NCBI RefSeq assembly: GCF_000336915.1
Contig: NZ_AOMD01000014.1
Coordinates: forward strand, 1 to 64,000
Source of the DNA: Halococcus saccharolyticus DSM 5350
GTDB lineage: Archaea; Halobacteriota; Halobacteria; Halobacteriales; Halococcaceae
DNA length: 64,000 nt
Reading direction: 5' to 3'
Part shown: in pieces, positions 1 to 64,000 of the stretch
Position numbering within the stretch: position 1 is the stretch's first letter
How the letters are laid out: every line of letters begins with the position of its first letter
Notes under the pieces: model-generated
What the model was told of the DNA's origin: nothing
Seen by the model: only the letters and a program-made list of their open reading frames with translations
Database searches by the model: none
Translations under genes and position numbers: made by a program

Positions 1-7
1 CCATCAG

Positions 8-26
8 AGATGTGTATAAGAGACAG
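8..26 (+). other. Tn5 mosaic end (Nextera adapter) at contig edge
   Basis: AGATGTGTATAAGAGACAG is the 19-base Tn5 mosaic-end sequence used in tagmentation libraries, here preceded by seven further bases. It is untrimmed adapter and not genomic DNA. It gives false peptides starting MCIRDR on one strand and ending VSYTHL on the other, both familiar contamination signatures. Bases 1-26 should be masked; the real sequence begins at about base 27. Confidence 0.97.
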
Positions 27-28
27 GG

Positions 29-199
29 TTGGCACGCATCCCGAGCGGCGAGAACCCCGCCCATCCGCTCGCCAACGCGCCCGACCAGTACGGCCACGTC
101 AACGACGAGGCCAACCGGTGTGTGCGCCCGGCCCCACGCATCGACCGCCGCGAGGAGGTCCCGCCGCCCTCGCGCGCCGACCGCCCCGCCAGCGATTGA
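29..199 (+). CDS. 3' end of an unidentified gene, truncated by the contig edge
   Basis: An open frame runs from the first genomic bases to a TGA at 197-199 and encodes the last 56 residues of a protein (ends RADRPASD). Nearly every third codon position is G or C, as in the real genes downstream, while the competing frames lack this bias, so this is the coding frame. The peptide is proline- and charge-rich with no recognisable motif. The start and most of the gene lie beyond the edge, and the adapter prevents reading further. The function cannot be stated. Confidence 0.5.
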   Translation: MARIPSGENPAHPLANAPDQYGHVNDEANRCVRPAPRIDRREEVPPPSRADRPASD

Positions 200-309
200 G
201 GCACGGTCGTTTCGCGGTCGGGTCGCCGGCACCGGACCAACGTGGCGACGCCGTCGGTCGTTGGCCCGGCAAATGCAACCCCCGAACACAACCGGGTAGC
301 CCGTGAACC

Positions 310-315
310 TATAAG
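310..315 (+). promoter_or_regulatory. TATA-like box upstream of otsA
   Basis: TATAAG stands 52 bases before the otsA start. With an archaeal spacing of about 27 bases, transcription would begin near 337-342 and leave a leader of about 25-30 bases, which contains GGGAG at 350-354 as a possible ribosome binding site. This is one of the few genes here that would have a leader. Confidence 0.45.
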
Positions 316-366
316 AGATGCGACCGAAGGGAGGGACACGAATGCGAACGGGAGTGGTTACATCGC

Positions 367-1869
367 ATGGCGGCTGACGCCGGCGGTACGGACGGGACCC
401 CGCCCGTCGCCGACGACCTGATCGTCGTCTCGAACCGCCAGCCGTACACACACAGCTACGAGCACGACGACGCGGGCGAGCGGACCATCAGTGTCAACCG
501 CCCCGCCGGCGGGCTCACGGCCGGACTCGATCCGGTGATGCAGGAGACCGACGGGACGTGGGTCGCGTGGGGTGACGGCGAGGCCGACGCCGACGTCACC
601 GATTCCAATGGCGAGGTCCGGATGCCACCCGAGTCCGAGGCCTACACCCTCAAACGCCTCTGGCTCTCCGAGGAGGAAGTCGAGGGGTACTACTACGGCT
701 ACAGCAATCGCGTGCTCTGGCCGCTGTGTCACGGCGGCACGATGAAGACCGAGTACGTCGAGCGCTACTGGCAGCGCTACCAGCAGGTCAACGACCGGTT
801 CGCCGAGGCTGTCGCGGAATCGGCGAGCGACGACCCCCTCGTGTGGTTTCAGGACTACCACTTCACGCTCGCACCGCGTGCGGTGCGCGACGCGCTCGAC
901 GACCCGTTCATCATGCACTTCTGGCACATCACGTGGCCAGGCTGGGACACCTTCCGGGCGTGTCCGCAAGGCGAGCAGCTGCTCGAAGGGCTCCTCGGGA
1001 ACGATCTCTTGGGATTTCACGTCGAGCGCTACTGCGAGAACTTCCTCGACTGCGTGGATCGCGCGCTCGACGACGCCTTCATCGACGAGGACGGTGGTCG
1101 GATCAACTACGAGGGCCACACTACTACTGTTCGAGCGTTCCCGCTCGGGATCGACGCCGAATCGATCCGCGAGGAGAGCGCGGCCGCCGATGCGTCGTTC
1201 GAGGCCGACATCCGCTCGACGTACGGCATCGGTGCCGACACCACCATGATCGTCGGTGTCGACAGGTTGGATTACACCAAGGGGATCGTCGAGCGCCTCG
1301 AAGCGCTCGAACGGCTCTGGGAGATCGAACCCGAGTACCAGGGGACGGTGACGTACGTCCAGAAGGCGAGCGAGAGCCGCTCGCTGATCCCCGATTACCA
1401 GGATCTCCAGCAGAACGTCCGGGAGACGATCGAGCGGATCAACGACCGCTTTGGCACCGACGACTGGCAGCCCGTGGTCTACATCGACGAGTTCATCCCC
1501 CAATCCGAGCTCTGCGGGCTGTACCGCTACTCCGACGTGATGCTCGTGAGCGCGGTTCGGGACGGGATGAACCTCGTCGCGAAGGAGTACGTCGCGGCGC
1601 AGGTCGACGACGACGGCGTGTTGGTGCTCTCGGATCAGGCCGGCGCACACGAGGAGCTCGGCGAACACGCGCTCACGATCAACCCCTACGACACCGAGTC
1701 GTTCGCCGACACCATCCAGCAGGCGCTCGCGATGGCTCCCGACGAGCGCCGCAATCGGATGGCCGCGCTCCGCGAACGGGTCGCCTCACACGACCTCTAC
1801 GCGTGGATGGACGACGTGTTCGAGACCGCCCGCGACCTCCGCGAGCAACGCGATCACGATGGCGGGTGA
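367..1869 (+). CDS. otsA: Alpha,alpha-trehalose-phosphate synthase (UDP-forming)
   Basis: A GT20 glycosyltransferase of 500 residues that joins glucose from a nucleotide sugar to glucose-6-phosphate, giving trehalose-6-phosphate in the cytoplasm. Landmarks in order: VSNRQPY and AGGLTAGLDP at the N-terminus, the VDRLDYTKGI motif mid-protein, RDGMNLVAKEYVA and AGAHEELG towards the C-terminus. Length matches bacterial OtsA. Two motifs differ from the bacterial form: FLHIPFP is replaced by HFWHITWPGWD and VHDYH by VWFQDYHF. It overlaps otsB by 11 bases, so the pair is co-transcribed and translationally coupled. Trehalose would serve as a compatible solute. A related GT20 acceptor specificity such as glycerol-phosphate is possible but less likely beside otsB. 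Confidence 0.93.
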   Translation: MAADAGGTDGTPPVADDLIVVSNRQPYTHSYEHDDAGERTISVNRPAGGLTAGLDPVMQETDGTWVAWGDGEADADVTDSNGEVRMPPESEAYTLKRLWLSEEEVEGYYYGYSNRVLWPLCHGGTMKTEYVERYWQRYQQVNDRFAEAVAESASDDPLVWFQDYHFTLAPRAVRDALDDPFIMHFWHITWPGWDTFRACPQGEQLLEGLLGNDLLGFHVERYCENFLDCVDRALDDAFIDEDGGRINYEGHTTTVRAFPLGIDAESIREESAAADASFEADIRSTYGIGADTTMIVGVDRLDYTKGIVERLEALERLWEIEPEYQGTVTYVQKASESRSLIPDYQDLQQNVRETIERINDRFGTDDWQPVVYIDEFIPQSELCGLYRYSDVMLVSAVRDGMNLVAKEYVAAQVDDDGVLVLSDQAGAHEELGEHALTINPYDTESFADTIQQALAMAPDERRNRMAALRERVASHDLYAWMDDVFETARDLREQRDHDGG

Positions 1870-2764
1870 GTCGACCGGCGGTGATGCGGGGACGGGCAGT
1901 GACGGCGAAACTGGCAGCGATGGGAGGCGAGCCGGTGCGGATGGCCCCGACCGCCCGCCGGCGCTGTTCGACGAAACCGGCGAGCCGCTCGCGGCGGTCG
2001 CCGATCGGCTCGCCACCGCCGACGGGCTCTTCTTCTGTACGGACTTCGACGGCACGCTTTCGGCCATCGACGAGGATCCCGACGCACCCGAAATCGCGCC
2101 CGACAACCGCGAGGCGCTCCGCGAGCTCCGCGATCACGACCGGGTCCGGGTAGCGGTCATCAGCGGCCGGGAGCTCGCCGATCTCCGGCCGCGCGTGGGT
2201 ATCGAGGGGATCGCGTACGCCGGTAACCACGGGCTCGAAGTCTTCCGGGACGGCGCGACCACCGTCCATCCGGTGGCGAAGAAACGACAGCGCGATCTCG
2301 AACGTATCGTCGCCGATCTCGAGGATCGGCTCGCGGACACCGACTGTTTCGTCGAGGACAAATCGGTGAGCGCGACAATCCACTACCGTGCGGCCCCCGA
2401 GCGGGCCGAGGCGGTCCACACGGCTGTCGAGGAGACGGTCGAGCGGATCGCGCCGAGCGGGTTCGAGCGCTCGGTCGGCAAGGAGATCGTGGAACTCACG
2501 CCGGCGGTCGCGTGGGACAAGGGCGCAGCGCTCTCGCTGTTGACCGCCGAGCAAGACGACTGGCTCCCAGTGTACGTCGGCGACGACACCACCGACGAGG
2601 CGGCGTTCCGCGAACTCGGTGAGCGGGGAGTCGGCATCCACGTCGGTGCGGGCGAGGAGACCGCGGCGGACTACCGGATCGACAACCCGCCGGCGGTAGA
2701 GCGGCTGCTCGATTGGTTCCACACTGAGGGACTCGCTGCGCTCGATCGATCGTCGTCCGCCTAG
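1859..2764 (+). CDS. otsB: Trehalose-6-phosphate phosphatase
   Basis: A HAD-superfamily phosphatase of 301 residues that converts trehalose-6-phosphate to trehalose. The nucleophile motif TDFDGTL places Asp62 and Asp64 in the active site; VISGREL, YAGNHGLEV and the distal VGDDTTDEAAF motif complete the HAD/OtsB signature. The first 30 residues are a Gly/Asp-rich, probably disordered extension; a later start is possible but no ATG offers one before the conserved domain. The start lies inside the last codons of otsA, indicating translational coupling of the two steps of trehalose synthesis. Confidence 0.92.
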   Translation: MAGESTGGDAGTGSDGETGSDGRRAGADGPDRPPALFDETGEPLAAVADRLATADGLFFCTDFDGTLSAIDEDPDAPEIAPDNREALRELRDHDRVRVAVISGRELADLRPRVGIEGIAYAGNHGLEVFRDGATTVHPVAKKRQRDLERIVADLEDRLADTDCFVEDKSVSATIHYRAAPERAEAVHTAVEETVERIAPSGFERSVGKEIVELTPAVAWDKGAALSLLTAEQDDWLPVYVGDDTTDEAAFRELGERGVGIHVGAGEETAADYRIDNPPAVERLLDWFHTEGLAALDRSSSA

Positions 2765-2873
2765 GACGGTCCGTCGTCCTCCTCGTCCGCATCCGGTAGA
2801 CACCCCGAACGGGGAGAATGGCTGCCGTCGGTCGAGCACCGAGTACCTCCACCGGCACACGCCGCCAGGGAAC

Positions 2874-2877
2874 TTAT
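2874..2877 (+). promoter_or_regulatory. TATA-like box (AACTTATG) for the 67-aa membrane protein
   Basis: CTTAT centred about 27 bases before the ATG at 2903 fits a leaderless haloarchaeal promoter. It is the reason for preferring 2903 over the in-frame ATG at 2876, which lies inside the promoter element. Confidence 0.4.
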
Positions 2878-2902
2878 GTCTCCAGCAGTCGTTATCGGTT
2901 GT

Positions 2903-3106
2903 ATGGGACTCTCGGACCTACTCACGTCGAAACGATCGGGAATGATCAGCGCGGTCTCGATGGTAGTGGAAGCCGGACTGGCGCTGTACCGTGGCGACAA
3001 GAAGATCGCGGCGCTGCTGCTGGGTGCAGCCGCGCTCGCGTACCGCTGGAGTTTCGTCGGGGCGATCGCTGAGATCCTCATCCGGGCGTACCAGCGACTC
3101 CGGTAA
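2903..3106 (+). CDS. Small conserved membrane-associated protein, unknown function
   Basis: A 67-residue protein beginning MGLSDLLTSKRSGMIS. It has one clear hydrophobic stretch (KKIAALLLGAAALAYRW) and a second amphipathic C-terminal segment ending in a basic tail (RAYQRLR). An in-frame ATG exists 27 bases upstream at 2876, but the TATA-like box at 2874 sits there, so the shorter form is favoured. It stands alone between otsB and the convergent thioredoxin gene. No family is recognised. Confidence 0.6.
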   Translation: MGLSDLLTSKRSGMISAVSMVVEAGLALYRGDKKIAALLLGAAALAYRWSFVGAIAEILIRAYQRLR

Positions 3107-3186
3107 ACACACGCGTCGCTCGTTCTCTAGCTGGCCCATAGAACAGGGGTGGTTCGTGACGACTCAGCGCTCGCCGAGCGGTAGCT

Positions 3187-3456
3187 CTATGCGCCGGCTT
3201 TCTCGATCGCGGTTTCGAGTTCGTCGCGCTGGGTCACGCCGATGAACCGCTCGACGACGCCGTCGTCGTTCTCGATCACGAGCGTCGGGAGCGAGCGCAC
3301 CTGATACTCGTTGGCGACCTCCTGTTCGGCTTCGACGTCGATCTTCTCGAATTCGACGTCGCCGTTCAGATCCTCTTCCATCTCTTCGAGGATCGGATCC
3401 TGTGTCTTGCAGGGGCCACACCAGTCCGCGTAAAAGTCTTTCAACCGGACAGTCAT
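3187..3456 (-). CDS. Thioredoxin-family protein
   Basis: An 89-residue single-domain thioredoxin, cytoplasmic, for thiol-disulfide exchange. The active site DWCGPCK puts the redox cysteines at residues 13 and 16, and VRSLPT supplies the cis-proline loop. The usual first beta strand before the active site is very short, as in compact archaeal thioredoxins. Twelve extra in-frame residues upstream (start at 3489) lack similarity to thioredoxins, so MTVRLKDF at 3456 is taken as the start. It is convergent with the preceding gene and divergent from secG. The physiological partner is not visible here. Confidence 0.85.
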   Translation of the reverse strand: MTVRLKDFYADWCGPCKTQDPILEEMEEDLNGDVEFEKIDVEAEQEVANEYQVRSLPTLVIENDDGVVERFIGVTQRDELETAIEKAGA

Positions 3457-3596
3457 TGGTTCCACTGAAACTACCCGTGCCGCGCGCATAAGCGTTTCCC
3501 ACCCGTGCGTTCCGGCTGCCCTCGCGTCCGCTCACACGCACCCGACGCCGCGGCGCACGACGAAAGGCTTAGGCCCGCGGCTCGCGGAAGTCGAGT

Positions 3597-3755
3597 ATGA
3601 GCAGCGGTCAGAACTCCGGCGGGTTGATGTCGAGTGCGGGCCTGGTCAGGTACTTCGACGCCGAAGACCGCAACGCCATCCGGATCGATCCGAAAACCGT
3701 CGTCGCGTTCGGTGTGGCGTTCGGCATCCTGATCCTCGTGTTGAACGTGCTGTAA
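3597..3755 (+). CDS. secG: Preprotein translocase subunit SecG/Sec61-beta
   Basis: A 52-residue tail-anchored protein, shorter than many gene finders accept. The polar N-terminus ([15 protein letters not shown]) is followed by [18 protein letters not shown], a conserved archaeal Sec61-beta motif, and one transmembrane helix ([19 protein letters not shown]) that runs to the stop codon. The protein is the small accessory subunit of the SecYEG channel. ATG at 3597 is the only start compatible with the family, and it follows AGGCTTAGG at about -27. It is monocistronic between thioredoxin and pdxT. Confidence 0.9.
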
Positions 3756-3791
3756 CGCGCCACCGTCCTTTCTGTCTTCCAAACTGTTCCC

Positions 3792-4382
3792 ATGACTCTC
3801 ACAGCCGGCGTGATCGCGGTTCAGGGCGATTTCCGAGAGCACGCTGCTGCCATCGAACGCGCGGCGCACGCCCACGGCGAGCGTGTCGAGACGGTCGAGA
3901 TCCACACCGTAGGCACAGTTCCGGAGTGTGACCTCCTCCTCCTTCCCGGGGGTGAATCCACGACCATTTCGGCACACCTCCACCGCGAGGGGATCGCCAC
4001 AGAAATCGAGGCCCACGTCGCGGCCGGTAAACCTCTACTCGCGACGTGTGCGGGACTGATCGTCGCCGCCGCCGACGCGGGCGACGACCGCGTCGACACG
4101 CTCGGACTGATCGACGTCACCGTCGATCGCAACGCGTTCGGCCGCCAGCGTGACAGTTTCGAGACCCACCTCGACGTCACCGGATTGGACGAGCCGTTCC
4201 CGGCGGTGTTCATCCGTGCACCGCGGGTTGGGACGGTGGGCGACGCAGAAGTACTCGCGTCGTTCGACGGCCACCCCGTCGCGGTCCGTGACGGACCGGT
4301 GATCGGGACCGCGTTCCACCCCGAACTCACCGACGACGCTCGCATCCACGGGCTCGCCTTCTTCGAGACAGTCACGGTTTGA
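3792..4382 (+). CDS. pdxT: Pyridoxal 5'-phosphate synthase glutaminase subunit
   Basis: A class I glutamine amidotransferase of 196 residues that releases ammonia from glutamine for the PdxS synthase subunit in de novo PLP synthesis. The fold signature AGVIAVQGDFREH opens the protein; LLPGGEST is the oxyanion-strand motif; the catalytic triad is Cys86 (LLATCAGLI), His176 and Glu178 (FHPEL). NAFGRQ is the family helix near the PdxS interface. pdxS is not in this window, so the subunits are encoded apart. The glycine cleavage P-protein encoded in this window needs PLP, but that link is metabolic only. Confidence 0.93.
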   Translation: MTLTAGVIAVQGDFREHAAAIERAAHAHGERVETVEIHTVGTVPECDLLLLPGGESTTISAHLHREGIATEIEAHVAAGKPLLATCAGLIVAAADAGDDRVDTLGLIDVTVDRNAFGRQRDSFETHLDVTGLDEPFPAVFIRAPRVGTVGDAEVLASFDGHPVAVRDGPVIGTAFHPELTDDARIHGLAFFETVTV

Positions 4383-4482
4383 GCGTACTCGCGGCGAGCG
4401 GCTACTGTCGGGTACCGATCGAACGGCGAAATTCCACCGCCGGCAGTGACAGACTTTTCATCGCGCGCCACGTCGAAGAGCT

Positions 4483-4944
4483 ATGCACGCCCACATCGAC
4501 GCGGTCCGTGTCGCGGGCACGCCCTCCGGGCCGGTCCCCGTCGTGCTCCTCGCGAGCGACGGCGAGCCCGATCTCTTGCCGATCTTCATCGGATTCAACG
4601 AGGCGACCGCGATCGCCCGCGGTCTCGACGCGGTCGATATCGGCCGCCCGCTGACCCACGACCTCCTGCTCGACGTGGTCGAGGAGCTCGGCGGCCGGGT
4701 GGATCGCGTGGTGGTCGACGCCATCGAGGAGAGCGAGGACGGCGGCGGGACCTACACCGCGAACCTCCACCTCGACACGCCGCGCGCGGACGCCGTGATC
4801 GACGCTCGGCCGAGCGATTCGCTCGCGCTCGCCGCGCGGACCGGGGCCGACATCGAGATCGATCCCGGTGTGTTCGACGAGGGCGGCCGACCGCGCGAGA
4901 CCTTCGATGAACTCCAAGACATCCGCGAGGTGGACGAGCTGTGA
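4483..4944 (+). CDS. Bifunctional nuclease (DUF151) family protein
   Basis: A 153-residue protein of the DUF151/BFN family. The core runs from MHAHIDAVRV through LPIFIGFNEATAIARGLD to DARPSDSLALAARTGADIEI; the IFIG..EA and RPSDS..LA motifs are the family hallmarks. Some plant and bacterial members have been reported to have DNase/RNase activity; the haloarchaeal role is unknown. Its TGA stop overlaps the GTG start of hisE, so the two are co-translated, though no shared function is known. Confidence 0.82.
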   Translation: MHAHIDAVRVAGTPSGPVPVVLLASDGEPDLLPIFIGFNEATAIARGLDAVDIGRPLTHDLLLDVVEELGGRVDRVVVDAIEESEDGGGTYTANLHLDTPRADAVIDARPSDSLALAARTGADIEIDPGVFDEGGRPRETFDELQDIREVDEL

Positions 4945-5264
4945 GCGACGACCAGTCGTCGGCCGCGGACCGGGTGTCGGACGAGCCGGTGCTCGACGAG
5001 CTGTTCGCAATCATCGAAGAACGCCGGGACACCCTCCCTGAAGGATCGTACACGGCGTCGCTGTTCACCCACGAGAAAGGCGAGAACGCGGTACTCGAAA
5101 AACTGGGGGAAGAGAGCACGGAGCTCGTGCTCGCGGCGAAGGACGACGATCGCGAGGAGCTCCTCCACGAGAGCGCCGACATCGTCTATCACCTGCTCGT
5201 GCTGCTCGCGATGAAGGATGCGGACGTGGGCGACCTGCGCGCGGAACTGCGCGAACGACGGTAG
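4941..5264 (+). CDS. hisE: Phosphoribosyl-ATP pyrophosphatase
   Basis: A 107-residue all-alpha NTP pyrophosphatase catalysing the second step of histidine biosynthesis, hydrolysis of phosphoribosyl-ATP to phosphoribosyl-AMP. The MazG-like metal-binding helices are visible as KLGEESTELVLA followed by HESADIVYHLLVLL, the EExxE and ExxD pattern of the family. The GTG start overlaps the preceding stop by four bases. The first 15 residues are a polar extension. No other his gene lies in the window, which is common in archaea where his genes are dispersed. Confidence 0.92.
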   Translation: MSDDQSSAADRVSDEPVLDELFAIIEERRDTLPEGSYTASLFTHEKGENAVLEKLGEESTELVLAAKDDDREELLHESADIVYHLLVLLAMKDADVGDLRAELRERR

Positions 5265-5270
5265 CTCCGC

Positions 5271-5624
5271 TCAGAGAAGTCCGGCGATCGCCCCGCCGAG
5301 CGCGCTTTCGAGTCCCGACACGATCGCGATGATCACGCCGACGACGAGCGCGCTGCCGCCGAGCAGTCCACCGAGCGGGCCGCCGGCGATGCCGGCCCCG
5401 ATCGTGATCGCGATCCCGAGGACGATCGCGAGCACGACTCCACCGATCGATCCCGCGAGCAGGCCGTGCCACGCACCGCTCCCGATACCGCCGCCGGCGA
5501 CGTAGCCCGCGACGAACCCGGAGACGATCCCGGCGGCGAGCGGGCCGATCCCGATCGGCGCACCGACGATCCCGAGCACGATGTGAACGAGGAATCCGAT
5601 CCCGACCGCACGCCAGTTCGTCAT
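5271..5624 (-). CDS. Glycine-rich multi-pass membrane protein (DUF5518-like)
   Basis: A 117-residue integral membrane protein with about four hydrophobic helices, very rich in Gly, Ala and Ile, with GFVAGYVAGG and GAWHGLLAGSIGG in the middle. This pattern resembles the small haloarchaeal proteins annotated DUF5518; the family name is from memory. An upstream in-frame extension to 5822 is rejected because MTNWRAVGIGF at 5624 starts the first helix directly. Convergent with hisE, six bases apart. Function unknown. Confidence 0.7.
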   Translation of the reverse strand: MTNWRAVGIGFLVHIVLGIVGAPIGIGPLAAGIVSGFVAGYVAGGGIGSGAWHGLLAGSIGGVVLAIVLGIAITIGAGIAGGPLGGLLGGSALVVGVIIAIVSGLESALGGAIAGLL

Positions 5625-5719
5625 GGCGGGGAGTAGTCGGCCTCGTGGTAAATCTGTGTCGACGACAGTGAGTGGGAGCAACGAAACCCTTTCCCGGCCG
5701 CTCGCCGCCGACTGACGCG

Positions 5720-5725
5720 TTTTTA
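5720..5725 (+). promoter_or_regulatory. TATA-like box for the Nog1-type GTPase gene
   Basis: TTTTTA lies 25-30 bases before ATG 5750, the spacing expected for a leaderless transcript. It supports 5750 over the upstream in-frame start at 5672. Confidence 0.5.
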
Positions 5726-5749
5726 CGTCCGTACGTGCTATCGGCGGCC

Positions 5750-6697
5750 ATGATTTTCGAGGATCTGCCGACGACGCCCACTGCGGAGGAGCTGATCGAC
5801 CGGGCGTTCTCGCGGGCGACACGAGCCGGCCGGGCGAAATCCGGGACCGAAGCCCAGCAGTCGATGCTTCAGACCGCGGCGAACGTGCTTTCGGACAATC
5901 TCGAACACGTCGTGACGAGCTGGCCCGACTTCGACACCGTCGAGCCGTTTTACTACGAACTCGCCGATTCGCTCGTCGCAGTCGACGAAGTACGGAAGAG
6001 TCTCTCCGAGGTGGGATGGGCGAGCCGGAAGACCGACGAGATCAAAAACGAGTACCAGGGCCGACTCCACGGCGACATCGAGACCGCGCGCAAGCTCAGA
6101 AAACAGGCGTTCGCGCGGCTCGCGGACGTGGTGGAGGAGGTGGCCGACGACCTTGATCGCCTCGGTGAAGCGCGCGATGACCTCCGCGCACTTCCCGATA
6201 TCCGCCCCGACGAGCCCACGATCGTGGTCGCGGGCTTTCCGAACGTCGGCAAGTCCTCGTTCGTCAACCACGTCACGAACGCCCGCCACGAGATCGCGTC
6301 GTATCCCTTTACCACTACTCGGGTTGGCGTCGGTCACCTCACTCGCGACCACATCCGCTACCAGCTCGTCGACACCCCGGGACTGCTCGATCGCGACTCC
6401 GGGAAACGCAATGACATCGAGCTCCAGGCCGAGAGCGCGCTCACCCACGCCGCCGACTGCGTGCTGGTGTTCGTCGACGCGAGCGAGTCGTGTGGCTACC
6501 CGCTCGCCGACCAACGTGCGCTCGAAACCGCTGTCCGTGAGCGCTTCGACGTCCCAGTGCTCACGGTGTGTTCGAAGGCCGACCGTTCGCGTGATCTCGA
6601 CGCCGACCGTTATCTGAGCGTCGAGGCGGGCGAGGGGGTCGAGGAGCTGATCGACGCGGCGGTCGACGCGATCGGCTACGAACCCGAGTTACCCTGA
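5750..6697 (+). CDS. Nog1-family GTP-binding protein
   Basis: A 315-residue GTPase. The N-terminal 155 residues form a helical, charged domain typical of NOG1 proteins; the G domain follows with GFPNVGKSS (G1, from residue 162), a Thr-rich switch I (PFTTTRVGVGH), DTPG (G3) and CSKAD as the G4 motif in place of NKxD. Nog1 proteins act in maturation of the large ribosomal subunit in eukaryotes, and the archaeal homologues are presumed to do likewise. The start MIFEDLPTTP is supported by the TATA-like box 25 bases upstream. Confidence 0.85.
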   Translation: MIFEDLPTTPTAEELIDRAFSRATRAGRAKSGTEAQQSMLQTAANVLSDNLEHVVTSWPDFDTVEPFYYELADSLVAVDEVRKSLSEVGWASRKTDEIKNEYQGRLHGDIETARKLRKQAFARLADVVEEVADDLDRLGEARDDLRALPDIRPDEPTIVVAGFPNVGKSSFVNHVTNARHEIASYPFTTTRVGVGHLTRDHIRYQLVDTPGLLDRDSGKRNDIELQAESALTHAADCVLVFVDASESCGYPLADQRALETAVRERFDVPVLTVCSKADRSRDLDADRYLSVEAGEGVEELIDAAVDAIGYEPELP

Positions 6698-6746
6698 CGC
6701 CGGCCGCAACCACGAGGCTTTCACCGCCAGCCGCCGAACCGCCGCC

Positions 6747-7124
6747 ATGCATTTCGATCAGCGAACCCAGCGCGCGCTTGCCGACGTGGGACTCTCCTCT
6801 GACGAGATTCGTGCGGCGAGCGAGGCAGTCGTCGCGGCCACAGACGACGCTGCCGACGAGCTCGAAGCCTTCTTCGGCGATCTCGATACGGTCTACTCCG
6901 ACATGGACCAGGCCCACAGCGCGAGCGAGTTCCCCGAGCACGGCGTGGAGTATCTCGACCTGTTCACCCACGCCGACGACATCCGGGGATACCTCCGTTT
7001 CTCGACGTGGGGCGTCCCGGTCGAAGGTGGGCGTGTCCTCACCGACGACGTGGTCGAACTCTCGCTCGGGCCCACAGTTCGGGATCGGGTCCGTTTCGCG
7101 GCCGACCGCGACACGCTGCGGTAG
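6747..7124 (+). CDS. Conserved haloarchaeal protein, unknown function
   Basis: A 125-residue acidic, soluble protein (starts MHFDQRTQRALADVGL) with an alpha-helical N-terminal half and a second half that reads as mixed strand (GYLRFSTWGVPVEGGRVL). Codon use is typical of the genome. It lies 49 bases after the Nog1 GTPase on the same strand and could share its transcript. No catalytic motif or known domain is recognised. Confidence 0.75.
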   Translation: MHFDQRTQRALADVGLSSDEIRAASEAVVAATDDAADELEAFFGDLDTVYSDMDQAHSASEFPEHGVEYLDLFTHADDIRGYLRFSTWGVPVEGGRVLTDDVVELSLGPTVRDRVRFAADRDTLR

Positions 7125-7141
7125 ACGATCACGGCACTTCG

Positions 7142-8602
7142 CTACCGCGTTTTCGACTCGTCATCCCGACGGAGGTATCGCCACGCCGCGAGGCCGACGC
7201 CACCGAGTGCCGCGGGCACGCCGAACCCTGGTCCTGCACCAGCGCTGCCCCCATCGGCAGTTTCATTGCTCGCTGCTTCGGCTCCGCCTGCCGAACCAGT
7301 TGCCGTCGGTACGGAGCCGTTCGCGGTCGTCGTGTTGCGGTTCGCTGTTGCGTTGCGGCCCGTTGCGGCTGTTGCGGTCGATTCTGGCACCGGGCCGGCA
7401 CGATCGGGGAACGTGTAGAGGTACGCCTGCGGGAGTTCGCCATACTGGTTCCAGCTACAGCCCACGAAGAACTCCCCGGGGACCCCGAGCACGGTCGCCC
7501 AGAAACTCGTGTCCTGGCTTCGTCGCCAGCGGGCGATCTCCTCGGGGTTCGCGGGATCGCTCACGTCGTGGATCTTCACGCCGCCGCGGTACCACGACGA
7601 GTAGAGTCGGCCGTTGGCGAGGTCGAAGTTGTGCGCGGTGGTCCAGAGCCCGCCGTAGCTCGGGGCCGGTGTCGGTGGGGGATCGATCGTGGCGAGCTCT
7701 TCGGGATTTTGCGGCGACTCGATGTCCCAGAGTGTGATCCCGCCCGGGCCGCCCTCGCCCTCGACGGCCCACGACTCGACCCCGACGCCCATGACTGCTG
7801 CGTCGTCGTCGACGGTAACGTAGTGTGAGTTGCCCGGCGGAACCAGCTGTGCGCGCTGGAGTGCTTCACCCGAGAGCGACGCGAGCTTATCCGGCGGCAG
7901 GCCACCAACTCGCGTGATCGCGGTCGGATTCGATGGGTCGCGCACGTCGACCAGCCACGTCCCGGCGTCCCAGTGGGCGATGTAGGCCGTCCCGTCCTGC
8001 ACCCAGATGTCGTGGACCGTCGCGGGAAACAGGGGAATCTCTCCCCAGTTCGGCTCATTGAGGATCGACCACCGCCCGACACGCTCCGGGTCGTCGTCTT
8101 CGATATCGACGATCGTCATCCCGACGGTATCGCCGTCGAACTGCGAGAGATACGCTCGACTATCCGTCAGGAAGGCGTTGTGGATGGCGTAGTCGGTCTC
8201 GTGGACCGCGACTCGTTCGGGGTTCGCCGGGTCACTCACGTCGTAGAGCACCATCGCGTTGATCCCCGCACCCGGGTTTGCGGGACCGACGACGATCAGT
8301 CGGTCACCAGCGAGTTTGGCGTCGCGGATGTCGCGGAGGGGACCGTTCTCGCGGTCGGCGAGCAGCTCTCGGCGGTCGGCGAGCACCCGCGGATTTTGTG
8401 GATCGCTCAGATCGACGACGCCGAATCCGGTCGTGGCGGCGAGAAAGGCCGTCCGGCCGTCGTCGCTCGTGACGACTTCGGTCGCGCCATCGAGCGGAAC
8501 GCGCCCAAGTGGCTCGTACCTGGATTGGGCGGTCGAGCGCCGGGCGACGGCCGGCAGCGAGAGCGTCCCGGCCGCAGCGTACAGCAGTTCCCGGCGTCGC
8601 AT
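7142..8602 (-). CDS. LVIVD-repeat surface protein with Tat signal and PGF-CTERM anchor
   Basis: A 486-residue exported protein. It begins MRRRELLYAAAG, a twin-arginine type signal with a hydrophobic core ending near ARRSTAQS. The body carries at least five LVIVD/beta-propeller repeats, each with a D(V/L)(S/R)DPxNP motif (for example VVDLSDPQNPRVL and IHDVSDPANPEEI). A Thr/Ala/Asn-rich linker leads to GPGFGVPAALGGVGLAAW and a basic tail: the PGF-CTERM sorting signal removed by archaeosortase A with lipid attachment. It is therefore probably displayed on the S-layer side. Its binding role is unknown. The upstream extension to 8713 is rejected because the signal peptide starts at 8602. Confidence 0.85.
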   Translation of the reverse strand: MRRRELLYAAAGTLSLPAVARRSTAQSRYEPLGRVPLDGATEVVTSDDGRTAFLAATTGFGVVDLSDPQNPRVLADRRELLADRENGPLRDIRDAKLAGDRLIVVGPANPGAGINAMVLYDVSDPANPERVAVHETDYAIHNAFLTDSRAYLSQFDGDTVGMTIVDIEDDDPERVGRWSILNEPNWGEIPLFPATVHDIWVQDGTAYIAHWDAGTWLVDVRDPSNPTAITRVGGLPPDKLASLSGEALQRAQLVPPGNSHYVTVDDDAAVMGVGVESWAVEGEGGPGGITLWDIESPQNPEELATIDPPPTPAPSYGGLWTTAHNFDLANGRLYSSWYRGGVKIHDVSDPANPEEIARWRRSQDTSFWATVLGVPGEFFVGCSWNQYGELPQAYLYTFPDRAGPVPESTATAATGRNATANRNTTTANGSVPTATGSAGGAEAASNETADGGSAGAGPGFGVPAALGGVGLAAWRYLRRDDESKTR

Positions 8603-8711
8603 ACGCGGTGTTCGGTCCGGAACGGGTATGGGTTGTGGTTCCGGCGACTCATTGACTTCCCTCGAACCCGTGACGGAGGCTTTTGCTCGTCCCGCTGGTA
8701 TTGCGGTCCGC

Positions 8712-8768
8712 ATGGTGAAGATTGCTATCGACGAGGCGGCACAGAGCGAGATCGACGCCGAGATGTGA
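8712..8768 (+). CDS. Possible 18-residue mini-protein or gene remnant
   Basis: A tiny ORF encoding MVKIAIDEAAQSEIDAEM, divergent from the LVIVD-repeat gene. TTTT at 8681-8684 lies about 29 bases upstream of its ATG, the usual leaderless promoter spacing. The acidic amphipathic sequence looks like haloarchaeal protein and not random reading, but 18 residues are too few to judge. It could be a leader peptide or the stub of a lost gene. Confidence 0.25.
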   Translation: MVKIAIDEAAQSEIDAEM

Positions 8769-8810
8769 GCACTCCCACGTCGATCGCCGGCTCGGCGGTT
8801 CTACCGGCCC

Positions 8811-9782
8811 TCACTCGCGGCGATCGGCCGGATCGCCGGTGCCGTCGGTGAGCGCGCTCGCGAGCGCGCCCCGGACTACGACGTCGTCGCCGAACTCGGT
8901 GAGTCTGACCTCGGGGACGTTGGTCATCACGAGGTCGTCGAGCCGGTCGCGGATCGGATCGACCACGAGTGCCTCGTTGTTGAGCGCGACCGCCCCACCG
9001 ACCGAGATCACGAGCGGCGCGTAGGCGTGGACCACGCCCGCCACGCCCATCGCGTTCCACTCCGCGAGGCGATCGACGACCTGTTCGGCGAACGCGTCCT
9101 CGCGAGCGTGGGCGAACACGTCGACGGCGTCGAACCCCTCCTCGTCGATCGGGAGGGCGGTCGCGGGTCGGTCGGCGTCGTTCCAGAGCAGCCGTGCGTA
9201 CGCCGGGATGTTCGACCCCGAGCAGTACGCCTCCCAGTGACCGTCGTGGCCACAGCCACAGGTCAGCCGTCCCGCGGGGTCGACGGCGTAGTGGCCGACC
9301 TCGCCCGCGTTGCTGTCCCACCCTTTGAGGACGGAGCCATCGACGGTGACGCCCGCACCGATCCCGCTCGAAATCGTGAGGTAGACCATGTCGTCGGGGT
9401 TACGCTCGGCGTGATACCGTTCGCCGATCACGCCCGCGGCGACGTCCTTGTGGAGGTGGATTCGATCCGAGTCCACGAGGTTCGAGATCGGCCCGGTGAG
9501 CGGAACGGTGTCGACCGCGATGTTGGTCGGTTCGACGATCCCTTCGGTGGGATCGAGGCGGCCGGCGGCGGCCACACCGACTGCCTCGATCGCCTCCGGA
9601 GACGTGTCCGCCGCCAGGCACGCCTCGCGGAGACAGTCGAGTATCGCGTCGGTGACCGGGAGCCCCGTGGAGAGGTCGGGCGGGACCGGCCGCTTGTCGC
9701 TGCCATCGATTTTACCGTCGGCGTCGGCGACGACCGCGCGGACGTTCGTCCCCCCGAGATCGACGCCGGCGTACCTCGCCAT
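8811..9782 (-). CDS. ROK-family sugar kinase (probable glucokinase)
   Basis: A 323-residue ROK kinase. The ATP-phosphate loop is DLGGTNVRA near the N-terminus; ISSGIGAG and GEVGHYAVDP mark the sugar-binding core; the zinc motif reads CGCGHDGHWEAYCSG, so the third cysteine of the usual CxCGxxGCxE is histidine. Closest known activities are ATP-dependent glucokinases. Glucose-6-phosphate is also the acceptor for OtsA, so the gene may feed trehalose synthesis, though it is 6 kb away. The start codon is supported by the immediate DLGGTN motif. Confidence 0.85.
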   Translation of the reverse strand: MARYAGVDLGGTNVRAVVADADGKIDGSDKRPVPPDLSTGLPVTDAILDCLREACLAADTSPEAIEAVGVAAAGRLDPTEGIVEPTNIAVDTVPLTGPISNLVDSDRIHLHKDVAAGVIGERYHAERNPDDMVYLTISSGIGAGVTVDGSVLKGWDSNAGEVGHYAVDPAGRLTCGCGHDGHWEAYCSGSNIPAYARLLWNDADRPATALPIDEEGFDAVDVFAHAREDAFAEQVVDRLAEWNAMGVAGVVHAYAPLVISVGGAVALNNEALVVDPIRDRLDDLVMTNVPEVRLTEFGDDVVVRGALASALTDGTGDPADRRE

Positions 9783-9869
9783 ACGTCGGCAACGACGGTC
9801 CTCGTCTTAACTCATCGGCATTGGGATCGCACCGGCGGATGGAAGCCCCCTGGGGACGAACGTGGCCCC

Positions 9870-10607
9870 ATGATCGACCCCGATCTCGCCGGCCGAACGG
9901 CGCTCGTCACCGGCAGTGCGAAGGGTGTCGGCCGTGAGCTCCTGCTCGCGCTCGCCGACTGTGGTGCGTCGGTCGCCGTCCACTACAACACCAGCGCCGA
10001 CGCCGCCGACGATGTGGCCGAACTGGCCCGCGAGCACGACGTCGACGTCACGACTGCACAGGCCGACGTCACCGACCCCGAGGCCGTCGACGACCTCTTT
10101 GCCACCGTCGAGGGCGAGTTGGGGAGCGTGGACGTGCTCGTGAACAACGTGGGTGCGTTCGCGCCGACTCACTGGGAGGTGATCGACTTCGAGACGTGGA
10201 ATCGGGTGCTCGAAACCAACCTGAACGGGACCTACCTCTGTTCGAAGCGCGCGCTGGATGGGATGCGCGCGGCCGAGTGGGGCCGGATCGTCAACGTCGG
10301 CTACGCGAGCGCCGACCGACTGCTCGTCAGCCCACAGAACTTCCCCTATTTTGTGGCCAAAGCAGGCGTGTTGATGTTCACTCGGATGCTCGCCGCCGAC
10401 ACCCAAGAGGAGGGGATCACGGTAAACGCGATCTCACCGTACGTGGTCGAGAACTCCGACGTGTTCCCCGACAGCCTGCCTCGTGGACGAGCAGCGAAAT
10501 TCGAGGACATGGTCCAGGCGATGTGCTTTTTCCTCGAAGCCGACAGCGACTATCTGAGCGGACAGAACGTCGCTGTCGACGGCGGGTGGCGGCCAGAGCG
10601 AGTGTAA
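9870..10607 (+). CDS. Short-chain dehydrogenase/reductase
   Basis: A 245-residue NAD(P)-dependent oxidoreductase of the classical SDR family. It shows TGSAKGVG (TGxxxGxG cofactor loop), NNVG in place of NNAG, and YFVAK as the YxxxK catalytic pair; GQNVAVDGGW is the usual C-terminal ending. The closest relatives by pattern are 3-oxoacyl-ACP reductase-like SDRs. The substrate cannot be told. ATG 9870 is chosen because the cofactor motif follows about 13 residues later; the longer frame upstream overlaps the ROK kinase on the opposite strand. Confidence 0.85.
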   Translation: MIDPDLAGRTALVTGSAKGVGRELLLALADCGASVAVHYNTSADAADDVAELAREHDVDVTTAQADVTDPEAVDDLFATVEGELGSVDVLVNNVGAFAPTHWEVIDFETWNRVLETNLNGTYLCSKRALDGMRAAEWGRIVNVGYASADRLLVSPQNFPYFVAKAGVLMFTRMLAADTQEEGITVNAISPYVVENSDVFPDSLPRGRAAKFEDMVQAMCFFLEADSDYLSGQNVAVDGGWRPERV

Positions 10608-10758
10608 CCTTCGCCACCGAACCGCTCATCGAAAGTGGCGACAGTACGGGAAAGAGAGGCTGTTGGTCGACGTTCGATGAGCGCGAACGAGTCCCCGCAA
10701 GCTGCGATTCGGGCCGGGACCGACAGGGTTTCACCGTCCGCGCCCGCATCGAAACCCA

Positions 10759-13701
<2,943 letters not shown>

Positions 13702-13725
13702 CGTTCACGTGGGTTCCGCCGCCGA

Positions 13726-14886
13726 TCACTCTTCGACGAGTTGCGCCACGGCGTCGTAAACGTCGCTCCGATCCAGCGCGGAGCGCACGAGCAGCCGACC
13801 GCCGATGCTCGCCGGACTGATCACCGTGTCGGCTCCTGCGCGTTCGAGCTTCGGGACGTTCTCGCGGTCGGTCGCGGCCGCGACGATGTACACCTCGTCG
13901 TTCAGGTCCCGCGCCGTCAGCACCGCGAGCGCGTCCTTGGCGTCGTCGTCGGTCGCGACCACGACCGCCCGTGCGTCGTCGATGCGGGCGTGCTGGAGTG
14001 GTTCCTCGTCGCTCGGGTTCGCGGTGAGGACGTCGACGCCGCGATCCGATAGTGCCGACGCTTGCTCGGAATCCGGCGTGATGACGAGGAATTCGGCGGC
14101 GTCGGTGAGTTCCGTGACTACGGGTTCGGTGAGGTCGCCGTAACCGAGCACGAGCACGTGATCCTCGAGGAGTTCGAGTTGACCCCCGCTCATGCGTCCG
14201 AGTGCCCGCGAGAACCGCGCTTCGATCGCGGGGCCCAGCAGCGTCCCGAGCGCGAGCGCGAAGCTGCTGGCCCCGAGGAGCACGACCGAGATGCCGAACA
14301 GCCGCGCTGCCTGGCTCGTCGGCACCGCGTCGCCGTAGCCGACCGTGCTCGCGGTCGCGATCGTGTAGTAGAACGCGTCGATCGGGGTGTCGATAGTGGT
14401 GAAGTCTTCACGAAGCGTGTACGCGCCCACCGTCCCATAAACCTGTGTGGCGACGAGCGCGGCCCCGGCAGCCAGCTGGGACGTCGAGACCGAAAGCTCC
14501 CGGTCGAACCGTGCGGCGTTCGCGAGCACCACCGGCAGCGTCACGATCGAGAGCACGACGAGCGGCACCGACAGCGAACTCGACTGGAGCAGTCCCTGGA
14601 GCGCACCCATCGGGAGGAGGATGGTCGTCGCGTACCACGCGACACGCAGTCGTCGCCGGAGCCCGAGCGCGCTCACGACGAGCAGAAAGCCGGTGAGTGC
14701 GCCCGTGAAACCGGCGGTTCGCTGTATCCACTCCGGAACGAATTGTCCGAGCGGGCCGACGACGCTCCGCGCACCGATGTTCGCGACCCCGGTCGCTACC
14801 GACAGCGCGGCGACGGTCGCGGCGAGGAGGACCGTGAGCCGGCCGCCGTGGCGCTGCCAGTACGAACGAAGCGGCGTGCTGTCCAC
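13726..14886 (-). CDS. Potassium channel with RCK (TrkA-N) regulatory domain
   Basis: A 386-residue membrane protein. The N-terminal half has about five hydrophobic segments, ending in a pore with the selectivity filter TVGYGD (residues 181-186). The C-terminal half is an RCK/TrkA-N Rossmann domain (VLVLGYGDLTEPVVTEL), followed by NAD-fold strands. The start is taken as GTG at 14886 because ATAAAA (TTTTAT on the coding strand) lies 25-30 bases upstream; the longer ATG start at 14958 would place the promoter inside the gene. It lies head-to-tail after TrkH and, like it, probably serves potassium balance. Confidence 0.87.
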   Translation of the reverse strand: MDSTPLRSYWQRHGGRLTVLLAATVAALSVATGVANIGARSVVGPLGQFVPEWIQRTAGFTGALTGFLLVVSALGLRRRLRVAWYATTILLPMGALQGLLQSSSLSVPLVVLSIVTLPVVLANAARFDRELSVSTSQLAAGAALVATQVYGTVGAYTLREDFTTIDTPIDAFYYTIATASTVGYGDAVPTSQAARLFGISVVLLGASSFALALGTLLGPAIEARFSRALGRMSGGQLELLEDHVLVLGYGDLTEPVVTELTDAAEFLVITPDSEQASALSDRGVDVLTANPSDEEPLQHARIDDARAVVVATDDDAKDALAVLTARDLNDEVYIVAAATDRENVPKLERAGADTVISPASIGGRLLVRSALDRSDVYDAVAQLVEE

Positions 14887-14910
14887 TCGCGTTGCTACCA
14901 GGCCACATCG

Positions 14911-14916
14911 ATAAAA
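14911..14916 (-). promoter_or_regulatory. TATA-like box for the RCK potassium channel
   Basis: TTTTAT on the minus strand is 25-30 bases ahead of GTG 14886 and decides that start codon. Confidence 0.5.
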
Positions 14917-15006
14917 CTGGACCGATGCCGCGCCGTGGTCCCATTCCGTCCGTCCCATCCGCTCGTTCGTCGATCCGCGAACACCAGAATCGCGGCGTTT
15001 GGGCCC

Positions 15007-16587
15007 TCAGACTCGCCAGTACGAGGGAGTGAACACGATGAGGACCGAGAGGATCTCGAGGCGGCCGATCCACATCAACAGCGCCATGTAGACCTTCGCA
15101 ACCCCCGAGAACGGCAGGAAGTTGTTCATCGGCCCCACGACGCCGACCCCGGGTCCGACGTTGCCGAGCGTCGCGATCGCCGCGCTCACCGCCTCGATGC
15201 CGGAGAGTTCGAGGCCGATCAGGTGGCCGTCGATGTAGAGCACTATCGTCGAAACCGCGAAGATCACGATGAAGAGCATCACGAACACGAACACGCTCCG
15301 GATCGTGTCCTCGTCGGTCGGTCCCGAGGGGAGCTCGATCGGCCGCACCGCTTCGGGGTGGATCGAGGTGAACAGCTCCCGGGCCATCGCCTTCTGCACG
15401 AGATACCACCGGATGATCTTGATCGAGCCCGCTGCGGAGCCCGCAGACCCTCCCAGAAACATCGCAAAGAGGAGCACGACCTGGCTCGACTGGTCCCACG
15501 TGTTGAAATCCATGCTCGCGTAGCCCGTGGTGGTCACGATCGCGGCGGTCTGGAAAACGGCCTGGCGCACCGAGTGCTCGACGTTGCCAGGGATCGTCGC
15601 GACTCCGGAGGGAACCTCGTCGAGGCCGACGCCGGCGAACAGCAAAACAGCGAGGAGGCCGCCGACGACGCCCATCGCGAGGAGATACGACCGGAACTCG
15701 ACGTTGCGGAACAGCCGTCCGGGTTCGCCGCGCATGGCGTACCAAAAGAGCGCGAAGTTGGTGCCGGCGACGATCATGAAGACGATCACTGCCCACTGGA
15801 TCGCCGGCGAGAACGCCTCGACGCTCCGTGCTTCGGGCGAGAACCCGCCCGTCGGAAGCGTTGTCAGGGCGTGTGAGACCGCGTTGTAGAAATCCATTGC
15901 GGGGGCTACGCCGGCGAGGTGGAGGCCGTAGTACACCGTGACCGCGAGCGCCGTGAACCCGACGTAGATCCCCCAGAGCGCCCGAGCGGTGTCCTGAATC
16001 CGCGGGGTAAGCTTCTCGATCGAGAGGCCGGGTGCTTCCTCGCCGATGACCTGTGCGCCACCGACCGAGAGTTCGGGGAGGATGGCGACCATGAGCACCA
16101 GAATCCCCATCCCTCCGATCCACTGGGTGAGCTGTCGCCACAACAGAATCGACCGCGAGTGCTGTTCGAATGAGATCTCCGCGAGGACGGTCGATCCCGT
16201 CGTGGTGAACCCGCTCATGCTCTCGAAGAAGGCGTTCGCCGGGTGGGCGATCGTACCCTGGCCCGCGAGCAGGTACGGGAGCATCCCGACCAGCGGGACG
16301 ATCAGCCACGTGAGGCTCACAACGAGGAACGCCTCGCGGTGGCCGAGCTGAGCGTCGGATCGGAGCCGATCGAGGACGACGCCCAGCCCGCCCATCGCCG
16401 CGATCGTCACGAGAAACGGGATCGGGTCCTCGCCGTAGTAGAGTGCGACCGCCGCCGGTACGAGCGGCGCGAGCGCCATGTATTTGAGCACCAGGCCGAC
16501 GAACCCCAGACTCGACTTGTAGTCGATATAGATGTCGAGATCGAAGCTGAGAGCGTCAGTCACCGCACTCAGCCGGTCGGTGCGCAT
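15007..16587 (-). CDS. trkH: TrkH-family potassium uptake protein
   Basis: A 526-residue polytopic membrane protein of the TrkH/KtrB superfamily, a K+ transporter essential for the salt-in strategy. Four pore loops with the conserved glycine are visible in order: SMSGFTTTGST, LTTLPTGGFSPE, ATIVTTTGYASMDF and AIATLGNVGPG. A Trk system needs a soluble TrkA partner, which is not adjacent; the neighbouring RCK-domain channel is a separate protein. The start MRTDRLSAVTDAL is set by TTATTT on the minus strand about 27 bases upstream. Confidence 0.93.
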   Translation of the reverse strand: MRTDRLSAVTDALSFDLDIYIDYKSSLGFVGLVLKYMALAPLVPAAVALYYGEDPIPFLVTIAAMGGLGVVLDRLRSDAQLGHREAFLVVSLTWLIVPLVGMLPYLLAGQGTIAHPANAFFESMSGFTTTGSTVLAEISFEQHSRSILLWRQLTQWIGGMGILVLMVAILPELSVGGAQVIGEEAPGLSIEKLTPRIQDTARALWGIYVGFTALAVTVYYGLHLAGVAPAMDFYNAVSHALTTLPTGGFSPEARSVEAFSPAIQWAVIVFMIVAGTNFALFWYAMRGEPGRLFRNVEFRSYLLAMGVVGGLLAVLLFAGVGLDEVPSGVATIPGNVEHSVRQAVFQTAAIVTTTGYASMDFNTWDQSSQVVLLFAMFLGGSAGSAAGSIKIIRWYLVQKAMARELFTSIHPEAVRPIELPSGPTDEDTIRSVFVFVMLFIVIFAVSTIVLYIDGHLIGLELSGIEAVSAAIATLGNVGPGVGVVGPMNNFLPFSGVAKVYMALLMWIGRLEILSVLIVFTPSYWRV

Positions 16588-16612
16588 GCGACTGTGTGGG
16601 TGCCCGTCCGAC

Positions 16613-16618
16613 AAATAA
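16613..16618 (-). promoter_or_regulatory. TATA-like box for trkH
   Basis: TTATTT on the minus strand, 26-31 bases before ATG 16587, as for a leaderless transcript. The same intergenic region also serves the divergent BNR-repeat gene, which has AACGTTTTGA at 16691-16700. Confidence 0.5.
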
Positions 16619-16723
16619 GGGGCTCGATACACGAACCGAGAACCGCCCAGCGGCGAGCGCGCACGGCGTACTCGGTGCCGGCCGGGGACGAACGTTTTGA
16701 ATCACCGCCGCGTAGCCCTCGCC

Positions 16724-17758
16724 ATGCCAACGATCCACGCCGCGATGCGGAACGGGCTGCTCGTCGCCGAACGCGACGACGATGACGCCGCGGACCACGA
16801 CGCCTGGCGGACGACGCAACGCCTCGGGGATCACGACCTCGAATGCGTCGCGGTCCACCCCGAGGCTCCCGGTCGCGTCTTCGTCGGGACGTTCGACGCG
16901 GGGCTCCACCGGAGCCAGGACGGTGGGGAGAGCTTCGAGCGCGTCGGCGAAGGAACCATCGGCGAGCACGTGATGTCGCTCGCAGTCGATCCGGAGAGTC
17001 CGAAAACGATCTGGACCGGGACCGAGCCGAGCGCGGTCTACCGATCGACCGACGGCGGCGAGTCGTGGGAGCGCCGCGAAGGACTCACCGACCTGCCGTC
17101 CTCGTCGGAGTGGTCGTTCCCGCCGCGGCCCGACACCCACCACGTCCGGTGGATCGAACCCGACCCCCACAGCCCGGACCATCTCTACGTCGGGATCGAG
17201 GCAGGTGCGCTGGTCGAAACCCACGACGCCGGCGCGACGTGGGAGGACCGCGTCGAAACCGCGCGCGTCGACAACCACTCCCTCGCCACGCACCCCGATG
17301 CGCCCGAACGCGCGTGGTCGGCGGCGGGCGACGGCTACGCCGAGACTCACGACGCCGGTGAGACGTGGGTCCATCCGCAAGAAGGTCTCGGCCACCGGTA
17401 CTGCTGGAGCGTCGCGGTCGATCCTGCCGATCCCGATACCGTCCTACTCTCGTCTGCAAGCGGTCCTCGATCGGCACACAACGCCGACACCGCCGAGAGC
17501 TACGTCTACCGCAAGCGTGGCAATGGCTCGGAGTCGGATGCCGACTCGTGGGAGCGCCTCGACGACCGCGGCCTCCCGACCGGCGAGGGCGTCGTCCGCG
17601 CGGTGCTCGCGCCGGGCGCGGCGGGCGAGTTCTACGCGGTCAACAACCGTGGTCTCTTTTTCACGACCGACGCCGGCGATTCCTGGACCCGTCTCGGCGT
17701 CGAGTGGCCTGCGGCGTTCGAGTCACAGACGCCGCGCGGCCTCGCCGTGCTCGGCTGA
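16724..17758 (+). CDS. BNR/Asp-box beta-propeller protein
   Basis: A 344-residue protein built of sialidase-type repeats. Asp-box motifs recur: SQDGGESF, STDGGESW, THDAGATW, THDAGETW and TTDAGDSW, giving a probable beta-propeller. There is no signal peptide, so it is probably cytoplasmic, unlike secreted sialidases; catalytic residues of sialidases are not apparent. Such WD40/YVTN/BNR-like proteins are common in haloarchaea without a known role. MPTIHAAMRNG is preferred over the upstream in-frame start at 16697, which falls in the promoter. Confidence 0.8.
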   Translation: MPTIHAAMRNGLLVAERDDDDAADHDAWRTTQRLGDHDLECVAVHPEAPGRVFVGTFDAGLHRSQDGGESFERVGEGTIGEHVMSLAVDPESPKTIWTGTEPSAVYRSTDGGESWERREGLTDLPSSSEWSFPPRPDTHHVRWIEPDPHSPDHLYVGIEAGALVETHDAGATWEDRVETARVDNHSLATHPDAPERAWSAAGDGYAETHDAGETWVHPQEGLGHRYCWSVAVDPADPDTVLLSSASGPRSAHNADTAESYVYRKRGNGSESDADSWERLDDRGLPTGEGVVRAVLAPGAAGEFYAVNNRGLFFTTDAGDSWTRLGVEWPAAFESQTPRGLAVLG

Positions 17759-17795
17759 TCTGCACGGCGGTCGACGGCGCACGCTCGTTGCCGGG

Positions 17796-18797
17796 TCAGT
17801 TCTCGAACTCGGTGCGTTCGGTCGTGGGGGTCGGGCCGTCGCGGTCGGCGTAGAACGCGCGATAGGTCGCCCGATACCGCGCGAGCTTTCGATAGAGGAA
17901 GTAGCCGAAGAACCCATCGTACAGCACGACGAACCCAAGAAGTGTCACGAAGTTCGGAACCCCGAGCACCGCCGCCGCGATGGCCGGAACGAACGTGAGC
18001 GTGTTGTAGGTCGCGTGGATCAGCGCGGCGATCAGGAGGCCTTTGATCACGATCGGGCCCGCACGATCGCGGTTGAACTTCGCCAGCCCGAGGTAGTAGC
18101 CTGCGAAAGCCGAGTAGATCACGTGGCCCGGTCCGGCGATCGCGCGGGCGGGCGTGATCCCGCCGCCCGCACCGAGGATGTTGCCGATCACCGGGGTGCT
18201 GACTGCGTCGGTGATGTAGAGGGCGTTCTCGATCGATGCGAACCCGAGACCCGCGACCGCACCGTACACCGCGCCGTCGATCACCGCGTCGAAACGCGAA
18301 CTCCGGTAGGCGTAGATCCTGACTGCGAGCCACTTCACCGTCTCCTCGACCGGTCCGACCACGAGATAGAAAAACCAGACCGTTCCCACCACCGGCACCA
18401 GTTCGAACACGTTACCGAATGCGGAGTTGACCAGCGCGGCGAACCCCGCGAACAGTGTCCCGAGCGCGAACGTCGCAGCGAGCAAGGATAGTGGCTCCGC
18501 CGACGTCACATCCGTATGCCAGACGAACGCGACGAGCGCGAGCGCCGGCAGGATCGACAGCAGCGTGAACCCGCCGACGATGGGGTTCGTGACTCGCGTG
18601 AGATCGGTGCTCGACAGCAACAACCAGAGGATGGCGAGCGACGCGAGCACCAGGATTAGTTGTGCGGTCGCCTGCAACACCCGATAGAGCGTGACCGCGA
18701 TCCCGTCGAGCGGCGACCGCACCTCCCACGTCGTCACATCGTAGAGATCGCGCGTCCCGTCGTCGCGCGCCTGCACCGGATCGTGTCCGTCCACCAT
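17796..18797 (-). CDS. PrsW-family intramembrane metalloprotease
   Basis: A 333-residue polytopic protein with about eight helices. The three PrsW signatures are present: EETVK (Glu151, Glu152, Lys155), FASIE (Phe186 to Glu190), and histidines in GPGHVIYSAF (His225) and ALIHATYN (His261). Bacterial PrsW cleaves the anti-sigma factor RsiW; archaea lack that target, so the substrate is unknown. The gene is divergent from a 49-residue acidic ORF 119 bases away. Catalytic residues look intact, so activity is expected. Confidence 0.85.
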   Translation of the reverse strand: MVDGHDPVQARDDGTRDLYDVTTWEVRSPLDGIAVTLYRVLQATAQLILVLASLAILWLLLSSTDLTRVTNPIVGGFTLLSILPALALVAFVWHTDVTSAEPLSLLAATFALGTLFAGFAALVNSAFGNVFELVPVVGTVWFFYLVVGPVEETVKWLAVRIYAYRSSRFDAVIDGAVYGAVAGLGFASIENALYITDAVSTPVIGNILGAGGGITPARAIAGPGHVIYSAFAGYYLGLAKFNRDRAGPIVIKGLLIAALIHATYNTLTFVPAIAAAVLGVPNFVTLLGFVVLYDGFFGYFLYRKLARYRATYRAFYADRDGPTPTTERTEFEN

Positions 18798-18916
18798 ACC
18801 CGCTTCTCGGCCCCCTGTTCCTAACCGTTGTCCCTGTCCGAAAAAACCATGTGATTATATAACATTATCGCCTTTAGGCGTAGATTGATGTGGTTCCGTC
18901 GACGAGCCACAGGTCC

Positions 18917-19066
18917 ATGACACCACGAAGCACATCGCGAGGGATTCTTTACGCGACACTCCCGACCGAGAAGTCGGACGAGGAGGAACAACCGACGGCA
19001 GTAGAGACGACAGAGGAACCCACGGCGGCGCGGTCGAACGCCGGCCCCGCTCCTGCGGACGACTGA
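18917..19066 (+). CDS. Small acidic protein, unknown function
   Basis: A 49-residue ORF starting MTPRSTSRGILYATLPTE. The N-terminus is basic, then Glu/Thr/Ala-rich and disordered, ending PAPADD. Composition and codon use are haloarchaeal, and the upstream 100 bases are AT-rich (ATTATATAAC near 18853-18862, CTTTAGG near 18871-18877). It is divergent from the PrsW-like protease. No family recognised; reality as a gene is moderately likely. Confidence 0.45.
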   Translation: MTPRSTSRGILYATLPTEKSDEEEQPTAVETTEEPTAARSNAGPAPADD

Positions 19067-19110
19067 TTCGACGGACCCCTTCTCCGCTGGTTACTCTCGC
19101 CGAGCGTGAG

Positions 19111-20433
19111 CTACGCCGACTCGATTTCGACGTACCGTACCTGCACGTCGACCGGACCGGGATCGACGATCACTCCCGGGAAATCGAGTGTCCCGAGTGC
19201 GCCGTCGATGCGTTGATCGAGCGGTGCGGCGAGACTCGCCGATTCGCTATCCGGCGGTTGGCCGACGACGACGGTCACGTTCGTCGGTTCACGTGGCGGG
19301 ACGGGATCGTCGTAGCCGAACTGGACGTTGAGGAGCGTGAGCTGCTCGTACTCGGGTTGGTCGAGGAGTTCCTCGACATCGCCCCGAACCTCCTGTTCGA
19401 ACGTCGCGGTGCGGTAGGAGTCGTAGGTCACGACGCCGAGAAAGAGGGACAGAACGAGGATCGCGGCCACTAGCGCGCCGACGCGCTTGCGGGTGGCGCG
19501 CCGCGCGGTATCCTCCTTGAACCAGTGGTCTGGCCGATAGCCTCGATACCAGAGCACCGCGAGCGCGGTTACGTTGATCGAGAGCACGTTCACGAGCACC
19601 AGCACTGTGGATCCGAGCACGGTCCCGGGCAGCCCCCACGCGATCCCGATCCCGATCACGCCGAGCGGCGGGACCAGCGCCGCCGCGATCATCACGCCGA
19701 CGATCGCGGCCGACACGCCCGAGGCAAGGCTTGCCGCGCCCGCCACGCCCGCCCCGAGCGCGACCGCGAGCGAGAGGAAGTCCGGTGTGAGCCGCCCCCT
19801 GACTTGGCTGATCGCGAGCACGTCGGTGCCCGGTGGGATCACGTTCGTCACTCTGGCGAGGCCGGCGAACGCGGTGGCGGCGACGATCGCAATGGCGAGC
19901 CCCACGGCTTGGAGTCTGAGCCCCGTGCGGAACATCTCGCGATCGTCGACCACGGTCCCGACGGCGGTCGACATCGCCGGACCGATCAGCGGCGCGATCA
20001 CCATCGATCCCACCACCACCGCCGGCGAGTCGAGCAGGAGGCCGGCGGTGGCGACCACCGCACTCACGATCGTCATCACAAGATAGGTTCCGGTGGTAGG
20101 AACGAGCTCTCTGGCACGTGCGTGAAGCTCCTCGCGTGCGATCCGCTTGTCGGTGTCTTCCTCGTCGTAACGTTCTTCTAGCTGGTCGAATCGGCGTGAA
20201 ACCACGGTTTCGGCATCGAGAACGACAGTGTAAGCGTCCTCGTCGATCCCGGTCTCGCGGAGCCGATCGAGCACTGGCTCGACCGCAGTCGTCGGCAATG
20301 GAAAGGAAACCACTCCGGTGAACTCCCGGCCACTCGTCTCCTCGGTCAGCACGTAGTCGATTCCCTCGTCGTCGAGGGTGCGGAGGATCGCTTCGCGCTT
20401 GCCTGCCGGGATCGTCACCTGGACCAGTCGCAC
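19111..20433 (-). CDS. DUF389 / TIGR00341 family membrane protein
   Basis: A 440-residue protein. A soluble ferredoxin-like N-terminal domain (MRLVQVTIPAGKREAIL) of about 110 residues precedes a DUF389 membrane core with motifs PAVVVGSMVIAPLIGPAM and VGVMIAAALVPPLGVIGIG, in all about six to seven helices. A soluble C-terminal domain follows the last helix (KRVGALVAAILVLSLFLG). The family is widespread in haloarchaea and has no assigned transport substrate. The start is unambiguous. Convergent with the 49-aa ORF. Confidence 0.85.
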   Translation of the reverse strand: MRLVQVTIPAGKREAILRTLDDEGIDYVLTEETSGREFTGVVSFPLPTTAVEPVLDRLRETGIDEDAYTVVLDAETVVSRRFDQLEERYDEEDTDKRIAREELHARARELVPTTGTYLVMTIVSAVVATAGLLLDSPAVVVGSMVIAPLIGPAMSTAVGTVVDDREMFRTGLRLQAVGLAIAIVAATAFAGLARVTNVIPPGTDVLAISQVRGRLTPDFLSLAVALGAGVAGAASLASGVSAAIVGVMIAAALVPPLGVIGIGIAWGLPGTVLGSTVLVLVNVLSINVTALAVLWYRGYRPDHWFKEDTARRATRKRVGALVAAILVLSLFLGVVTYDSYRTATFEQEVRGDVEELLDQPEYEQLTLLNVQFGYDDPVPPREPTNVTVVVGQPPDSESASLAAPLDQRIDGALGTLDFPGVIVDPGPVDVQVRYVEIESA

Positions 20434-20504
20434 ACGCGGTGCTCTCGGCGGATGGTCAAATATCCGTGGATGTACTGTTGGTCAGATACCGTGCTTTTGG
20501 TGGC

Positions 20505-20690
20505 AGTGGCGCGCGGGAGCAAAGCGACTCGCGCGAGGTCTGCACGAGCGGTACGAGGCGCGAACGGAGTGAGCGCCTCGATGCGAACGGGGAGCATAGC
20601 GACCCGTGAGCGAAGCGAGTACAGGCTCGTCAGAGCGGCGCTCTGACGGTGGATGAGCGGAGCGAGCGGCGCGAGCGGAGCGAATCGGTT
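20505..20690. repeat. GAGCG-rich palindromic repeat region upstream of engB
   Basis: The stretch is dense in GAGCGA/GCGAG words and inverted repeats. CGAGGCGC at 20554-20561 pairs with GCGCCTCG at 20573-20580, and CGTCAGAGC at 20628-20636 pairs perfectly with GCTCTGACG at 20640-20648 across a three-base loop. Similar words recur on the other side of engB. Such GAGCGAAGCGAG-type elements are common between haloarchaeal genes. The remainder of the 20434-20850 gap holds no gene, only a short open stretch at about 20740-20814 (DELAAVSEFEATLFNDF) that may be a gene remnant. Confidence 0.7.
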
Positions 20691-20850
20691 GGGGAGGGCG
20701 TGGCCTGCGACCTCTCATTTGCGTCGTGATTCGTCACAGACGAGTTGGCTGCCGTCTCCGAGTTCGAGGCAACGCTGTTCAACGACTTCCGGCCGAACGA
20801 ATGCGACACTCGGTAGGGAGAGTTAACCGATCGCAACCGGTACACCAGTC

Positions 20851-21468
20851 ATGTTCGAGGGACGCCCGAATCGCGGCGCGGAGATCGTCTTCTGCGGTCG
20901 GTCGAACGTCGGCAAGTCCACGCTGCTCCGCGAGCTCACGGGGCACGACTTCCAGACTGGACAGAAACCAGGTGTGACGCGCTCGCCCGGCCACTACGAC
21001 TGGAACCCCGAGGATTTCGTGCTTACCGATCTTCCGGGATTCGGGTTCATGTCCGGCGTTCCGGATGAGGACCGTGAGCGGATCAAGACCGACGTCGTCC
21101 AGTACATCGAAACCCACGCTGAGAAAATCCTCGTGGGAGTGCTCGTGATCGACGGCAAGAGCGCCGTCGATATCATCGATCGCCATACAGAGCGCGGTGA
21201 CATCCCTCACGACGTCGAACTGTTCGATTTCCTCCGCGACGTCGGAATCCCCACCGTGGTCGCGGTCAACAAGATGGACAAGGTCGACGACCGCGACGAG
21301 CGGCTGAACGCCATCTGCGAGCGCCTCGGCCTCCCCTCGCCGTGGCAGCAGTGGCAGGACACGATCGCACCGGTGAGCGCGAAACGCGGCTCGATCGGCC
21401 CACTGACCGACGCGATCGGTTCCCATCTCCACGAACAGAAACGTGACGACCTCCTGAAGTTCTTCTAG
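20851..21468 (+). CDS. engB: GTP-binding protein EngB
   Basis: A 205-residue EngB/YihA-type GTPase. G1 is GRSNVGKST at residues 16-24, the switch region reads [10 protein letters not shown]3 is DLPGFGF, G4 is NKMDK and G5 is SAKRG. In bacteria the protein takes part in large ribosomal subunit assembly and is linked to division; the archaeal role is presumed similar. It is monocistronic and flanked on both sides by palindromic GAGCG-rich repeats. Confidence 0.92.
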
Positions 21469-21486
21469 AACCCACCTTTTCCTTCG

Positions 21487-21516
21487 GGGGTTCGCTCGCT
21501 ACGCTCGCTCAACCCC
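21487..21516. repeat. Inverted repeat downstream of engB
   Basis: GGGGTT at 21487-21492 pairs with AACCCC at 21511-21516, enclosing CGCTCGCTACGCTCGCTC, itself partly palindromic. More CGCTC words follow at 21541-21580. It may end the engB transcript or be a dispersed repeat of the same kind as that upstream of engB. Bases 21580-21753 carry no gene. Confidence 0.55.
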
Positions 21517-21753
21517 TCGCAAAAATCTGGACCAAAAACACCCGCTCGCTCACTCGCTCCGCTCGATCGCTCGCGGTGCGATCGCTGGCGCTTTCCACGA
21601 CCGCAACTGCACCGCCCGAGCCCTCGGCCGCGAGGTGCGAGCGGAGAGGAACGACCCGCGAGCCGCGAAACGCCTTTGCCCTCGACCCACCAGGTCCGCA
21701 ACCGCACCGCTTTCCGCACGCGATCGGACGACGAGCGAAAATCCATCACCGAC

Positions 21754-22632
21754 TCAAATCGTTCCCGAGTGTGGCGGCGGGAGCAGGACTTCCGTATCGG
21801 GGTGAGCGGCGCGCCACTCGCCCCACGTGGTGAACGACGAGGGCACGATCGTGAGTGTCTCGCCGGTTTGTGGTCCACAGATCGCCCGTGCGAGGATCTG
21901 ACTCCAGTAGCTCCGGGTCGCGAGGTCGTACATCACGAGGTTGCCGTTGTTCCTGATCGCTGCGTCGGTTCGGTTGCCGTGTGCGGCCCCGAACACCTGT
22001 CCCTCGGCCTCGCTCGCGGCCTCGTACACCCGAGGAGCCTGCCAGAGCAGTCCGGAGACGCCGAAGATCGTCTCCTGGCCGTTCACCCTGCGCTCGGCGA
22101 CGAGGCCGCTCTGACAGAGCGGACAGTACGTGACGATCACCGGACCGGCGAGGTCGTCGCCGGACGAGGCCTGACGAGTCTTCGAGGCCGGCTCGATTAC
22201 GTCGTTCACGATTTCGTGGACCCACAGCACCGACAGCGGGTACGCACGCGGCGTCTCGCCAGCCAGCCCGATGACCGTCTGTTCGTCGGCCAGCCCGGTC
22301 TGGTCCCGGAAGTAGTACTTCTCTTCGGCGTCGATCCCGGACCAATCGGTGGCGAACGCGGGTTCAGTGACGGCGTCGATACCGAAGTCCTCGTTTATCT
22401 CCTCGGTACAGACGTCCGACGGCAATCCCTCTTCGGCCAGCGAGTCGATGGACACCGCTTCGGTGGTGGTGGATGCTGCGGTGGTCCGAGCGTCGCCCGG
22501 ATCGGTCGGCGCAGTGGACGCGTTCGACACGTCGGCATCGGTGTCTCGATCGCCGATCAGACCGCCGAGACAACCCGAAATTCCGAGGGCGGGAACCGTA
22601 CCGACGCCCGTGAGGAACCTCCGGCGGTTCAT
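21754..22632 (-). CDS. DUF3179 domain-containing Tat lipoprotein
   Basis: A 292-residue exported protein. The signal MNRRRFLTGVGTVPALG carries a twin-arginine motif and ends in the lipobox GISGC (Cys at about residue 21), so it is a lipid-anchored Tat substrate. A Thr/Asp/Ala linker of some 45 residues precedes the DUF3179 core, with VIGLAGETPRAYPLSVLW, VIVTYCPLCQSGLV and FGVSGLLW; the CPLC pair is the conserved cysteine motif. The function of DUF3179 is unknown. It is divergent from the following small gene. Confidence 0.85.
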   Translation of the reverse strand: MNRRRFLTGVGTVPALGISGCLGGLIGDRDTDADVSNASTAPTDPGDARTTAASTTTEAVSIDSLAEEGLPSDVCTEEINEDFGIDAVTEPAFATDWSGIDAEEKYYFRDQTGLADEQTVIGLAGETPRAYPLSVLWVHEIVNDVIEPASKTRQASSGDDLAGPVIVTYCPLCQSGLVAERRVNGQETIFGVSGLLWQAPRVYEAASEAEGQVFGAAHGNRTDAAIRNNGNLVMYDLATRSYWSQILARAICGPQTGETLTIVPSSFTTWGEWRAAHPDTEVLLPPPHSGTI

Positions 22633-22730
22633 GATCCGTTTCGGTGCCCCACCCGCTTAGCCCGTTCGCGCTCGGGCGGCGTCGGCTCACAACCCCTACA
22701 CCGAAGACGACGGAGCTCCTCGATCGAGTC

Positions 22731-23003
22731 GTGAGCGGGTACATCATCGAGATCAAACCGTCCGCCCGGCGAAGCAGTCGAGTCGCCGGCGAGTGGGTCC
22801 ACGAATCCGGCCCACGACGACGGTTCGCATCGAAGGCACTCGCCCGCGAGTGGGCTCGGACGGCGAGCGCCGACGAACCCGTCTGGGTGCAGGACGTTCC
22901 GGCCCACGATCCGAGTCCGGTCGATGGCTATCTCGTCGGCGGCCGGCGCACCACCGGTTCCCGGGCCACGGCAGGCAGCCAGTCGTCGCTCGACGGCGAG
23001 TAA
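22731..23003 (+). CDS. Conserved small protein, unknown function
   Basis: A 90-residue soluble protein with a GTG start (MSGYIIEIKPSARRSS). It reads as strand-helix-strand: YIIEIKP, then RFASKALAREWARTAS, then EPVWVQDVP, with a polar C-terminal tail. The in-frame start at 22644 is rejected because it sits at the divergent DUF3179 start. No family recognised. Confidence 0.6.
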   Translation: MSGYIIEIKPSARRSSRVAGEWVHESGPRRRFASKALAREWARTASADEPVWVQDVPAHDPSPVDGYLVGGRRTTGSRATAGSQSSLDGE

Positions 23004-23045
23004 GCCGAACACGACGCTTTTGCCCCCATAGCGCGAACCGCGAGC

Positions 23046-23252
23046 ATGGCCGAATCACCGGGCGAGCCAGCGATGAGCCGAAAGCGCGCGGCCCTCGCCG
23101 TGCTCCCGTTTCTCCTGATCGGGCTGACGGGACTCGTATTCGTGCTCCGATCGGGTCTCGATTTACTGTGGGGGCTCGCCATCCTGCCACCGATCCTGTT
23201 CACCTGTGTCCTCGCGTGGATCGCCTTTCGAAGCGGCTTCGCGGATCGATAG
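23046..23252 (+). CDS. Small membrane protein with two transmembrane helices
   Basis: A 68-residue protein. After a polar N-terminus and a basic MSRKR segment it has two helices, AALAVLPFLLIGLTGLVFVL and LLWGLAILPPILFTCVLAWIAF, and a short tail. A second in-frame ATG at 23073 is possible; CTTTTGCC about 30 bases before 23046 supports the first. It ends 46 bases before the tRNA gene. Function unknown. Confidence 0.65.
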   Translation: MAESPGEPAMSRKRAALAVLPFLLIGLTGLVFVLRSGLDLLWGLAILPPILFTCVLAWIAFRSGFADR

Positions 23253-23298
23253 CTCGAGCAGCACGAGCGCAGCGCTATCGAGTTGCTGTGTCGAGAAG

Positions 23299-23383
23299 CG
23301 CCGGGGGTGAGATTTGAACTCACGAGTCCGTGAGGACAGTTGCTTTCGAGGCAACCGCCTTGGCCAGGCTAGGCTACCCCGGC
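23299..23383 (-). tRNA. tRNA-Ser (CGA anticodon)
   Basis: An 85-nucleotide class II tRNA on the minus strand. The acceptor stem GCCGGGG pairs with CCCCGGC; the anticodon arm is GTTGC-CTCGAAA-GCAAC, giving anticodon CGA, which reads serine UCG. A long variable arm (GTCC...GGAC) and the T arm GTGAG-TTCAAAT-CTCAC follow. The discriminator is G, and CCA is not encoded. There is no sign of an intron or of an integrated element at its 3' end. Confidence 0.95.
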
Positions 23384-23472
23384 TTCACCGACCGTTCGCC
23401 CGACGCCACTTTATTGGTTTCGATCTCGCACGCATCGCCATCGATAAGCGGCTCGGTTCCGGGAGTGTGCGC

Positions 23473-24435
23473 ATGGAAGCCACGGACGCGGCCGTTGCGG
23501 ATGCAGGTGAGGACATCGACACGGTGCTCGATGCGCTCTCCGCGACCGTCATCGCCGATCGGGAGCTCTTAGAAACCGTGCTGCTCGGCGTACTCGCCCG
23601 CGGCCACGTCCTGCTGGAGGACGTCCCCGGCACCGGGAAAACCCTGATCGCCCGGAGCGTCGCCCGCACGCTCGGACTCAGCTTCTCTCGCGTGCAGTTC
23701 ACTCCCGACCTCCTGCCCGCGGACGTGACCGGCACGCACGTCTACAACGAGGGCACCGGCGAGTCCGAGTTCTCGTCCGGTCCGGTGTTCGCGAACGTCG
23801 TCCTTGCCGACGAGATCAACCGTGCGCCGCCGAAGACCCAGGCCGCGTTGTTGGAGGCGATGGAGGAGCGTCAGGTCACTGCCGACGGTGAGACCCACGA
23901 CCTCCCCGAACCGTTCTTCGTGCTCGCCACCCAGAACCCCGTCGAGATGGCGGGCACGTTCGAACTCCCCGAGGCCCAAGTCGATCGATTCCTCGTCAAG
24001 ACTGCCATCGGCTATCCCGACGAGGCTGGCGAGACCGAACTCCTCCGTCGACGAGCCGACCGAGATCGTCGGAGTCCGACCGCAAACGAGGTGCTCTCGA
24101 CCGACGAGGTGCGTGCGCTCCAGGACGTTCCCGAGTCGATTCGCGTCGAGGAGGACCTGCTCGAGTACATGGTCGCACTGTCGCGGGCGACCCGCGAGCG
24201 CTCCGAATGTGACGTTGGCGTGTCGCCCCGCGGGACCCAGCGGCTGTTCGAGGCCACCCGCGTTCGAGCAGTGCTTTCGGGCCGCGAGTACGTTACCCCC
24301 GAGGACGTCAAGCGGGTCACGCGGTCGGTGCTCGCCCATCGGCTCGTGCTCACGCCCGACGCCGCCGTCGAGGGTGTCGACAAGCGAAGCGTGATCGAGG
24401 ACGTGCTCGACGAGGTGCCGGTCCCGACGGTCTGA
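23473..24435 (+). CDS. MoxR-family AAA+ ATPase
   Basis: A 320-residue ATPase of the MoxR group. Walker A is DVPGTGKT (residues 50-57), Walker B with the MoxR extension is VVLADEINRAPPKTQ, followed by ALLEAMEERQVT, and sensor 1 is FVLATQNP. The C-terminal lid domain includes GVSPRGTQRL. MoxR ATPases act as chaperones for metal insertion or complex assembly and are normally encoded beside DUF58 and DUF4129 proteins; here that cluster lies about 2 kb away in the opposite direction with a lipoprotein gene between. The start at 23473 excludes an N-terminal extension that runs over the tRNA. Confidence 0.9.
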   Translation: MEATDAAVADAGEDIDTVLDALSATVIADRELLETVLLGVLARGHVLLEDVPGTGKTLIARSVARTLGLSFSRVQFTPDLLPADVTGTHVYNEGTGESEFSSGPVFANVVLADEINRAPPKTQAALLEAMEERQVTADGETHDLPEPFFVLATQNPVEMAGTFELPEAQVDRFLVKTAIGYPDEAGETELLRRRADRDRRSPTANEVLSTDEVRALQDVPESIRVEEDLLEYMVALSRATRERSECDVGVSPRGTQRLFEATRVRAVLSGREYVTPEDVKRVTRSVLAHRLVLTPDAAVEGVDKRSVIEDVLDEVPVPTV

Positions 24436-24546
24436 GCAACAGACCGACGACACTCCACGGGAACGAGCGGTCCCGAAGCACCTGCCAGCGAACCACGACC
24501 GCCGTAGGACGACCCAGATCTCGCCTCTCACAGTAGTCTGTTCGGA

Positions 24547-24690
24547 ATGAGCGATGTCCTGCCGTTACGGTTTGGCACAGCACATTCTGATCAGTGGTAT
24601 CCGATTCCAGAAGTGGTGTTTCCGATCGAAGACGGTCTGTGCTTTGTGGCCCTGGATCGATACGGGCTGGAAAGTATACATTCCTATTAG
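24547..24690 (+). CDS. Possible 47-residue ORF in a 438-base gap
   Basis: An ORF encoding a peptide that starts MSDVLPLRFGTAH and contains PEVVFPIEDGLCFVALDRYG. It looks protein-like, but codon use is less GC-biased than in neighbours. It may be a remnant of a longer gene. The rest of 24436-24873 is AT-richer than the surroundings and contains nothing else that can be supported. Confidence 0.25.
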   Translation: MSDVLPLRFGTAHSDQWYPIPEVVFPIEDGLCFVALDRYGLESIHSY

Positions 24691-24873
24691 AGTCGCGCGT
24701 CCTCCCACACTTTCCAGCATTGATTGCTACTGATAACGTACCGTTAGATATCAGCCACTCGAACGAGGTGCAGACGATTCGATCGATTTTACCCGTCTGA
24801 CGACCCGACGAGCCTGAAACAGTCCGAAACGATGTGGAACGAGTGAAGCGTTCATGATCTGGTAACTCATGGT

Positions 24874-25911
24874 ATGGGTGCTGAGAACATGTCCAAGAAA
24901 ATTTTCGGCGAGAGCGGTACAGTCTTCCCGTCTAGACGCGTGCTCGCGGTCGGCCTCGTCGCACTGGCGTTGGTGCTCGCCGGCTGCGGCGGTGGCGGCG
25001 ACGGTGGCGGAAATGGAACCGCCGGTGAGGCCACCGATGCAGCTGGTGAAACGACCGCAGCGGCGGATGAAGCAACTGAGGCAGCAGACGAGACGACCGA
25101 GATGGATGAGACGACTGAAGCAGGTGAAACGACCGAGGCAGCGGAGACTACCGAAGCAGGCGAAACGACAATGGGCGAGACAACGATGGGTGAGACGACC
25201 ATGGCCGAGACGACGGCAATGAATGGGTCGGGTGGGATGGATGGCAACGCTTCGCTTCGCGTGGCGCACATGTCTCCTGACGCACCGAACGTCGACGTCT
25301 ACGTCAACAACGAGACGTTCCTCGAAGACGTGCCCTTCGGTACGATCAGCAACTACACCTCGGTGCCGCCGGGCGAGTACGCTGTAGCGATCACGGCTGC
25401 CGGTAATCGGAGCGCCGAAGTCTTCAGCGGTAACGTCACCGTTGAGGAGGCCGCGTACACGGTGACCGCGACGGGTGAGATCAGCGAAGATGCCGAAACG
25501 AGCTTCGCGCCGCTGATCCTCGAAGACGAGGCCGCTTCCGGCGAGAACGCTTCAGTCCGAGTGGTTCACGTGTCACCGGATGCAGGACCGGTCGACGTAA
25601 CCGTGAACTCGACGGGTGCCGCGATTGCCGACAACGCCACCTTCGGTAACGCGACCGATTACGTTGAGGTCCCCGCTGGCGATTACACTCTCGATATCCG
25701 TGGTGCGACCGCGGACAATGACGGTCCGATCGTGGCGAGCGTTGACGTGAGTGTCGAGGGCGGCACCGCCTACAGCGCGTTCGCTGCGGGCTACGTGGCT
25801 CCCGATGATGCTCCAGCCGACACACCGTTCGAGGTCATCCTGACGACCGATGGCATGACCGCCTCGATGTCGAACGGAACCGCAGCAACCACGACCGAGG
25901 CCGAATCCTGA
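24874..25911 (+). CDS. DUF4397 domain lipoprotein with Glu/Thr repeat linker
   Basis: A 345-residue secreted lipoprotein. The signal peptide is hydrophobic with the lipobox LAGC (RRVLAVGLVALALVLAGC). A linker of about 75 residues is almost all Ala, Glu, Thr and Gly, with repeated AGETTE and MGETT units. Two DUF4397 modules follow, each opening with the same motif: VAHMSPDAPNVDVYVN and VVHVSPDAGPVDVTVN. The domain resembles cell-surface Ig-like folds; ligand unknown. A second in-frame ATG at 24889 (MSKKIFGESG) is an equally good start. It lies between the moxR-like gene and the convergent DUF58 cluster. Confidence 0.85.
   Translation: MGAENMSKKIFGESGTVFPSRRVLAVGLVALALVLAGCGGGGDGGGNGTAGEATDAAGETTAAADEATEAADETTEMDETTEAGETTEAAETTEAGETTMGETTMGETTMAETTAMNGSGGMDGNASLRVAHMSPDAPNVDVYVNNETFLEDVPFGTISNYTSVPPGEYAVAITAAGNRSAEVFSGNVTVEEAAYTVTATGEISEDAETSFAPLILEDEAASGENASVRVVHVSPDAGPVDVTVNSTGAAIADNATFGNATDYVEVPAGDYTLDIRGATADNDGPIVASVDVSVEGGTAYSAFAAGYVAPDDAPADTPFEVILTTDGMTASMSNGTAATTTEAES
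25021..25221 (+). repeat. Low-complexity coding repeat (Ala/Glu/Thr linker)
   Basis: The linker of the DUF4397 lipoprotein is built from variants of a GARACGACN-type unit, ending in three near copies of MGETT (25171-25221). Internal similarity would allow length change by slippage. Confidence 0.7.
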
Positions 25912-26097
25912 GCAGCACCGGCCGGTCGAACTGATATCTCAACCGAAGCCGGTACGGCCGATCGTGGCCGCCGGCACGAATTTTTCGCAGGGCAAAAGGG
26001 GGCAGCTACGTCGCTGTGGGACAGCACTACCGAGTCGGCAGACAAACAGCCGAATCCGATCGCTCCAAAGACGGACTACACGGACGCCATCGTCGGA

Positions 26098-26604
26098 TCA
26101 CGGCCGGAGCACGACGACCAGCACCACCGCCCCGCACAGCAGCGCGATCGGGACGAGCGCCGTTCCGCCATCGGCGGTGCGGAAGAGTACCATCCCGATC
26201 ACCGCCGGGATCGCTGCCGTCACGACGCTCGCCCCAGCATGGACGAGTTCGAGGCGCGCGGTGCCGGCCTCGCGCCCGAGTTCCTCGCCAACGTCGATCC
26301 CGAAGGTGGCGATGTCCCACGCGACCACTGCAGCGGCGGTGGCGAACACCACCGCGACTGCGGGCGCGCCCACGAGTCCAGCGAGAACAACACCACAGAA
26401 CAGCCCCGCGCCGCCGAGCGTGACGGCGGTCCGCCAGCCACGGACGAGACCGAGCCCCACGAGCACGAACCCGAGACCCCCGGCCGCGAGCGAAACGGTG
26501 CTGACGGCGAGCGCGAGCGTTCCCAGGAAGCTCGTGGCGAGCGCGAGTCCGACGCTGATCCGTGCGGGCGAGTCGTCGATCGGCGGCGTAGCGGTCGCGC
26601 TCAC
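26098..26604 (-). CDS. Multi-pass membrane protein of the DUF58 cluster
   Basis: A 168-residue protein with about four to five hydrophobic helices and a short polar N-terminus (MSATATPPIDDSPARIS). Its ATG overlaps the TGA of the DUF58 gene (ATGA), so it is the last gene of the DUF4129-DUF58 operon. Small membrane proteins in this position are usual in haloarchaeal clusters of this kind. No catalytic motif is seen. Confidence 0.7.
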   Translation of the reverse strand: MSATATPPIDDSPARISVGLALATSFLGTLALAVSTVSLAAGGLGFVLVGLGLVRGWRTAVTLGGAGLFCGVVLAGLVGAPAVAVVFATAAAVVAWDIATFGIDVGEELGREAGTARLELVHAGASVVTAAIPAVIGMVLFRTADGGTALVPIALLCGAVVLVVVLRP

Positions 26605-27923
26605 GCTGAGCCTCCCGCACGGGCGAGTGCCGTCGCCAACGGCTCGTCACGCCAGTCAAGTGCCGGAATCCCCGCACTCCGGAGGGTCGACAGGCGAAGT
26701 CGCCGTTCGGTGCGGGCCAGTCGGCGGCCGGGCGTCCCGTCGCTCGTGGAATCTGGACTCACGACCGTCACGCGGTGGCCGGCGGCGTCGAACCGCTGGA
26801 GGAGACGGACTACACTGTCGTCACACAGTGGCGAATACACCACGAGCTGGGCGTCATCCGGCAGGCGGCGGCGAAGGCGTCGCGCTTGGATCGAGGAATA
26901 GAACGGCGCGTCGGGCGGCGTGGGCGCGAGTGCGGGATGGGTCGCCAATAGCTCCTGTACTTGTGCGCGATGAGCTGTACCCGCACCGGGCGCGAGCCAG
27001 CACGGCTCGGGCGAGAGTGCCGCGATCCCCACCCGGTTCTCCTCGCTGGTGAGCACGTCGTACAGCGCGCCGGCAGCCCGGATGGCCCGCTCGACGGCGC
27101 TCTCGGCCTCGGGGCCAGGCGCTCTGTAGGCCTCCTCGCGGGCGTCGATCAGGAGCACGACCGACGCGGCGCGCTCCTCGCGGAAGTCGACGGTGGCGAG
27201 CTCGCCGGTTTTCGCCAGCCCGTTCCAGTCGATCCGTGAGAGTGGATCGCCCGGCCGATACTCGCGAGTGGTGTGGAACGCGACGCCGCTCCCGCCGATC
27301 TCGGTCAGCACGCGCCCCGGCTGGCCGGTGGTTTGCGCCCGGAGCGGGAGTTCGCCAGCGGCGTCGAGGCTCGGTACACAGGTGATCGGGGTGGCGTCGG
27401 CACGGACCCGACACACGCGCTCGGCCGTTCCGCTGACGTCCCGGGCCACCGCGAGTGCCGGCTCGAACGTGTGTTTCCCGCGCGTGGCGGTCACGTCGTA
27501 CGAGAACGCCGTCGACTCGCCGGGTCGGAGTGCGGTCCCGAGCCGTGGCGAGTCGGACGTGGCGGTTAGTCCTGGTGGAACGCCATCGATCAGTCGGAGA
27601 TCCGGGAGGGACGATTCGCCGGTGTTCGTCACTTCGACTGTGACCGTCACCACCTCGTCTGGGTCGGGATCGGCGTCGCTCACCGATCGTTCGAGCGCGA
27701 GAGAAATCTCCGGCGGACGCGCGGCGCGTGCGAGCGCGGCGAACGCGACCCCGACCGTCCCCGCAACCACGAGCGCCGGCTGGCTGGCGAGGACGCCCGC
27801 CGCACCCGCCACCAGCGCGAGCGCGCTCACGCCGCGCCACCGCTCGGTCCGGCGGGTGGCAGTCTCGTTCGGTCCGAGTTCGGCGTAGCCCTCGCTCGCC
27901 TGGGTCGACTCGGTGGCCATCAT
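26601..27923 (-). CDS. DUF58 domain-containing protein
   Basis: A 440-residue protein. Two N-terminal transmembrane helices (SALALVAGAAGVL and ALVVAGTVGVAFAALA) are followed by a beta-sandwich region (TVEVTNTGESSLPDL) and the DUF58 core with REYRPGDPLSRIDWNGLAKT and a vWA-like fold (ASVVLLIDAREE). DUF58 proteins partner MoxR ATPases. It starts at ATG 27923, overlapping the upstream stop by four bases (a second ATG follows directly at 27920), and ends by overlapping the next gene, so the cluster is translationally coupled. Confidence 0.88.
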   Translation of the reverse strand: MMATESTQASEGYAELGPNETATRRTERWRGVSALALVAGAAGVLASQPALVVAGTVGVAFAALARAARPPEISLALERSVSDADPDPDEVVTVTVEVTNTGESSLPDLRLIDGVPPGLTATSDSPRLGTALRPGESTAFSYDVTATRGKHTFEPALAVARDVSGTAERVCRVRADATPITCVPSLDAAGELPLRAQTTGQPGRVLTEIGGSGVAFHTTREYRPGDPLSRIDWNGLAKTGELATVDFREERAASVVLLIDAREEAYRAPGPEAESAVERAIRAAGALYDVLTSEENRVGIAALSPEPCWLAPGAGTAHRAQVQELLATHPALAPTPPDAPFYSSIQARRLRRRLPDDAQLVVYSPLCDDSVVRLLQRFDAAGHRVTVVSPDSTSDGTPGRRLARTERRLRLSTLRSAGIPALDWRDEPLATALARAGGSA

Positions 27924-28486
27924 CGCTGCCCCGCGCGTCTGGCGAGCGCGTCGATCGCGTGACGCGCGCGCCGCTTGATCGTCGGCTCGGGGCTGAGCGA
28001 CAGCCGGAGCTGGGTGGCCAGCGACACGTCCGCGTCGGGTTCGTCGGCGAAGAAGGCCGCCGCGTGAGGATCGTCGGTCCACGTCCCGTTCGCGAGTGCG
28101 TCGCGGGCTGCGTCTTCGACGAGGCCGTCGCGGACGAGCACCGCGATCGCGGTCGCTTCGAGCCGATCACGAACTTTTCGGCGGTCGCGCGCGCGGTTTA
28201 GCCGGCCGGGCGACGCCATCGCTGCGAGCTGCCGGTCGAACCCGTCACCCGGTGTCGCGTGGGACTGTGCCCGTTCCACTGCAGGCAGGGTCGGCCGGCG
28301 GTCCGTCGTGCCGAGTCGCGCCCGGACCGCCATCCCGGCGAGGACGAGTGCGACGATCCCGACGCCCGTGAGGATCGCGGCGTTCGGTCGGATACCGCTC
28401 CCCAGTCCGGGCGCGACCGCGACCGCGAGTCCGCCCACGACCAACGCGAGGCCGAGAGCCAGACCGAGCCGTCGACCCCGACTCAT
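27920..28486 (-). CDS. Membrane protein of the DUF58 cluster, DUF7269-like
   Basis: A 188-residue protein with two N-terminal helices (LGLALGLALVVGGLAVAVA and AAILTGVGIVALVLAGMAV) and a basic cytoplasmic domain containing RLNRARDRRKVRDRLEATAI and a C-terminal KRRARHAIDALARR helix. The place between DUF4129 and DUF58 genes and the four-base overlaps on both sides fit the haloarchaeal proteins I recall as DUF7269; that name is from memory. Function unknown. Confidence 0.72.
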   Translation of the reverse strand: MSRGRRLGLALGLALVVGGLAVAVAPGLGSGIRPNAAILTGVGIVALVLAGMAVRARLGTTDRRPTLPAVERAQSHATPGDGFDRQLAAMASPGRLNRARDRRKVRDRLEATAIAVLVRDGLVEDAARDALANGTWTDDPHAAAFFADEPDADVSLATQLRLSLSPEPTIKRRARHAIDALARRAGQR

Positions 28487-29388
28487 CGATCCTCCGCGTA
28501 CTCGCGTTCGATCCGTCGGAGCGCGGTCACGGCCCGGTGCTCACGATCGTCGGTGACGCGCCGGCCGCCGTAGCGAACGGTGCGAAACAAGTCGGTGAGT
28601 TCGTCGACATCGTTCCGAGTCATCCCGGCGTCGGTCGCGGCGCGGGCGAACTCCCGCGGCGTGCTCGACCCGGGGTTGGCGACGTCGAGGTGGTCGGTCA
28701 TCTCCTCCCACGCGCGGTACACTTCGTTCGTCGCCTCGCCCTCCTCGTCGATCCGGTCGGCCGCCCGACCGGCGGCGCGACCCACGCTGGCGGCGACGTC
28801 CGTCGTCGGATCGTCGGGCTCGGCCTCGGTGTCGGGCTCGTCCTCACCGTCAATCCGAGCGAAGTGAAACAATACGACAACACCGACGACCAGCACGAGC
28901 CCGACGAGCACCGCGAGCGCCGGTGATTCGGTCGTGACCGTTCGTGCGCCGTCGGTGAGTGAGCCACCGCCCGGGAGCGTGGGTTTCCGATCGCCAAGGA
29001 AACCACCTCGACCGGACTGGCTGCGCGAGCCGAGCCGGGAGACGAGGAAGTACAGCAACAGCACGCCCGCGGCGAGGGCCGCCGAGATGACGGCAAGGCT
29101 GCGGAGGTCGTCCCGCCACGCGTAGAGGCCGACGAGCAACGCCGCGATGAGCAGGACAGCGAGGATGCGGCGGACGAGCGGTGGGATCGCAGACGGTTCG
29201 GACGACTCGCTCGGTGGCGGTTGACCGAGATCGAGCGTCTCGCCGCTACCGGGGCCGGCGGCGTCGCCGTCGCTGACACCCATCCCTCCACCACCCGACT
29301 CGATTCGGTCGAGCGTCGCCGCGCCGACGCCGAGCGCCACCACGGCGAGGACGGCGATCAGGACGGGCCCGAGCGCGTCGCGGTTCAC
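28483..29388 (-). CDS. DUF4129 domain-containing membrane protein
   Basis: A 301-residue protein and first gene of the cluster. It has an N-terminal helix, a pair of helices near residues 75-120, another near residue 160, and a C-terminal DUF4129 domain (NEVYRAWEEMTDHLDV, STPREFARAATDAG, LTDLFRTVRYGG), which resembles the region found at the end of some transglutaminase-like membrane proteins. No transglutaminase catalytic triad is present and no such gene follows. The operon order is DUF4129, DUF7269-like, DUF58, membrane protein. Confidence 0.85.
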   Translation of the reverse strand: MNRDALGPVLIAVLAVVALGVGAATLDRIESGGGGMGVSDGDAAGPGSGETLDLGQPPPSESSEPSAIPPLVRRILAVLLIAALLVGLYAWRDDLRSLAVISAALAAGVLLLYFLVSRLGSRSQSGRGGFLGDRKPTLPGGGSLTDGARTVTTESPALAVLVGLVLVVGVVVLFHFARIDGEDEPDTEAEPDDPTTDVAASVGRAAGRAADRIDEEGEATNEVYRAWEEMTDHLDVANPGSSTPREFARAATDAGMTRNDVDELTDLFRTVRYGGRRVTDDREHRAVTALRRIEREYAEDR

Positions 29389-29551
29389 ACCTCCACACCG
29401 GTCCCCCGAGGTGTTGAACGTTCCGTCGATTCAGGAGGTTGACGACGCGTACTCCGATGGACAGCGGTCGCACGGTCGAGTAGCCAATCACTCCTATTTT
29501 CGATCGTGGGCCGTGTTATCGCCTCTTTCGGGTCGAAACACAGCCGAACGT

Positions 29552-29557
29552 TTTATT
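29552..29557 (+). promoter_or_regulatory. TATA-like box for the four-gene ABC operon
   Basis: TTTTAT within an AT-rich stretch gives an expected start of transcription near 29580, leaving a leader of about 165 bases before ATG 29745. The leader holds a 33-codon ORF at 29580-29681 (MNEEKPRSDTHGG) of doubtful meaning. No gene is supported elsewhere in 29389-29744. Confidence 0.45.
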
Positions 29558-29732
29558 TCACATGCGGTGATGTTTCCGGATGAATGAGGAGAAACCGCGA
29601 TCCGACACCCACGGCGGGATTCGTCCGTCTCGGTGTCGGCACGAACGGTCTCACCGCTCCAGCAGACGACGGGACGAGTGAGGGCCGTCTCGGGACCGTG
29701 CCGCGCCGTCGATCAGCCACCATCGTCTCCGT

Positions 29733-29737
29733 GGAGG
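29733..29737 (+). promoter_or_regulatory. Shine-Dalgarno site of the first ABC ATPase
   Basis: GGAGG, seven bases before ATG 29745 and only four before GTG 29742. It decides for the ATG and shows that this operon, unlike many here, is translated from a leadered transcript. Confidence 0.6.
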
Positions 29738-29744
29738 CCCAGTG

Positions 29745-30719
29745 ATGTCGGCCATCGAACTCGACAACGTCACGAAGCGATTCGGCGACGTTACCGCGCT
29801 CGAAAACTGTGATCTCGACGTCCACGAGGGCGAGATCTACGGGTTCCTCGGGCCCAACGGAGCAGGGAAGTCGACCACGATCAACATCCTGCTCGACTTC
29901 ATCCGGCCGACGGGCGGCAGTGCGCAAGTGCTCGGCCACGACGCCCAGGCCGAGAGCCAGCGCATCCGCGAGCGCGTCGGCGTCCTCCCCGAAGGGTTCG
30001 ACGTGTACAACCGGCTGACCGGCCGCCAGCACCTCGAGTTCGCCATCAACTCGAAGGGTAGCGACGACGATCCCGACGCGCTCGCCGAGCGAGTGGGGAT
30101 CGCCGACGCGATCGATCGGAAGGCCGGTGGCTACTCGAAAGGGATGGCCCAGCGACTGGTACTCGGGATGGCGCTCGTCGGCCAGCCCGATCTGTTGATC
30201 CTCGACGAACCTTCGACGGGACTCGACCCCAACGGCGCGCGCGAGATGCGCGAGATCATCCGGGCCGAGAACGACCGCGGCGCGACGGTGTTCTTCTCGA
30301 GTCATATCCTCGGCCAGGTCGACGCGATCTGTGACCGCGTGGGCATTCTCCGTGGCGGTGAACTCGTCGCCGAGGACACCGTCGAGGGGCTGCGCGACGC
30401 CACGAGTGCGGAAGCGACGCTCGTCGTCGAGGTCGATCGCGTGCCCGACGGCGTGCTCGACGAGCTCCGCGCCCTCCCGGCCGTCTCGGACGCGACCGTC
30501 GAGGGGACCACGATCCGGGCGTCGTGTGACGATGCGGCGAAAACCAAAGTGCTGGGAACCATCGAGGACGCCGGCGCGACCGTCGAGGACTTCTCGACCG
30601 AGGACGCCTCGCTCGAGGAGCTGTTCGCCTCCTACACCAACGACAGTCCCGGACGGTCGACCGGCAGAAGCGGCGGGGCGGATGAACAGGCCGGCAAGCA
30701 GGAGGAGGTCCGAACGTGA
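29745..30719 (+). CDS. ABC transporter ATP-binding protein
   Basis: A 324-residue ATPase of the ABC-2 (drug/NosF-like) class. Walker A GPNGAGKST, signature YSKGMAQRLVLG, Walker B LLILDEPSTGLDP and the switch histidine in FFSSHIL are all present. A C-terminal extension of about 100 residues (TLVVEVDRVPDGVLDEL) resembles the regulatory domain of DrrA-type exporters. Its stop overlaps the GTG of the permease gene, so they form one exporter. Substrate unknown. Confidence 0.92.
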   Translation: MSAIELDNVTKRFGDVTALENCDLDVHEGEIYGFLGPNGAGKSTTINILLDFIRPTGGSAQVLGHDAQAESQRIRERVGVLPEGFDVYNRLTGRQHLEFAINSKGSDDDPDALAERVGIADAIDRKAGGYSKGMAQRLVLGMALVGQPDLLILDEPSTGLDPNGAREMREIIRAENDRGATVFFSSHILGQVDAICDRVGILRGGELVAEDTVEGLRDATSAEATLVVEVDRVPDGVLDELRALPAVSDATVEGTTIRASCDDAAKTKVLGTIEDAGATVEDFSTEDASLEELFASYTNDSPGRSTGRSGGADEQAGKQEEVRT

Positions 30720-31606
30720 GCACGCTCGCGGTCGCGCGCAAGGACTTCAGCGACGCGGTCCGGTCGCGCTCGCTGATCGCGCTCGTGGCTTTGTTCGTGC
30801 TTTTCGCTGGCGGCGCGACCTACCTGGTAGCGGAGGTGCTTGGTGGTAGTGGTGGCGGCACGGAAGGCCTTCCGCCAGTGTTCGGACTGTTCATCGCGTT
30901 GATCACTCCTATTACGGTACTCGTTCCGCTGATCGGCGTGATGACCGGCTACAAGTCGATCGTCGGTGAGCGCGAGAGCGGCAGCGTGAAGCTCCTGCTC
31001 TCACTGCCACACACCCGACGCGACGTGGTCGCCGGGAAAACCATCGGGCGGACAGCGGTGTTCGCCGTCGCCATCATCGTCGGCTTCGCCGTCGCGGCAG
31101 CGGTCGCGTTCGTGTCCTACGGGTCGTTCCCTGCTGTGGAATACGCGGGGTTCACGCTGATGACGATCGTGTTCGGGCTGGTGTATCTGGTCTTCGCGGT
31201 CGGGATGTCGGCTGCGACCGGTTCGACATCGATCGCGCTCTGGATCTCGCTCGGGCTCTTTGCCTTGTTCCAGTTCCTCTGGGGATTCGTCGTCAATCTG
31301 TTGGTCTGGGTGGTCAACGGGTTCAGTAGCCCGGCGAACTTCTCGCTTCTCACCGGCTACGTTACGTTCGGCGAGAACGCAGTCGTCCCGCCCGATTGGT
31401 ACCGACTCGTCGTAAGCCTCAACCCGAGCAGCGCGTATCAGAGCACGCTCGGGACGATCTTCAGTCAGGATCTGAACTTCGGCGTCAGCCAATCGCAGTC
31501 ACTGCCGTACTACCTCCAGGACTGGTTCGGCTTCGTCGTCCTTGCCATCTGGCTGGTCGTGCCGCTCGTGCTCGGCTATCTCCGATTCAACCGCTCGGAC
31601 CTGTAG
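30716..31606 (+). CDS. ABC-2 type permease (NosY-like)
   Basis: A 296-residue permease with six hydrophobic helices; it begins MSTLAVARKDFSDAVRSR, the amphipathic elbow typical of ABC-2 permeases, and carries the GYKSIVGERESGSVKLLLSLP motif found in NosY and related proteins. The GTG start overlaps the preceding ATPase gene by four bases. It is the membrane half of the first exporter pair. Substrate unknown. Confidence 0.9.
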   Translation: MSTLAVARKDFSDAVRSRSLIALVALFVLFAGGATYLVAEVLGGSGGGTEGLPPVFGLFIALITPITVLVPLIGVMTGYKSIVGERESGSVKLLLSLPHTRRDVVAGKTIGRTAVFAVAIIVGFAVAAAVAFVSYGSFPAVEYAGFTLMTIVFGLVYLVFAVGMSAATGSTSIALWISLGLFALFQFLWGFVVNLLVWVVNGFSSPANFSLLTGYVTFGENAVVPPDWYRLVVSLNPSSAYQSTLGTIFSQDLNFGVSQSQSLPYYLQDWFGFVVLAIWLVVPLVLGYLRFNRSDL

Positions 31607-31631
31607 TTCGCTTTCCACTCCATCCGTCACG

Positions 31632-32390
31632 ATGTACGCCATCGAAACCACCGATCTGACGAAACGCTACGGATCGACGACCGCGGTCGAGGGGCTCAAC
31701 CTCGCGATCCCCGAGGGGGTCGTGTACGGCTTTTTGGGCCCGAACGGCGCGGGCAAGACCACCACGATGCGGATGCTCACGACGCTGACCACGCCCACGA
31801 GCGGCTCGGCACGGATAGCGGGGCACTCGGTTACAACCCGCGACGACGTGGTGGGTCACATCGGCTACCTCCCGGAGGAGCCCCCGCTGTACGACGAGCT
31901 CACCGGCCGCGAACAGCTCGACTACATCGCCGGACTCCGGGACGTGCCGGCCGAGCAAAGCGACGAGCGAATCGGGTCGCTGCTCGATCGGTTCGATCTG
32001 ACGGCCGACGCCGACGATCGAATCTCGACGTACTCGAAGGGGATGAAACAGAAGACCGGGATCATCCAGGCGCTGCTCCACGATCCAGACGTGGTGTTTC
32101 TCGACGAACCTACTTCAGGACTCGACCCACGGGCCGCGCGCACGGTCCGAAACACCATCGCGGAGCTGGTCGCGGGCGACACCACCGTGTTCCTCTCGAC
32201 GCACATCCTGCCCGTCGTAGAAGAGCTCGCCAACGAGGTCGGCGTGCTCTACGAGGGGTCGCTGGTCGCCGAGGGGCCGCCCGATGCGCTGACCGAGCGG
32301 ATGGAGACCGGTGAGGAGAGCACCCTCGAGGATGTCTTCCTCGAAGTCACCGGTGGCACCGAGGACCCGGCGACCCCAGAGCATGAGTGA
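31632..32390 (+). CDS. ABC transporter ATP-binding protein (second pair)
   Basis: A 252-residue ATPase. Walker A is GPNGAGKTT, signature YSKGMKQKTGI, Walker B VVFLDEPTSGLDP and switch region FLSTHIL. It has only a short C-terminal tail, unlike the first ATPase. The longer reading frame starting at 31542 lies inside the upstream permease gene and is rejected. It ends eight bases inside the next permease gene. Confidence 0.91.
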   Translation: MYAIETTDLTKRYGSTTAVEGLNLAIPEGVVYGFLGPNGAGKTTTMRMLTTLTTPTSGSARIAGHSVTTRDDVVGHIGYLPEEPPLYDELTGREQLDYIAGLRDVPAEQSDERIGSLLDRFDLTADADDRISTYSKGMKQKTGIIQALLHDPDVVFLDEPTSGLDPRAARTVRNTIAELVAGDTTVFLSTHILPVVEELANEVGVLYEGSLVAEGPPDALTERMETGEESTLEDVFLEVTGGTEDPATPEHE

Positions 32391-34197
32391 GGCGGGCTGG
32401 CTCCGCCACGGCCTCTCGATCGGTGTCGTGGAGTTCCGGCGGACAGTCCGCGGAATGCGCCGGAACAAGGGACGACTCGCGTTGCTCGTCTTCGGCGTCG
32501 GATTCTGGACCGTCTCGATCGCCGGGTTGGCCATACTGTTCACCGCCCCGCTCCGCTCGCTCGACGCGCCGATCGCGCTCCCGGCGGCCACCCGCGGCGG
32601 AGCGGCGCTGGCGTGGCTGTTCGGGGTGTACATTGTCGGCCAGCGCGTCCTGAGCCAGTACAGCCACGTCGATAGCGAGGCAGGGATGCTTACGACGGTT
32701 TCGGCCCGGAGCGTCGCGACCGGCCTCGTGATCGCTGAACTCCTCCGAGCGGCGTCGTATCTCCTCGCCCCGCTGCTCGTCGTGACCGGCTTGGTGGTCT
32801 ATATCTTCGGAACGCCGCTCGGGATCGCGACGATCCCGCTCGCTGCCGGGCTGTTCGCGCTCACTGCGACGATCGTCGGCAGCGGGATCGGCTACGCCGG
32901 CGCGTTGCTGGTGGCGCGGTCGCGGTTCGTCGCCAGATACAAGACGATCATCGGTGTTGCGATCGTAACGGTGATCTTCGGCGGATACGCTGCGGTCGTG
33001 TTTTTCGGAACGGATGAACTCGGGATCGGTCCGGCGCTGCTCGCGTGGCTCCCTGTTGGATGGTTCGTCGATCTCGCCGCCATCGGGTCGCCGCTCGCGT
33101 TCTCGACGGGCCGCGTGGCCGGTGTGCTCGTCGCCACGCTCGCGGTGCTCGGCGTGGGCGGCTGGGCGATCGAACGGCTGACGACCGCACTCTGGTTCGC
33201 GGACCCGGTTGAGCCGACGCGGGATGAAACCGACGAGGCCGACGCCGCCGATGCCACGTCCCACACCGCCACTGCCACCCGCACCGACACCAATTCGACG
33301 GGCGGCGATGGGGCGCTGACGGCGGCGCTCGGTTCTTTCGGGGCGATGCTCCCGAAACGCGCAAGCCGGCCGACCCGTTGCGTCGCGGCGAAGGCGCTCG
33401 TCCGGACGTGGCGGAACCCGAGTCGACTCACGATCCTGCTCACACCGGTCATAATCGCGGTGGTCTCGGTGTTCAACGCCACCCAGTTCGGTGCGGCGCT
33501 GGCGGTCGCGCCGGTCGCGATCGTCCTGTTGGTCCCGTGGCTCGCCGGCGCGACGTTCGGGCTGAATCCCTTCGGCGACGAGGGGGCGGTGCTGCCGGCG
33601 ACGCTCACGGGCGGCATCTCGGGGCGGGCGTTCGTCCGCGGGCTCGCGCTGCCCGGGCTCGTGGCTGGCCTCCCGTTGACGATCGCGCTCACGTTTGCCG
33701 CCGGCTGGTTCAGCCCCTACTCGCCGCTCGACATCGCGGGCCTTGCGGTCCTCGGCGGGGTGCTGGTCGCCGCCGCGGTCGGACTCGCGCCCGTGATCGG
33801 GATGCGGATCCCCCGGTTCAGCACGTTCAGCGTCCGTGGGAGTCGTGACGTGGTACCGCCGAGTATCACCGCGGGGATCGTCTACACGATCGTCCTCGTC
33901 GTACCCGGCGTTCTCGCGGCGGTCGCGCTGGTCGTGCCGGCGCTCCTGCGGGGCTTTCTCGCTGCGCTGAGTAGCGGTGTGATTCCCTTCGTGCTGCGGT
34001 GGCTCGGCGATCGCGGCGTGCCGCTCGTGACTGGGCCGGCTCCGTGGTTCGAGGGACTCGGTCCCGCGATCCGGGGGCTGGCAACGATTGAGGTTCGGGC
34101 CGGTGGCTACGCGCTGCCGTTACTGGTCCTACTCGTGGGTGGTCTCCTCGGCTATCGAGCCGCGGCACGCCGCTTCGACACGTACGAAATCACGTGA
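32383..34197 (+). CDS. Large ABC transporter permease (second pair)
   Basis: A 604-residue membrane protein with about twelve or more hydrophobic helices in two blocks separated by an acidic, Thr-rich cytoplasmic linker (from DPVEPTRDETDEADAAD to about residue 330). The second block has a large loop with GLNPFGDEGAVLPATLTGG, a motif of the haloarchaeal and bacterial ABC-2 permease type found beside such ATPases. It overlaps the ATPase gene by eight bases. The two-block layout suggests a single-chain equivalent of a permease dimer. Substrate unknown. Confidence 0.83.
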   Translation: MSEAGWLRHGLSIGVVEFRRTVRGMRRNKGRLALLVFGVGFWTVSIAGLAILFTAPLRSLDAPIALPAATRGGAALAWLFGVYIVGQRVLSQYSHVDSEAGMLTTVSARSVATGLVIAELLRAASYLLAPLLVVTGLVVYIFGTPLGIATIPLAAGLFALTATIVGSGIGYAGALLVARSRFVARYKTIIGVAIVTVIFGGYAAVVFFGTDELGIGPALLAWLPVGWFVDLAAIGSPLAFSTGRVAGVLVATLAVLGVGGWAIERLTTALWFADPVEPTRDETDEADAADATSHTATATRTDTNSTGGDGALTAALGSFGAMLPKRASRPTRCVAAKALVRTWRNPSRLTILLTPVIIAVVSVFNATQFGAALAVAPVAIVLLVPWLAGATFGLNPFGDEGAVLPATLTGGISGRAFVRGLALPGLVAGLPLTIALTFAAGWFSPYSPLDIAGLAVLGGVLVAAAVGLAPVIGMRIPRFSTFSVRGSRDVVPPSITAGIVYTIVLVVPGVLAAVALVVPALLRGFLAALSSGVIPFVLRWLGDRGVPLVTGPAPWFEGLGPAIRGLATIEVRAGGYALPLLVLLVGGLLGYRAAARRFDTYEIT

Positions 34198-34215
34198 GGC
34201 ACTCTCTCCTCCCGA

Positions 34216-35406
34216 TCAACCCCATCTGGTCGCGGTCACGGCGACGATTCCGAGACAAAACGCCACGATCCCCGCCCCGAGCAGCGTCTCGGTGTAGCCG
34301 ACGGCCGTGCCGAGCCCCACGAACACCGGGGGGCCGACGGTCGTGCCCGCCCGGATGATGCTCGTCCGGAGCGACATGATCCCGCCCCGGAACTCGTCGG
34401 GCGTGACCGCGTTCAACGCGGTGTCGGTGACCGGTTCGGCGAACGCCTGCCCGATCCCGAACAGGAAGAGTGCGCCCGCGATCGCAACCACCGAGTTCGC
34501 GAGTGCGATCGCCGCGAGCCCGAGGCCGTACACCACGAACCCGAGCGGGATGAGCTGAGCGCTCGACACGTGCCGGAGCAGTCGGCCGGTCTGGGAGGAC
34601 GTGAGCCCCATCGTCACCGCGGGCAGCGCGAGGAGCAAGCCGATGATCCCCGAGGAAAACCCGTACCGGTCGTCGAGCACGAACGGGACTGCTGTCAGCT
34701 GTGCGCCGTAGAGGATCACGAAGATGCCGAAGATGGCGACGTAGAGGCTCAAAACTTTGCGTCCCGGAACGGCCTTCACCGCGTCGACGACGTAGCCGAG
34801 ACCCGTCCTGCGCCGATCGAGCGTCGGTTCGTCGAGCGCGCCGATCCCCACGAGCCCGACGACGATCCCGAGCGCGAAACAGGCGAACGGTGCGGCCGAC
34901 GAGATCGTGGCGAGCACGCCACCGAGTAGTGGGTAGCCCGCCGCGCCGATCGCGAGGATCGCGGCGTTGAGCCCGATCAGCGTGTTCCGGAGCTCACCCG
35001 AGAACAGATCGCCGATCAGCGTGACCGTGAGACTCGTCACCGCACTCCCGGCCACACCCTGGAGCACGCGGAGTCCGAGGATCGCCCGGAAGCTGTCGAT
35101 AAGCACGATCGCCCCGCCGGCGATCCCGAACCCAAGCAACGCCGGCACCAGCAGCCACTTGCGCCCGACGCGATCGGCGAGCAGGCCGACGAACGGCGTG
35201 AAAACGACGCCGGGAAGCGTGTACGCCGAGACGAGGAGGCTGGCGTCGGCGGCCGTGATCCCCCACGCCGCCTGGATCGCCGGCAGCGCGGGGCTGATGA
35301 GCGAGACGCCCATCACCGTGATCAGCGTGCTCGCGAAGATCACGAGCACCGACGGGGAGCGCCACGGACTCTCGAATCGTGTCGAGTGGACGGTTTCGCC
35401 GGACAT
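34216..35406 (-). CDS. MFS transporter
   Basis: A 396-residue major facilitator protein with twelve expected helices. Motif A in the loop after helix 2 reads GLLADRVGRKWLL; the second half has a weaker counterpart. The N-terminal ITVMGVSLISPALPAIQ and SLLVSAYTLP match drug-efflux type carriers of the Bcr/EmrB group. MSGETVHSTRF at 35406 is taken as the start; the 49-residue extension to 35553 shows no transport-protein features. Convergent with the ABC operon. Substrate unknown. Confidence 0.87.
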   Translation of the reverse strand: MSGETVHSTRFESPWRSPSVLVIFASTLITVMGVSLISPALPAIQAAWGITAADASLLVSAYTLPGVVFTPFVGLLADRVGRKWLLVPALLGFGIAGGAIVLIDSFRAILGLRVLQGVAGSAVTSLTVTLIGDLFSGELRNTLIGLNAAILAIGAAGYPLLGGVLATISSAAPFACFALGIVVGLVGIGALDEPTLDRRRTGLGYVVDAVKAVPGRKVLSLYVAIFGIFVILYGAQLTAVPFVLDDRYGFSSGIIGLLLALPAVTMGLTSSQTGRLLRHVSSAQLIPLGFVVYGLGLAAIALANSVVAIAGALFLFGIGQAFAEPVTDTALNAVTPDEFRGGIMSLRTSIIRAGTTVGPPVFVGLGTAVGYTETLLGAGIVAFCLGIVAVTATRWG

Positions 35407-35624
35407 CAGTCCACGCGACCGAACGCCACGATCCACGACCGATCGATCTGCCTCGACGATCCGCACCGTTCGCCCGTCATCGCAACCACGGCCGCTCCAC
35501 GCCGCCCGGCCACCCCATCGGCCAACCGATTGCGGCACGCTCGCCTGCTCCAACAGTCATTACCGGCAGCTACCCGATCGACCCATTTACGGCTTCAGAC
35601 TCGCCGACGCACTGCGAATCGGTA

Positions 35625-36938
35625 TCACGAATCGCCCTCGGGTGCCGTTCGCCGGCCGGCCGATCGGCGATCGTCGGCCCGCTCGCGTCGCCTGAACCCG
35701 AACTCGAAGAGGACGCCCGCGATGATCCCGGCAGCGGTCGCGTAGACGAACCCCCAGAGCATCTCGGTCTCGATCCGCGACGCCGACACGCCCGGGACGA
35801 GCAGGAACTCCGTTCCGAGCCAGAGGTCGGAGACCCAACTTCCGACCGCCCAGACGCCGGCGGCCGCCGTGGTGGTCATCACCACGACCACCACCGCGAA
35901 CGTCGGCGTCATCTCCACAGGGGTGAAGGCGTCGAGCTCGGCCGCGACGATCAGCGCGAGCCCCGCAAAGGAGAGCGCGGTGACGAACGCGTTCGAGAGG
36001 GGTCCCTCGGCGAACACGCGACCGATGAGCGGGAGACCGGCAAGGGCGAGGAGGCCCCACGGCAGCATCACCTCGGGTGTCCGGTAGGCGAGCGCCGGCA
36101 CGAGCGCGAGGCCGGCGACCGCCACGCCGAACGCGACCCACAACAGGTCGGCCGCGACCGCACGTTCGATGGTGACGAGGCCGATCACTGCGAGCACGAT
36201 CCATGACCGCCGTGCGTTCGTGCGATCGTGTTCGATGAGTCCGTCGAGCGGGTCGCCGTTCGCGGCGGGGGCGGAGCGAGCGGATCGTATCGAGCGCCCG
36301 CGTGGCCCTCCGATCGAATCGAGGCGCGCGACTAGGGCGTCGACGACCTCACTCACCGCGCCGGTGCCGAACGCGGCGACGAGGACAGCCCCCACCGTGT
36401 CGAAGACGAGATCGAGCAGCGAGTCGTCGAGCCCGTACTGCACGAGGACGGGGTCGAGCCCGAGCGCCGCCGACGCGATCCGCGAGGCGAACTCCAGCAC
36501 CTCCCAGAACACGCCGAACGCGAGGGTGAAGATCAGGATGAACACCCCGAGGAATCGCGGCGGAAGGTAGATGTCGTCGCGATGGACGTCGATCGCGCGG
36601 GCGGTGACGTAGCCCACCGCGGCGACGATGGTCGCCGACAGTGTGTGCGTGACGTGATCCCACCACCAGACGTCGTCGTAGAGTCCGAGCATCCCGATCG
36701 TGTGGAGAAAGAGCGCGGTCGTGATCCAGAGTGTCAGCCCCGCGTCGAGCGGGATGCGGTAGTCCCGTGCCAACAGTGCGGGGAGGAACGTCGCAGCGAG
36801 CGCGAGTGCGGCGTTGACCACCACGCTCGCGTTGCGGGTTACGAGCCCCACGATCAGTATCAGCGCGATCGCGACCTGCATCGCGCGGCTCGCGATCCGC
36901 TGGTGGCGTGGCGTGATTTCGATGCCGGCGAGCCGCAT
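35625..36938 (-). CDS. DUF2238-like membrane protein with extra C-terminal membrane domain
   Basis: A 437-residue protein. The N-terminal half (residues 1-220) has six or seven helices and the pattern of DUF2238/YjdF: YDDVWWWDHVTHTLSATIV, then FWEVLEFASR and DSLLDLVFDTVGAV. The C-terminal half adds about six further helices and a basic tail rich in Arg. The long upstream reading frame to 37856 is rejected because AACATAAC (GTTATGTT on the coding strand) stands about 30 bases before 36938 and the helices begin there. Function unknown. Confidence 0.77.
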   Translation of the reverse strand: MRLAGIEITPRHQRIASRAMQVAIALILIVGLVTRNASVVVNAALALAATFLPALLARDYRIPLDAGLTLWITTALFLHTIGMLGLYDDVWWWDHVTHTLSATIVAAVGYVTARAIDVHRDDIYLPPRFLGVFILIFTLAFGVFWEVLEFASRIASAALGLDPVLVQYGLDDSLLDLVFDTVGAVLVAAFGTGAVSEVVDALVARLDSIGGPRGRSIRSARSAPAANGDPLDGLIEHDRTNARRSWIVLAVIGLVTIERAVAADLLWVAFGVAVAGLALVPALAYRTPEVMLPWGLLALAGLPLIGRVFAEGPLSNAFVTALSFAGLALIVAAELDAFTPVEMTPTFAVVVVVMTTTAAAGVWAVGSWVSDLWLGTEFLLVPGVSASRIETEMLWGFVYATAAGIIAGVLFEFGFRRRERADDRRSAGRRTAPEGDS

Positions 36939-36965
36939 GGTTCCCCTAACCGTACGTTCTCCAGT

Positions 36966-36973
36966 AACATAAC
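36966..36973 (-). promoter_or_regulatory. TATA-like box for the DUF2238-like gene
   Basis: GTTATGTT on the minus strand, 28-35 bases before ATG 36938. It supports this start and a short or absent leader. Confidence 0.4.
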
Positions 36974-37106
36974 CGTAGAGGACGATGTCTCCCCCGGAGC
37001 GACTGAGTGATGACCGTCGGCTCTCGATCAGGCGGCGAGAGTCGCTCAAACGCCCGCTCGACGCAGGACGATACTGGCTTATGGATCCGGCACGTATCCG
37101 GTTTCG

Positions 37107-37721
37107 ATGATGGCCACCACGCACGCGCTCGCCGGGATGGTGGCCGCGGGCGTGACGCTCGTGGTCGCGCCGGAATACACTCCGGTGGCCGTGGTGGCTG
37201 CCGGCGTCGGCGGTGCGTTCCCCGATCTCGATCTCTACGCCGACCACCGCAAAACCCTTCACTTCCCGACGTACTACGCGGCGCTCGCGGCCGTATTCGT
37301 CGCTGTGACGATCCTCGTCACAACCCAGTTCACCGTCGGGCTGGCGTGGTTTTTCGTCGCCGCGGCGCTCCATTCCAGGATGGACGCGTTCGGCGGCGGA
37401 CTCGAACTCAAGCCGTGGCGCGGTACTTCTGAGCGTGCGGTGTACGACCACTACCAAGGCCGGTGGCTCCGACCCCGACGGTGGATCCGGTACGACGGCG
37501 CGCCCGAGGATCTCGCACTCGCGGTAGTGCTCGGCGGACTCTGTCTCACGATCTATCCGGCAGTGATCGATCCCGTGATCGCGGTCGTCGTCGGGATCTC
37601 GGCGATCTACACCCTGCTTCGCAAACCGATGGTCTGGATCGTCCAACGCCTCGTCGATACGCTCCCTCCCACGCTGCTCGATCGCGTCCCCGAGCGCTTC
37701 GTCGAGGATTTCCGTTCGTAG
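37107..37721 (+). CDS. Membrane-bound metal-dependent hydrolase (YdjM/DUF457-like)
   Basis: A 204-residue membrane protein. It starts MMATTHALAGMVAAG, the T-H-A motif of the YdjM/DUF457 family, followed by GAFPDLDLYADHRKTLHFP, the conserved PDxD and H sites for metal. Four helices can be seen. The family is related to phospholipase C-like membrane hydrolases; a substrate is not known. CTTATGG about 30 bases upstream supports this start. An adjacent ATG at 37110 cannot be excluded. Confidence 0.83.
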   Translation: MMATTHALAGMVAAGVTLVVAPEYTPVAVVAAGVGGAFPDLDLYADHRKTLHFPTYYAALAAVFVAVTILVTTQFTVGLAWFFVAAALHSRMDAFGGGLELKPWRGTSERAVYDHYQGRWLRPRRWIRYDGAPEDLALAVVLGGLCLTIYPAVIDPVIAVVVGISAIYTLLRKPMVWIVQRLVDTLPPTLLDRVPERFVEDFRS

Positions 37722-37866
37722 TCGCCGTTTCGATCGCCGCGTCGACCACTGACTCCACGGATCGATCCGTTCGTCACGCTGTACCCAGGGAGTGAATTTC
37801 TGCCATACAGGCCGTTCAGAACGCATATACGCGCGCGCTCGGTCGTTAATGAACAACGGATAACCT

Positions 37867-39435
37867 ATGAGTGATAGCGGCGATCCCGACGATCCGGACG
37901 AGCACGACTACGAACAGGAGTTCATGGGCGACGACGAGGGACCAGCGATCGAGTTCTACGGCGGGCGGCTGATGAGCGCGCTGCCGCTCGCACTCTTCGT
38001 CGTCTGGGCGATCGTCCAGAGCGGCCTCCTCCAGATCGGTGCCACCAACGGTCTGGTGGCGGGCATGCTGCTCGCGCTGATCGTCGGGATGTTCTTCGTG
38101 AAGGGCGACTGGAAGACCTACGCGAACACCATCTTCGAGGGGATGACCCAGCGAGTCGCCGCGACGGCGATCGTGGCGTGGCTGTGGGCCGGGATGTTCG
38201 CCGAAACGATCCAGGTCGGCGGGTTCGTGAGTGGGCTGGTCTGGGCGGCCGACGCGCTGAGCATCGGCCCGACACTGTTCCCCGCAGTCACGTTCCTCCT
38301 CGCCGGGCTGCTCGCGACCGGGATCGGAAGCGGCTACGGTACCGCGATCGCGTTTACCTCGCTGTTCTTCCCGGCCGGCGTTCTGCTCGGTGCGAGCCCG
38401 GTGTTGATGTTCGGCGCGCTGCTCTCGGGGGCGGTGTTCGGCGACAACCTCGCGCCGGTGAGCGACACCACGATCGTGAGCGCCGTCACTCAGGACGCCG
38501 ACATCGGCGGCGTGGTGGCCTCACGGTTCAAGTACGCGATCGTCGCGGCGGTGCTCGCGCTCGCTGGTTACGTCGTCGCCGGCAGCGCGATGACGGGGAT
38601 CGACGTCGGCCAGGGGGCCCAAAGCGTCCTCGTCGACGAGAGCAATCCGCTCGGGCTCGTGCATCTGCTCTCGATCGGCGTCGTGATCGCGACGGCGGTC
38701 CGGGGCCGTCACATCGTCGAGGCGGTCTCGTGGGGGATTTTGACCTCGGCCGTCCTCAACGTGGGACTCGGCCTGGCGTCGGTGAGCGACATGATCGTGT
38801 TCCAGGCACCGCGGGATGCGGGGCTCGCCCAGTCGCTGTCGTTCCTGCCGTTCGTCGAGCTCGTCGACAGCGGGCAGGCCGCCGTCGCCGGCAGCATCTA
38901 CACCGGTGCGCTCGGTTTCTTCCCGCTGATCGTGCTCACGCTGTTGATCGTCGCGGGCGCGCGGATCCTGGTGCGCGGCGGCGGGTTCGCAGTGATCCAG
39001 GACTGGCTGCTTGAGACGTTCGCCACGACCGTGCGACGGGCCGAACTCACGATGGTGCTCGGGACCGCGGGCGTCAACTCCATGATCACGATCAACACCG
39101 CCGCCGAGATCGCGATCGCGCCGTACATCGCGCGGATCGGCGAGCGATTCAACATCAACGCCTACCGCCGCGCGAACATTCTCGACGCGAACACCTCCGC
39201 GCTCGGCTACATCTTCCCGTGGGGCGGCGGCGTCCTCGCGGGCTACTCCGCGATGGTGGGCCTCCCCGACCAGTACGAGTGGTTCACCCAGTCGATGGTC
39301 GTCAACCCCATCGACGTCTGGCCGTTCGTCTTCCACGGCTGGCTGCTCTTTTTCGTCTTCATCGCCTCGGCGCTGACCGGGTTCGGGCTCGAATACGTTG
39401 CTGACCGCGAGTCGTCGGAGGTGGCACGGGTATGA
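37867..39435 (+). CDS. nhaC: NhaC-family Na+/H+ antiporter
   Basis: A 522-residue antiporter with about thirteen helices and an acidic N-terminal tail (MSDSGDPDDPDEHDYEQEF). NhaC-type motifs include GLLATGIGSGYGTAIAFTSL, SGAVFGDNLAPVSDTTIVSA and AGVNSMITINTAAEIAIAPY, the discontinuous-helix regions that bind cation. It would export Na+ in exchange for protons in a high-salt cell. Its stop overlaps the ATG of the following small gene by four bases, indicating co-translation. Confidence 0.92.
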   Translation: MSDSGDPDDPDEHDYEQEFMGDDEGPAIEFYGGRLMSALPLALFVVWAIVQSGLLQIGATNGLVAGMLLALIVGMFFVKGDWKTYANTIFEGMTQRVAATAIVAWLWAGMFAETIQVGGFVSGLVWAADALSIGPTLFPAVTFLLAGLLATGIGSGYGTAIAFTSLFFPAGVLLGASPVLMFGALLSGAVFGDNLAPVSDTTIVSAVTQDADIGGVVASRFKYAIVAAVLALAGYVVAGSAMTGIDVGQGAQSVLVDESNPLGLVHLLSIGVVIATAVRGRHIVEAVSWGILTSAVLNVGLGLASVSDMIVFQAPRDAGLAQSLSFLPFVELVDSGQAAVAGSIYTGALGFFPLIVLTLLIVAGARILVRGGGFAVIQDWLLETFATTVRRAELTMVLGTAGVNSMITINTAAEIAIAPYIARIGERFNINAYRRANILDANTSALGYIFPWGGGVLAGYSAMVGLPDQYEWFTQSMVVNPIDVWPFVFHGWLLFFVFIASALTGFGLEYVADRESSEVARV

Positions 39436-39698
39436 GCCGACTGAGTGCGCTGTTCGAAGGGGTGCAGTTTCGAACGAACAGGCCGACGTTCGAGCCGGGC
39501 GAGGAGATCGCAGCGTTCGTCACCGGCTACGAGAACGGAAATGGTGTCGTGCGGATCGGCGATACGGTGCTCCACCTCACCGACGCCACACCCGATCTCG
39601 TCGATACCCAGGTTCGGCTCCGTGTCGAGGGGTTCGACGACAACGATCACGTCGGGCGTGCGACCGTGCTCGACGAAATCGGCGACAGTTCGTTCTGA
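39432..39698 (+). CDS. Small OB-fold/TRAM-like protein coupled to nhaC
   Basis: An 88-residue acidic protein (MSRLSALFEGVQFRTNRP). Residues 20-75 read as successive strands (EEIAAFVTGYENGNGVVRIGD, then VDTQVRLRVEGFD, then HVGRATVLDEI), like a TRAM or OB-fold. Its ATG overlaps the nhaC stop, so the antiporter and this protein are produced together; a regulatory or RNA-binding role is only a guess. Confidence 0.7.
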   Translation: MSRLSALFEGVQFRTNRPTFEPGEEIAAFVTGYENGNGVVRIGDTVLHLTDATPDLVDTQVRLRVEGFDDNDHVGRATVLDEIGDSSF

Positions 39699-39760
39699 CT
39701 CGTCGTTTTCGAACCCTCGTCTCGAAGGAAAGCCCGGCACGCGAGCAGTCCTGACGTCCG

Positions 39761-41311
39761 CTACTCGCCGGGCGTGAACGCCTCGTTGTACGCCACACAG
39801 TCGTGGAGGCCGTTTTGGTCGAATCGTTTGATATGGCCACCGACGACGTACAGCGTTCCATCGATCACGCCCGACGTGGCTCCACCCCGGCGGTGACTGG
39901 GTCGGGGTAGATCGGTTACGAACGAGTCGCTCGCGGGGTCGTAGCGGTGGGCGACCGTTTCGTAGCGGTCGATCGTCGGCTCACCCTCCCAGAACATGCC
40001 GTTGGTAAGATACGCCCGATTGCCGATCACGGGATCGCCGTGGGTGGCGTAGGTGCCGGCCCGCGGCATGGGCGTCGCGCGCTCGAACGAGCCGCTGGCG
40101 ACGTCGTACCGGAAGTTCGAGTCCGTCGGGCCGGTGGTTCCCGACAGTCCGCCGATGACGTGGACGTACTGTCGACCGTCGGCTTCGAGCAGCGCGACCG
40201 TGGGCCAGCGTTTCGCTTCGGGCATCCGTGCGAGATCCGGATCCGCGACCGACTCGCTCGTGGGATCGAACGTCCAGAGCCGGCGCTCGTCGAAGGTTCC
40301 GGGCACGTCGCCGTCGAAGCCGTGATCGGTCGCGGTCTCGGCGTCGTGTGCGCCGGTGCCGCCGCCCACGCAGTAGATCAGGCCGTCGACGGGATTGTAG
40401 ACCCCACCCATCACCCAGTTCGGGTACGGACAGCGCGTTCCCTGGGTTGCGGTCAGATCAGTCCAACCTTCGTCCGGTCGGTAGCGAAATATCGCGTCGG
40501 AGGGCGGCGGTCCGCCCTCGTAAGGGCCATTTGTGGGTGCGCCGCCGAAACTGTACAGCGCGTCGTCGGTGGCGACCCCGCAGGGACCCCACAGCGCCCG
40601 CGGGAAGTCGGATTGTCGATCCCACGTGCCGCCCGAACCCGCCGCCGGGTCGTACGCGAACGTTCGGCGGGTGGCGGCCAATCCCGTGGCGGTCTCGATC
40701 CCGCCGAAGAAGTAGAGTTCGCCGTCGAGCACCCCACCACCGGCGTCGCTCCCGACGACCGGGAGGGGAGTGCGCTCGGTCCAGCCGACGGACGACGCCG
40801 GTGCGGTCGCGGTTTCGGTCGGCGTCTCGGTCGCTGTCGCGGTTTCGGTCGGCGTTCGTGTCGCCGTCTCGGTCGGGGTCGCGGTCGGCGTTTCGGTTCG
40901 CGTGGTTGTCCGCGTCGGCGTGGCCGTCGTGGTTTCGGACGATGTCGTGGTCCGGGTAGCGTTCGGGGACCCAGTCGCCGATCTGTTGGATGCGTTGCCG
41001 GCCGCAGTCGTGGGTGGCACAGTTGTCGGGTTCGCGGTCGTGATGATCGACTGCTCTTGGGTTCTCGTTCGCTCGTTGCCCGACCGGGTTCCTGTCCCGT
41101 TAGCTGTGTCGGTGCCGCGCGCCGGTTCGGTCGTCGCGTTGCTGTTCGAAGCGTTTCCATCGGAGGTGTTCCCACTGGAACCGTTTCCGTCCTCACCGGA
41201 CCCGCCAAACAGACAGCCAGCCGCCGCGGCACTCGCACCGAGGCCGATCGCCTGAAGGAGCGTTCGTCTGGCGGTCCCGTCGCGGTCGGTGGAGCGGTGG
41301 TCTTCGGTCAT
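39761..41311 (-). CDS. Kelch-repeat Tat lipoprotein with Thr/Pro/Glu linker
   Basis: A 516-residue surface protein. Its N-terminus carries a twin-arginine signal (TARRTLLQAIGLGASAAAAGC) with the lipobox cysteine at residue 33. Residues 35-172 form a disordered linker first rich in Gly/Asn/Ser and then in TPTET repeats. The rest is a kelch beta-propeller with motifs such as GGGVLDGELYFFGG, GGVYNPVDGLIYCVGG and SGVIDGTLYVVGG. Such proteins bind or shape cell-surface polymers; the ligand is unknown. Convergent with the small nhaC partner. Confidence 0.87.
   Translation of the reverse strand: MTEDHRSTDRDGTARRTLLQAIGLGASAAAAGCLFGGSGEDGNGSSGNTSDGNASNSNATTEPARGTDTANGTGTRSGNERTRTQEQSIITTANPTTVPPTTAAGNASNRSATGSPNATRTTTSSETTTATPTRTTTRTETPTATPTETATRTPTETATATETPTETATAPASSVGWTERTPLPVVGSDAGGGVLDGELYFFGGIETATGLAATRRTFAYDPAAGSGGTWDRQSDFPRALWGPCGVATDDALYSFGGAPTNGPYEGGPPPSDAIFRYRPDEGWTDLTATQGTRCPYPNWVMGGVYNPVDGLIYCVGGGTGAHDAETATDHGFDGDVPGTFDERRLWTFDPTSESVADPDLARMPEAKRWPTVALLEADGRQYVHVIGGLSGTTGPTDSNFRYDVASGSFERATPMPRAGTYATHGDPVIGNRAYLTNGMFWEGEPTIDRYETVAHRYDPASDSFVTDLPRPSHRRGGATSGVIDGTLYVVGGHIKRFDQNGLHDCVAYNEAFTPGE
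40802..40927 (-). repeat. TPTET-type coding repeat
   Basis: Residues 129-170 of the kelch lipoprotein are built of irregular TPTET/TPTRT units. The DNA is a degenerate six- to twelve-base repeat (GGTTTCGGTCGG-like on the plus strand). It is a linker likely to be O-glycosylated or variable in length, not a CRISPR or regulatory array. Confidence 0.75.
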
Positions 41312-41378
41312 CTCTCGTGGTGTAACGGTCTCGTGGTTCTGGACGGTGCACGGGTCGACGCGGGCTGTGTGGCCGATT

Positions 41379-41972
41379 TCAGGCCTCGCCCTCGGTTTCC
41401 TCGTCCTCTTCGATGAGTTCGGGATCGCTGAGTGCGCTCTCCAGACTGCCGAGCCCGTTGATCCACTCGGCGACCGGCCCGTAGCCGACGTCGTCGATCA
41501 CCGACCGATCGAGTTCCGCGCCGTCGATCAGCAGGGTTCCGGCCCGGGCACAGTGGCCGAGCGCGTCGTCGAACTCTTCCTCGCTCTCGGCGGCGTCGGC
41601 AGCGCGGAGACACTCGGCGACCTCGGCGTCGGCGACACCCTCGGCGACGTACAGCTCCGCGGCGTAAAACACACAGACCAGCGAGGTTTGGACGCCGTCG
41701 ACGAGCAGCAGCGTCTCCTCGTCGTCGATGTCGACGTCCGCGAGCACGATCTCGCGGACGTTCGCGAGCTCGTTCATCGTCATCTCGGCGTCGAGCTCCT
41801 CCTCGTCGTACGCGGTGAGGACCTTCACGACCGCGATCGCGGCGTCCTCCTGGAGGTTCCAGAGCAGGCGTGCGGCGTCCTCGTCCTCGGGATCGAGGTC
41901 CTCGTCGCGGAGGCGGTCGAGCCAGTTCTGCCAGCGTTCGTCGGTGTAGAAGCCGTCCGTGGGTGCGCTCAT
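41379..41972 (-). CDS. DUF2150 family protein
   Basis: A 197-residue very acidic soluble protein (opens MSAPTDGFYTDERWQNWLDR) that ends in a Glu-rich tail. The aromatic N-terminus, the LLWNLQEDAAIAVVKVL helix and the LVCVFYAAELY segment match the archaeal DUF2150 family. It has no catalytic motif and no known function. It is close to, and in the same direction as, the kelch lipoprotein, 67 bases upstream. Confidence 0.82.
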   Translation of the reverse strand: MSAPTDGFYTDERWQNWLDRLRDEDLDPEDEDAARLLWNLQEDAAIAVVKVLTAYDEEELDAEMTMNELANVREIVLADVDIDDEETLLLVDGVQTSLVCVFYAAELYVAEGVADAEVAECLRAADAAESEEEFDDALGHCARAGTLLIDGAELDRSVIDDVGYGPVAEWINGLGSLESALSDPELIEEDEETEGEA

Positions 41973-42011
41973 ACCCGCACCGAACGTTGCGCTATTGATA
42001 GACCTTTTCGT

Positions 42012-42872
42012 CTACCCGAGGGTTGTACGCGTGTCGATGCCATAGACCTCGGCGGGCGTCGCGACGTGGGCGATTTCGATCGCTTCCTCCCTGCCCTCCT
42101 CGCGGAGCCACCGCACCCGCCGAGGGACGGTTTTCGGGCCGAGGACCGCGCCTGGCCGGTCGGGGTCGTCGACGAAGTCGGTCTCCATCAGGAACGGCTC
42201 CTCCGCGGTTTCGGCGCGTTCTGCGGCCTCGGCCAGTCGATCCTTGTCGCTCATCACGCTCGGAGTCGGCCCGGCGAGTCGACCGCTGGCGTAGTGTTTG
42301 ACCACTCGGTGGCGATCGAGGCCGCGCTCCTCGGCCCATGTGGCGATCTCGGTCAGGTCCTCGCTCGCCTCGGTGTGGAGCTGGACCGCACAGTCATGAT
42401 CGGCCCCGAGCGCGAGCGCATGCTGGAGGACGGCGTTCGAGGCGTTCCACACCGTGTCGGGAACGTCGTAGTGGGGCCGGCCGGATTTGAGCGCGAGCGC
42501 CCGCCCGTCGGCGACGTACTCGGCGGCGACATCGAGGCCGGCCTGCATCAGATCGCGCGCCTCCCTCGGCGCGAACCCACGATCGTCGATGAGTTTCGAG
42601 ACGAGCCCTGGATGCACACCCAGGACGGGCCACGCCCGGCCATCGAGGACCTCGTTCGCGTCCGTGACGACCTCGATCGTGGTCTCGAAGACCGCCTCGA
42701 AATCCGTGCCCTGTTCGACCTCGATCCCGAGCAGCCACGAGGGTTTGTTGACCACGAGGAGGTGGGTACCGCCGACTCGGGCGAAGTCCTTCACGGCCTC
42801 GATCCCCCGTCCGTGGGCGGGATCGAGATGGAGGTGGTTGTCGAGTACCGGCGTGTCGAGTTCCATGGCCAT
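42012..42872 (-). CDS. TatD-family metal-dependent hydrolase
   Basis: A 286-residue TIM-barrel amidohydrolase. The metal site DNHLHL opens the protein; LGVHPGLV, QLHTEASED and VVKHYAS supply further metal and substrate residues, and METDFVDDP is the distal acidic motif. TatD relatives include 3'-5' DNases and deacylases; haloarchaeal members of this subgroup have no known substrate. It starts at MAMELDTPVLD; a second Met at residue 3 is possible. Divergent from the glutamate-cysteine ligase gene. Confidence 0.85.
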   Translation of the reverse strand: MAMELDTPVLDNHLHLDPAHGRGIEAVKDFARVGGTHLLVVNKPSWLLGIEVEQGTDFEAVFETTIEVVTDANEVLDGRAWPVLGVHPGLVSKLIDDRGFAPREARDLMQAGLDVAAEYVADGRALALKSGRPHYDVPDTVWNASNAVLQHALALGADHDCAVQLHTEASEDLTEIATWAEERGLDRHRVVKHYASGRLAGPTPSVMSDKDRLAEAAERAETAEEPFLMETDFVDDPDRPGAVLGPKTVPRRVRWLREEGREEAIEIAHVATPAEVYGIDTRTTLG

Positions 42873-43034
42873 CCTCGGGGGATCGGTCGCAAAAACCGCA
42901 CGCTCTCGTCGAACTCATACCACGGAAATCGACCGGCGTGACCGTGTTCCCGGCACGTGCAGGGGTCGTGGCTATGCGCGTGCGCGCCGTCGAGACGGGG
43001 TAGCTCGCGTCGCGCGGGCTCGGAGGTGTTGTTC

Positions 43035-44177
43035 ATGAAGATAGGAATCGAAGCCGAGTACTGGGTGATCGATGCGTCGGGAGCGCTGTGTGACGGACGA
43101 GCGCTCACGATACACGACAACGTCGAACCCGAGTTCGTCGCCCCGCTGATCGAGGTGCACACGCCGCCGCTCGAACGCGTCGACGAGCTCCGGCGCTCGT
43201 TTGGCACGACGCTCCGGACGGTGCTCGATGCGGCCGCCGCCGACGGCAAGCGACTCGTGCCGCTCGGGACGCCGCTCGCCTCGGTGGCATCGCCGCCGGT
43301 CACCGATCGGGGCCGGCTCCTCGAACGGATCTACGGCGCGGGTCTCGCACCCGCGACCCAGTGTGCCGGTACGCACGTCCACTTCGATCTCGACGACGCC
43401 ACGAGGCAGCTCACCCTCCTGACCGCGCTCGATCCCGCGCTCGCGCTGGTGAGTTCGTCGCCGTGGTATGCGGGGCACCCCCGAGGGAACTCCTCGCGCG
43501 CACACGCCTACCGGTCGCTGTGTGGCGAGGCGTTCGTCCCGTTGCGCGGCCTCTGGTCGTATCCGTCCGATCTCCCCGAGTGGGAACGCCGGGTCGAAAC
43601 GAGCTACGATCGGTTTCGGACGCTCGCGGCCGAGCGTGGGGTTACCGAGAACGAACTCGCGACTCACTTCCGGCCCGACGACGCGATCGTGGCCCCGGTT
43701 CGGCTGCGGCGGTGCCCGCCGACCGTCGAGTGGCGCGCCCCCGACACGGCGCTGCCCTCGGAGACGCTGCGCCTGGTGGGCGACGTCGCCCGCCTGGTCC
43801 GTCGGGCCGCGGACGAACCGGTGGAAATCGGTGAACCGAGCGTCGAACCGGGGCGGATCGTTGTTCCCCCGTTCGCGGACCTCGAACGGCTCTCGCAGGC
43901 GGCGATCGAACACGGGCTCGGTTCGTCGGCAGTCCGTGAGTACCTCAAACGAATGGGGATCGACACGGAGACCTACCGACCGATCGCGACCGAGATCGGC
44001 CACGACGCCCCGGTGACACGGGCCGACGCGCGGCGCATCCGGCTCACGTACGCCGAGCGACTCGAACGCGATGTTGCGGTGCTCACGGCTCGCTCCGCTA
44101 TTGAAGGGGCGAGCAAGCAGCGAGCGCTCGTCGACGGTGGCTGGAACACGGACACTTCGACCGGAAAGCTGCCGTAG
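43035..44177 (+). CDS. gshA: Glutamate--cysteine ligase-like enzyme (GCS2 family)
   Basis: A 380-residue ATP-dependent carboxylate-amine ligase. The GCS2 opening IGIEAEYWVID is at the very N-terminus, with THVHFDLDD, SSSPWYAGHPRGNSSRA and PPTVEWRAPD as later family motifs. Haloarchaea make gamma-glutamylcysteine as their main thiol in place of glutathione, and this gene is the likely source; the assignment of substrate is by family. MKIGIEAEYW at 43035 is the start; the 26-residue extension upstream is rejected. Confidence 0.82.
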   Translation: MKIGIEAEYWVIDASGALCDGRALTIHDNVEPEFVAPLIEVHTPPLERVDELRRSFGTTLRTVLDAAAADGKRLVPLGTPLASVASPPVTDRGRLLERIYGAGLAPATQCAGTHVHFDLDDATRQLTLLTALDPALALVSSSPWYAGHPRGNSSRAHAYRSLCGEAFVPLRGLWSYPSDLPEWERRVETSYDRFRTLAAERGVTENELATHFRPDDAIVAPVRLRRCPPTVEWRAPDTALPSETLRLVGDVARLVRRAADEPVEIGEPSVEPGRIVVPPFADLERLSQAAIEHGLGSSAVREYLKRMGIDTETYRPIATEIGHDAPVTRADARRIRLTYAERLERDVAVLTARSAIEGASKQRALVDGGWNTDTSTGKLP

Positions 44178-44207
44178 CTGTCCAGGAGCGATCCATCACC
44201 CAGCGTC

Positions 44208-44672
44208 TCAATCCGTCGGTTCGGATTCGAGCGTAACAGCCTCGTGGGCGGCGTTGCGGAGCGCATCCGAGCGACCGTGACTCCCGGGCGCGATCGCGAG
44301 CGTCTCCAGCCCACGGCGGGCGGCGTGTTCGAGCACGGGCTTGAAGTCGGTGTCGCGCGACGCGATCGCGAGAGTGTCGAGATCGTCGATCGCGGCGGTC
44401 GCGTCGACCGCGAGCTTCACGTCGACGTCGCCGCTCGTGATCCGCACCTCGAACCCGCGGGCTTCCGCAGCCTGGATCAGTCCTGGCGTGGCGTGTTCGT
44501 CGAGATAGAGCCGCACGACTGCCGGTCGGCCGACCGCCCCTGCGGCCGCGCGGATGTCGTCGAGATCGACGTCGAACTCGCTCCGGAGGACGTTCGGCCC
44601 GTCGACGAACAGTCCGACCGCCGGCTCGCGACGACCCGTACTCGACACCGCCTCTCGGAGCTTTCCGAGCAT
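44208..44672 (-). CDS. NYN-domain (PIN-like) protein
   Basis: A 154-residue PIN-like fold protein. AVGLFVDGPNVLRSEFDVDL gives the NYN opening with the first acidic metal ligand and GxN; VDVKLAVDATAAIDDLDTLAIASRDTDF has the second and third acidic clusters. NYN proteins are predicted RNases acting in RNA processing or decay. MLGKLREAVSS at 44672 is taken as the start. Convergent with gshA, 30 bases away. Confidence 0.83.
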   Translation of the reverse strand: MLGKLREAVSSTGRREPAVGLFVDGPNVLRSEFDVDLDDIRAAAGAVGRPAVVRLYLDEHATPGLIQAAEARGFEVRITSGDVDVKLAVDATAAIDDLDTLAIASRDTDFKPVLEHAARRGLETLAIAPGSHGRSDALRNAAHEAVTLESEPTD

Positions 44673-44801
44673 GTCTCGGTTCGACCGGCAGGCGGCAAAG
44701 CCGTGACGGTGTCCGACCGACCGGAACGACATCGTTATTCTCTCTAGTCTATTTCATAATTGAATCACTGTAACAATTTGTTGCACGATTATATGAGAAC
44801 A

Positions 44802-44807
44802 TTTAAG
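44802..44807 (+). promoter_or_regulatory. TATA-like box for the halolysin gene
   Basis: TTTAAG, 30-35 bases before ATG 44837, in a strongly AT-rich upstream region (44750-44815). It implies a leaderless or nearly leaderless transcript. The AT-rich stretch may also bind regulators, since halolysins are usually made late in growth. Confidence 0.45.
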
Positions 44808-44836
44808 GAATGCTGTACTGATTGTAGGTCTGGACC

Positions 44837-46420
44837 ATGGTTGAGAAACCCACTCCAGGTCGACGATCGTTCTTGAAAGCAATCGGTGCAGGAACGCTGT
44901 TCGGCGGACTGAGCGGTGTCGCGTCGGCGACACCGGGGCGTCAGCCCGGTCCGAAGAAAGACGAAATCCTCGTCGGGGTGTCGGCGTCGGCAGCCGACAT
45001 GGACCAAGCGGTCGCACAGGCCGTCCCCGGTAACGCGGAGATCGTTCACCGAAACGAGACGCTGAGCTACGTCGCGGTGAAGTTCCCGAGCCAGGCCGCA
45101 GATCGCGCGAAAGAGAACTTCATCGACGCGATCACGAAAAAAGACCACATCAAGTACGCCGAGCCGAACACGACCCACGAGGCGCTCTACGAGCCGAGCG
45201 ATCCACGGTTCGGCGACCAGTACGCACCGAAACAGGTCGAATCCGATCAGGCGTGGGACACCACGCTCGGCGACTCCGGGGTGACGATCGCGGTCGTCGA
45301 TACAGGAGCGCAGTACGACCATCCCGACCTCCAAGCGAACTACAAGTCGAACCCCGGTCGGGACTTCGCCGACAACGACTCGGACCCGTATCCCGACGCC
45401 CCGAGCAGCGAGTACCACGGCACCCACGTCTCGGGCTGTGCGGCCGCTGTCGTCGACAACGGCACCGGTGTGGCTGGCCAGAGCAACTCCTCGCTCATCA
45501 ACGGCCGCGCGCTCGACGAGAGCGGGAGCGGTTCCACGTCGGATATCGCCGACGCCATCGAATGGGCGGCCGACCAAGGAGCCGACATCATCAACCTCTC
45601 GCTCGGCGGTGGCGGGTACACGAGTACGATGAAAAACGCCGTCAGCTACGCGACCGACAACGGTTCGCTCGTGATCGCCGCTGCGGGGAACAATGGATCG
45701 AGTTCAGTCAGCTACCCGGCGGCCTACAGCGAGTGCATGGCGATCTCCGCCGTCGACGACAACGAGCAACTGGCGAGTTTCAGCCAGTACGGCGAGAACG
45801 TCGAACTCTGTGCACCGGGTGTGGACGTCCTCTCGACGACCACCGAGGCCCGCGGCTCCTATGAGACACTCTCGGGCACGTCGATGGCGACCCCGGTGAC
45901 TTCCGGCGTCGCCGGACTCACGCTCGCGCAGTGGGACCTCACGAACCAGGAACTCCGATCCCATCTCAAAAACACCGCCGAGGACATTGGACTCTCGGCG
46001 AACGAACAGGGTAGCGGCCAGGTCGACGCGCTCGCGGCCGTCACCACCGATCCCGCCGACGGCGGTGGCGGCGGTGGCGGAGGCGGCGGTGGTGGTGGCG
46101 AGACTACGTCAGGCTCCGTCGACGGCAGCCTGTCGGGCTACTGGGACGGCGACAACTACACGTGGTCGTGGACGTACTCCTCGCCGAGCCAGGTCGTCGT
46201 CGAGCTCGACGGCCCCGCGGACGCGGACTTCGATCTCTACGTCAACACGGGCACGACCCAGAACGCTTCGCCGAACAACTACGACTACACCTCCCGGTCC
46301 ACCAACAGCCAGGAGACAGTCACCATCGACACCCCCGACGACTCGACGGCCATGCAGATCAACGTCGATTCGTACAGTGGTTCCGGTAACTACACCCTGA
46401 CGATCACCGAGACGCAGTAA
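44837..46420 (+). CDS. Halolysin-type secreted subtilisin (S8 serine protease)
   Basis: A 527-residue exoprotease. A Tat signal (PGRRSFLKAIGAGT) ends near GVASA; an inhibitor-like propeptide (about residues 40-115) is followed by the catalytic domain with Asp155 (VVDTGA), His197 (HGTHVSG) and Ser349 (SGTSMATP), and oxyanion Asn285. Residues 409-422 are fourteen glycines in a row, a flexible linker to a C-terminal PPC/pre-peptidase-like domain (about 424-527) rich in Tyr, Ser and Asp. It matches halolysins of haloarchaea. All catalytic residues are intact. Confidence 0.95.
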   Translation: MVEKPTPGRRSFLKAIGAGTLFGGLSGVASATPGRQPGPKKDEILVGVSASAADMDQAVAQAVPGNAEIVHRNETLSYVAVKFPSQAADRAKENFIDAITKKDHIKYAEPNTTHEALYEPSDPRFGDQYAPKQVESDQAWDTTLGDSGVTIAVVDTGAQYDHPDLQANYKSNPGRDFADNDSDPYPDAPSSEYHGTHVSGCAAAVVDNGTGVAGQSNSSLINGRALDESGSGSTSDIADAIEWAADQGADIINLSLGGGGYTSTMKNAVSYATDNGSLVIAAAGNNGSSSVSYPAAYSECMAISAVDDNEQLASFSQYGENVELCAPGVDVLSTTTEARGSYETLSGTSMATPVTSGVAGLTLAQWDLTNQELRSHLKNTAEDIGLSANEQGSGQVDALAAVTTDPADGGGGGGGGGGGGGETTSGSVDGSLSGYWDGDNYTWSWTYSSPSQVVVELDGPADADFDLYVNTGTTQNASPNNYDYTSRSTNSQETVTIDTPDDSTAMQINVDSYSGSGNYTLTITETQ

Positions 46421-46446
46421 TCGATCGCTGCCACCGATTTTCCGCG

Positions 46447-47001
46447 TCAGGACGGCTGTGTGCGCTGACCCTTTTCGTTCTGGTCGCTCCAGTAGTAGAA
46501 CGCGACGTTGGCCGCGAGTCCGAGGACGAACAGCCCGATCGTCGCCCAGAACGACTGATAGTAGAGCACGTCGATGTAGACGATCGGTTCGTTGATCAAC
46601 GGCCAGAGCGGTTCGATCCGAGTCGAGGTGTCGGGTGCGGAGAGCATGTCGGCGAAGACGTGTGCGAGACTCGGCACGCCGACCGCGATCACGCCGAGCG
46701 CGGTCGCGTGGTCCGCCGCCTCGGGGGAGAACCACTTCGTCCCGCCGAACAAGCGCTTGAGGAGCCAGCCGAGGATCGGTCCGAGGATCGCCGCGAACAC
46801 CAGGGCGGCGAGCACCGTGTGGAACACCCCGTGGTGGTGGATGCCCTGGAGCCGCGAGAGCACGAGATCGACATCGGGCAACATGCCGAACCAAAAGCCC
46901 ACGCCGACGAACAACGCCGCAGTACGCCGGTCGTCGATGAAGTACCATGCCGGGGCGAGCCAGAGCAACCCCATTCCGAGATGACCGAGAACGTCGACCA
47001 T
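46447..47001 (-). CDS. Membrane-bound metal-dependent hydrolase (YdjM/DUF457-like)
   Basis: A 184-residue protein with about four helices. It begins MVDVLGHLGMG and contains GMLPDVDLVLSRLQGIHHHG, with the PDxD and His cluster of the family, then a later HVFADMLS helix. It is the second protein of this type in the window. Convergent with the halolysin gene, 26 bases apart. Substrate unknown. The Met at 47013 is a possible but less likely start. Confidence 0.8.
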   Translation of the reverse strand: MVDVLGHLGMGLLWLAPAWYFIDDRRTAALFVGVGFWFGMLPDVDLVLSRLQGIHHHGVFHTVLAALVFAAILGPILGWLLKRLFGGTKWFSPEAADHATALGVIAVGVPSLAHVFADMLSAPDTSTRIEPLWPLINEPIVYIDVLYYQSFWATIGLFVLGLAANVAFYYWSDQNEKGQRTQPS

Positions 47002-47248
47002 GCTCGTTCGCACGGTGACAGCCCGAAAAACCTACTGCATGCCCTTGCCGTAGTGGCTTTGCCGCACCACTCTCACAAAGCGGTCGCCACGGATCGAACG
47101 GCACCTCGGGCTCTGAGCGCCCAACTGAGGCCGTTCGGAATACAGCTGCTTCCAGACATATCGAAAAATCGACGGTGGAGCGATCCCGTCTGAAGGATCG
47201 TCATCAGCAGGCCGCACACTCAAGTCACGAGGAGCCGAAGTGCGGCAT

Positions 47249-47479
47249 ATGTCCGAGGACGACCCGCACGAACGCGACGTCACGCTTGCGAAAGAAAAGG
47301 ACGAGACGGACGACGAGGAGACCGAGGACGCAGAGCAGGCCCGTGAGGCCGAAGCCGAGCGAAAGCGCGAGGAAGCCGCCGAGGGCGAGGTCGACACCGA
47401 ATCCGAACAGCGCGAGAACGCGGCTCGCGAGGCCGAAAACCCTGACAACCACCGCGACGAGGAGCCACACAACAGCTGA
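47249..47479 (+). CDS. Small highly charged coiled-coil protein
   Basis: A 76-residue protein (MSEDDPHERDVTLAK) made almost wholly of Glu, Asp, Arg, Lys and Ala. Residues 15-65 would form a single charged helix or coiled coil. A GTG at 47240 with GAGGAG five bases ahead is an alternative start adding three residues. Codon use is typical. No function can be given. Confidence 0.55.
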   Translation: MSEDDPHERDVTLAKEKDETDDEETEDAEQAREAEAERKREEAAEGEVDTESEQRENAAREAENPDNHRDEEPHNS

Positions 47480-47525
47480 AACGAGCAGCTGGCCCCGATC
47501 GGAACCGAGAAGTCGACGTGCCTGT

Positions 47526-48308
47526 TTATTCCCCGGCCGCCCGCCGTGCAGCCGCGAGTACCTCGTCGTGCGCCGCGCCGTTCGAAGCGACCAGTCCACG
47601 GCTGTCGTGACGCCACGGCTCGCCGTCGAGATCGGTCACGGTGCCGCCGGCGTTGCGGATCATGTGTGCGCCCGCGATCGTGTCCCACGGGTGCATCCGG
47701 ACGGTGGTGATCGCGGCGTCGAGCGACCCGCTGGCGACCGCTGCGAGCGTCGCCTGGGCGCAGCCGAGCCGACGGAAGTCGCCGAACCGCTCCGCGAGCA
47801 CGTCCACTCCGGCGGTATCCGTTGTATCGTCGAGGAGGATCGGATCGACCACGAACGCGTCGGAGTCCTCGCGGTCGCTCACGCGCACTGGGTCGCCGTT
47901 TAGCGTGACGCGCTCCGCGCCCGTGAGATACGTATCCGCAAGCGCCGGGAGGACCGTGGCCGCGGCGACCGGCTCGCCGTCGACGACGCTCGCGACGCTC
48001 GTCCCCCAGATCCGGAGTCCGCGAACGAAGTTGTTCGTCCCGTCGATCGGGTCGACCACCCACGCCGGTCCCTTCTCCGGGATCGCCTTCGATGTACCTT
48101 CCTCCTCGCCGACGACGGGTTCGTCGTACTTCTCACGGATGGTTTCGACGACGCGGCGTTGTGCGTCGCGGTCGATCTGCGTCACGACGTCGGTCTTGTC
48201 GGCCTTGGTCTCGACCGTGAGTTCCTCACGGAACGATGCGAGCGCGACTCGCGCCCCCGCGTCCGCCGCTCGTGCCACGAGATCGGCTCGCGCCTCGGTG
48301 TCGGTCAT
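47526..48308 (-). CDS. suhB: Inositol monophosphatase family protein (SuhB-like)
   Basis: A 260-residue Mg-dependent phosphatase of the IMPase/FBPase superfamily. Metal-site motifs are VGEEEGTS, WVVDPIDGTNNFVRG (the DPIDGT signature) and HPWDTIAGAHMI near the C-terminus. Archaeal members dephosphorylate inositol-1-phosphate or fructose-1,6-bisphosphate; which is used here is not shown by sequence. MTDTEARADLV at 48308 is the start; the 35 residues upstream are not part of the family. Confidence 0.9.
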   Translation of the reverse strand: MTDTEARADLVARAADAGARVALASFREELTVETKADKTDVVTQIDRDAQRRVVETIREKYDEPVVGEEEGTSKAIPEKGPAWVVDPIDGTNNFVRGLRIWGTSVASVVDGEPVAAATVLPALADTYLTGAERVTLNGDPVRVSDREDSDAFVVDPILLDDTTDTAGVDVLAERFGDFRRLGCAQATLAAVASGSLDAAITTVRMHPWDTIAGAHMIRNAGGTVTDLDGEPWRHDSRGLVASNGAAHDEVLAAARRAAGE

Positions 48309-48428
48309 ACCCCACCGTCTCGCTGCGCGGGCAAAAACCGTCGGACGGATGCTCTTTGCCACGAGCGCCCCCAAACCATCGGCCTTTCCGACTGTCTTTG
48401 GCCGTCGCTCCAAAACGGGTCGATACCG

Positions 48429-48554
48429 ATGGTCGAAATCGAGGACTACTGGTTCGTTCGCTTTCTCTTCCGCCGAACGTCTCGGGGTTTCGAACCGTTC
48501 ACCGAATCCACCATCGTAGGAGCGGGCTCTCGCTCGAGACTACCAAACCATTAG
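48429..48554 (+). pseudogene. Probable remnant of a lipase-maturation-factor gene
   Basis: A 41-codon ORF whose first 16 residues (MVEIEDYWFVRFLFRR) resemble the start of haloarchaeal lipase maturation factor proteins, which open with a DYWLVRFLFQRG-type segment before their first helix. After residue 16 the similarity ends and the frame stops at 48554, so only a stub of the N-terminus remains. The comparison is from memory. It lies just before gcvT. Confidence 0.35.
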
Positions 48555-48577
48555 GCTGCGGGGGACGACGCCCCGCT

Positions 48578-49678
48578 ATGGCACTTCGAGAACCGCCGCT
48601 GGCCGAGGTCCACGACGCTCGCGGTGCGACGACCACCGAGTTCGGCGGCTGGGACATGCCTGTCGAGTTCGACTCGATTCGGACGGAACACGAGAGCGTC
48701 CGCGAGTCCGCCGGCAAGTTCGACGTCTCGCACATGGGCGAGATCACCGTTTCGGGCCCGGACGCCGCCGAACTGCTCGGGCGACTCACCACCAACGACG
48801 TGAGCGCGCTCGCACATGGAAAGGCGCAGTACGCGATGATCACCGACACCGAGGGCACGATCCTCGACGACACGGTGATCTACCGACTGCCCGAGACCCA
48901 CGACGCCAACTTCCTGTTCATCCCGAACGCGGGCCACGACGAGGAAATGGAAGACCGCTGGACGGCCCACCGCGACGAGTGGGGGCTCGATGCCACAGTT
49001 GAGAACCGCACCGATGCGTACGCGATGTTCGCGGTCCAGGGTCCCGATGCGGTCGATCTCGTCGCAAGCGCGGCCGACGACGCGGACGAACCGCTCGCCG
49101 ATCTCGGGCGATTTTCGGCGACCGACGCCACCGTCGCCGATTCGGACTGCCTCGCAGCGCGGACGGGCTACACCGGCGAGGACGGTCTCGAACTGATCGT
49201 CCCGTGGAGCGAGGCGGAAGCGGTCTGGGAAGCGTTCGACTGCCAGCCGTGTGGGCTCGGCGCGCGCGACACCCTCCGAATCGAGGCGGGCTTCCTGCTC
49301 TCGGGCCAGGATTTCGACCACGACGAGAACCCTCGCAACCCCTTCGAGGCCGACGTCGGCTTCGCGGTCGATCTCGACACCGAGTTCGTCGGCCGTGACG
49401 CGCTCGCTCGCGTCGCGGAGTCGGGTCCCGACGAGCGCTTCGTCGGCTTCGAACTCGAAACCCGCGGCGTGCCCCGCCACGGCTACGAGATCACCGACTC
49501 CGACGGCGAGACCATCGGCACGGTCACGAGCGGGACGATGAGCCCCACCCTCTCGACGCCGATCGGGATGGGGTACGTTCCGACCGAGTACGCAGAGCCG
49601 GGATCCGAGATCGCGGTCCGTGTCCGGGGAGAGCCGAAAGAGGCACGTACCCGGGCGCTCCCATTCCTCGAACGATGA
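48578..49678 (+). CDS. gcvT: Glycine cleavage system T protein (aminomethyltransferase)
   Basis: A 366-residue folate-dependent enzyme that transfers the methylene group from H-protein-bound glycine to tetrahydrofolate and frees ammonia. Family motifs include [20 protein letters not shown], the glycine-rich [17 protein letters not shown] and [12 protein letters not shown] (pterin-side loop). [16 protein letters not shown] is at the C-terminus. It overlaps gcvH by four bases. ATG 48578 directly precedes the conserved [10 protein letters not shown]. Confidence 0.94.
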
Positions 49679-50058
49679 GCTTCGAGATCCCCGACGAGTT
49701 GCGGTTCCTCGAGAGTCACGAGTGGGTCCGAAAGGAGGACGGCACGGCCCGCGTGGGAATTTCCGACTTCGCTCAGGACGAACTCGGCGATATCGTTTTC
49801 GTCGAATTCCCCGACGAAGGCGACGAGATCGCCCACGACGAGGAGTTCGGCGTGGTCGAGTCCATCAAGGCGGTGTCGGATCTCTATTCCCCGGTTTCTG
49901 GCACCGTGACGGCGACCAACGACGCGCTGCTCGACGCGCCCGAGCTCGTCAACGACGATCCCTACGGCGAAGGGTGGATGCTCGAAGTCGATCTCGACGA
50001 TCCCGACGAACTCGACGATCTCCTCGACGCCGAAACCTACCGCGACCAGATCGAGTGA
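49675..50058 (+). CDS. gcvH: Glycine cleavage system H protein
   Basis: A 127-residue lipoyl carrier protein that shuttles the aminomethyl group between P, T and L proteins. The lipoylated lysine is Lys65 in [17 protein letters not shown], the canonical ESVKA-type site. The hammerhead beta fold and a C-terminal helix ([18 protein letters not shown]) match the family. Its ATG overlaps the gcvT stop. No lipoate ligase or L protein lies nearby. Confidence 0.95.
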
Positions 50059-50125
50059 GGCACTGCGCTCACGCGATCAACTGGGTGGGAGTAGCTATTT
50101 TCATCGTCGCAACTCATTCCCGCGC

Positions 50126-50599
50126 ATGGAAAAGACGATTTTCAGACGGAAGAGACGGGACGAACACGAGGATGCGGTCGCGGCGACCGCCGTTCGGACC
50201 CGCCACGCTGACCACGATCACGTACAGATGGACGGATTCACTCCACCGGGCGACACGCCGAAGGCGCAGGCGGATCGTGGCCTCTCTTTCGCCGATCGAT
50301 TCCTCCGCGAATACTGTGGCGGCAGCCTCGAAGACGTGACGATGATACGCCATTTCGTCCGCGAGGATCTGCTTCCGGACGCGGAGTTCGAAATCGGTGC
50401 GGCGTGTCGGGACCATTTCGAACCACCCGAGATACCGGCGACCGTCATGGTCGGCGTGAGCGATATCGTCGGCGGTGATCATGCCGTGAAGATGGAACTG
50501 GAAGCGACGATCCCACACGATCACGCGGAGACACCCGTCGAAGTGGTGGAACTTCCACCACCACCGGGGTACACCAACAGTGCAGCCCGAACCGAGTAG
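50126..50599 (+). CDS. Unknown His-rich protein within the gcv cluster
   Basis: A 157-residue soluble protein between gcvH and gcvPA, same strand. It has a basic N-terminus (MEKTIFRRKRRDEH), a His cluster (RHADHDHV), a helical middle (FADRFLREYCGGSLEDV) and a strand-rich domain (PATVMVGVSDIVGGDHAV). It ends in a proline stretch. The gaps of 67 and 230 bases on either side suggest a separate transcription unit. No family recognised; the position may be incidental or a haloarchaeal addition. Confidence 0.65.
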   Translation: MEKTIFRRKRRDEHEDAVAATAVRTRHADHDHVQMDGFTPPGDTPKAQADRGLSFADRFLREYCGGSLEDVTMIRHFVREDLLPDAEFEIGAACRDHFEPPEIPATVMVGVSDIVGGDHAVKMELEATIPHDHAETPVEVVELPPPPGYTNSAARTE

Positions 50600-50816
50600 A
50601 CGACGCGAACGAACTCGTCGCTGTCCATAGCCCGGATATATCCCGAAACCGGACCGAGTAAGCAGGACGACCAGCGGGTGACATCGCGGTCGGAAAATCA
50701 TCGGCGCAGAACCGCCCGACGGTTCCGCCCAACGGACGGTTCCGGTTCGAAACCGTGCAAACGACGGTCTGATATGCCATCCCCCGCAAGCCTTGCCAAT
50801 GCCGTTCCAGTCCAGT

Positions 50817-50821
50817 GGAGG
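50817..50821 (+). promoter_or_regulatory. Shine-Dalgarno site of gcvPA
   Basis: GGAGG, eight bases before GTG 50830. It decides for [10 protein letters not shown] over the GTG at 50815, which would put the motif inside the gene. Confidence 0.6.
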
Positions 50822-50829
50822 GCGGTTTC

Positions 50830-52173
50830 GTGAGTAGCGACGAACACCCGAACGGCGGCCGCGGTAGCCCGTTCGCGCCGCATACGGCGGCCGAAACCAC
50901 GGCGATGTTGGACGCGGTCGGCGTCGAGAGCGAGGACCACCTGTTCGATATTCCCGAGGAGATCGAGTTCGACGGAACCTTCGACATCGAACCCCGGGCC
51001 GAGCGCGCGATCCGGGAGGAAATCGCGGCGATGCTCGATCGGAACCACGATCTCGTGGAGTTCCTCGGTCGGGGCCACTACGATCACTACGTCCCCTCGG
51101 CGGTCGACCACCTCGCCGATCGCTCGGAGTTTCTGACCTCGTACACCCAGTACCAGCCCGAGGTCGCCCAGGGGTTCCTCCAGGCGTTGTTCGAGTACCA
51201 GTCGATGCTGGTCGAACTCACTGGCCTAGAGGTGGCGAACTGCTCGATGTACGACGCCGCGACCGCGCTCGGTGAGGCCGCGACGCTCGCGGTCCGGGTG
51301 CGCGCGACTAGCGGCGACCGTGTGTTGGTCCCCGAACACCTCCACGACGGCCGGCGCGCGGTGCTCGACAGCTACCTCGCTGGTACCGACGCCGGCGTCG
51401 AGTCCTATCCGATGGACGACGGGATCGTCGACCGCGACGCGCTCGCCAACGCGATCGACGAGGGCTGTGTCATGGTCTACGCCGAGAACCCCACCGTTCG
51501 CGGCACTATCGAAGAGAGTCTCGGCGAAATCGGTGACCTCGCCGACGATCACGACGCGTTGTTCTGTCTTGGCTCCGATCCTGTGGCGCTCTCGCTGCTC
51601 GAAGAGCCAGCGAGCGTCGGTGCGGACGTCGTGGTCGGCGACGCCGCGCTCGGACTCGGTGCGGCCGACGGGATGGGGCTCGGACTGTTCGCCACCCGTG
51701 AGGCGTTCCTCCGTCAGGTTCCCGGACGGCTGGTGGGGACGGGCGAGGATAGCGAGGGTCGACGGGCGTACACCCTTACGCTTCAGACCAGAGAACAACA
51801 CATCCGGCGCGAGCGCGCGACCTCCAATATCTGCACCAATCAGGCGTGGGTCGCGCTCCGGGCCGCGATGCACGTCGCGTGGCTCGGACCCGATGGACTG
51901 GTCGATCTCGCGAAGGAGAGCGTCACTCGCGCGAGCGAGATCGCCGACCAGTTCGACGCGATCGACGGTGTCACGGCTCCGGTCCACGACCGCCACCACT
52001 TCCGGGAGGTCGTCGCCCGGACCGATCGCGAGGCGTCGGCCATGAAGGACGACCTCGAAGCCGAAGGATACGCGATCCACGCGATCGACGACCACCTCGT
52101 CCAGGTCTGTGTCACCGAGACGAACGCCGACCGCGTCGACGATCTCGTGGCGGCCGTGGAGGCGGTTGCATGA
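50830..52173 (+). CDS. gcvPA: Glycine dehydrogenase (decarboxylating) subunit 1
   Basis: A 447-residue subunit, the N-terminal half of the P protein in the split form found in archaea and many bacteria. Recognisable segments are [42 protein letters not shown] and [16 protein letters not shown]. It lacks the PLP lysine, which is on subunit 2. The GTG start is supported by a GGAGG site; its stop overlaps gcvPB by four bases, giving coupled 1:1 production. Confidence 0.95.
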
Positions 52174-53645
52174 AATTTGACCAGGCTCGCTGGACTCGCG
52201 AGACCCCCGAGGAGGGGGGTGAGGTCTACGAGCCGCTGCTCGTGGAGAAAAGCTCGCGTGCGGTCGAGACCGACGATGCGCCGCTACCCGACGATCTCAC
52301 CCGGGATGGAGTCGAACTCCCCGATCCCGCCGAGCCGGAGCTCGCACGCCACTACACCCGACTCTCCCAGATGAACTACGGCGTCGAGAACGGCCCGTTC
52401 CCGCTCGGGAGCTGTACGATGAAGTACAACCCGTCGTTCACCGAGGACGTGGCGGCGCTTCCCGAAGCCGCCACCCACCCCGACCGATCGACCGACAGCG
52501 TTCAGGGGAATCTCGAACTTCGCCACCGACTCGCCGACTCCCTCGCGCGCATCGGCGGTATGGACGCCGTTACTCTCCAGCCGCCCGCCGGGGCCGCCGG
52601 CGAGTTCACGGGTATCCTGATCGCGAAGGCCTACCACGAGCAGAACGGCAACGACCGAAGCGAGATCATCATTCCTGAGAGCGCTCACGGCACCAACTTC
52701 GCGAGCGCCGCGCTCGCGGGCTACGAGGTGGTTTCGCTCCCGAGCGCCGACGATGGACGAGTGGACGTCGACGCGCTCCGGGCCGCGGTGAGCGACGACA
52801 CGGCGGCGCTGATGCTCACCAACCCCAACACCCTCGGCCTGTTCGAGCACGATATCGAGGAGATCGCCGACGTCGTACACGACGCCGGCGGACTGCTCTA
52901 CTACGACGGCGCGAACCTCAATGCGCTGTTGGGCCGCGCCCGCCCGGGCGACATGGGCTTCGACGTGATGCACTACAACGTCCACAAGACGTTCGCGACG
53001 CCCCACGGCGGTGGCGGGCCCGGCGCGGGTCCGGTTGGCGTGGTCGAGGAGCTCGCGCCGTACCTCCCGACACCCCAGGTCAGGGAGGCCGTTTCTGACG
53101 AAGCCGACGACGGCGAGGCAGCGAGCGACGACGGTGAGGTGAGCTACGAGCGGTTCGCACCCGAGCACTCGATCGGGAAGGTCCACGGCTTTGCGGGCAA
53201 CTGGCTCGTCCTCGTCAAGACCTACGCGTACATCGCCCGGCTCGGCGATCCCGGACTCAGGGACACGAGCGCGAAGGCCGTGCTGAACGCGAACTACCTC
53301 GCCTCCCAGATCGACTACGACATCCCCTTCGAGCCGTTCCACCACGAGTTCGTCGCGAGCGCCGGCCGCGACGCTGCCGACGTCGCGAAGCGAATGCTCG
53401 ACTACGGGGTGCATCCCCCGACCACGAAGTGGCCCGAGATCGTCGACGAGGCGCTGATGACCGAACCCACCGAGGCCGAGAGCCGCGCCGCGCTCGACCA
53501 CCTCGCGCGGGCGTTCGATCGGGCCGCCGCCGACAGCGACGAAGCACTCGAAACCGCTCCGGAACGAACGGCGGCGCGCCGGATCGATCAGGCAGACGCC
53601 GCCCGGAACCCACGGCTGTCGTGGCACGCGCTCGACGACGAGTAA
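52170..53645 (+). CDS. gcvPB: Glycine dehydrogenase (decarboxylating) subunit 2
   Basis: A 491-residue PLP enzyme that decarboxylates glycine and loads the aminomethyl group on the lipoyl arm of GcvH. Landmarks are GSCTMKYNP, the cofactor loop [10 protein letters not shown], and [19 protein letters not shown] with the PLP-binding lysine at residue 273. An acidic insertion of about 20 residues ([15 protein letters not shown]) after the PLP region is a halophile addition. The ATG overlaps the gcvPA stop. Confidence 0.95.
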
Positions 53646-53693
53646 CCCCGTAGTTCACAATCGCCTCCGCCTCGTTCGGCGTGAATTGCTAAC

Positions 53694-53699
53694 TTTTAG
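53694..53699 (+). promoter_or_regulatory. TATA-like box for nikR
   Basis: TTTTAG 26-31 bases before ATG 53725, consistent with a leaderless transcript. It shows that nikR is not simply an extension of the gcv operon. Confidence 0.45.
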
Positions 53700-53724
53700 T
53701 ACTGGTCCCGCCGTCGATTGACAC

Positions 53725-54153
53725 ATGACCGTCGTCAGTGTCTCGATGCCCGAAGAACTCCTAGACCGGATCGACGAGTTCAGCGACGAACACGGTTACA
53801 CCGGCCGGAGCGAGGTTGTCCGCGACGCCGCGCGCGAACTCCTCGGCGAGTTCGAGGATGCTCGACTCGAGGACCGCGATCTCATGGCGGTCGTCACAGT
53901 CCTGTTCGACTACGAGACCACGAGCGTCGAAGAACGGATGATGGGGCTCCGTCACGAACACGAGGACCTCGTCGCGGCGAACTTCCACAGCCACGTCGGC
54001 AGCCACTACTGTATGGAGCTGTTCATCCTCGACGGCTCACTCGAAACCATCTCGGCGTTCGTCGGCAAGATCCGCGCGACCCGGGACACGCTCAGCGTGG
54101 ATTACTCGGTGATGCCGGTCGACGACTTCACCGCGGCGGCTATCGAGGACTGA
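53725..54153 (+). CDS. nikR: Nickel-responsive transcriptional regulator NikR-like
   Basis: A 142-residue regulator. The N-terminal ribbon-helix-helix ([34 protein letters not shown]) binds DNA; the C-terminal ACT-like domain carries the nickel ligands aligned with E. coli His76, His87, His89 and Cys95: here His77, His88, His90 and Cys96 ([15 protein letters not shown]). All four high-affinity ligands are conserved, so a nickel or other metal-responsive role is credible. No nickel transporter lies beside it, and its targets are not in view. Confidence 0.88.
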
Positions 54154-54415
54154 CGTCATCGATGGCTGACTGTATCTAGACAACATCGACGAATGCGGTT
54201 GGCCATCTACACGTTCACAGAACCGAGCACTGCTTCATTACTGCCGGTGGAGCACGCATACGTCTCCTCCACCTCAGTCCATCGAGCCTGCGACCTGCTC
54301 TCGGACATTCACTACCGACCGTCGATGATATCGCTCGCCCGTCCGCAATCGGAGACTGAAATTTATTTCGATTAGCGAAATATTCGCCGAGACGAGGTAT
54401 CGATACGAGCAGTAA

Positions 54416-54421
54416 TTTTAT
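54416..54421 (+). promoter_or_regulatory. TATA-like box for the 64-aa zinc-ribbon gene
   Basis: TTTTAT, 27-32 bases before ATG 54448, in an AT-rich gap (54350-54440). A leaderless transcript is expected. Confidence 0.5.
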
Positions 54422-54447
54422 GTGGTGTTCGCTCTATCAACTATGAA

Positions 54448-54642
54448 ATGAACTCCTGTCCCATCTGTAGCGAGGACGTTTCCGAGGAACGTCCGCGCCA
54501 CCAGGTACTCCTCGAAATCGAGGACGAGACGCGCTCGACCAGTCAGTTCATGGGCGACGAGACGGGTGTCAAGCGGGTCTGCATCGATCGGCAACTCTGC
54601 GCCGATTGCTGGCAGGACCTCCGCGGAACACTGTCGACGTAG
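54448..54642 (+). CDS. Small zinc-ribbon protein
   Basis: A 64-residue protein beginning MNSCPICSEDVSEERPRH. Two CxxC pairs (CPIC near the N-terminus and CADC near the C-terminus, plus a lone Cys before it) would bind one zinc. Haloarchaea carry many short CPxCG-type proteins like this. It is the first gene of an AT-richer island and lies upstream of the mini-peptide and CHAT genes. The 54643-55065 gap contains no supported gene beyond the mini-peptide promoter; a 19-codon ORF at 54926-54985 is too short to call. Confidence 0.7.
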   Translation: MNSCPICSEDVSEERPRHQVLLEIEDETRSTSQFMGDETGVKRVCIDRQLCADCWQDLRGTLST

Positions 54643-55030
54643 CTCGCACCCGTTCCGCGCTGCTCAATTCACTGGCTGCTGTTTTCACACACCGTCGTTC
54701 CTCGGAACCGACGTCGAATCGGGTCTTCCTTGCTACTGTGACGCGCCACGAAGTGCGCGAGTCGCCGGACACGCAGCGTGAGCGTACCGCCAGTCGTTGA
54801 CGGCGACACGATGTAGACGAGCGACGACAGATCGCGCACCCGAACTTCTCTCACTGTTGTAATCGACGTTACTTTGATCGTATTTGGTAAGAACGAAATT
54901 ATGGCGTCGGCCAACAGTGCCTTCAATGTCTATTGACGGTGGATTTGGCGCGGCTTCTACCTATACTGTCCTTCTCGCCGCTTAATGCAGAAGTAATATT
55001 TTTATTAATAATATCGAATACCTTTGAAAA

Positions 55031-55040
55031 TATTCATATT
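55031..55040 (+). promoter_or_regulatory. AT-rich promoter element of the 46-aa peptide
   Basis: TATTCATATT, 26-35 bases before ATG 55066, inside a very AT-rich run (54985-55045). It favours a leaderless start at 55066 over the TTG at 55024. Confidence 0.5.
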
Positions 55041-55065
55041 GAGTGCGCGCATTGTGGGTAATGTG

Positions 55066-55206
55066 ATGTCCGAAGACAACACCGACGTTCGGTCGCAGCT
55101 CAAGAACCACCCGAAAGCACTCAGCGCACTGTTCGGCCTGATGATTCTGCTGTCACAGGCAGGGTCTGCGGCTGCCGGCAACATGGGCGTAATTAGTGGC
55201 CCGTAG
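55066..55206 (+). CDS. 46-residue signal-peptide-like mini-protein next to CHAT protease
   Basis: The protein opens with a polar, charged stretch (MSEDNTDVRSQLKNHPK), then one hydrophobic helix (ALSALFGLMILLSQAGSAAAG) that ends in an AxA-type site, leaving a short Gly-rich end NMGVISGP. It reads as an export signal with almost nothing to export, or a single-helix membrane peptide. Its stop codon (55204-55206) directly abuts the stop codon of the opposing CHAT gene, with no base between. I recall haloarchaeal mini-proteins of similar length ending SISGP near CHAT genes, but cannot confirm this here. Function unknown. Confidence 0.7.
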   Translation: MSEDNTDVRSQLKNHPKALSALFGLMILLSQAGSAAAGNMGVISGP

Positions 55207-57315
55207 TTACAAATCAGTTATGTCGATTTGATCACTCCAGCGTAGCTTTCCGCTGATTCTCACCGGTACTGTTTCAAGCTTGAAAAAACGCTCGAGCTCG
55301 TTCTGTGTTATGCTGAATGGGCCGATAACTCCGGAAGATAAGTAGTATCTCGATATACTGTCCATATATGGAACGACTAAGCTTCCTATCCCTCTTTGTG
55401 ATGTTGGATACGTCTCTAATTCTATATCGAACGAATTTTCTTCTGGTTTCAAATTGATTAAATTAGGCATTCCGCTCGCCGACTGCGCAATCGCTAGCCC
55501 ACCATCACCGATCACCAGGTACTCGTCTCCCATGATGCTCTCACCGCGGGCGATTTCGAGAGCGGACTGGAGCGAAAAGCCGGCGTTGAGCAGGCCCGCG
55601 AGAGTCCTTCCCATCCGGACTGCCTCGCAGTTGAGCACGTCGGTGAGTGTTGCGATCCCGCCGATGGACCCTGCCTCGATCAGCGCCATTCCCTGTCGGT
55701 AGGACTGGCAGGCGTTGAGTAAGAATGCATCCACCCCGACGGTATCGAGCGTGTTCGCGTTGAGGTCGCCGTCTGCACATTCGAATCCTCCGTCGTCGAC
55801 GTGGCCGATGTAATGGAGGAAGTCCGTCTGTGTCGAGAGCACACCTTCGAGTTCGGCTGTCGTGAGATCTCGGTGGAGCGAGACGTCGAACGGCAGTTCG
55901 TCGCGGTTGCCGTAGATGTCGTCGATCAGGTCGCGCTCCTCGGCCATGTCGGCGTCGTTGCAGACCACCGTGATGTCGATGTCGCCGTCGACGGGCGTTC
56001 TATCGAGGCGGTTCTGATAGGCCTCGACCGAGGTCTTGCTCGCGCCGAGGGGCATCCCCTCGCCGATCCACGCCTCTTCGAGCGAATCGGTCGCCTCGGG
56101 ACTCACGAACTCGACATCGGCCTCGGTTCCCGACTCTGGATTCGTACTCCGCGTGGTGCTCGCGCTCGCACTCCGCGTGAACTCGTCCTCGCGCCGGGCC
56201 GTCGCCGTTTCCACGCCGCCATCGAACATCAGTGCTTTCGAGCGCGTGACCGATCCCGTGCTCGCACACCGGACGACGGCGAGGTCGTCGACGACGAACG
56301 GGAGCGTTTCGATGCTCGCTGGCGTCGGTTCGACGTGGGAGGTGAGCTTCCACTCGGGGAGGTGGTCCTCGATGGTCGCGAACGGCACGTCGAGGTACGC
56401 GTCGAGCCGTTCGGCCAGCGGCTGATCGTAGAGTGCCGCGAAATCGAGGCCGAGGTCCGCCTCGACCGCCTCGCGCTCGTGGAGCGCCACCGGGTAGAGC
56501 CCCTCGGTACGCGCGAGACAGTCGAGGAAGAACGTCTGCTTCAACGTCCGTTCGACGGTCCGCTCGAACCCGCCTGGACCGTCGAGTGAGTATTCGAGCC
56601 CGTGATCGGCTCGGAGACGGGGCTCGTCGCCGGGGCGAACGCGCGCACCGAGATAGTACGCGAGCGGCGCGATCACGAAGATCGAACGGTACTCCGGTGG
56701 CACTTCGATCGTCACTCCCGTCTCGGGCGGTTCGAGCCCCGCGAGATCGAGCTCGTCGCCGAGTTCGATCGTGGGCGGATGCCCTCGAAGGGTGGGGTAG
56801 GAGCGCTCGGGAGAGGTCGTCTTGAGCGCGGAGCCGAACGTCGAGACCGCGGCCATCACGTCGACGGGATCGGTCGTGGTGGTAACCGTTGCGGCGGGAC
56901 GCTCGTGGTGTGAGCGCGCGCCCACTACGACCTCGGTCGCATTGCCGAAGTCGATCGTCATCCCTTCGATGTCGGCGCGCACCGAGACGGTACTCTCGAC
57001 CCGGCAGTAGAGCTTGATCGGCGCGCTCAGCTCGATCGTGTACTCACCGTGTGGCAACTCCTCGTTCGCGAAGTGCTCGGCTTGGGCCACGATCGCCCCC
57101 GACTCGTCACGGACGTGGACCGAGATCACGCTCGGCAGCGCGATACTCGTTGTCCGGATCGCAACCGCGGTCTCGACCGGGAATCGAAACCGATCGGTGT
57201 CGGCCGGTTGCGGCGCGACCGGCTCCGGCGTCGTCAGCGCGTATCGATGGCGCTCTATCGAGTCCACCACCGTGATACCCGCGCCGCCGTCAACCGGTTC
57301 GAACGATGGGTTCAT
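55207..57315 (-). CDS. CHAT-domain caspase-like protein
   Basis: A 702-residue protein. The N-terminal 400 residues are beta-rich and not assignable; an acidic/Ser/Thr linker (around residues 360-400) precedes a CHAT cysteine-protease domain. The catalytic dyad is His505 (HYIGHVDDGG) and Cys536 (FLLNACQSY), followed by the LIEAGSIGGIATL and AGLLNAGFSLQSALEIARGE helices. CHAT proteases cut specific partners in bacterial defence and gamma-proteobacterial stress systems; here both catalytic residues are intact. The last 87 residues differ in base composition from the rest. A 13-codon ORF just upstream ends in an ATGA overlap with this start. Confidence 0.88.
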   Translation of the reverse strand: MNPSFEPVDGGAGITVVDSIERHRYALTTPEPVAPQPADTDRFRFPVETAVAIRTTSIALPSVISVHVRDESGAIVAQAEHFANEELPHGEYTIELSAPIKLYCRVESTVSVRADIEGMTIDFGNATEVVVGARSHHERPAATVTTTTDPVDVMAAVSTFGSALKTTSPERSYPTLRGHPPTIELGDELDLAGLEPPETGVTIEVPPEYRSIFVIAPLAYYLGARVRPGDEPRLRADHGLEYSLDGPGGFERTVERTLKQTFFLDCLARTEGLYPVALHEREAVEADLGLDFAALYDQPLAERLDAYLDVPFATIEDHLPEWKLTSHVEPTPASIETLPFVVDDLAVVRCASTGSVTRSKALMFDGGVETATARREDEFTRSASASTTRSTNPESGTEADVEFVSPEATDSLEEAWIGEGMPLGASKTSVEAYQNRLDRTPVDGDIDITVVCNDADMAEERDLIDDIYGNRDELPFDVSLHRDLTTAELEGVLSTQTDFLHYIGHVDDGGFECADGDLNANTLDTVGVDAFLLNACQSYRQGMALIEAGSIGGIATLTDVLNCEAVRMGRTLAGLLNAGFSLQSALEIARGESIMGDEYLVIGDGGLAIAQSASGMPNLINLKPEENSFDIELETYPTSQRGIGSLVVPYMDSISRYYLSSGVIGPFSITQNELERFFKLETVPVRISGKLRWSDQIDITDL

Positions 57316-57353
57316 CCACGATCCCCATTTCCGGTTGTGCGTCTGTTCGACAT
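57312..57353 (-). CDS. Possible upstream ORF coupled to the CHAT gene
   Basis: ATG at 57353 (minus) opens 13 codons (MSNRRTTGNGDRG) ending in TGA that overlaps the CHAT start codon as ATGA. TAGTTTAGG on the minus strand at about 57379-57387 lies 27-34 bases upstream, which would make this ORF leaderless and CHAT translation dependent on it. This is an arrangement seen in the sequence; its use is speculation. Confidence 0.3.
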   Translation of the reverse strand: MSNRRTTGNGDRG

Positions 57354-57545
57354 GTCTACAGTACTATCTACTCCCAACAGGGCCTAAACTAAAAACCTAT
57401 GGATGGTAGAACATCACATTGTCCGTCCCGATACTTCGTCGGCTCGGACAGGGGGCCGACGGCCGGGAACCGAACCACCGCAACGGTTGAACGGGTCGAA
57501 CGGATCGACCGCATCCGTCGTGACTGGCGTGGACGAGGAACAGTA

Positions 57546-57550
57546 CTTAG
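57546..57550 (+). promoter_or_regulatory. TATA-like box for the histidine kinase gene
   Basis: CTTAG in AGTACTTAGC, about 27 bases before ATG 57574. It supports this start against the frame-extended ATG at 57403 and shows divergent promoters between CHAT and the kinase. Confidence 0.45.
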
Positions 57551-57573
57551 CCGCTGGGGTTCCATGTCTACCC

Positions 57574-59577
57574 ATGGGCGATCCGATCCGGGTGCTCTGC
57601 GTCGACGACGACCCGGCTACCCTCGAGATCGCCGCGTCGTTTCTCGATCGGAACGGCCTCGACGTGGTGACCGAAACCAGCGCCCGCGACGCCCTCGACC
57701 GACTCGACGAAGCCATCGATTGTATCGTCAGCGACTACGAGATGCCGGCGATCGATGGTCTCGAACTCCTTGAGACGGTCCGCGACGACCACCCTGACTT
57801 GCCCTTCATCCTCTTCACCGGGAAGGGCAACGAGGCCATCGCGAGCGAGGCCATCTCCGCCGGTGTCACCGATTATCTCCGCAAGGAAACCGGCACCGAC
57901 CAGTACACGGTGCTCGCCAACCGGATCGAGAACGCGGTCGAAAAGCGTCGGGCCGAGCGCGAACTCGCCCGCACGGAGTCGCGTTACCGACGGCTGGTCG
58001 AACAGACCCTCGTCGGTATCTACATCATCCAAGACGATCGTATCCGGTACGCGAATCCGAAGCTTGCTGCCATCTTCGGCTACGATCCCGACGAACTCGT
58101 TGGTCGCTCTCCACTCACGGTCGTGGCCGAGTCCGACCGCGATCGCGTCGCCGACAGTCTCGCCGCCCGCCAAACCGGCGAAATCGACGAGGTCAACTAC
58201 ACCTTCACCGGGGTCACCAAGAGCGGTACGCCGGTCGAGATCGAGGCTCACGGAGGTTCGATCGATCTCGACGGCGATCCAGCGGTGATGGGCGTTCTCC
58301 GCGAGGTGAACGACCGCCACCGCCGGGAGTACGCACTCCGCGCACTCCACGATGCGACCGGCGATCTGATGCGAGCCCACACTCCCGAAGCCGTCGTCGA
58401 TCGGGCTGTCGCCGCCGCCGAGGACGTCCTCGGGTTCCCAGTGGCGGTGATCAGACTCCACAGCCCGGAAACCGATACGCTCGATCCGGTGGCCGTGACC
58501 GAGACAGCTATCGACGTGCTCGGTGAACGCCCGAAGTACGATCGCGACGAGGCACTTCCGTGGCGAGCGCTCGAATCGGGTGAACCCGTGATCGCGGACG
58601 GAAGTCTCGCAGGGCGCGCAACGAACGACCTCCCGCTCGAAAGCGCACTGTACGTCTCGATCGACGATCACGGCACGCTCAGCATCGGCTCGCCCGACGA
58701 CACCTTCGACGATGCCGACGTTCGACTCGCCCAAGTGCTCGCGGCGAACACCGCGGCAGCGCTCGATCGCGTCGCCAACGAGGCCGAACTCGAACGCCAG
58801 AACGAACGGCTGGAGGAGTTCGCGAGCGTCGTGAGCCACGACCTCAGAAACCCGCTCGGTCTCGCACGAGGCCGACTCGAACTCGCCCACGAGGAACATC
58901 CCTCCGAACACCACGACGACATTCAGTGGGCGCTCTCCCGGATGGATTCGCTGATCGAGGACTTGCTCGCGCTCGCACGACAGGGTGAGGTCGTCGACGA
59001 AACCACGACCGTCTCGCTCGCCACGATCGCCGAGGCCGCGTGGATGGAGATCGACGACGAAACCGCGTCGTTCGTCCACGACGACCTCGGTGAGATCGAG
59101 GCCGATCCCGACCGCCTCCAGCGACTGTTCGGCAACCTGTTCCGAAATGCCGTAGAGCACGGCTCCACAAGCCCTCGCTCGCACGATCGCGAGGACGCTG
59201 TGGAACACGGTTCGACAAGCCCTCGTTCGAGAACTCACGAGGACACCGTGGAGCACAGCTCCACGAGTAGCCGGTCGGAGGCCGGCGACGCCATCGAGCA
59301 CGGTTCGATGAGCAGGCAGGCGTCGCCCGACGACGGCTCATCGGTGACCGTCCGAGTAGAGCGTCTCCCCGACGGCGGTTTCGCGGTTGCGGACGACGGG
59401 CCAGGCATCCCCGACGACGAGAGCGACCGCGTCTTCGAGAGTGGGTACTCGACCGGCGAGGGGACGGGATTGGGGCTCGCTATTGTCAGGACCATCGCCG
59501 AAGCCCACGGCTGGCAGGTCTTGATCACTAAGAGCGATACCGGCGGTGCACGGATCGAGGTCCACACTCGCGGCTAA
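57574..59577 (+). CDS. Multidomain sensor histidine kinase (REC-PAS-GAF-HisKA-HATPase)
   Basis: A 667-residue cytoplasmic kinase without transmembrane segments. Domains in order: receiver with phosphoacceptor Asp54 (VSDYEMP); PAS at about 133-250; GAF-like at about 262-405; HisKA with His422 (SHDLRNP); HATPase with N-box NLFRNAVEHG (521-530), DDGPGIP (607-613) and GEGTGLGLA (628-636). Between N-box and the next strand lies a tandem repeat of the unit DAVEHGSTSPRS (residues 526-583). The architecture is of the haloarchaeal bacterio-opsin-activator/HTR-like soluble kinases; the signal and partner are unknown. Divergent from the CHAT gene. Confidence 0.9.
   Translation: MGDPIRVLCVDDDPATLEIAASFLDRNGLDVVTETSARDALDRLDEAIDCIVSDYEMPAIDGLELLETVRDDHPDLPFILFTGKGNEAIASEAISAGVTDYLRKETGTDQYTVLANRIENAVEKRRAERELARTESRYRRLVEQTLVGIYIIQDDRIRYANPKLAAIFGYDPDELVGRSPLTVVAESDRDRVADSLAARQTGEIDEVNYTFTGVTKSGTPVEIEAHGGSIDLDGDPAVMGVLREVNDRHRREYALRALHDATGDLMRAHTPEAVVDRAVAAAEDVLGFPVAVIRLHSPETDTLDPVAVTETAIDVLGERPKYDRDEALPWRALESGEPVIADGSLAGRATNDLPLESALYVSIDDHGTLSIGSPDDTFDDADVRLAQVLAANTAAALDRVANEAELERQNERLEEFASVVSHDLRNPLGLARGRLELAHEEHPSEHHDDIQWALSRMDSLIEDLLALARQGEVVDETTTVSLATIAEAAWMEIDDETASFVHDDLGEIEADPDRLQRLFGNLFRNAVEHGSTSPRSHDREDAVEHGSTSPRSRTHEDTVEHSSTSSRSEAGDAIEHGSMSRQASPDDGSSVTVRVERLPDGGFAVADDGPGIPDDESDRVFESGYSTGEGTGLGLAIVRTIAEAHGWQVLITKSDTGGARIEVHTRG
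59149..59322 (+). repeat. 48-base coding tandem repeat in the histidine kinase
   Basis: Units: 59149-59196 and 59197-59244 (48 bases each), 59245-59289 (45 bases), and a partial fourth at 59290-59322. Each encodes a version of AVEHGSTSPRS plus five or four variable residues. The units copy the end of the N-box helix. Their codons have diverged (for example GTA GAG CAC GGC against GTG GAA CAC GGT), so the duplications are not recent. Confidence 0.85.
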
Positions 59578-60061
59578 CATCGAGCAGGCAGATCGCTTGC
59601 ACGAATCACCGTTCGAACGTCGTCTTGACGGTCCATCCCGGCGAGTGCAGCGCACGAAGCGGCACTCGGGACTGATCTCCGCCACCGAGCTTGTGGATAG
59701 TCGATTTGGTGAGACAGTACACTGGCCTTATCGTCCATGCACCCTCTCTTTGTGCTCCGTCTGTATCGTGTCCCGTAGGGAGGAGGGGAACCCGGATGGA
59801 CGAACCGATGGGCTCCTGTGACTCTCCATCCGTTGCGAGCCTCTGGCATCACTCGTGACTTCCCCTGCTCCTCGTTTCACCCACACACGATCCGACCCCA
59901 AACTGTTCCGCTGTCGTGGTTTCGCGCTGAAAGGCTAATTTCCCGATGATGGTTGCGTCGGTTCGTGATCCATCGATGATCCGGACAGTTCGACGCCTGA
60001 GCCGGCGAACGCGGCTGCCGACATCACAACCCTGATAGACAATGGTGTCGTACACCAGCTC
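59578..60061. other. Intergenic stretch without a supported gene
   Basis: Between the histidine kinase and the thiolase. Open frames are present on both strands but lack the GC-rich third-position bias of real genes here. The thiolase promoter should lie near 60025-60040, where no strong TATA-like box is evident. Confidence 0.4.
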
Positions 60062-61228
60062 ATGGCACGAGCTTCCATCGTCGGTGCGGGAATGACGAAG
60101 TTCGGCGTTCACGAACGGCCGTTGCCGGACCTGTTCGCCGATGCCGCGTTCGACGCGTTCGACGATTCGGGGATCGAACCTCCCGAAATCGAGGCGCTCT
60201 ATTTCGGCAACGCGATGGGTGGGATGACCGAGAACGATACTCACCTCGCACCCACGCTCGCCTCGCACATCGGCTGTACGGGCGTTCCCGCCCAGCGCTT
60301 CGAGGACGCGTGTGCCACCTCGGCGAACGCGTTCAAACACGCGGTCGAGGCGGTCGAATCCGGCCGTCACGACGTGGTGCTCGCCGGTGGCGTCGAACGC
60401 TGTACACCCGAAACCGGGCTTGGCACCGGCGCGATGACGAAGGTCTTCGTCAGCGCCGCCCACCGTCAGTACGAACAGCCCGCCGGCCTCACCTTCCCCG
60501 GCGTATTCGCGCTGCTCACCAAGCGCCACATGCACGAGTACGGCACCACCGAAGAGCATCTCGCCGAGGTCGCGGTCAAGAACCACTACAACGGGACGCT
60601 CAATCCGCGTGCGCATTTCGGCCGGGAGACAACAGTAGAGAAGGTGCTCGATTCGCCGATCGTCGCCGACCCGTTCCACCTGATGGACTGCTGTCCGTTC
60701 TCGGACGGGGCGTCGGCGGTCGTGGTCGCCAGCGAGGAGGCCGCCGAGAGCTTCGAGAACCCGGTCGACGTTGCGGGCGTGGGCCACGCGACCGACGTGG
60801 TCCCGCTCGCGGACAAGGACGCCCTCCCGGCGACCCAGGCTGCCCGGGATGCGGCGAGTCAGGCGTACGACCAGGCGGGAACGACCGCCGACGCGATCGA
60901 TTTCGCGGAGATCCACGACTGCTTCACGGGGGCCGAAGTGATGGCGACCGAGGCACTCGGACTCTTCGAGGACGGTGCGGGCGGCCCGGCAGCGGCAGCG
61001 GGCCGGACCGCCCTGGATGGCGACGTACCGGTGAACCCCTCGGGCGGACTGAAAGCGAAGGGCCACCCTCTCGGAGCGACCGGCACCGCACAGCTGGTCG
61101 AACTCACCGAGCAACTCCGCGGCGAGGCTGGCGAGCGCCAGCTTGACGATCCCGAGCGTGCGGTCGCACACAACCTGGGTGGCGACGCCGCGACCACCGT
61201 CGTCACGGTGATGGAGGCCCGCCAATGA
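60062..61228 (+). CDS. Thiolase family protein (SCP-x type)
   Basis: A 388-residue thiolase. The nucleophile is Cys84 (EDACATSANA); DFAEIHDCFT carries the second-site His and Cys and GHPLGATG the last His, so the triad is complete. By pattern it is nearer to SCP-x/acetoacetyl-CoA-type thiolases that pair with a DUF35 protein than to FadA. Together they would make acetoacetyl-CoA from two acetyl-CoA, as in archaeal mevalonate synthesis, where a complex with HMG-CoA synthase is known; that synthase gene is not here. It ends in an ATGA overlap. Confidence 0.87.
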   Translation: MARASIVGAGMTKFGVHERPLPDLFADAAFDAFDDSGIEPPEIEALYFGNAMGGMTENDTHLAPTLASHIGCTGVPAQRFEDACATSANAFKHAVEAVESGRHDVVLAGGVERCTPETGLGTGAMTKVFVSAAHRQYEQPAGLTFPGVFALLTKRHMHEYGTTEEHLAEVAVKNHYNGTLNPRAHFGRETTVEKVLDSPIVADPFHLMDCCPFSDGASAVVVASEEAAESFENPVDVAGVGHATDVVPLADKDALPATQAARDAASQAYDQAGTTADAIDFAEIHDCFTGAEVMATEALGLFEDGAGGPAAAAGRTALDGDVPVNPSGGLKAKGHPLGATGTAQLVELTEQLRGEAGERQLDDPERAVAHNLGGDAATTVVTVMEARQ

Positions 61229-61602
61229 GCGGTTCCGAACCGAGCGCCGACCGGCTCGATTACGTCGAGTGGGCAGACCGCCTCCGCGACGGCGAACTGC
61301 TCGGCCAGGAATGTGCGGAGTGCGGCCACACGACCGCGGCCCCGAAAGCCGCGTGCGCGCAGTGCGGCTCGCGGACGATCGCCACCGTCACGCTGCCGAC
61401 GACCGGCACCGTCCACTCCGAAACCACGATCGCGGTTGCACCCGAAGGATTCGAGGGCGAGTACCAGGTCGCCGTGGTTCGGCTCGGCGACGCCAAGATA
61501 CTCGGCCGGATCGACGATACCGTCGACATCGGCGATCGCGTCTCGTTCACCGATGTCGTGACTGCCGACGACCACCCAGCGCCCGTCTTCACCCCTGTCT
61601 GA
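61225..61602 (+). CDS. DUF35 zinc-ribbon/OB-fold protein, thiolase partner
   Basis: A 125-residue protein. The rubredoxin-like zinc ribbon has Cys30, Cys33, Cys44 and Cys47 (CAECG and CAQCG); an OB-fold follows (GTVHSETTIAVAPEG, EYQVAVVRLGDAKILG). Proteins of this family bridge a thiolase and HMG-CoA synthase in archaea and bind the CoA intermediate. It overlaps the thiolase gene by four bases, so the two are produced together. Confidence 0.88.
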   Translation: MSGSEPSADRLDYVEWADRLRDGELLGQECAECGHTTAAPKAACAQCGSRTIATVTLPTTGTVHSETTIAVAPEGFEGEYQVAVVRLGDAKILGRIDDTVDIGDRVSFTDVVTADDHPAPVFTPV

Positions 61603-61722
61603 GGCGCGACTCGAACTGGCGACCCAAACGGAGTGCCGTGTTCTCCGGATCGACCGTCCGACGGCCTCTTCCGATATCGACCGAAGTTTCACGGCCGATT
61701 CCTGCCGCGACTCCCCAATCGG

Positions 61723-61728
61723 TTTATT
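61723..61728 (+). promoter_or_regulatory. TATA-like box for the second MFS gene
   Basis: TTTATT, 26-31 bases before GTG 61754, as expected of a leaderless transcript with a GTG start. Confidence 0.55.
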
Positions 61729-61753
61729 CCCGACGAACGTACCGTAAGCACCT

Positions 61754-62947
61754 GTGAACACCGATCGTGTGGTGCTGGCGACGATGATCTTCGCGGTGCT
61801 GTTCGGGCAGGTGGCGCTCTACCCCGGCGTCCCGGAGCTCGTGGCGGCGCTCGGCGCGACCACGACGCTCGACGCAGGCACGTGGTTCCTCGCGGCCGAG
61901 TACGCCGGCTTCGTGCTCTTCGCTGGCGTCTGGGGCGCGCTGAGTGACGCCACCGGCCGGCGAGTGCCCTTGATCGTCGCTGGCGCGCTCGGCGGCGTGG
62001 CGAGCTACGCGGCGTTGATCGGTCTCGCCGAGGTCGCAGGGATCGGGTTCGGCGCGATGCTCGTCCTCCGCTTCATCGAGGGGAGTTTCACCATCGCGGC
62101 GTTCTCGCTCTCGATCACGATGCTGATGGATCTGGAGGGAGGCCACGGCCGGAACATGGGGGCGGCGGGCATCGCCATCGGCTCCGGGACGGCGCTCGGC
62201 GCACCCCTCGGCGGCCAGCTCTCGTCGATCGGTCCGCTCATGCCGATCGCTGTTGCTGCCGGTCTCCTCTGTGTCGTCGCGCTGTTGGCGACTCAAGTGA
62301 CCGACCGAGTTCCCGAGAGCCAGCGTGGTGGTATCGGGGCCGCGATCGCTGGCCTCACCGAACGGCCCGCACTCGGCCTCCCCTACGCCTTCGGCTTCGC
62401 CGACCGGTTCACGGCGGGCTTTTTCGCACTCGTCGGCACGCTCTACTTCCGGCAGACCTTCGATCTCGACGCGGGCGCGGCGGGCATCGTGCTCGGCCTG
62501 TTCTTCGCGCCGTTCGCGCTCGGCCAGTACCCGATGGGGCGGCTCTCGGACCGCATCGGTCGACTCCTTCCGGTCGTCGCGGGATCGGTGCTCTACGGGG
62601 GTGCCATCCTCGCGGTCTATCTCGCGCCCACGATCGAGATCGCGAGCGCGACGATGGTCCTGCTCGGGATCGCCGGCGCGCTCGTCGCTCCGGCCACGAT
62701 GGCGCTCGTCACGGACCTCGCTCCCGACGATCGGGGCACCGCGATGGGTGGGTTCAACGTCTTCGGGAGTCTCGGCTTCCTCGTGGGAACCGTCGGCGGC
62801 GGCGTGATCGCTGACAACGTTGGCTTCGGCGCTGCCTTTCTCGCTGCCGCCGCGCTCGAAGCTGGGATCGTCCTCGTCACACTCCCGCTACTCGTCCGAC
62901 TCGACATCCCCCGAGCGACGCTGTTCGGCGATCGGGAATCGACCTGA
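61754..62947 (+). CDS. MFS transporter
   Basis: A 397-residue major facilitator protein with twelve expected helices. Motif A in the loop after helix 2 is GALSDATGRRVPL and its second-half copy is GRLSDRIGRLLPV. It starts with GTG (MNTDRVVLATMIFAV), set by the TATA-like box 27 bases upstream. It is of the drug/metabolite efflux type, distant from the first MFS protein in this window. Substrate unknown. It has no partner gene. Confidence 0.88.
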   Translation: MNTDRVVLATMIFAVLFGQVALYPGVPELVAALGATTTLDAGTWFLAAEYAGFVLFAGVWGALSDATGRRVPLIVAGALGGVASYAALIGLAEVAGIGFGAMLVLRFIEGSFTIAAFSLSITMLMDLEGGHGRNMGAAGIAIGSGTALGAPLGGQLSSIGPLMPIAVAAGLLCVVALLATQVTDRVPESQRGGIGAAIAGLTERPALGLPYAFGFADRFTAGFFALVGTLYFRQTFDLDAGAAGIVLGLFFAPFALGQYPMGRLSDRIGRLLPVVAGSVLYGGAILAVYLAPTIEIASATMVLLGIAGALVAPATMALVTDLAPDDRGTAMGGFNVFGSLGFLVGTVGGGVIADNVGFGAAFLAAAALEAGIVLVTLPLLVRLDIPRATLFGDREST

Positions 62948-63380
62948 CGACACGCTCGTCCGTCGGCAGCTGTCTCGACACCTCGTCACGACCTCATAGT
63001 ACCAGTCGCTTCCGTTCTCCAGGGTAGCGTGTGCCTCTCCAAATCGCACCACCCAGTAATGGCGCTATTGCAGCACAGACACCTACTCGAACTACCGATC
63101 TCGAATTCGCCGACGAATCACTGGCCAGTCAGTTATCAGCGCTGTGCCGGATGACCGATTTGAGTACAGCATGGTTGAGTCACGAACGACATCAAACGTT
63201 CACGGGATGGATTCACCTTGGAGACAGACGAAATCATCCTCTCGATTGCCGTCAAATTCTGGAGGATTCGGTGAAACCTCGAAAATGATGTTGGAACCTA
63301 TTCGAATCGAAAATGTCTCTCCTTCTAACCCTGTTCGGGAATGAAGGCATTATATTATCTGCCGCCGCAAGAAGGTGGCA
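62948..63380. other. AT-richer gap without a supported gene
   Basis: Base composition falls towards the end of the window. Open frames here (for example at 63031-63288) do not show haloarchaeal codon bias or acidic composition. They could be decayed remnants. Confidence 0.4.
63351..63358 (+). promoter_or_regulatory. TATA-like box for the PadR-like regulator
   Basis: TATATTAT, 23-30 bases before ATG 63381. It supports this start over the in-frame ATG-like codon at 63375. Confidence 0.55.
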
Positions 63381-63659
63381 ATGGAAGACCTCAATGCGTT
63401 TCAACGAGATCTGTTGTATGTCAATGAGAGCGTAGGAGAAGCATCGGGCTTAGAAATCAAGGATGTTCTCGATAGCCACTATGATGAGGAGATTGATACA
63501 AGTCGTCTCTATCCGAATCTCGATGAACTGGTTGATCGAGGATTGATCGACAAAGGAAGTATAGATGGTCGGACAAATTCGTACACTCTTTCCGAAGAAG
63601 GTCACCAAGCGCTCGCCGCACGACGAGAGTGGGAAGAAAGTTTAAAACCAACTGATTAG
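63381..63659 (+). CDS. PadR-like winged-helix regulator
   Basis: A 92-residue winged-helix protein (MEDLNAFQRDLLYV). The recognition-helix region EIDTSRLYPNLDELVDRGLI and the wing (IDGRTNSYTLSEEGHQAL) match haloarchaeal PadR/phiH1-repressor-like proteins. The gene is notably AT-rich in codon use (AAA, AAT, TTA, GAT common), unlike most of the window, a sign of transfer or viral/plasmid origin. It is preceded by a clear AT-rich promoter and has no obvious target gene. Confidence 0.75.
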   Translation: MEDLNAFQRDLLYVNESVGEASGLEIKDVLDSHYDEEIDTSRLYPNLDELVDRGLIDKGSIDGRTNSYTLSEEGHQALAARREWEESLKPTD

Positions 63660-63831
63660 GCTGCGCTTCAAGGTGCTGTTTTGGAATAAAAGAAAAATAC
63701 CGGGACTGAATGCTACTTATGTTTCCTTCTCTGATGCAATACGGGGTGTGGAGGTATATAAGTAAATGCTTCGGATGCAACGGTGGTTCCCTCCAAGCGG
63801 ATTCGATTAGCCGTCGAGTGAGACGGAGTTC

Positions 63832-63837
63832 ATAAAT
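63832..63837 (+). promoter_or_regulatory. TATA-like box for the terminal ribbon-helix-helix gene
   Basis: ATAAAT in TTCATAAATAG, 31-36 bases before ATG 63868. A leader of a few bases is expected. Confidence 0.4.
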
Positions 63838-63867
63838 AGTATGAAGACGTAGGTGAGAAACAGACCA

Positions 63868-64000
63868 ATGGCGCGTATCACCGGCTCGTACCCGGAGGAC
63901 CTGGAACTCCTCATCGAGGGAACTGTCGAGGCCGGCGTGTTCGGTGGGAAAAGCGATGCGCTCCGCGAATTCGCACGGGAGTACTTCGACGATCACGACA
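63868..64000 (+). CDS. Ribbon-helix-helix (CopG-like) protein, cut by window end
   Basis: The first 44 codons of a gene: MARITGSYPEDLELLIEG, then VEAGVFGGKSDALREFAREYF. The strand followed by two helices with GVFGGKSDAL at the turn is the ribbon-helix-helix pattern of small DNA-binding regulators. Codon use is again GC-rich, unlike the PadR-like gene before it. The gene continues past the window end, so its C-terminal domain is unseen. Confidence 0.6.
   Translation, partial: MARITGSYPEDLELLIEGTVEAGVFGGKSDALREFAREYFDDHD

Follow-up and report, generated by a model that had tools for sequence, protein, structure and literature searches.

The window, i.e., the whole 64,000-nucleotide stretch of Halococcus saccharolyticus DNA that was analysed, carries a small peptide gene and a protease gene that converge and meet at their stop codons. 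The features of the pair are listed below, each with the evidence for it.

55066..55206, forward strand: peptide gene of family DUF7503 (PF24335; E 9.3e-18), 46 aa, including the stop codon at 55204-55206
55108..55116, forward strand: His-Pro-Lys motif, upstream of the hydrophobic segment; [HN]P[KR] occurs in 161/163 peptides
55120..55176, forward strand: hydrophobic, signal-peptide-like segment, ending at a small-x-small site (AAA, followed by G); Kyte-Doolittle 19-residue maximum 1.6
55177..55203, forward strand: hypervariable tail GNMGVISGP with its Gly-Pro end, found in 161/163 peptides; in Halorubrum, saturation of synonymous sites sets in at this residue
55177..55482, no strand assigned: putative specificity cassette, comprising peptide tail, both stops and protease C-terminal domain; GC 0.43
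55207..57315, reverse strand: CHAT (caspase/separase clan) protease gene, 702 aa, assigned by relatives and fold
55210..55482, reverse strand: variable C-terminal domain of the protease, residues 612-702; predicted to fold alone, with a drop in GC3
55708..55710, reverse strand: codon of catalytic Cys536, invariant
55801..55803, reverse strand: codon of catalytic His505, invariant
56122..56244, reverse strand: disordered linker (pLDDT <50), residues 358-398, between the N-terminal region and the catalytic domain

The stop codon of the protease begins at the base directly after that of the peptide, leaving an intergenic gap of 0. These coordinates bear out the first-pass annotation, which had described a 46-residue peptide and a protease converging with zero bases between their stops. 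An exact zero gap is frequent, not universal: across 163 unique pairs, gaps ran from -23 to +206, with -4 (39 pairs) and 0 (35 pairs) occurring most often. Gene clustering of the named loci gave no further neighbour that is widely conserved outside Halorubrum. A larger conserved operon was considered and rejected; the second widest neighbour cluster sits opposite the protease and was read as an antisense shadow. In the window, the AT-rich stretch before the pair encodes a 64-aa CxxC zinc-ribbon-like small protein (54448-54642, forward strand; Pfam matches sub-threshold), and a NikR-like nickel-responsive regulator with ribbon-helix-helix and NikR_C parts lies at 53725-54153 (forward strand). 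On the other side, a response-regulator/PAS/GAF/histidine kinase protein (57403-59577, forward strand) starts 88 bases from the protease start and diverges from it; this kinase gene was not found as a conserved neighbour of the protease in other loci. Farther on, a transporter-like ORF ends at 62947, before a second low-GC stretch (63200-63700, GC 0.44) with a PadR-type regulator ORF (63375-63656).

By sequence, the window protease matches no Pfam family. The CHAT family PF12770 was matched by three of 26 relatives (best E 2.1e-5), the window protease itself having no match at E<=1, and no TPR family was matched by the protease or its 26-sequence alignment. An AlphaFold model (mean pLDDT 85) has a clan-CD fold, and its top structural matches are separase, SAVED-CHAT, Craspase TPR-CHAT, DdvA and gingipain (Z about 14-16), those to separase and SAVED-CHAT (Z 15) spanning the catalytic region. 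The His505/Cys536 dyad, described as intact in the first-pass annotation, is invariant in the 26-sequence alignment and kept in 160 of 160 relatives. According to the model, the protease thus has a caspase/separase-type fold with a complete catalytic dyad, and peptidase activity is predicted. The C-terminal domain folds in isolation in the predicted structure (pLDDT 85.8); compared with PDB structures, its best Z was 4.6, giving no clear match. Named genomes yielded 51 relatives of the protease. In three loci (L039, L042 and L049), the protease ORF is split into two frames, which may reflect real pseudogenes or sequencing errors.

The peptide matches the PF24335 profile with 64 bits against a curated cut-off of 27. 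To our knowledge, this family has no assigned function. A small-x-small site lies 8-9 residues from the C-terminus in all 163 peptides, 108 of them with strict AxA, which is weak evidence in so Ala-rich a region. The peptide body of Halorubrum is under strong purifying selection (pN 0.03 versus pS 0.21). In the same body, the synonymous sites of codons -35 to -23 are almost invariant across species (pS near 0, versus 0.35 for the protease backbone); either this flank has been homogenised by recombination, or it is constrained at the nucleotide level.

The distribution of the two genes was surveyed in 391 Halobacteria genomes, one per species. The first-pass annotation had proposed a co-occurrence count as a check and would have been refuted by a lack of co-occurrence or by peptides equally frequent without a CHAT gene; neither outcome materialised. 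The count placed DUF7503 in 337 genomes and the protease in 365. Among the 26 protease-less genomes, the peptide is also absent from 25, the remaining one having an E=0.009 match only, and the genomes with a protease and no DUF7503 match mostly hold divergent proteases only. The control genome of Haloferax volcanii gave a DUF7503 match above the cut-off. When the positions of both matches were compared, all 42 pairs taken from the listed best matches were convergent, with 9-177 nt between the matched sequences; in ten genomes picked for many or odd copies, coordinates placed 38 of 40 peptides next to a protease. A partner was counted if it was a convergent short ORF, either DUF7503-like or with a Gly-Pro end, within -30 to +210 nt of the protease. 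By this count, 203 of 211 distinct protease relatives have a partner, versus 13 of 898 control ORFs: 187 partners are DUF7503-like, 16 are other convergent ORFs ending in Gly-Pro, and the eight proteases with none are mostly remote paralogues. The persistent features are therefore the tail-to-tail arrangement and the terminal Gly-Pro, and the peptide body is replaceable. The supposition that the two genes are dedicated to each other and that such pairs may recur in haloarchaea thus holds class-wide, a peptide without a protease being nearly absent, and the two almost certainly form a real functional pair.

One low-GC block of ~300 bp spans both stops and encodes the final ~9 residues of the peptide together with the final ~90 of the protease. 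Among all 300-bp segments of the 64 kb, none has a lower GC than that at 55201 (mean 0.658, sd 0.047). Within the protease, GC3 falls from 0.82 in residues 1-608 to 0.44 in the C-terminal domain; across 91 neighbouring ORFs used as a control, the corresponding shift averaged -0.025 (sd 0.105), and the five lowest values (about -0.34 to -0.47) belong, as far as inspected, to antisense shadow ORFs over other genes. The same block is hypervariable between relatives. Across 40 Halorubrum loci, the N-terminal and catalytic part of the protease shows pS 0.35, pN 0.10 and GC3 0.93, and the C-terminal domain pS 0.79, pN 0.39 and GC3 0.51; the peptide body shows pS 0.21 and GC3 0.92, and the tail pS 0.77, pN 0.46 and GC3 0.51. 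Halorubrum proteases that are ~95% identical in the backbone can have C-terminal domains down to ~36-40% identical. The counterpart block was hypervariable in all ten groups tested, the nine beyond Halorubrum going in the same direction; peptides were aligned from the C-terminus, which inflates the body figures in groups with tails of unequal length.

The borders of the block are informative about its origin. In the protease, the border is sharp: synonymous divergence rises between GDGGTT and ICQSRSG, ahead of the amino-acid variation. In the Halorubrum peptide, it rises between Ala(-10) and Asn(-9), which is the predicted signal-peptidase site. Since synonymous divergence precedes amino-acid divergence, the pattern points to recombination with divergent DNA, not to faster protein evolution, as the way in which this variation entered the block. 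Synonymous sites are saturated within the block and not outside, and for this reason no dN/dS claim of positive selection is made. The same pattern speaks, if tentatively, against targeting by a diversity-generating retroelement, which would change amino acids at adenines: here, synonymous sites are saturated where amino acids stay constant.

Tail and C-terminal domain vary together. In four genera, partial Mantel tests of tail against domain, given the backbone, gave 0.25 for Halorubrum, 0.51 for g11, 0.39 for g7/g20 and 0.36 for g24 (all p<=0.005); such tests can be liberal, and linkage contributes to the signal. Of five variable tail residues, 3.17 are shared with the nearest neighbour by C-terminal domain, 2.55 with the nearest by backbone and 1.68 between random pairs. 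The association is strong when relatives are close or moderately distant and drops to a partial r of 0.09-0.13 across distant genera. On this evidence, tail and domain are probably cognate partners. The contrary reading, in which the two 3' ends are simply a recombination hot spot and their co-variation is linkage, appears very improbable. Adjacency alone would predict co-inheritance, and the weakening between distant genera also suits it; however, a hot spot does not account for a convergent layout and Gly-Pro end that survive where the peptide body is unrelated, for the retention of a Gly-Pro-ending short ORF in about 96% of cases, or for tandem amplification of the tail alone.

That amplification was found in six species of genus g43, whose proteases score >950 bits and whose genomes have no DUF7503 match. 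Their partner ORF, at an overlap of -4, follows the pattern MSxxDSGTVA...AD-(GNxGGISGP-[YFMS][TN]AD)n-GNxGGISGP, with a 13-aa unit in 4-13 tandem copies (L104-L109; array confirmed in L104) and no hydrophobic segment. The linkers between these repeats look like caspase-type XXXD sites. Two sister genomes carry single tails, GNSGAISGP (L103) and SNGAATSGP (L102). Halococcus paralogues have a 41-aa partner with a GTG start, an SGP end and no classical helix, and the partner ORFs of L241 and L242 also lack a classical hydrophobic segment and keep the Gly-Pro end. Altogether, seven loci (these two and L052, L230, L232, L235 and L236) have a convergent partner with an unrelated body and a Gly-Pro end that PF24335 misses. 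A class of genomes with a CHAT protease and no peptide was considered for g43, g74 and Halococcus and discarded, diverged Gly-Pro-ending partners being present. The first-pass annotation had seen the pair itself correctly; what had escaped it is that the two genes share a hypervariable cassette, that the Gly-Pro end is invariant and that versions with tandem repeats exist. Its suggestion that the peptide might be a membrane effector released by cleavage is disfavoured, as the hydrophobic part is absent from some partners (six g43 species, Halococcus paralogues, L241/L242) while the Gly-Pro tail stays.

Precursors of the Phr/AimP type consist of a leader-like body and a variable C-terminal ligand, encoded beside the receptor gene, and the peptides described here have 43-46 aa. 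By analogy with them, the two genes are best read as a matched ligand-receptor pair, with an exported tail and a cytosolic caspase-clan protease as its receptor, a reading given roughly even odds (about 0.5). The ligand would consist of the peptide's final 8-9 residues, with the Gly-Pro end in nearly all cases, and the conserved body would be an export leader. Signal peptidase would cut after AAA, exactly where the variable part starts, and so free a nonapeptide. After uptake, this nonapeptide would be bound through the variable C-terminal domain in cells with a matching protease, in which proteolysis would be switched in the manner of Phr, PapR and AimP with their receptors; a role in sensing kin or density is conceivable. 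That the tail is an exported signal and activates the protease falls just short of an even chance. With lock and key placed back to back over two stop codons, a single short recombination event could replace both together, and new matched types ("pherotypes") could therefore spread between species; this exchange logic holds whether the tail activates or inhibits. In its fullest form, put forward more tentatively still, the proposal is an archaeal peptide pheromone with recombining pherotypes, i.e., a Gly-Pro nonapeptide read by a caspase-clan protease, with both specificities in one cassette split over two convergent 3' ends.

A peptide signal would be consistent with the size of the precursor, its leader-like body and the ligand at its end, as well as with the adjacent cytosolic receptor, the matched diversification and the repeated ligand. 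Against this reading, Sec export is, judging from the sequences, not general, because g43, the Halococcus paralogues and L241/L242 lack a classical hydrophobic segment. These leaderless versions are its main difficulty and may leave room for a cytosolic inhibitor. In addition, linkage between the neighbouring tail and domain could by itself be enough to make them co-vary, and some genomes hold up to about a dozen paralogues, which suggests a repertoire rather than a single quorum system.

The inhibitor reading is of a guard or toxin-antitoxin type and is considered doubtful. The tail would act as a pseudosubstrate that holds its own protease off, as securin does with separase, and upon meeting a non-matching partner, the protease would damage or kill the cell. 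The mismatch could come from another strain after cell fusion or from a virus that removes or mimics the tail, and diversity would arise from evasion or allorecognition. Mating of halophilic archaea does proceed through cell fusion, and partners of the same species are preferred (PMC5496957). Separase, among the closest folds, is restrained by a partner protein; a cytosolic inhibitor would suit the versions that lack an export segment, tandem tails could be a stronger one, and the protease seldom occurs without a Gly-Pro-ending partner. Yet the leader-like segment of most peptides would remove the tail from the cytosol, orphan antitoxin-like peptides are nearly absent, and neither peptide nor protease matched a PADLOC defence model at E<=1. 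Viral relatives were not found either: a search of 50,697 phage records and of IMG/VR contigs yielded none for the protease, and the peptide matched none of the phage records, 9-residue mimics being beyond the reach of such a search. A viral source or mimic was rejected on these results. A role of the pair in defence is conceivable.

An unlikely alternative, raised in the first-pass annotation, is that the peptide is a dedicated substrate. In that case, the tail would dock at the C-terminal domain as an exosite, and an active piece would be freed by a cut following [HN]P[KR] or, in g43, following the Asp of the [YFM][TN]AD-G linkers. Craspase/Csx30 shows that a CHAT protease can have a dedicated partner substrate, the [HN]P[KR] motif is nearly universal, and AD-G linkers separate the g43 repeats. 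However, the K/R site is absent from some g43 versions (L105), no one cleavage motif is common to all versions, and it is the terminal Gly-Pro, rather than a cleavage site, that is kept most constantly; with the hydrophobic part dispensable, a membrane-effector product would also be unlikely.

For the preferred ligand-receptor reading, the RRNPP systems (Rap-Phr, PlcR-PapR, NprR-NprX and AimR-AimP) offer the closest anatomical parallel. They share a precursor of 40-50 aa whose leader-like body is conserved and whose C-terminal ligand is short and variable, a precursor gene adjoining that of a cytosolic receptor, matched diversification, horizontal exchange and intragenic tandem copies of the ligand (PMC5199041). 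Such copies of the mature ligand are known for Phr, NprX and fungal mating pheromones (PMC5199041). The haloarchaeal pair matches in precursor anatomy and in adjacency to a putative receptor gene, the tail being a candidate ligand. In contrast to RRNPP systems, the receptor here would be a CHAT protease instead of a TPR protein, its variable part is the C-terminal domain that adjoins the ligand codons, the genes converge and the system is archaeal. Because no TPR family was matched, the pair is not an RRNPP member, although it may work like one.

Other systems resemble parts of this arrangement. In the ComQXPA pherotype locus of Bacillus, one polymorphic block, set in a conserved background, takes in the ligand gene and the neighbouring end of the receptor gene (PMC6334282); however, ComX undergoes modification and its reader is a membrane histidine kinase, and the block spans head-to-tail genes instead of convergent 3' ends. 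Craspase (Csx29-Csx30), SAVED-CHAT and separase-securin share the protease fold, the His/Cys dyad and a dedicated protein partner, whereas here no CRISPR, SAVED or TPR part was detected, a 46-aa peptide whose tail is allelic takes the partner's place, and nothing in the PDB clearly matches the C-terminal domain. Polymorphic toxin-immunity modules and VARTIG of the Thermococcales also have a hypervariable C-terminal region that recombines between species, VARTIG being an archaeal protein (PMC8416519). Unlike these, the present pair has no secreted giant protein, Ig or toxin domain, and consists of two short convergent ends with no long operon. The nearest precedents are thus VARTIG, for an archaeal variable C-terminus, and ComQXPA, for a polymorphic ligand-receptor block. 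No system known to us stores the specificities of a protease and its partner peptide together in a single cassette that straddles two convergent stop codons. The pair with its shared cassette looks like an unreported self-recognition or signalling system. In the literature searched, which lay outside subscription journals and preprints, no prior description of the pair, the Gly-Pro tail or the cassette was found, nor any mention of DUF7503.

Nearly every haloarchaeon has the pair, yet neither gene has been assigned a function. Should tail and domain prove to be lock and key, they would represent archaeal peptide recognition with interchangeable types, bearing on self and non-self in mating or signalling, and the allelic cassettes permit direct swap experiments. 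Strong caspase-like activity has been measured in Haloferax volcanii, whose lineage is reported to be without clear homologues of caspases (PMC3615174), and the protease is a candidate gene for this activity. Five genomes (G122, G263, G273, G325 and G383) carry divergent protease paralogues, up to about a dozen per genome and many with their own peptide, and paralogues also reside on haloarchaeal plasmids and megaplasmids.
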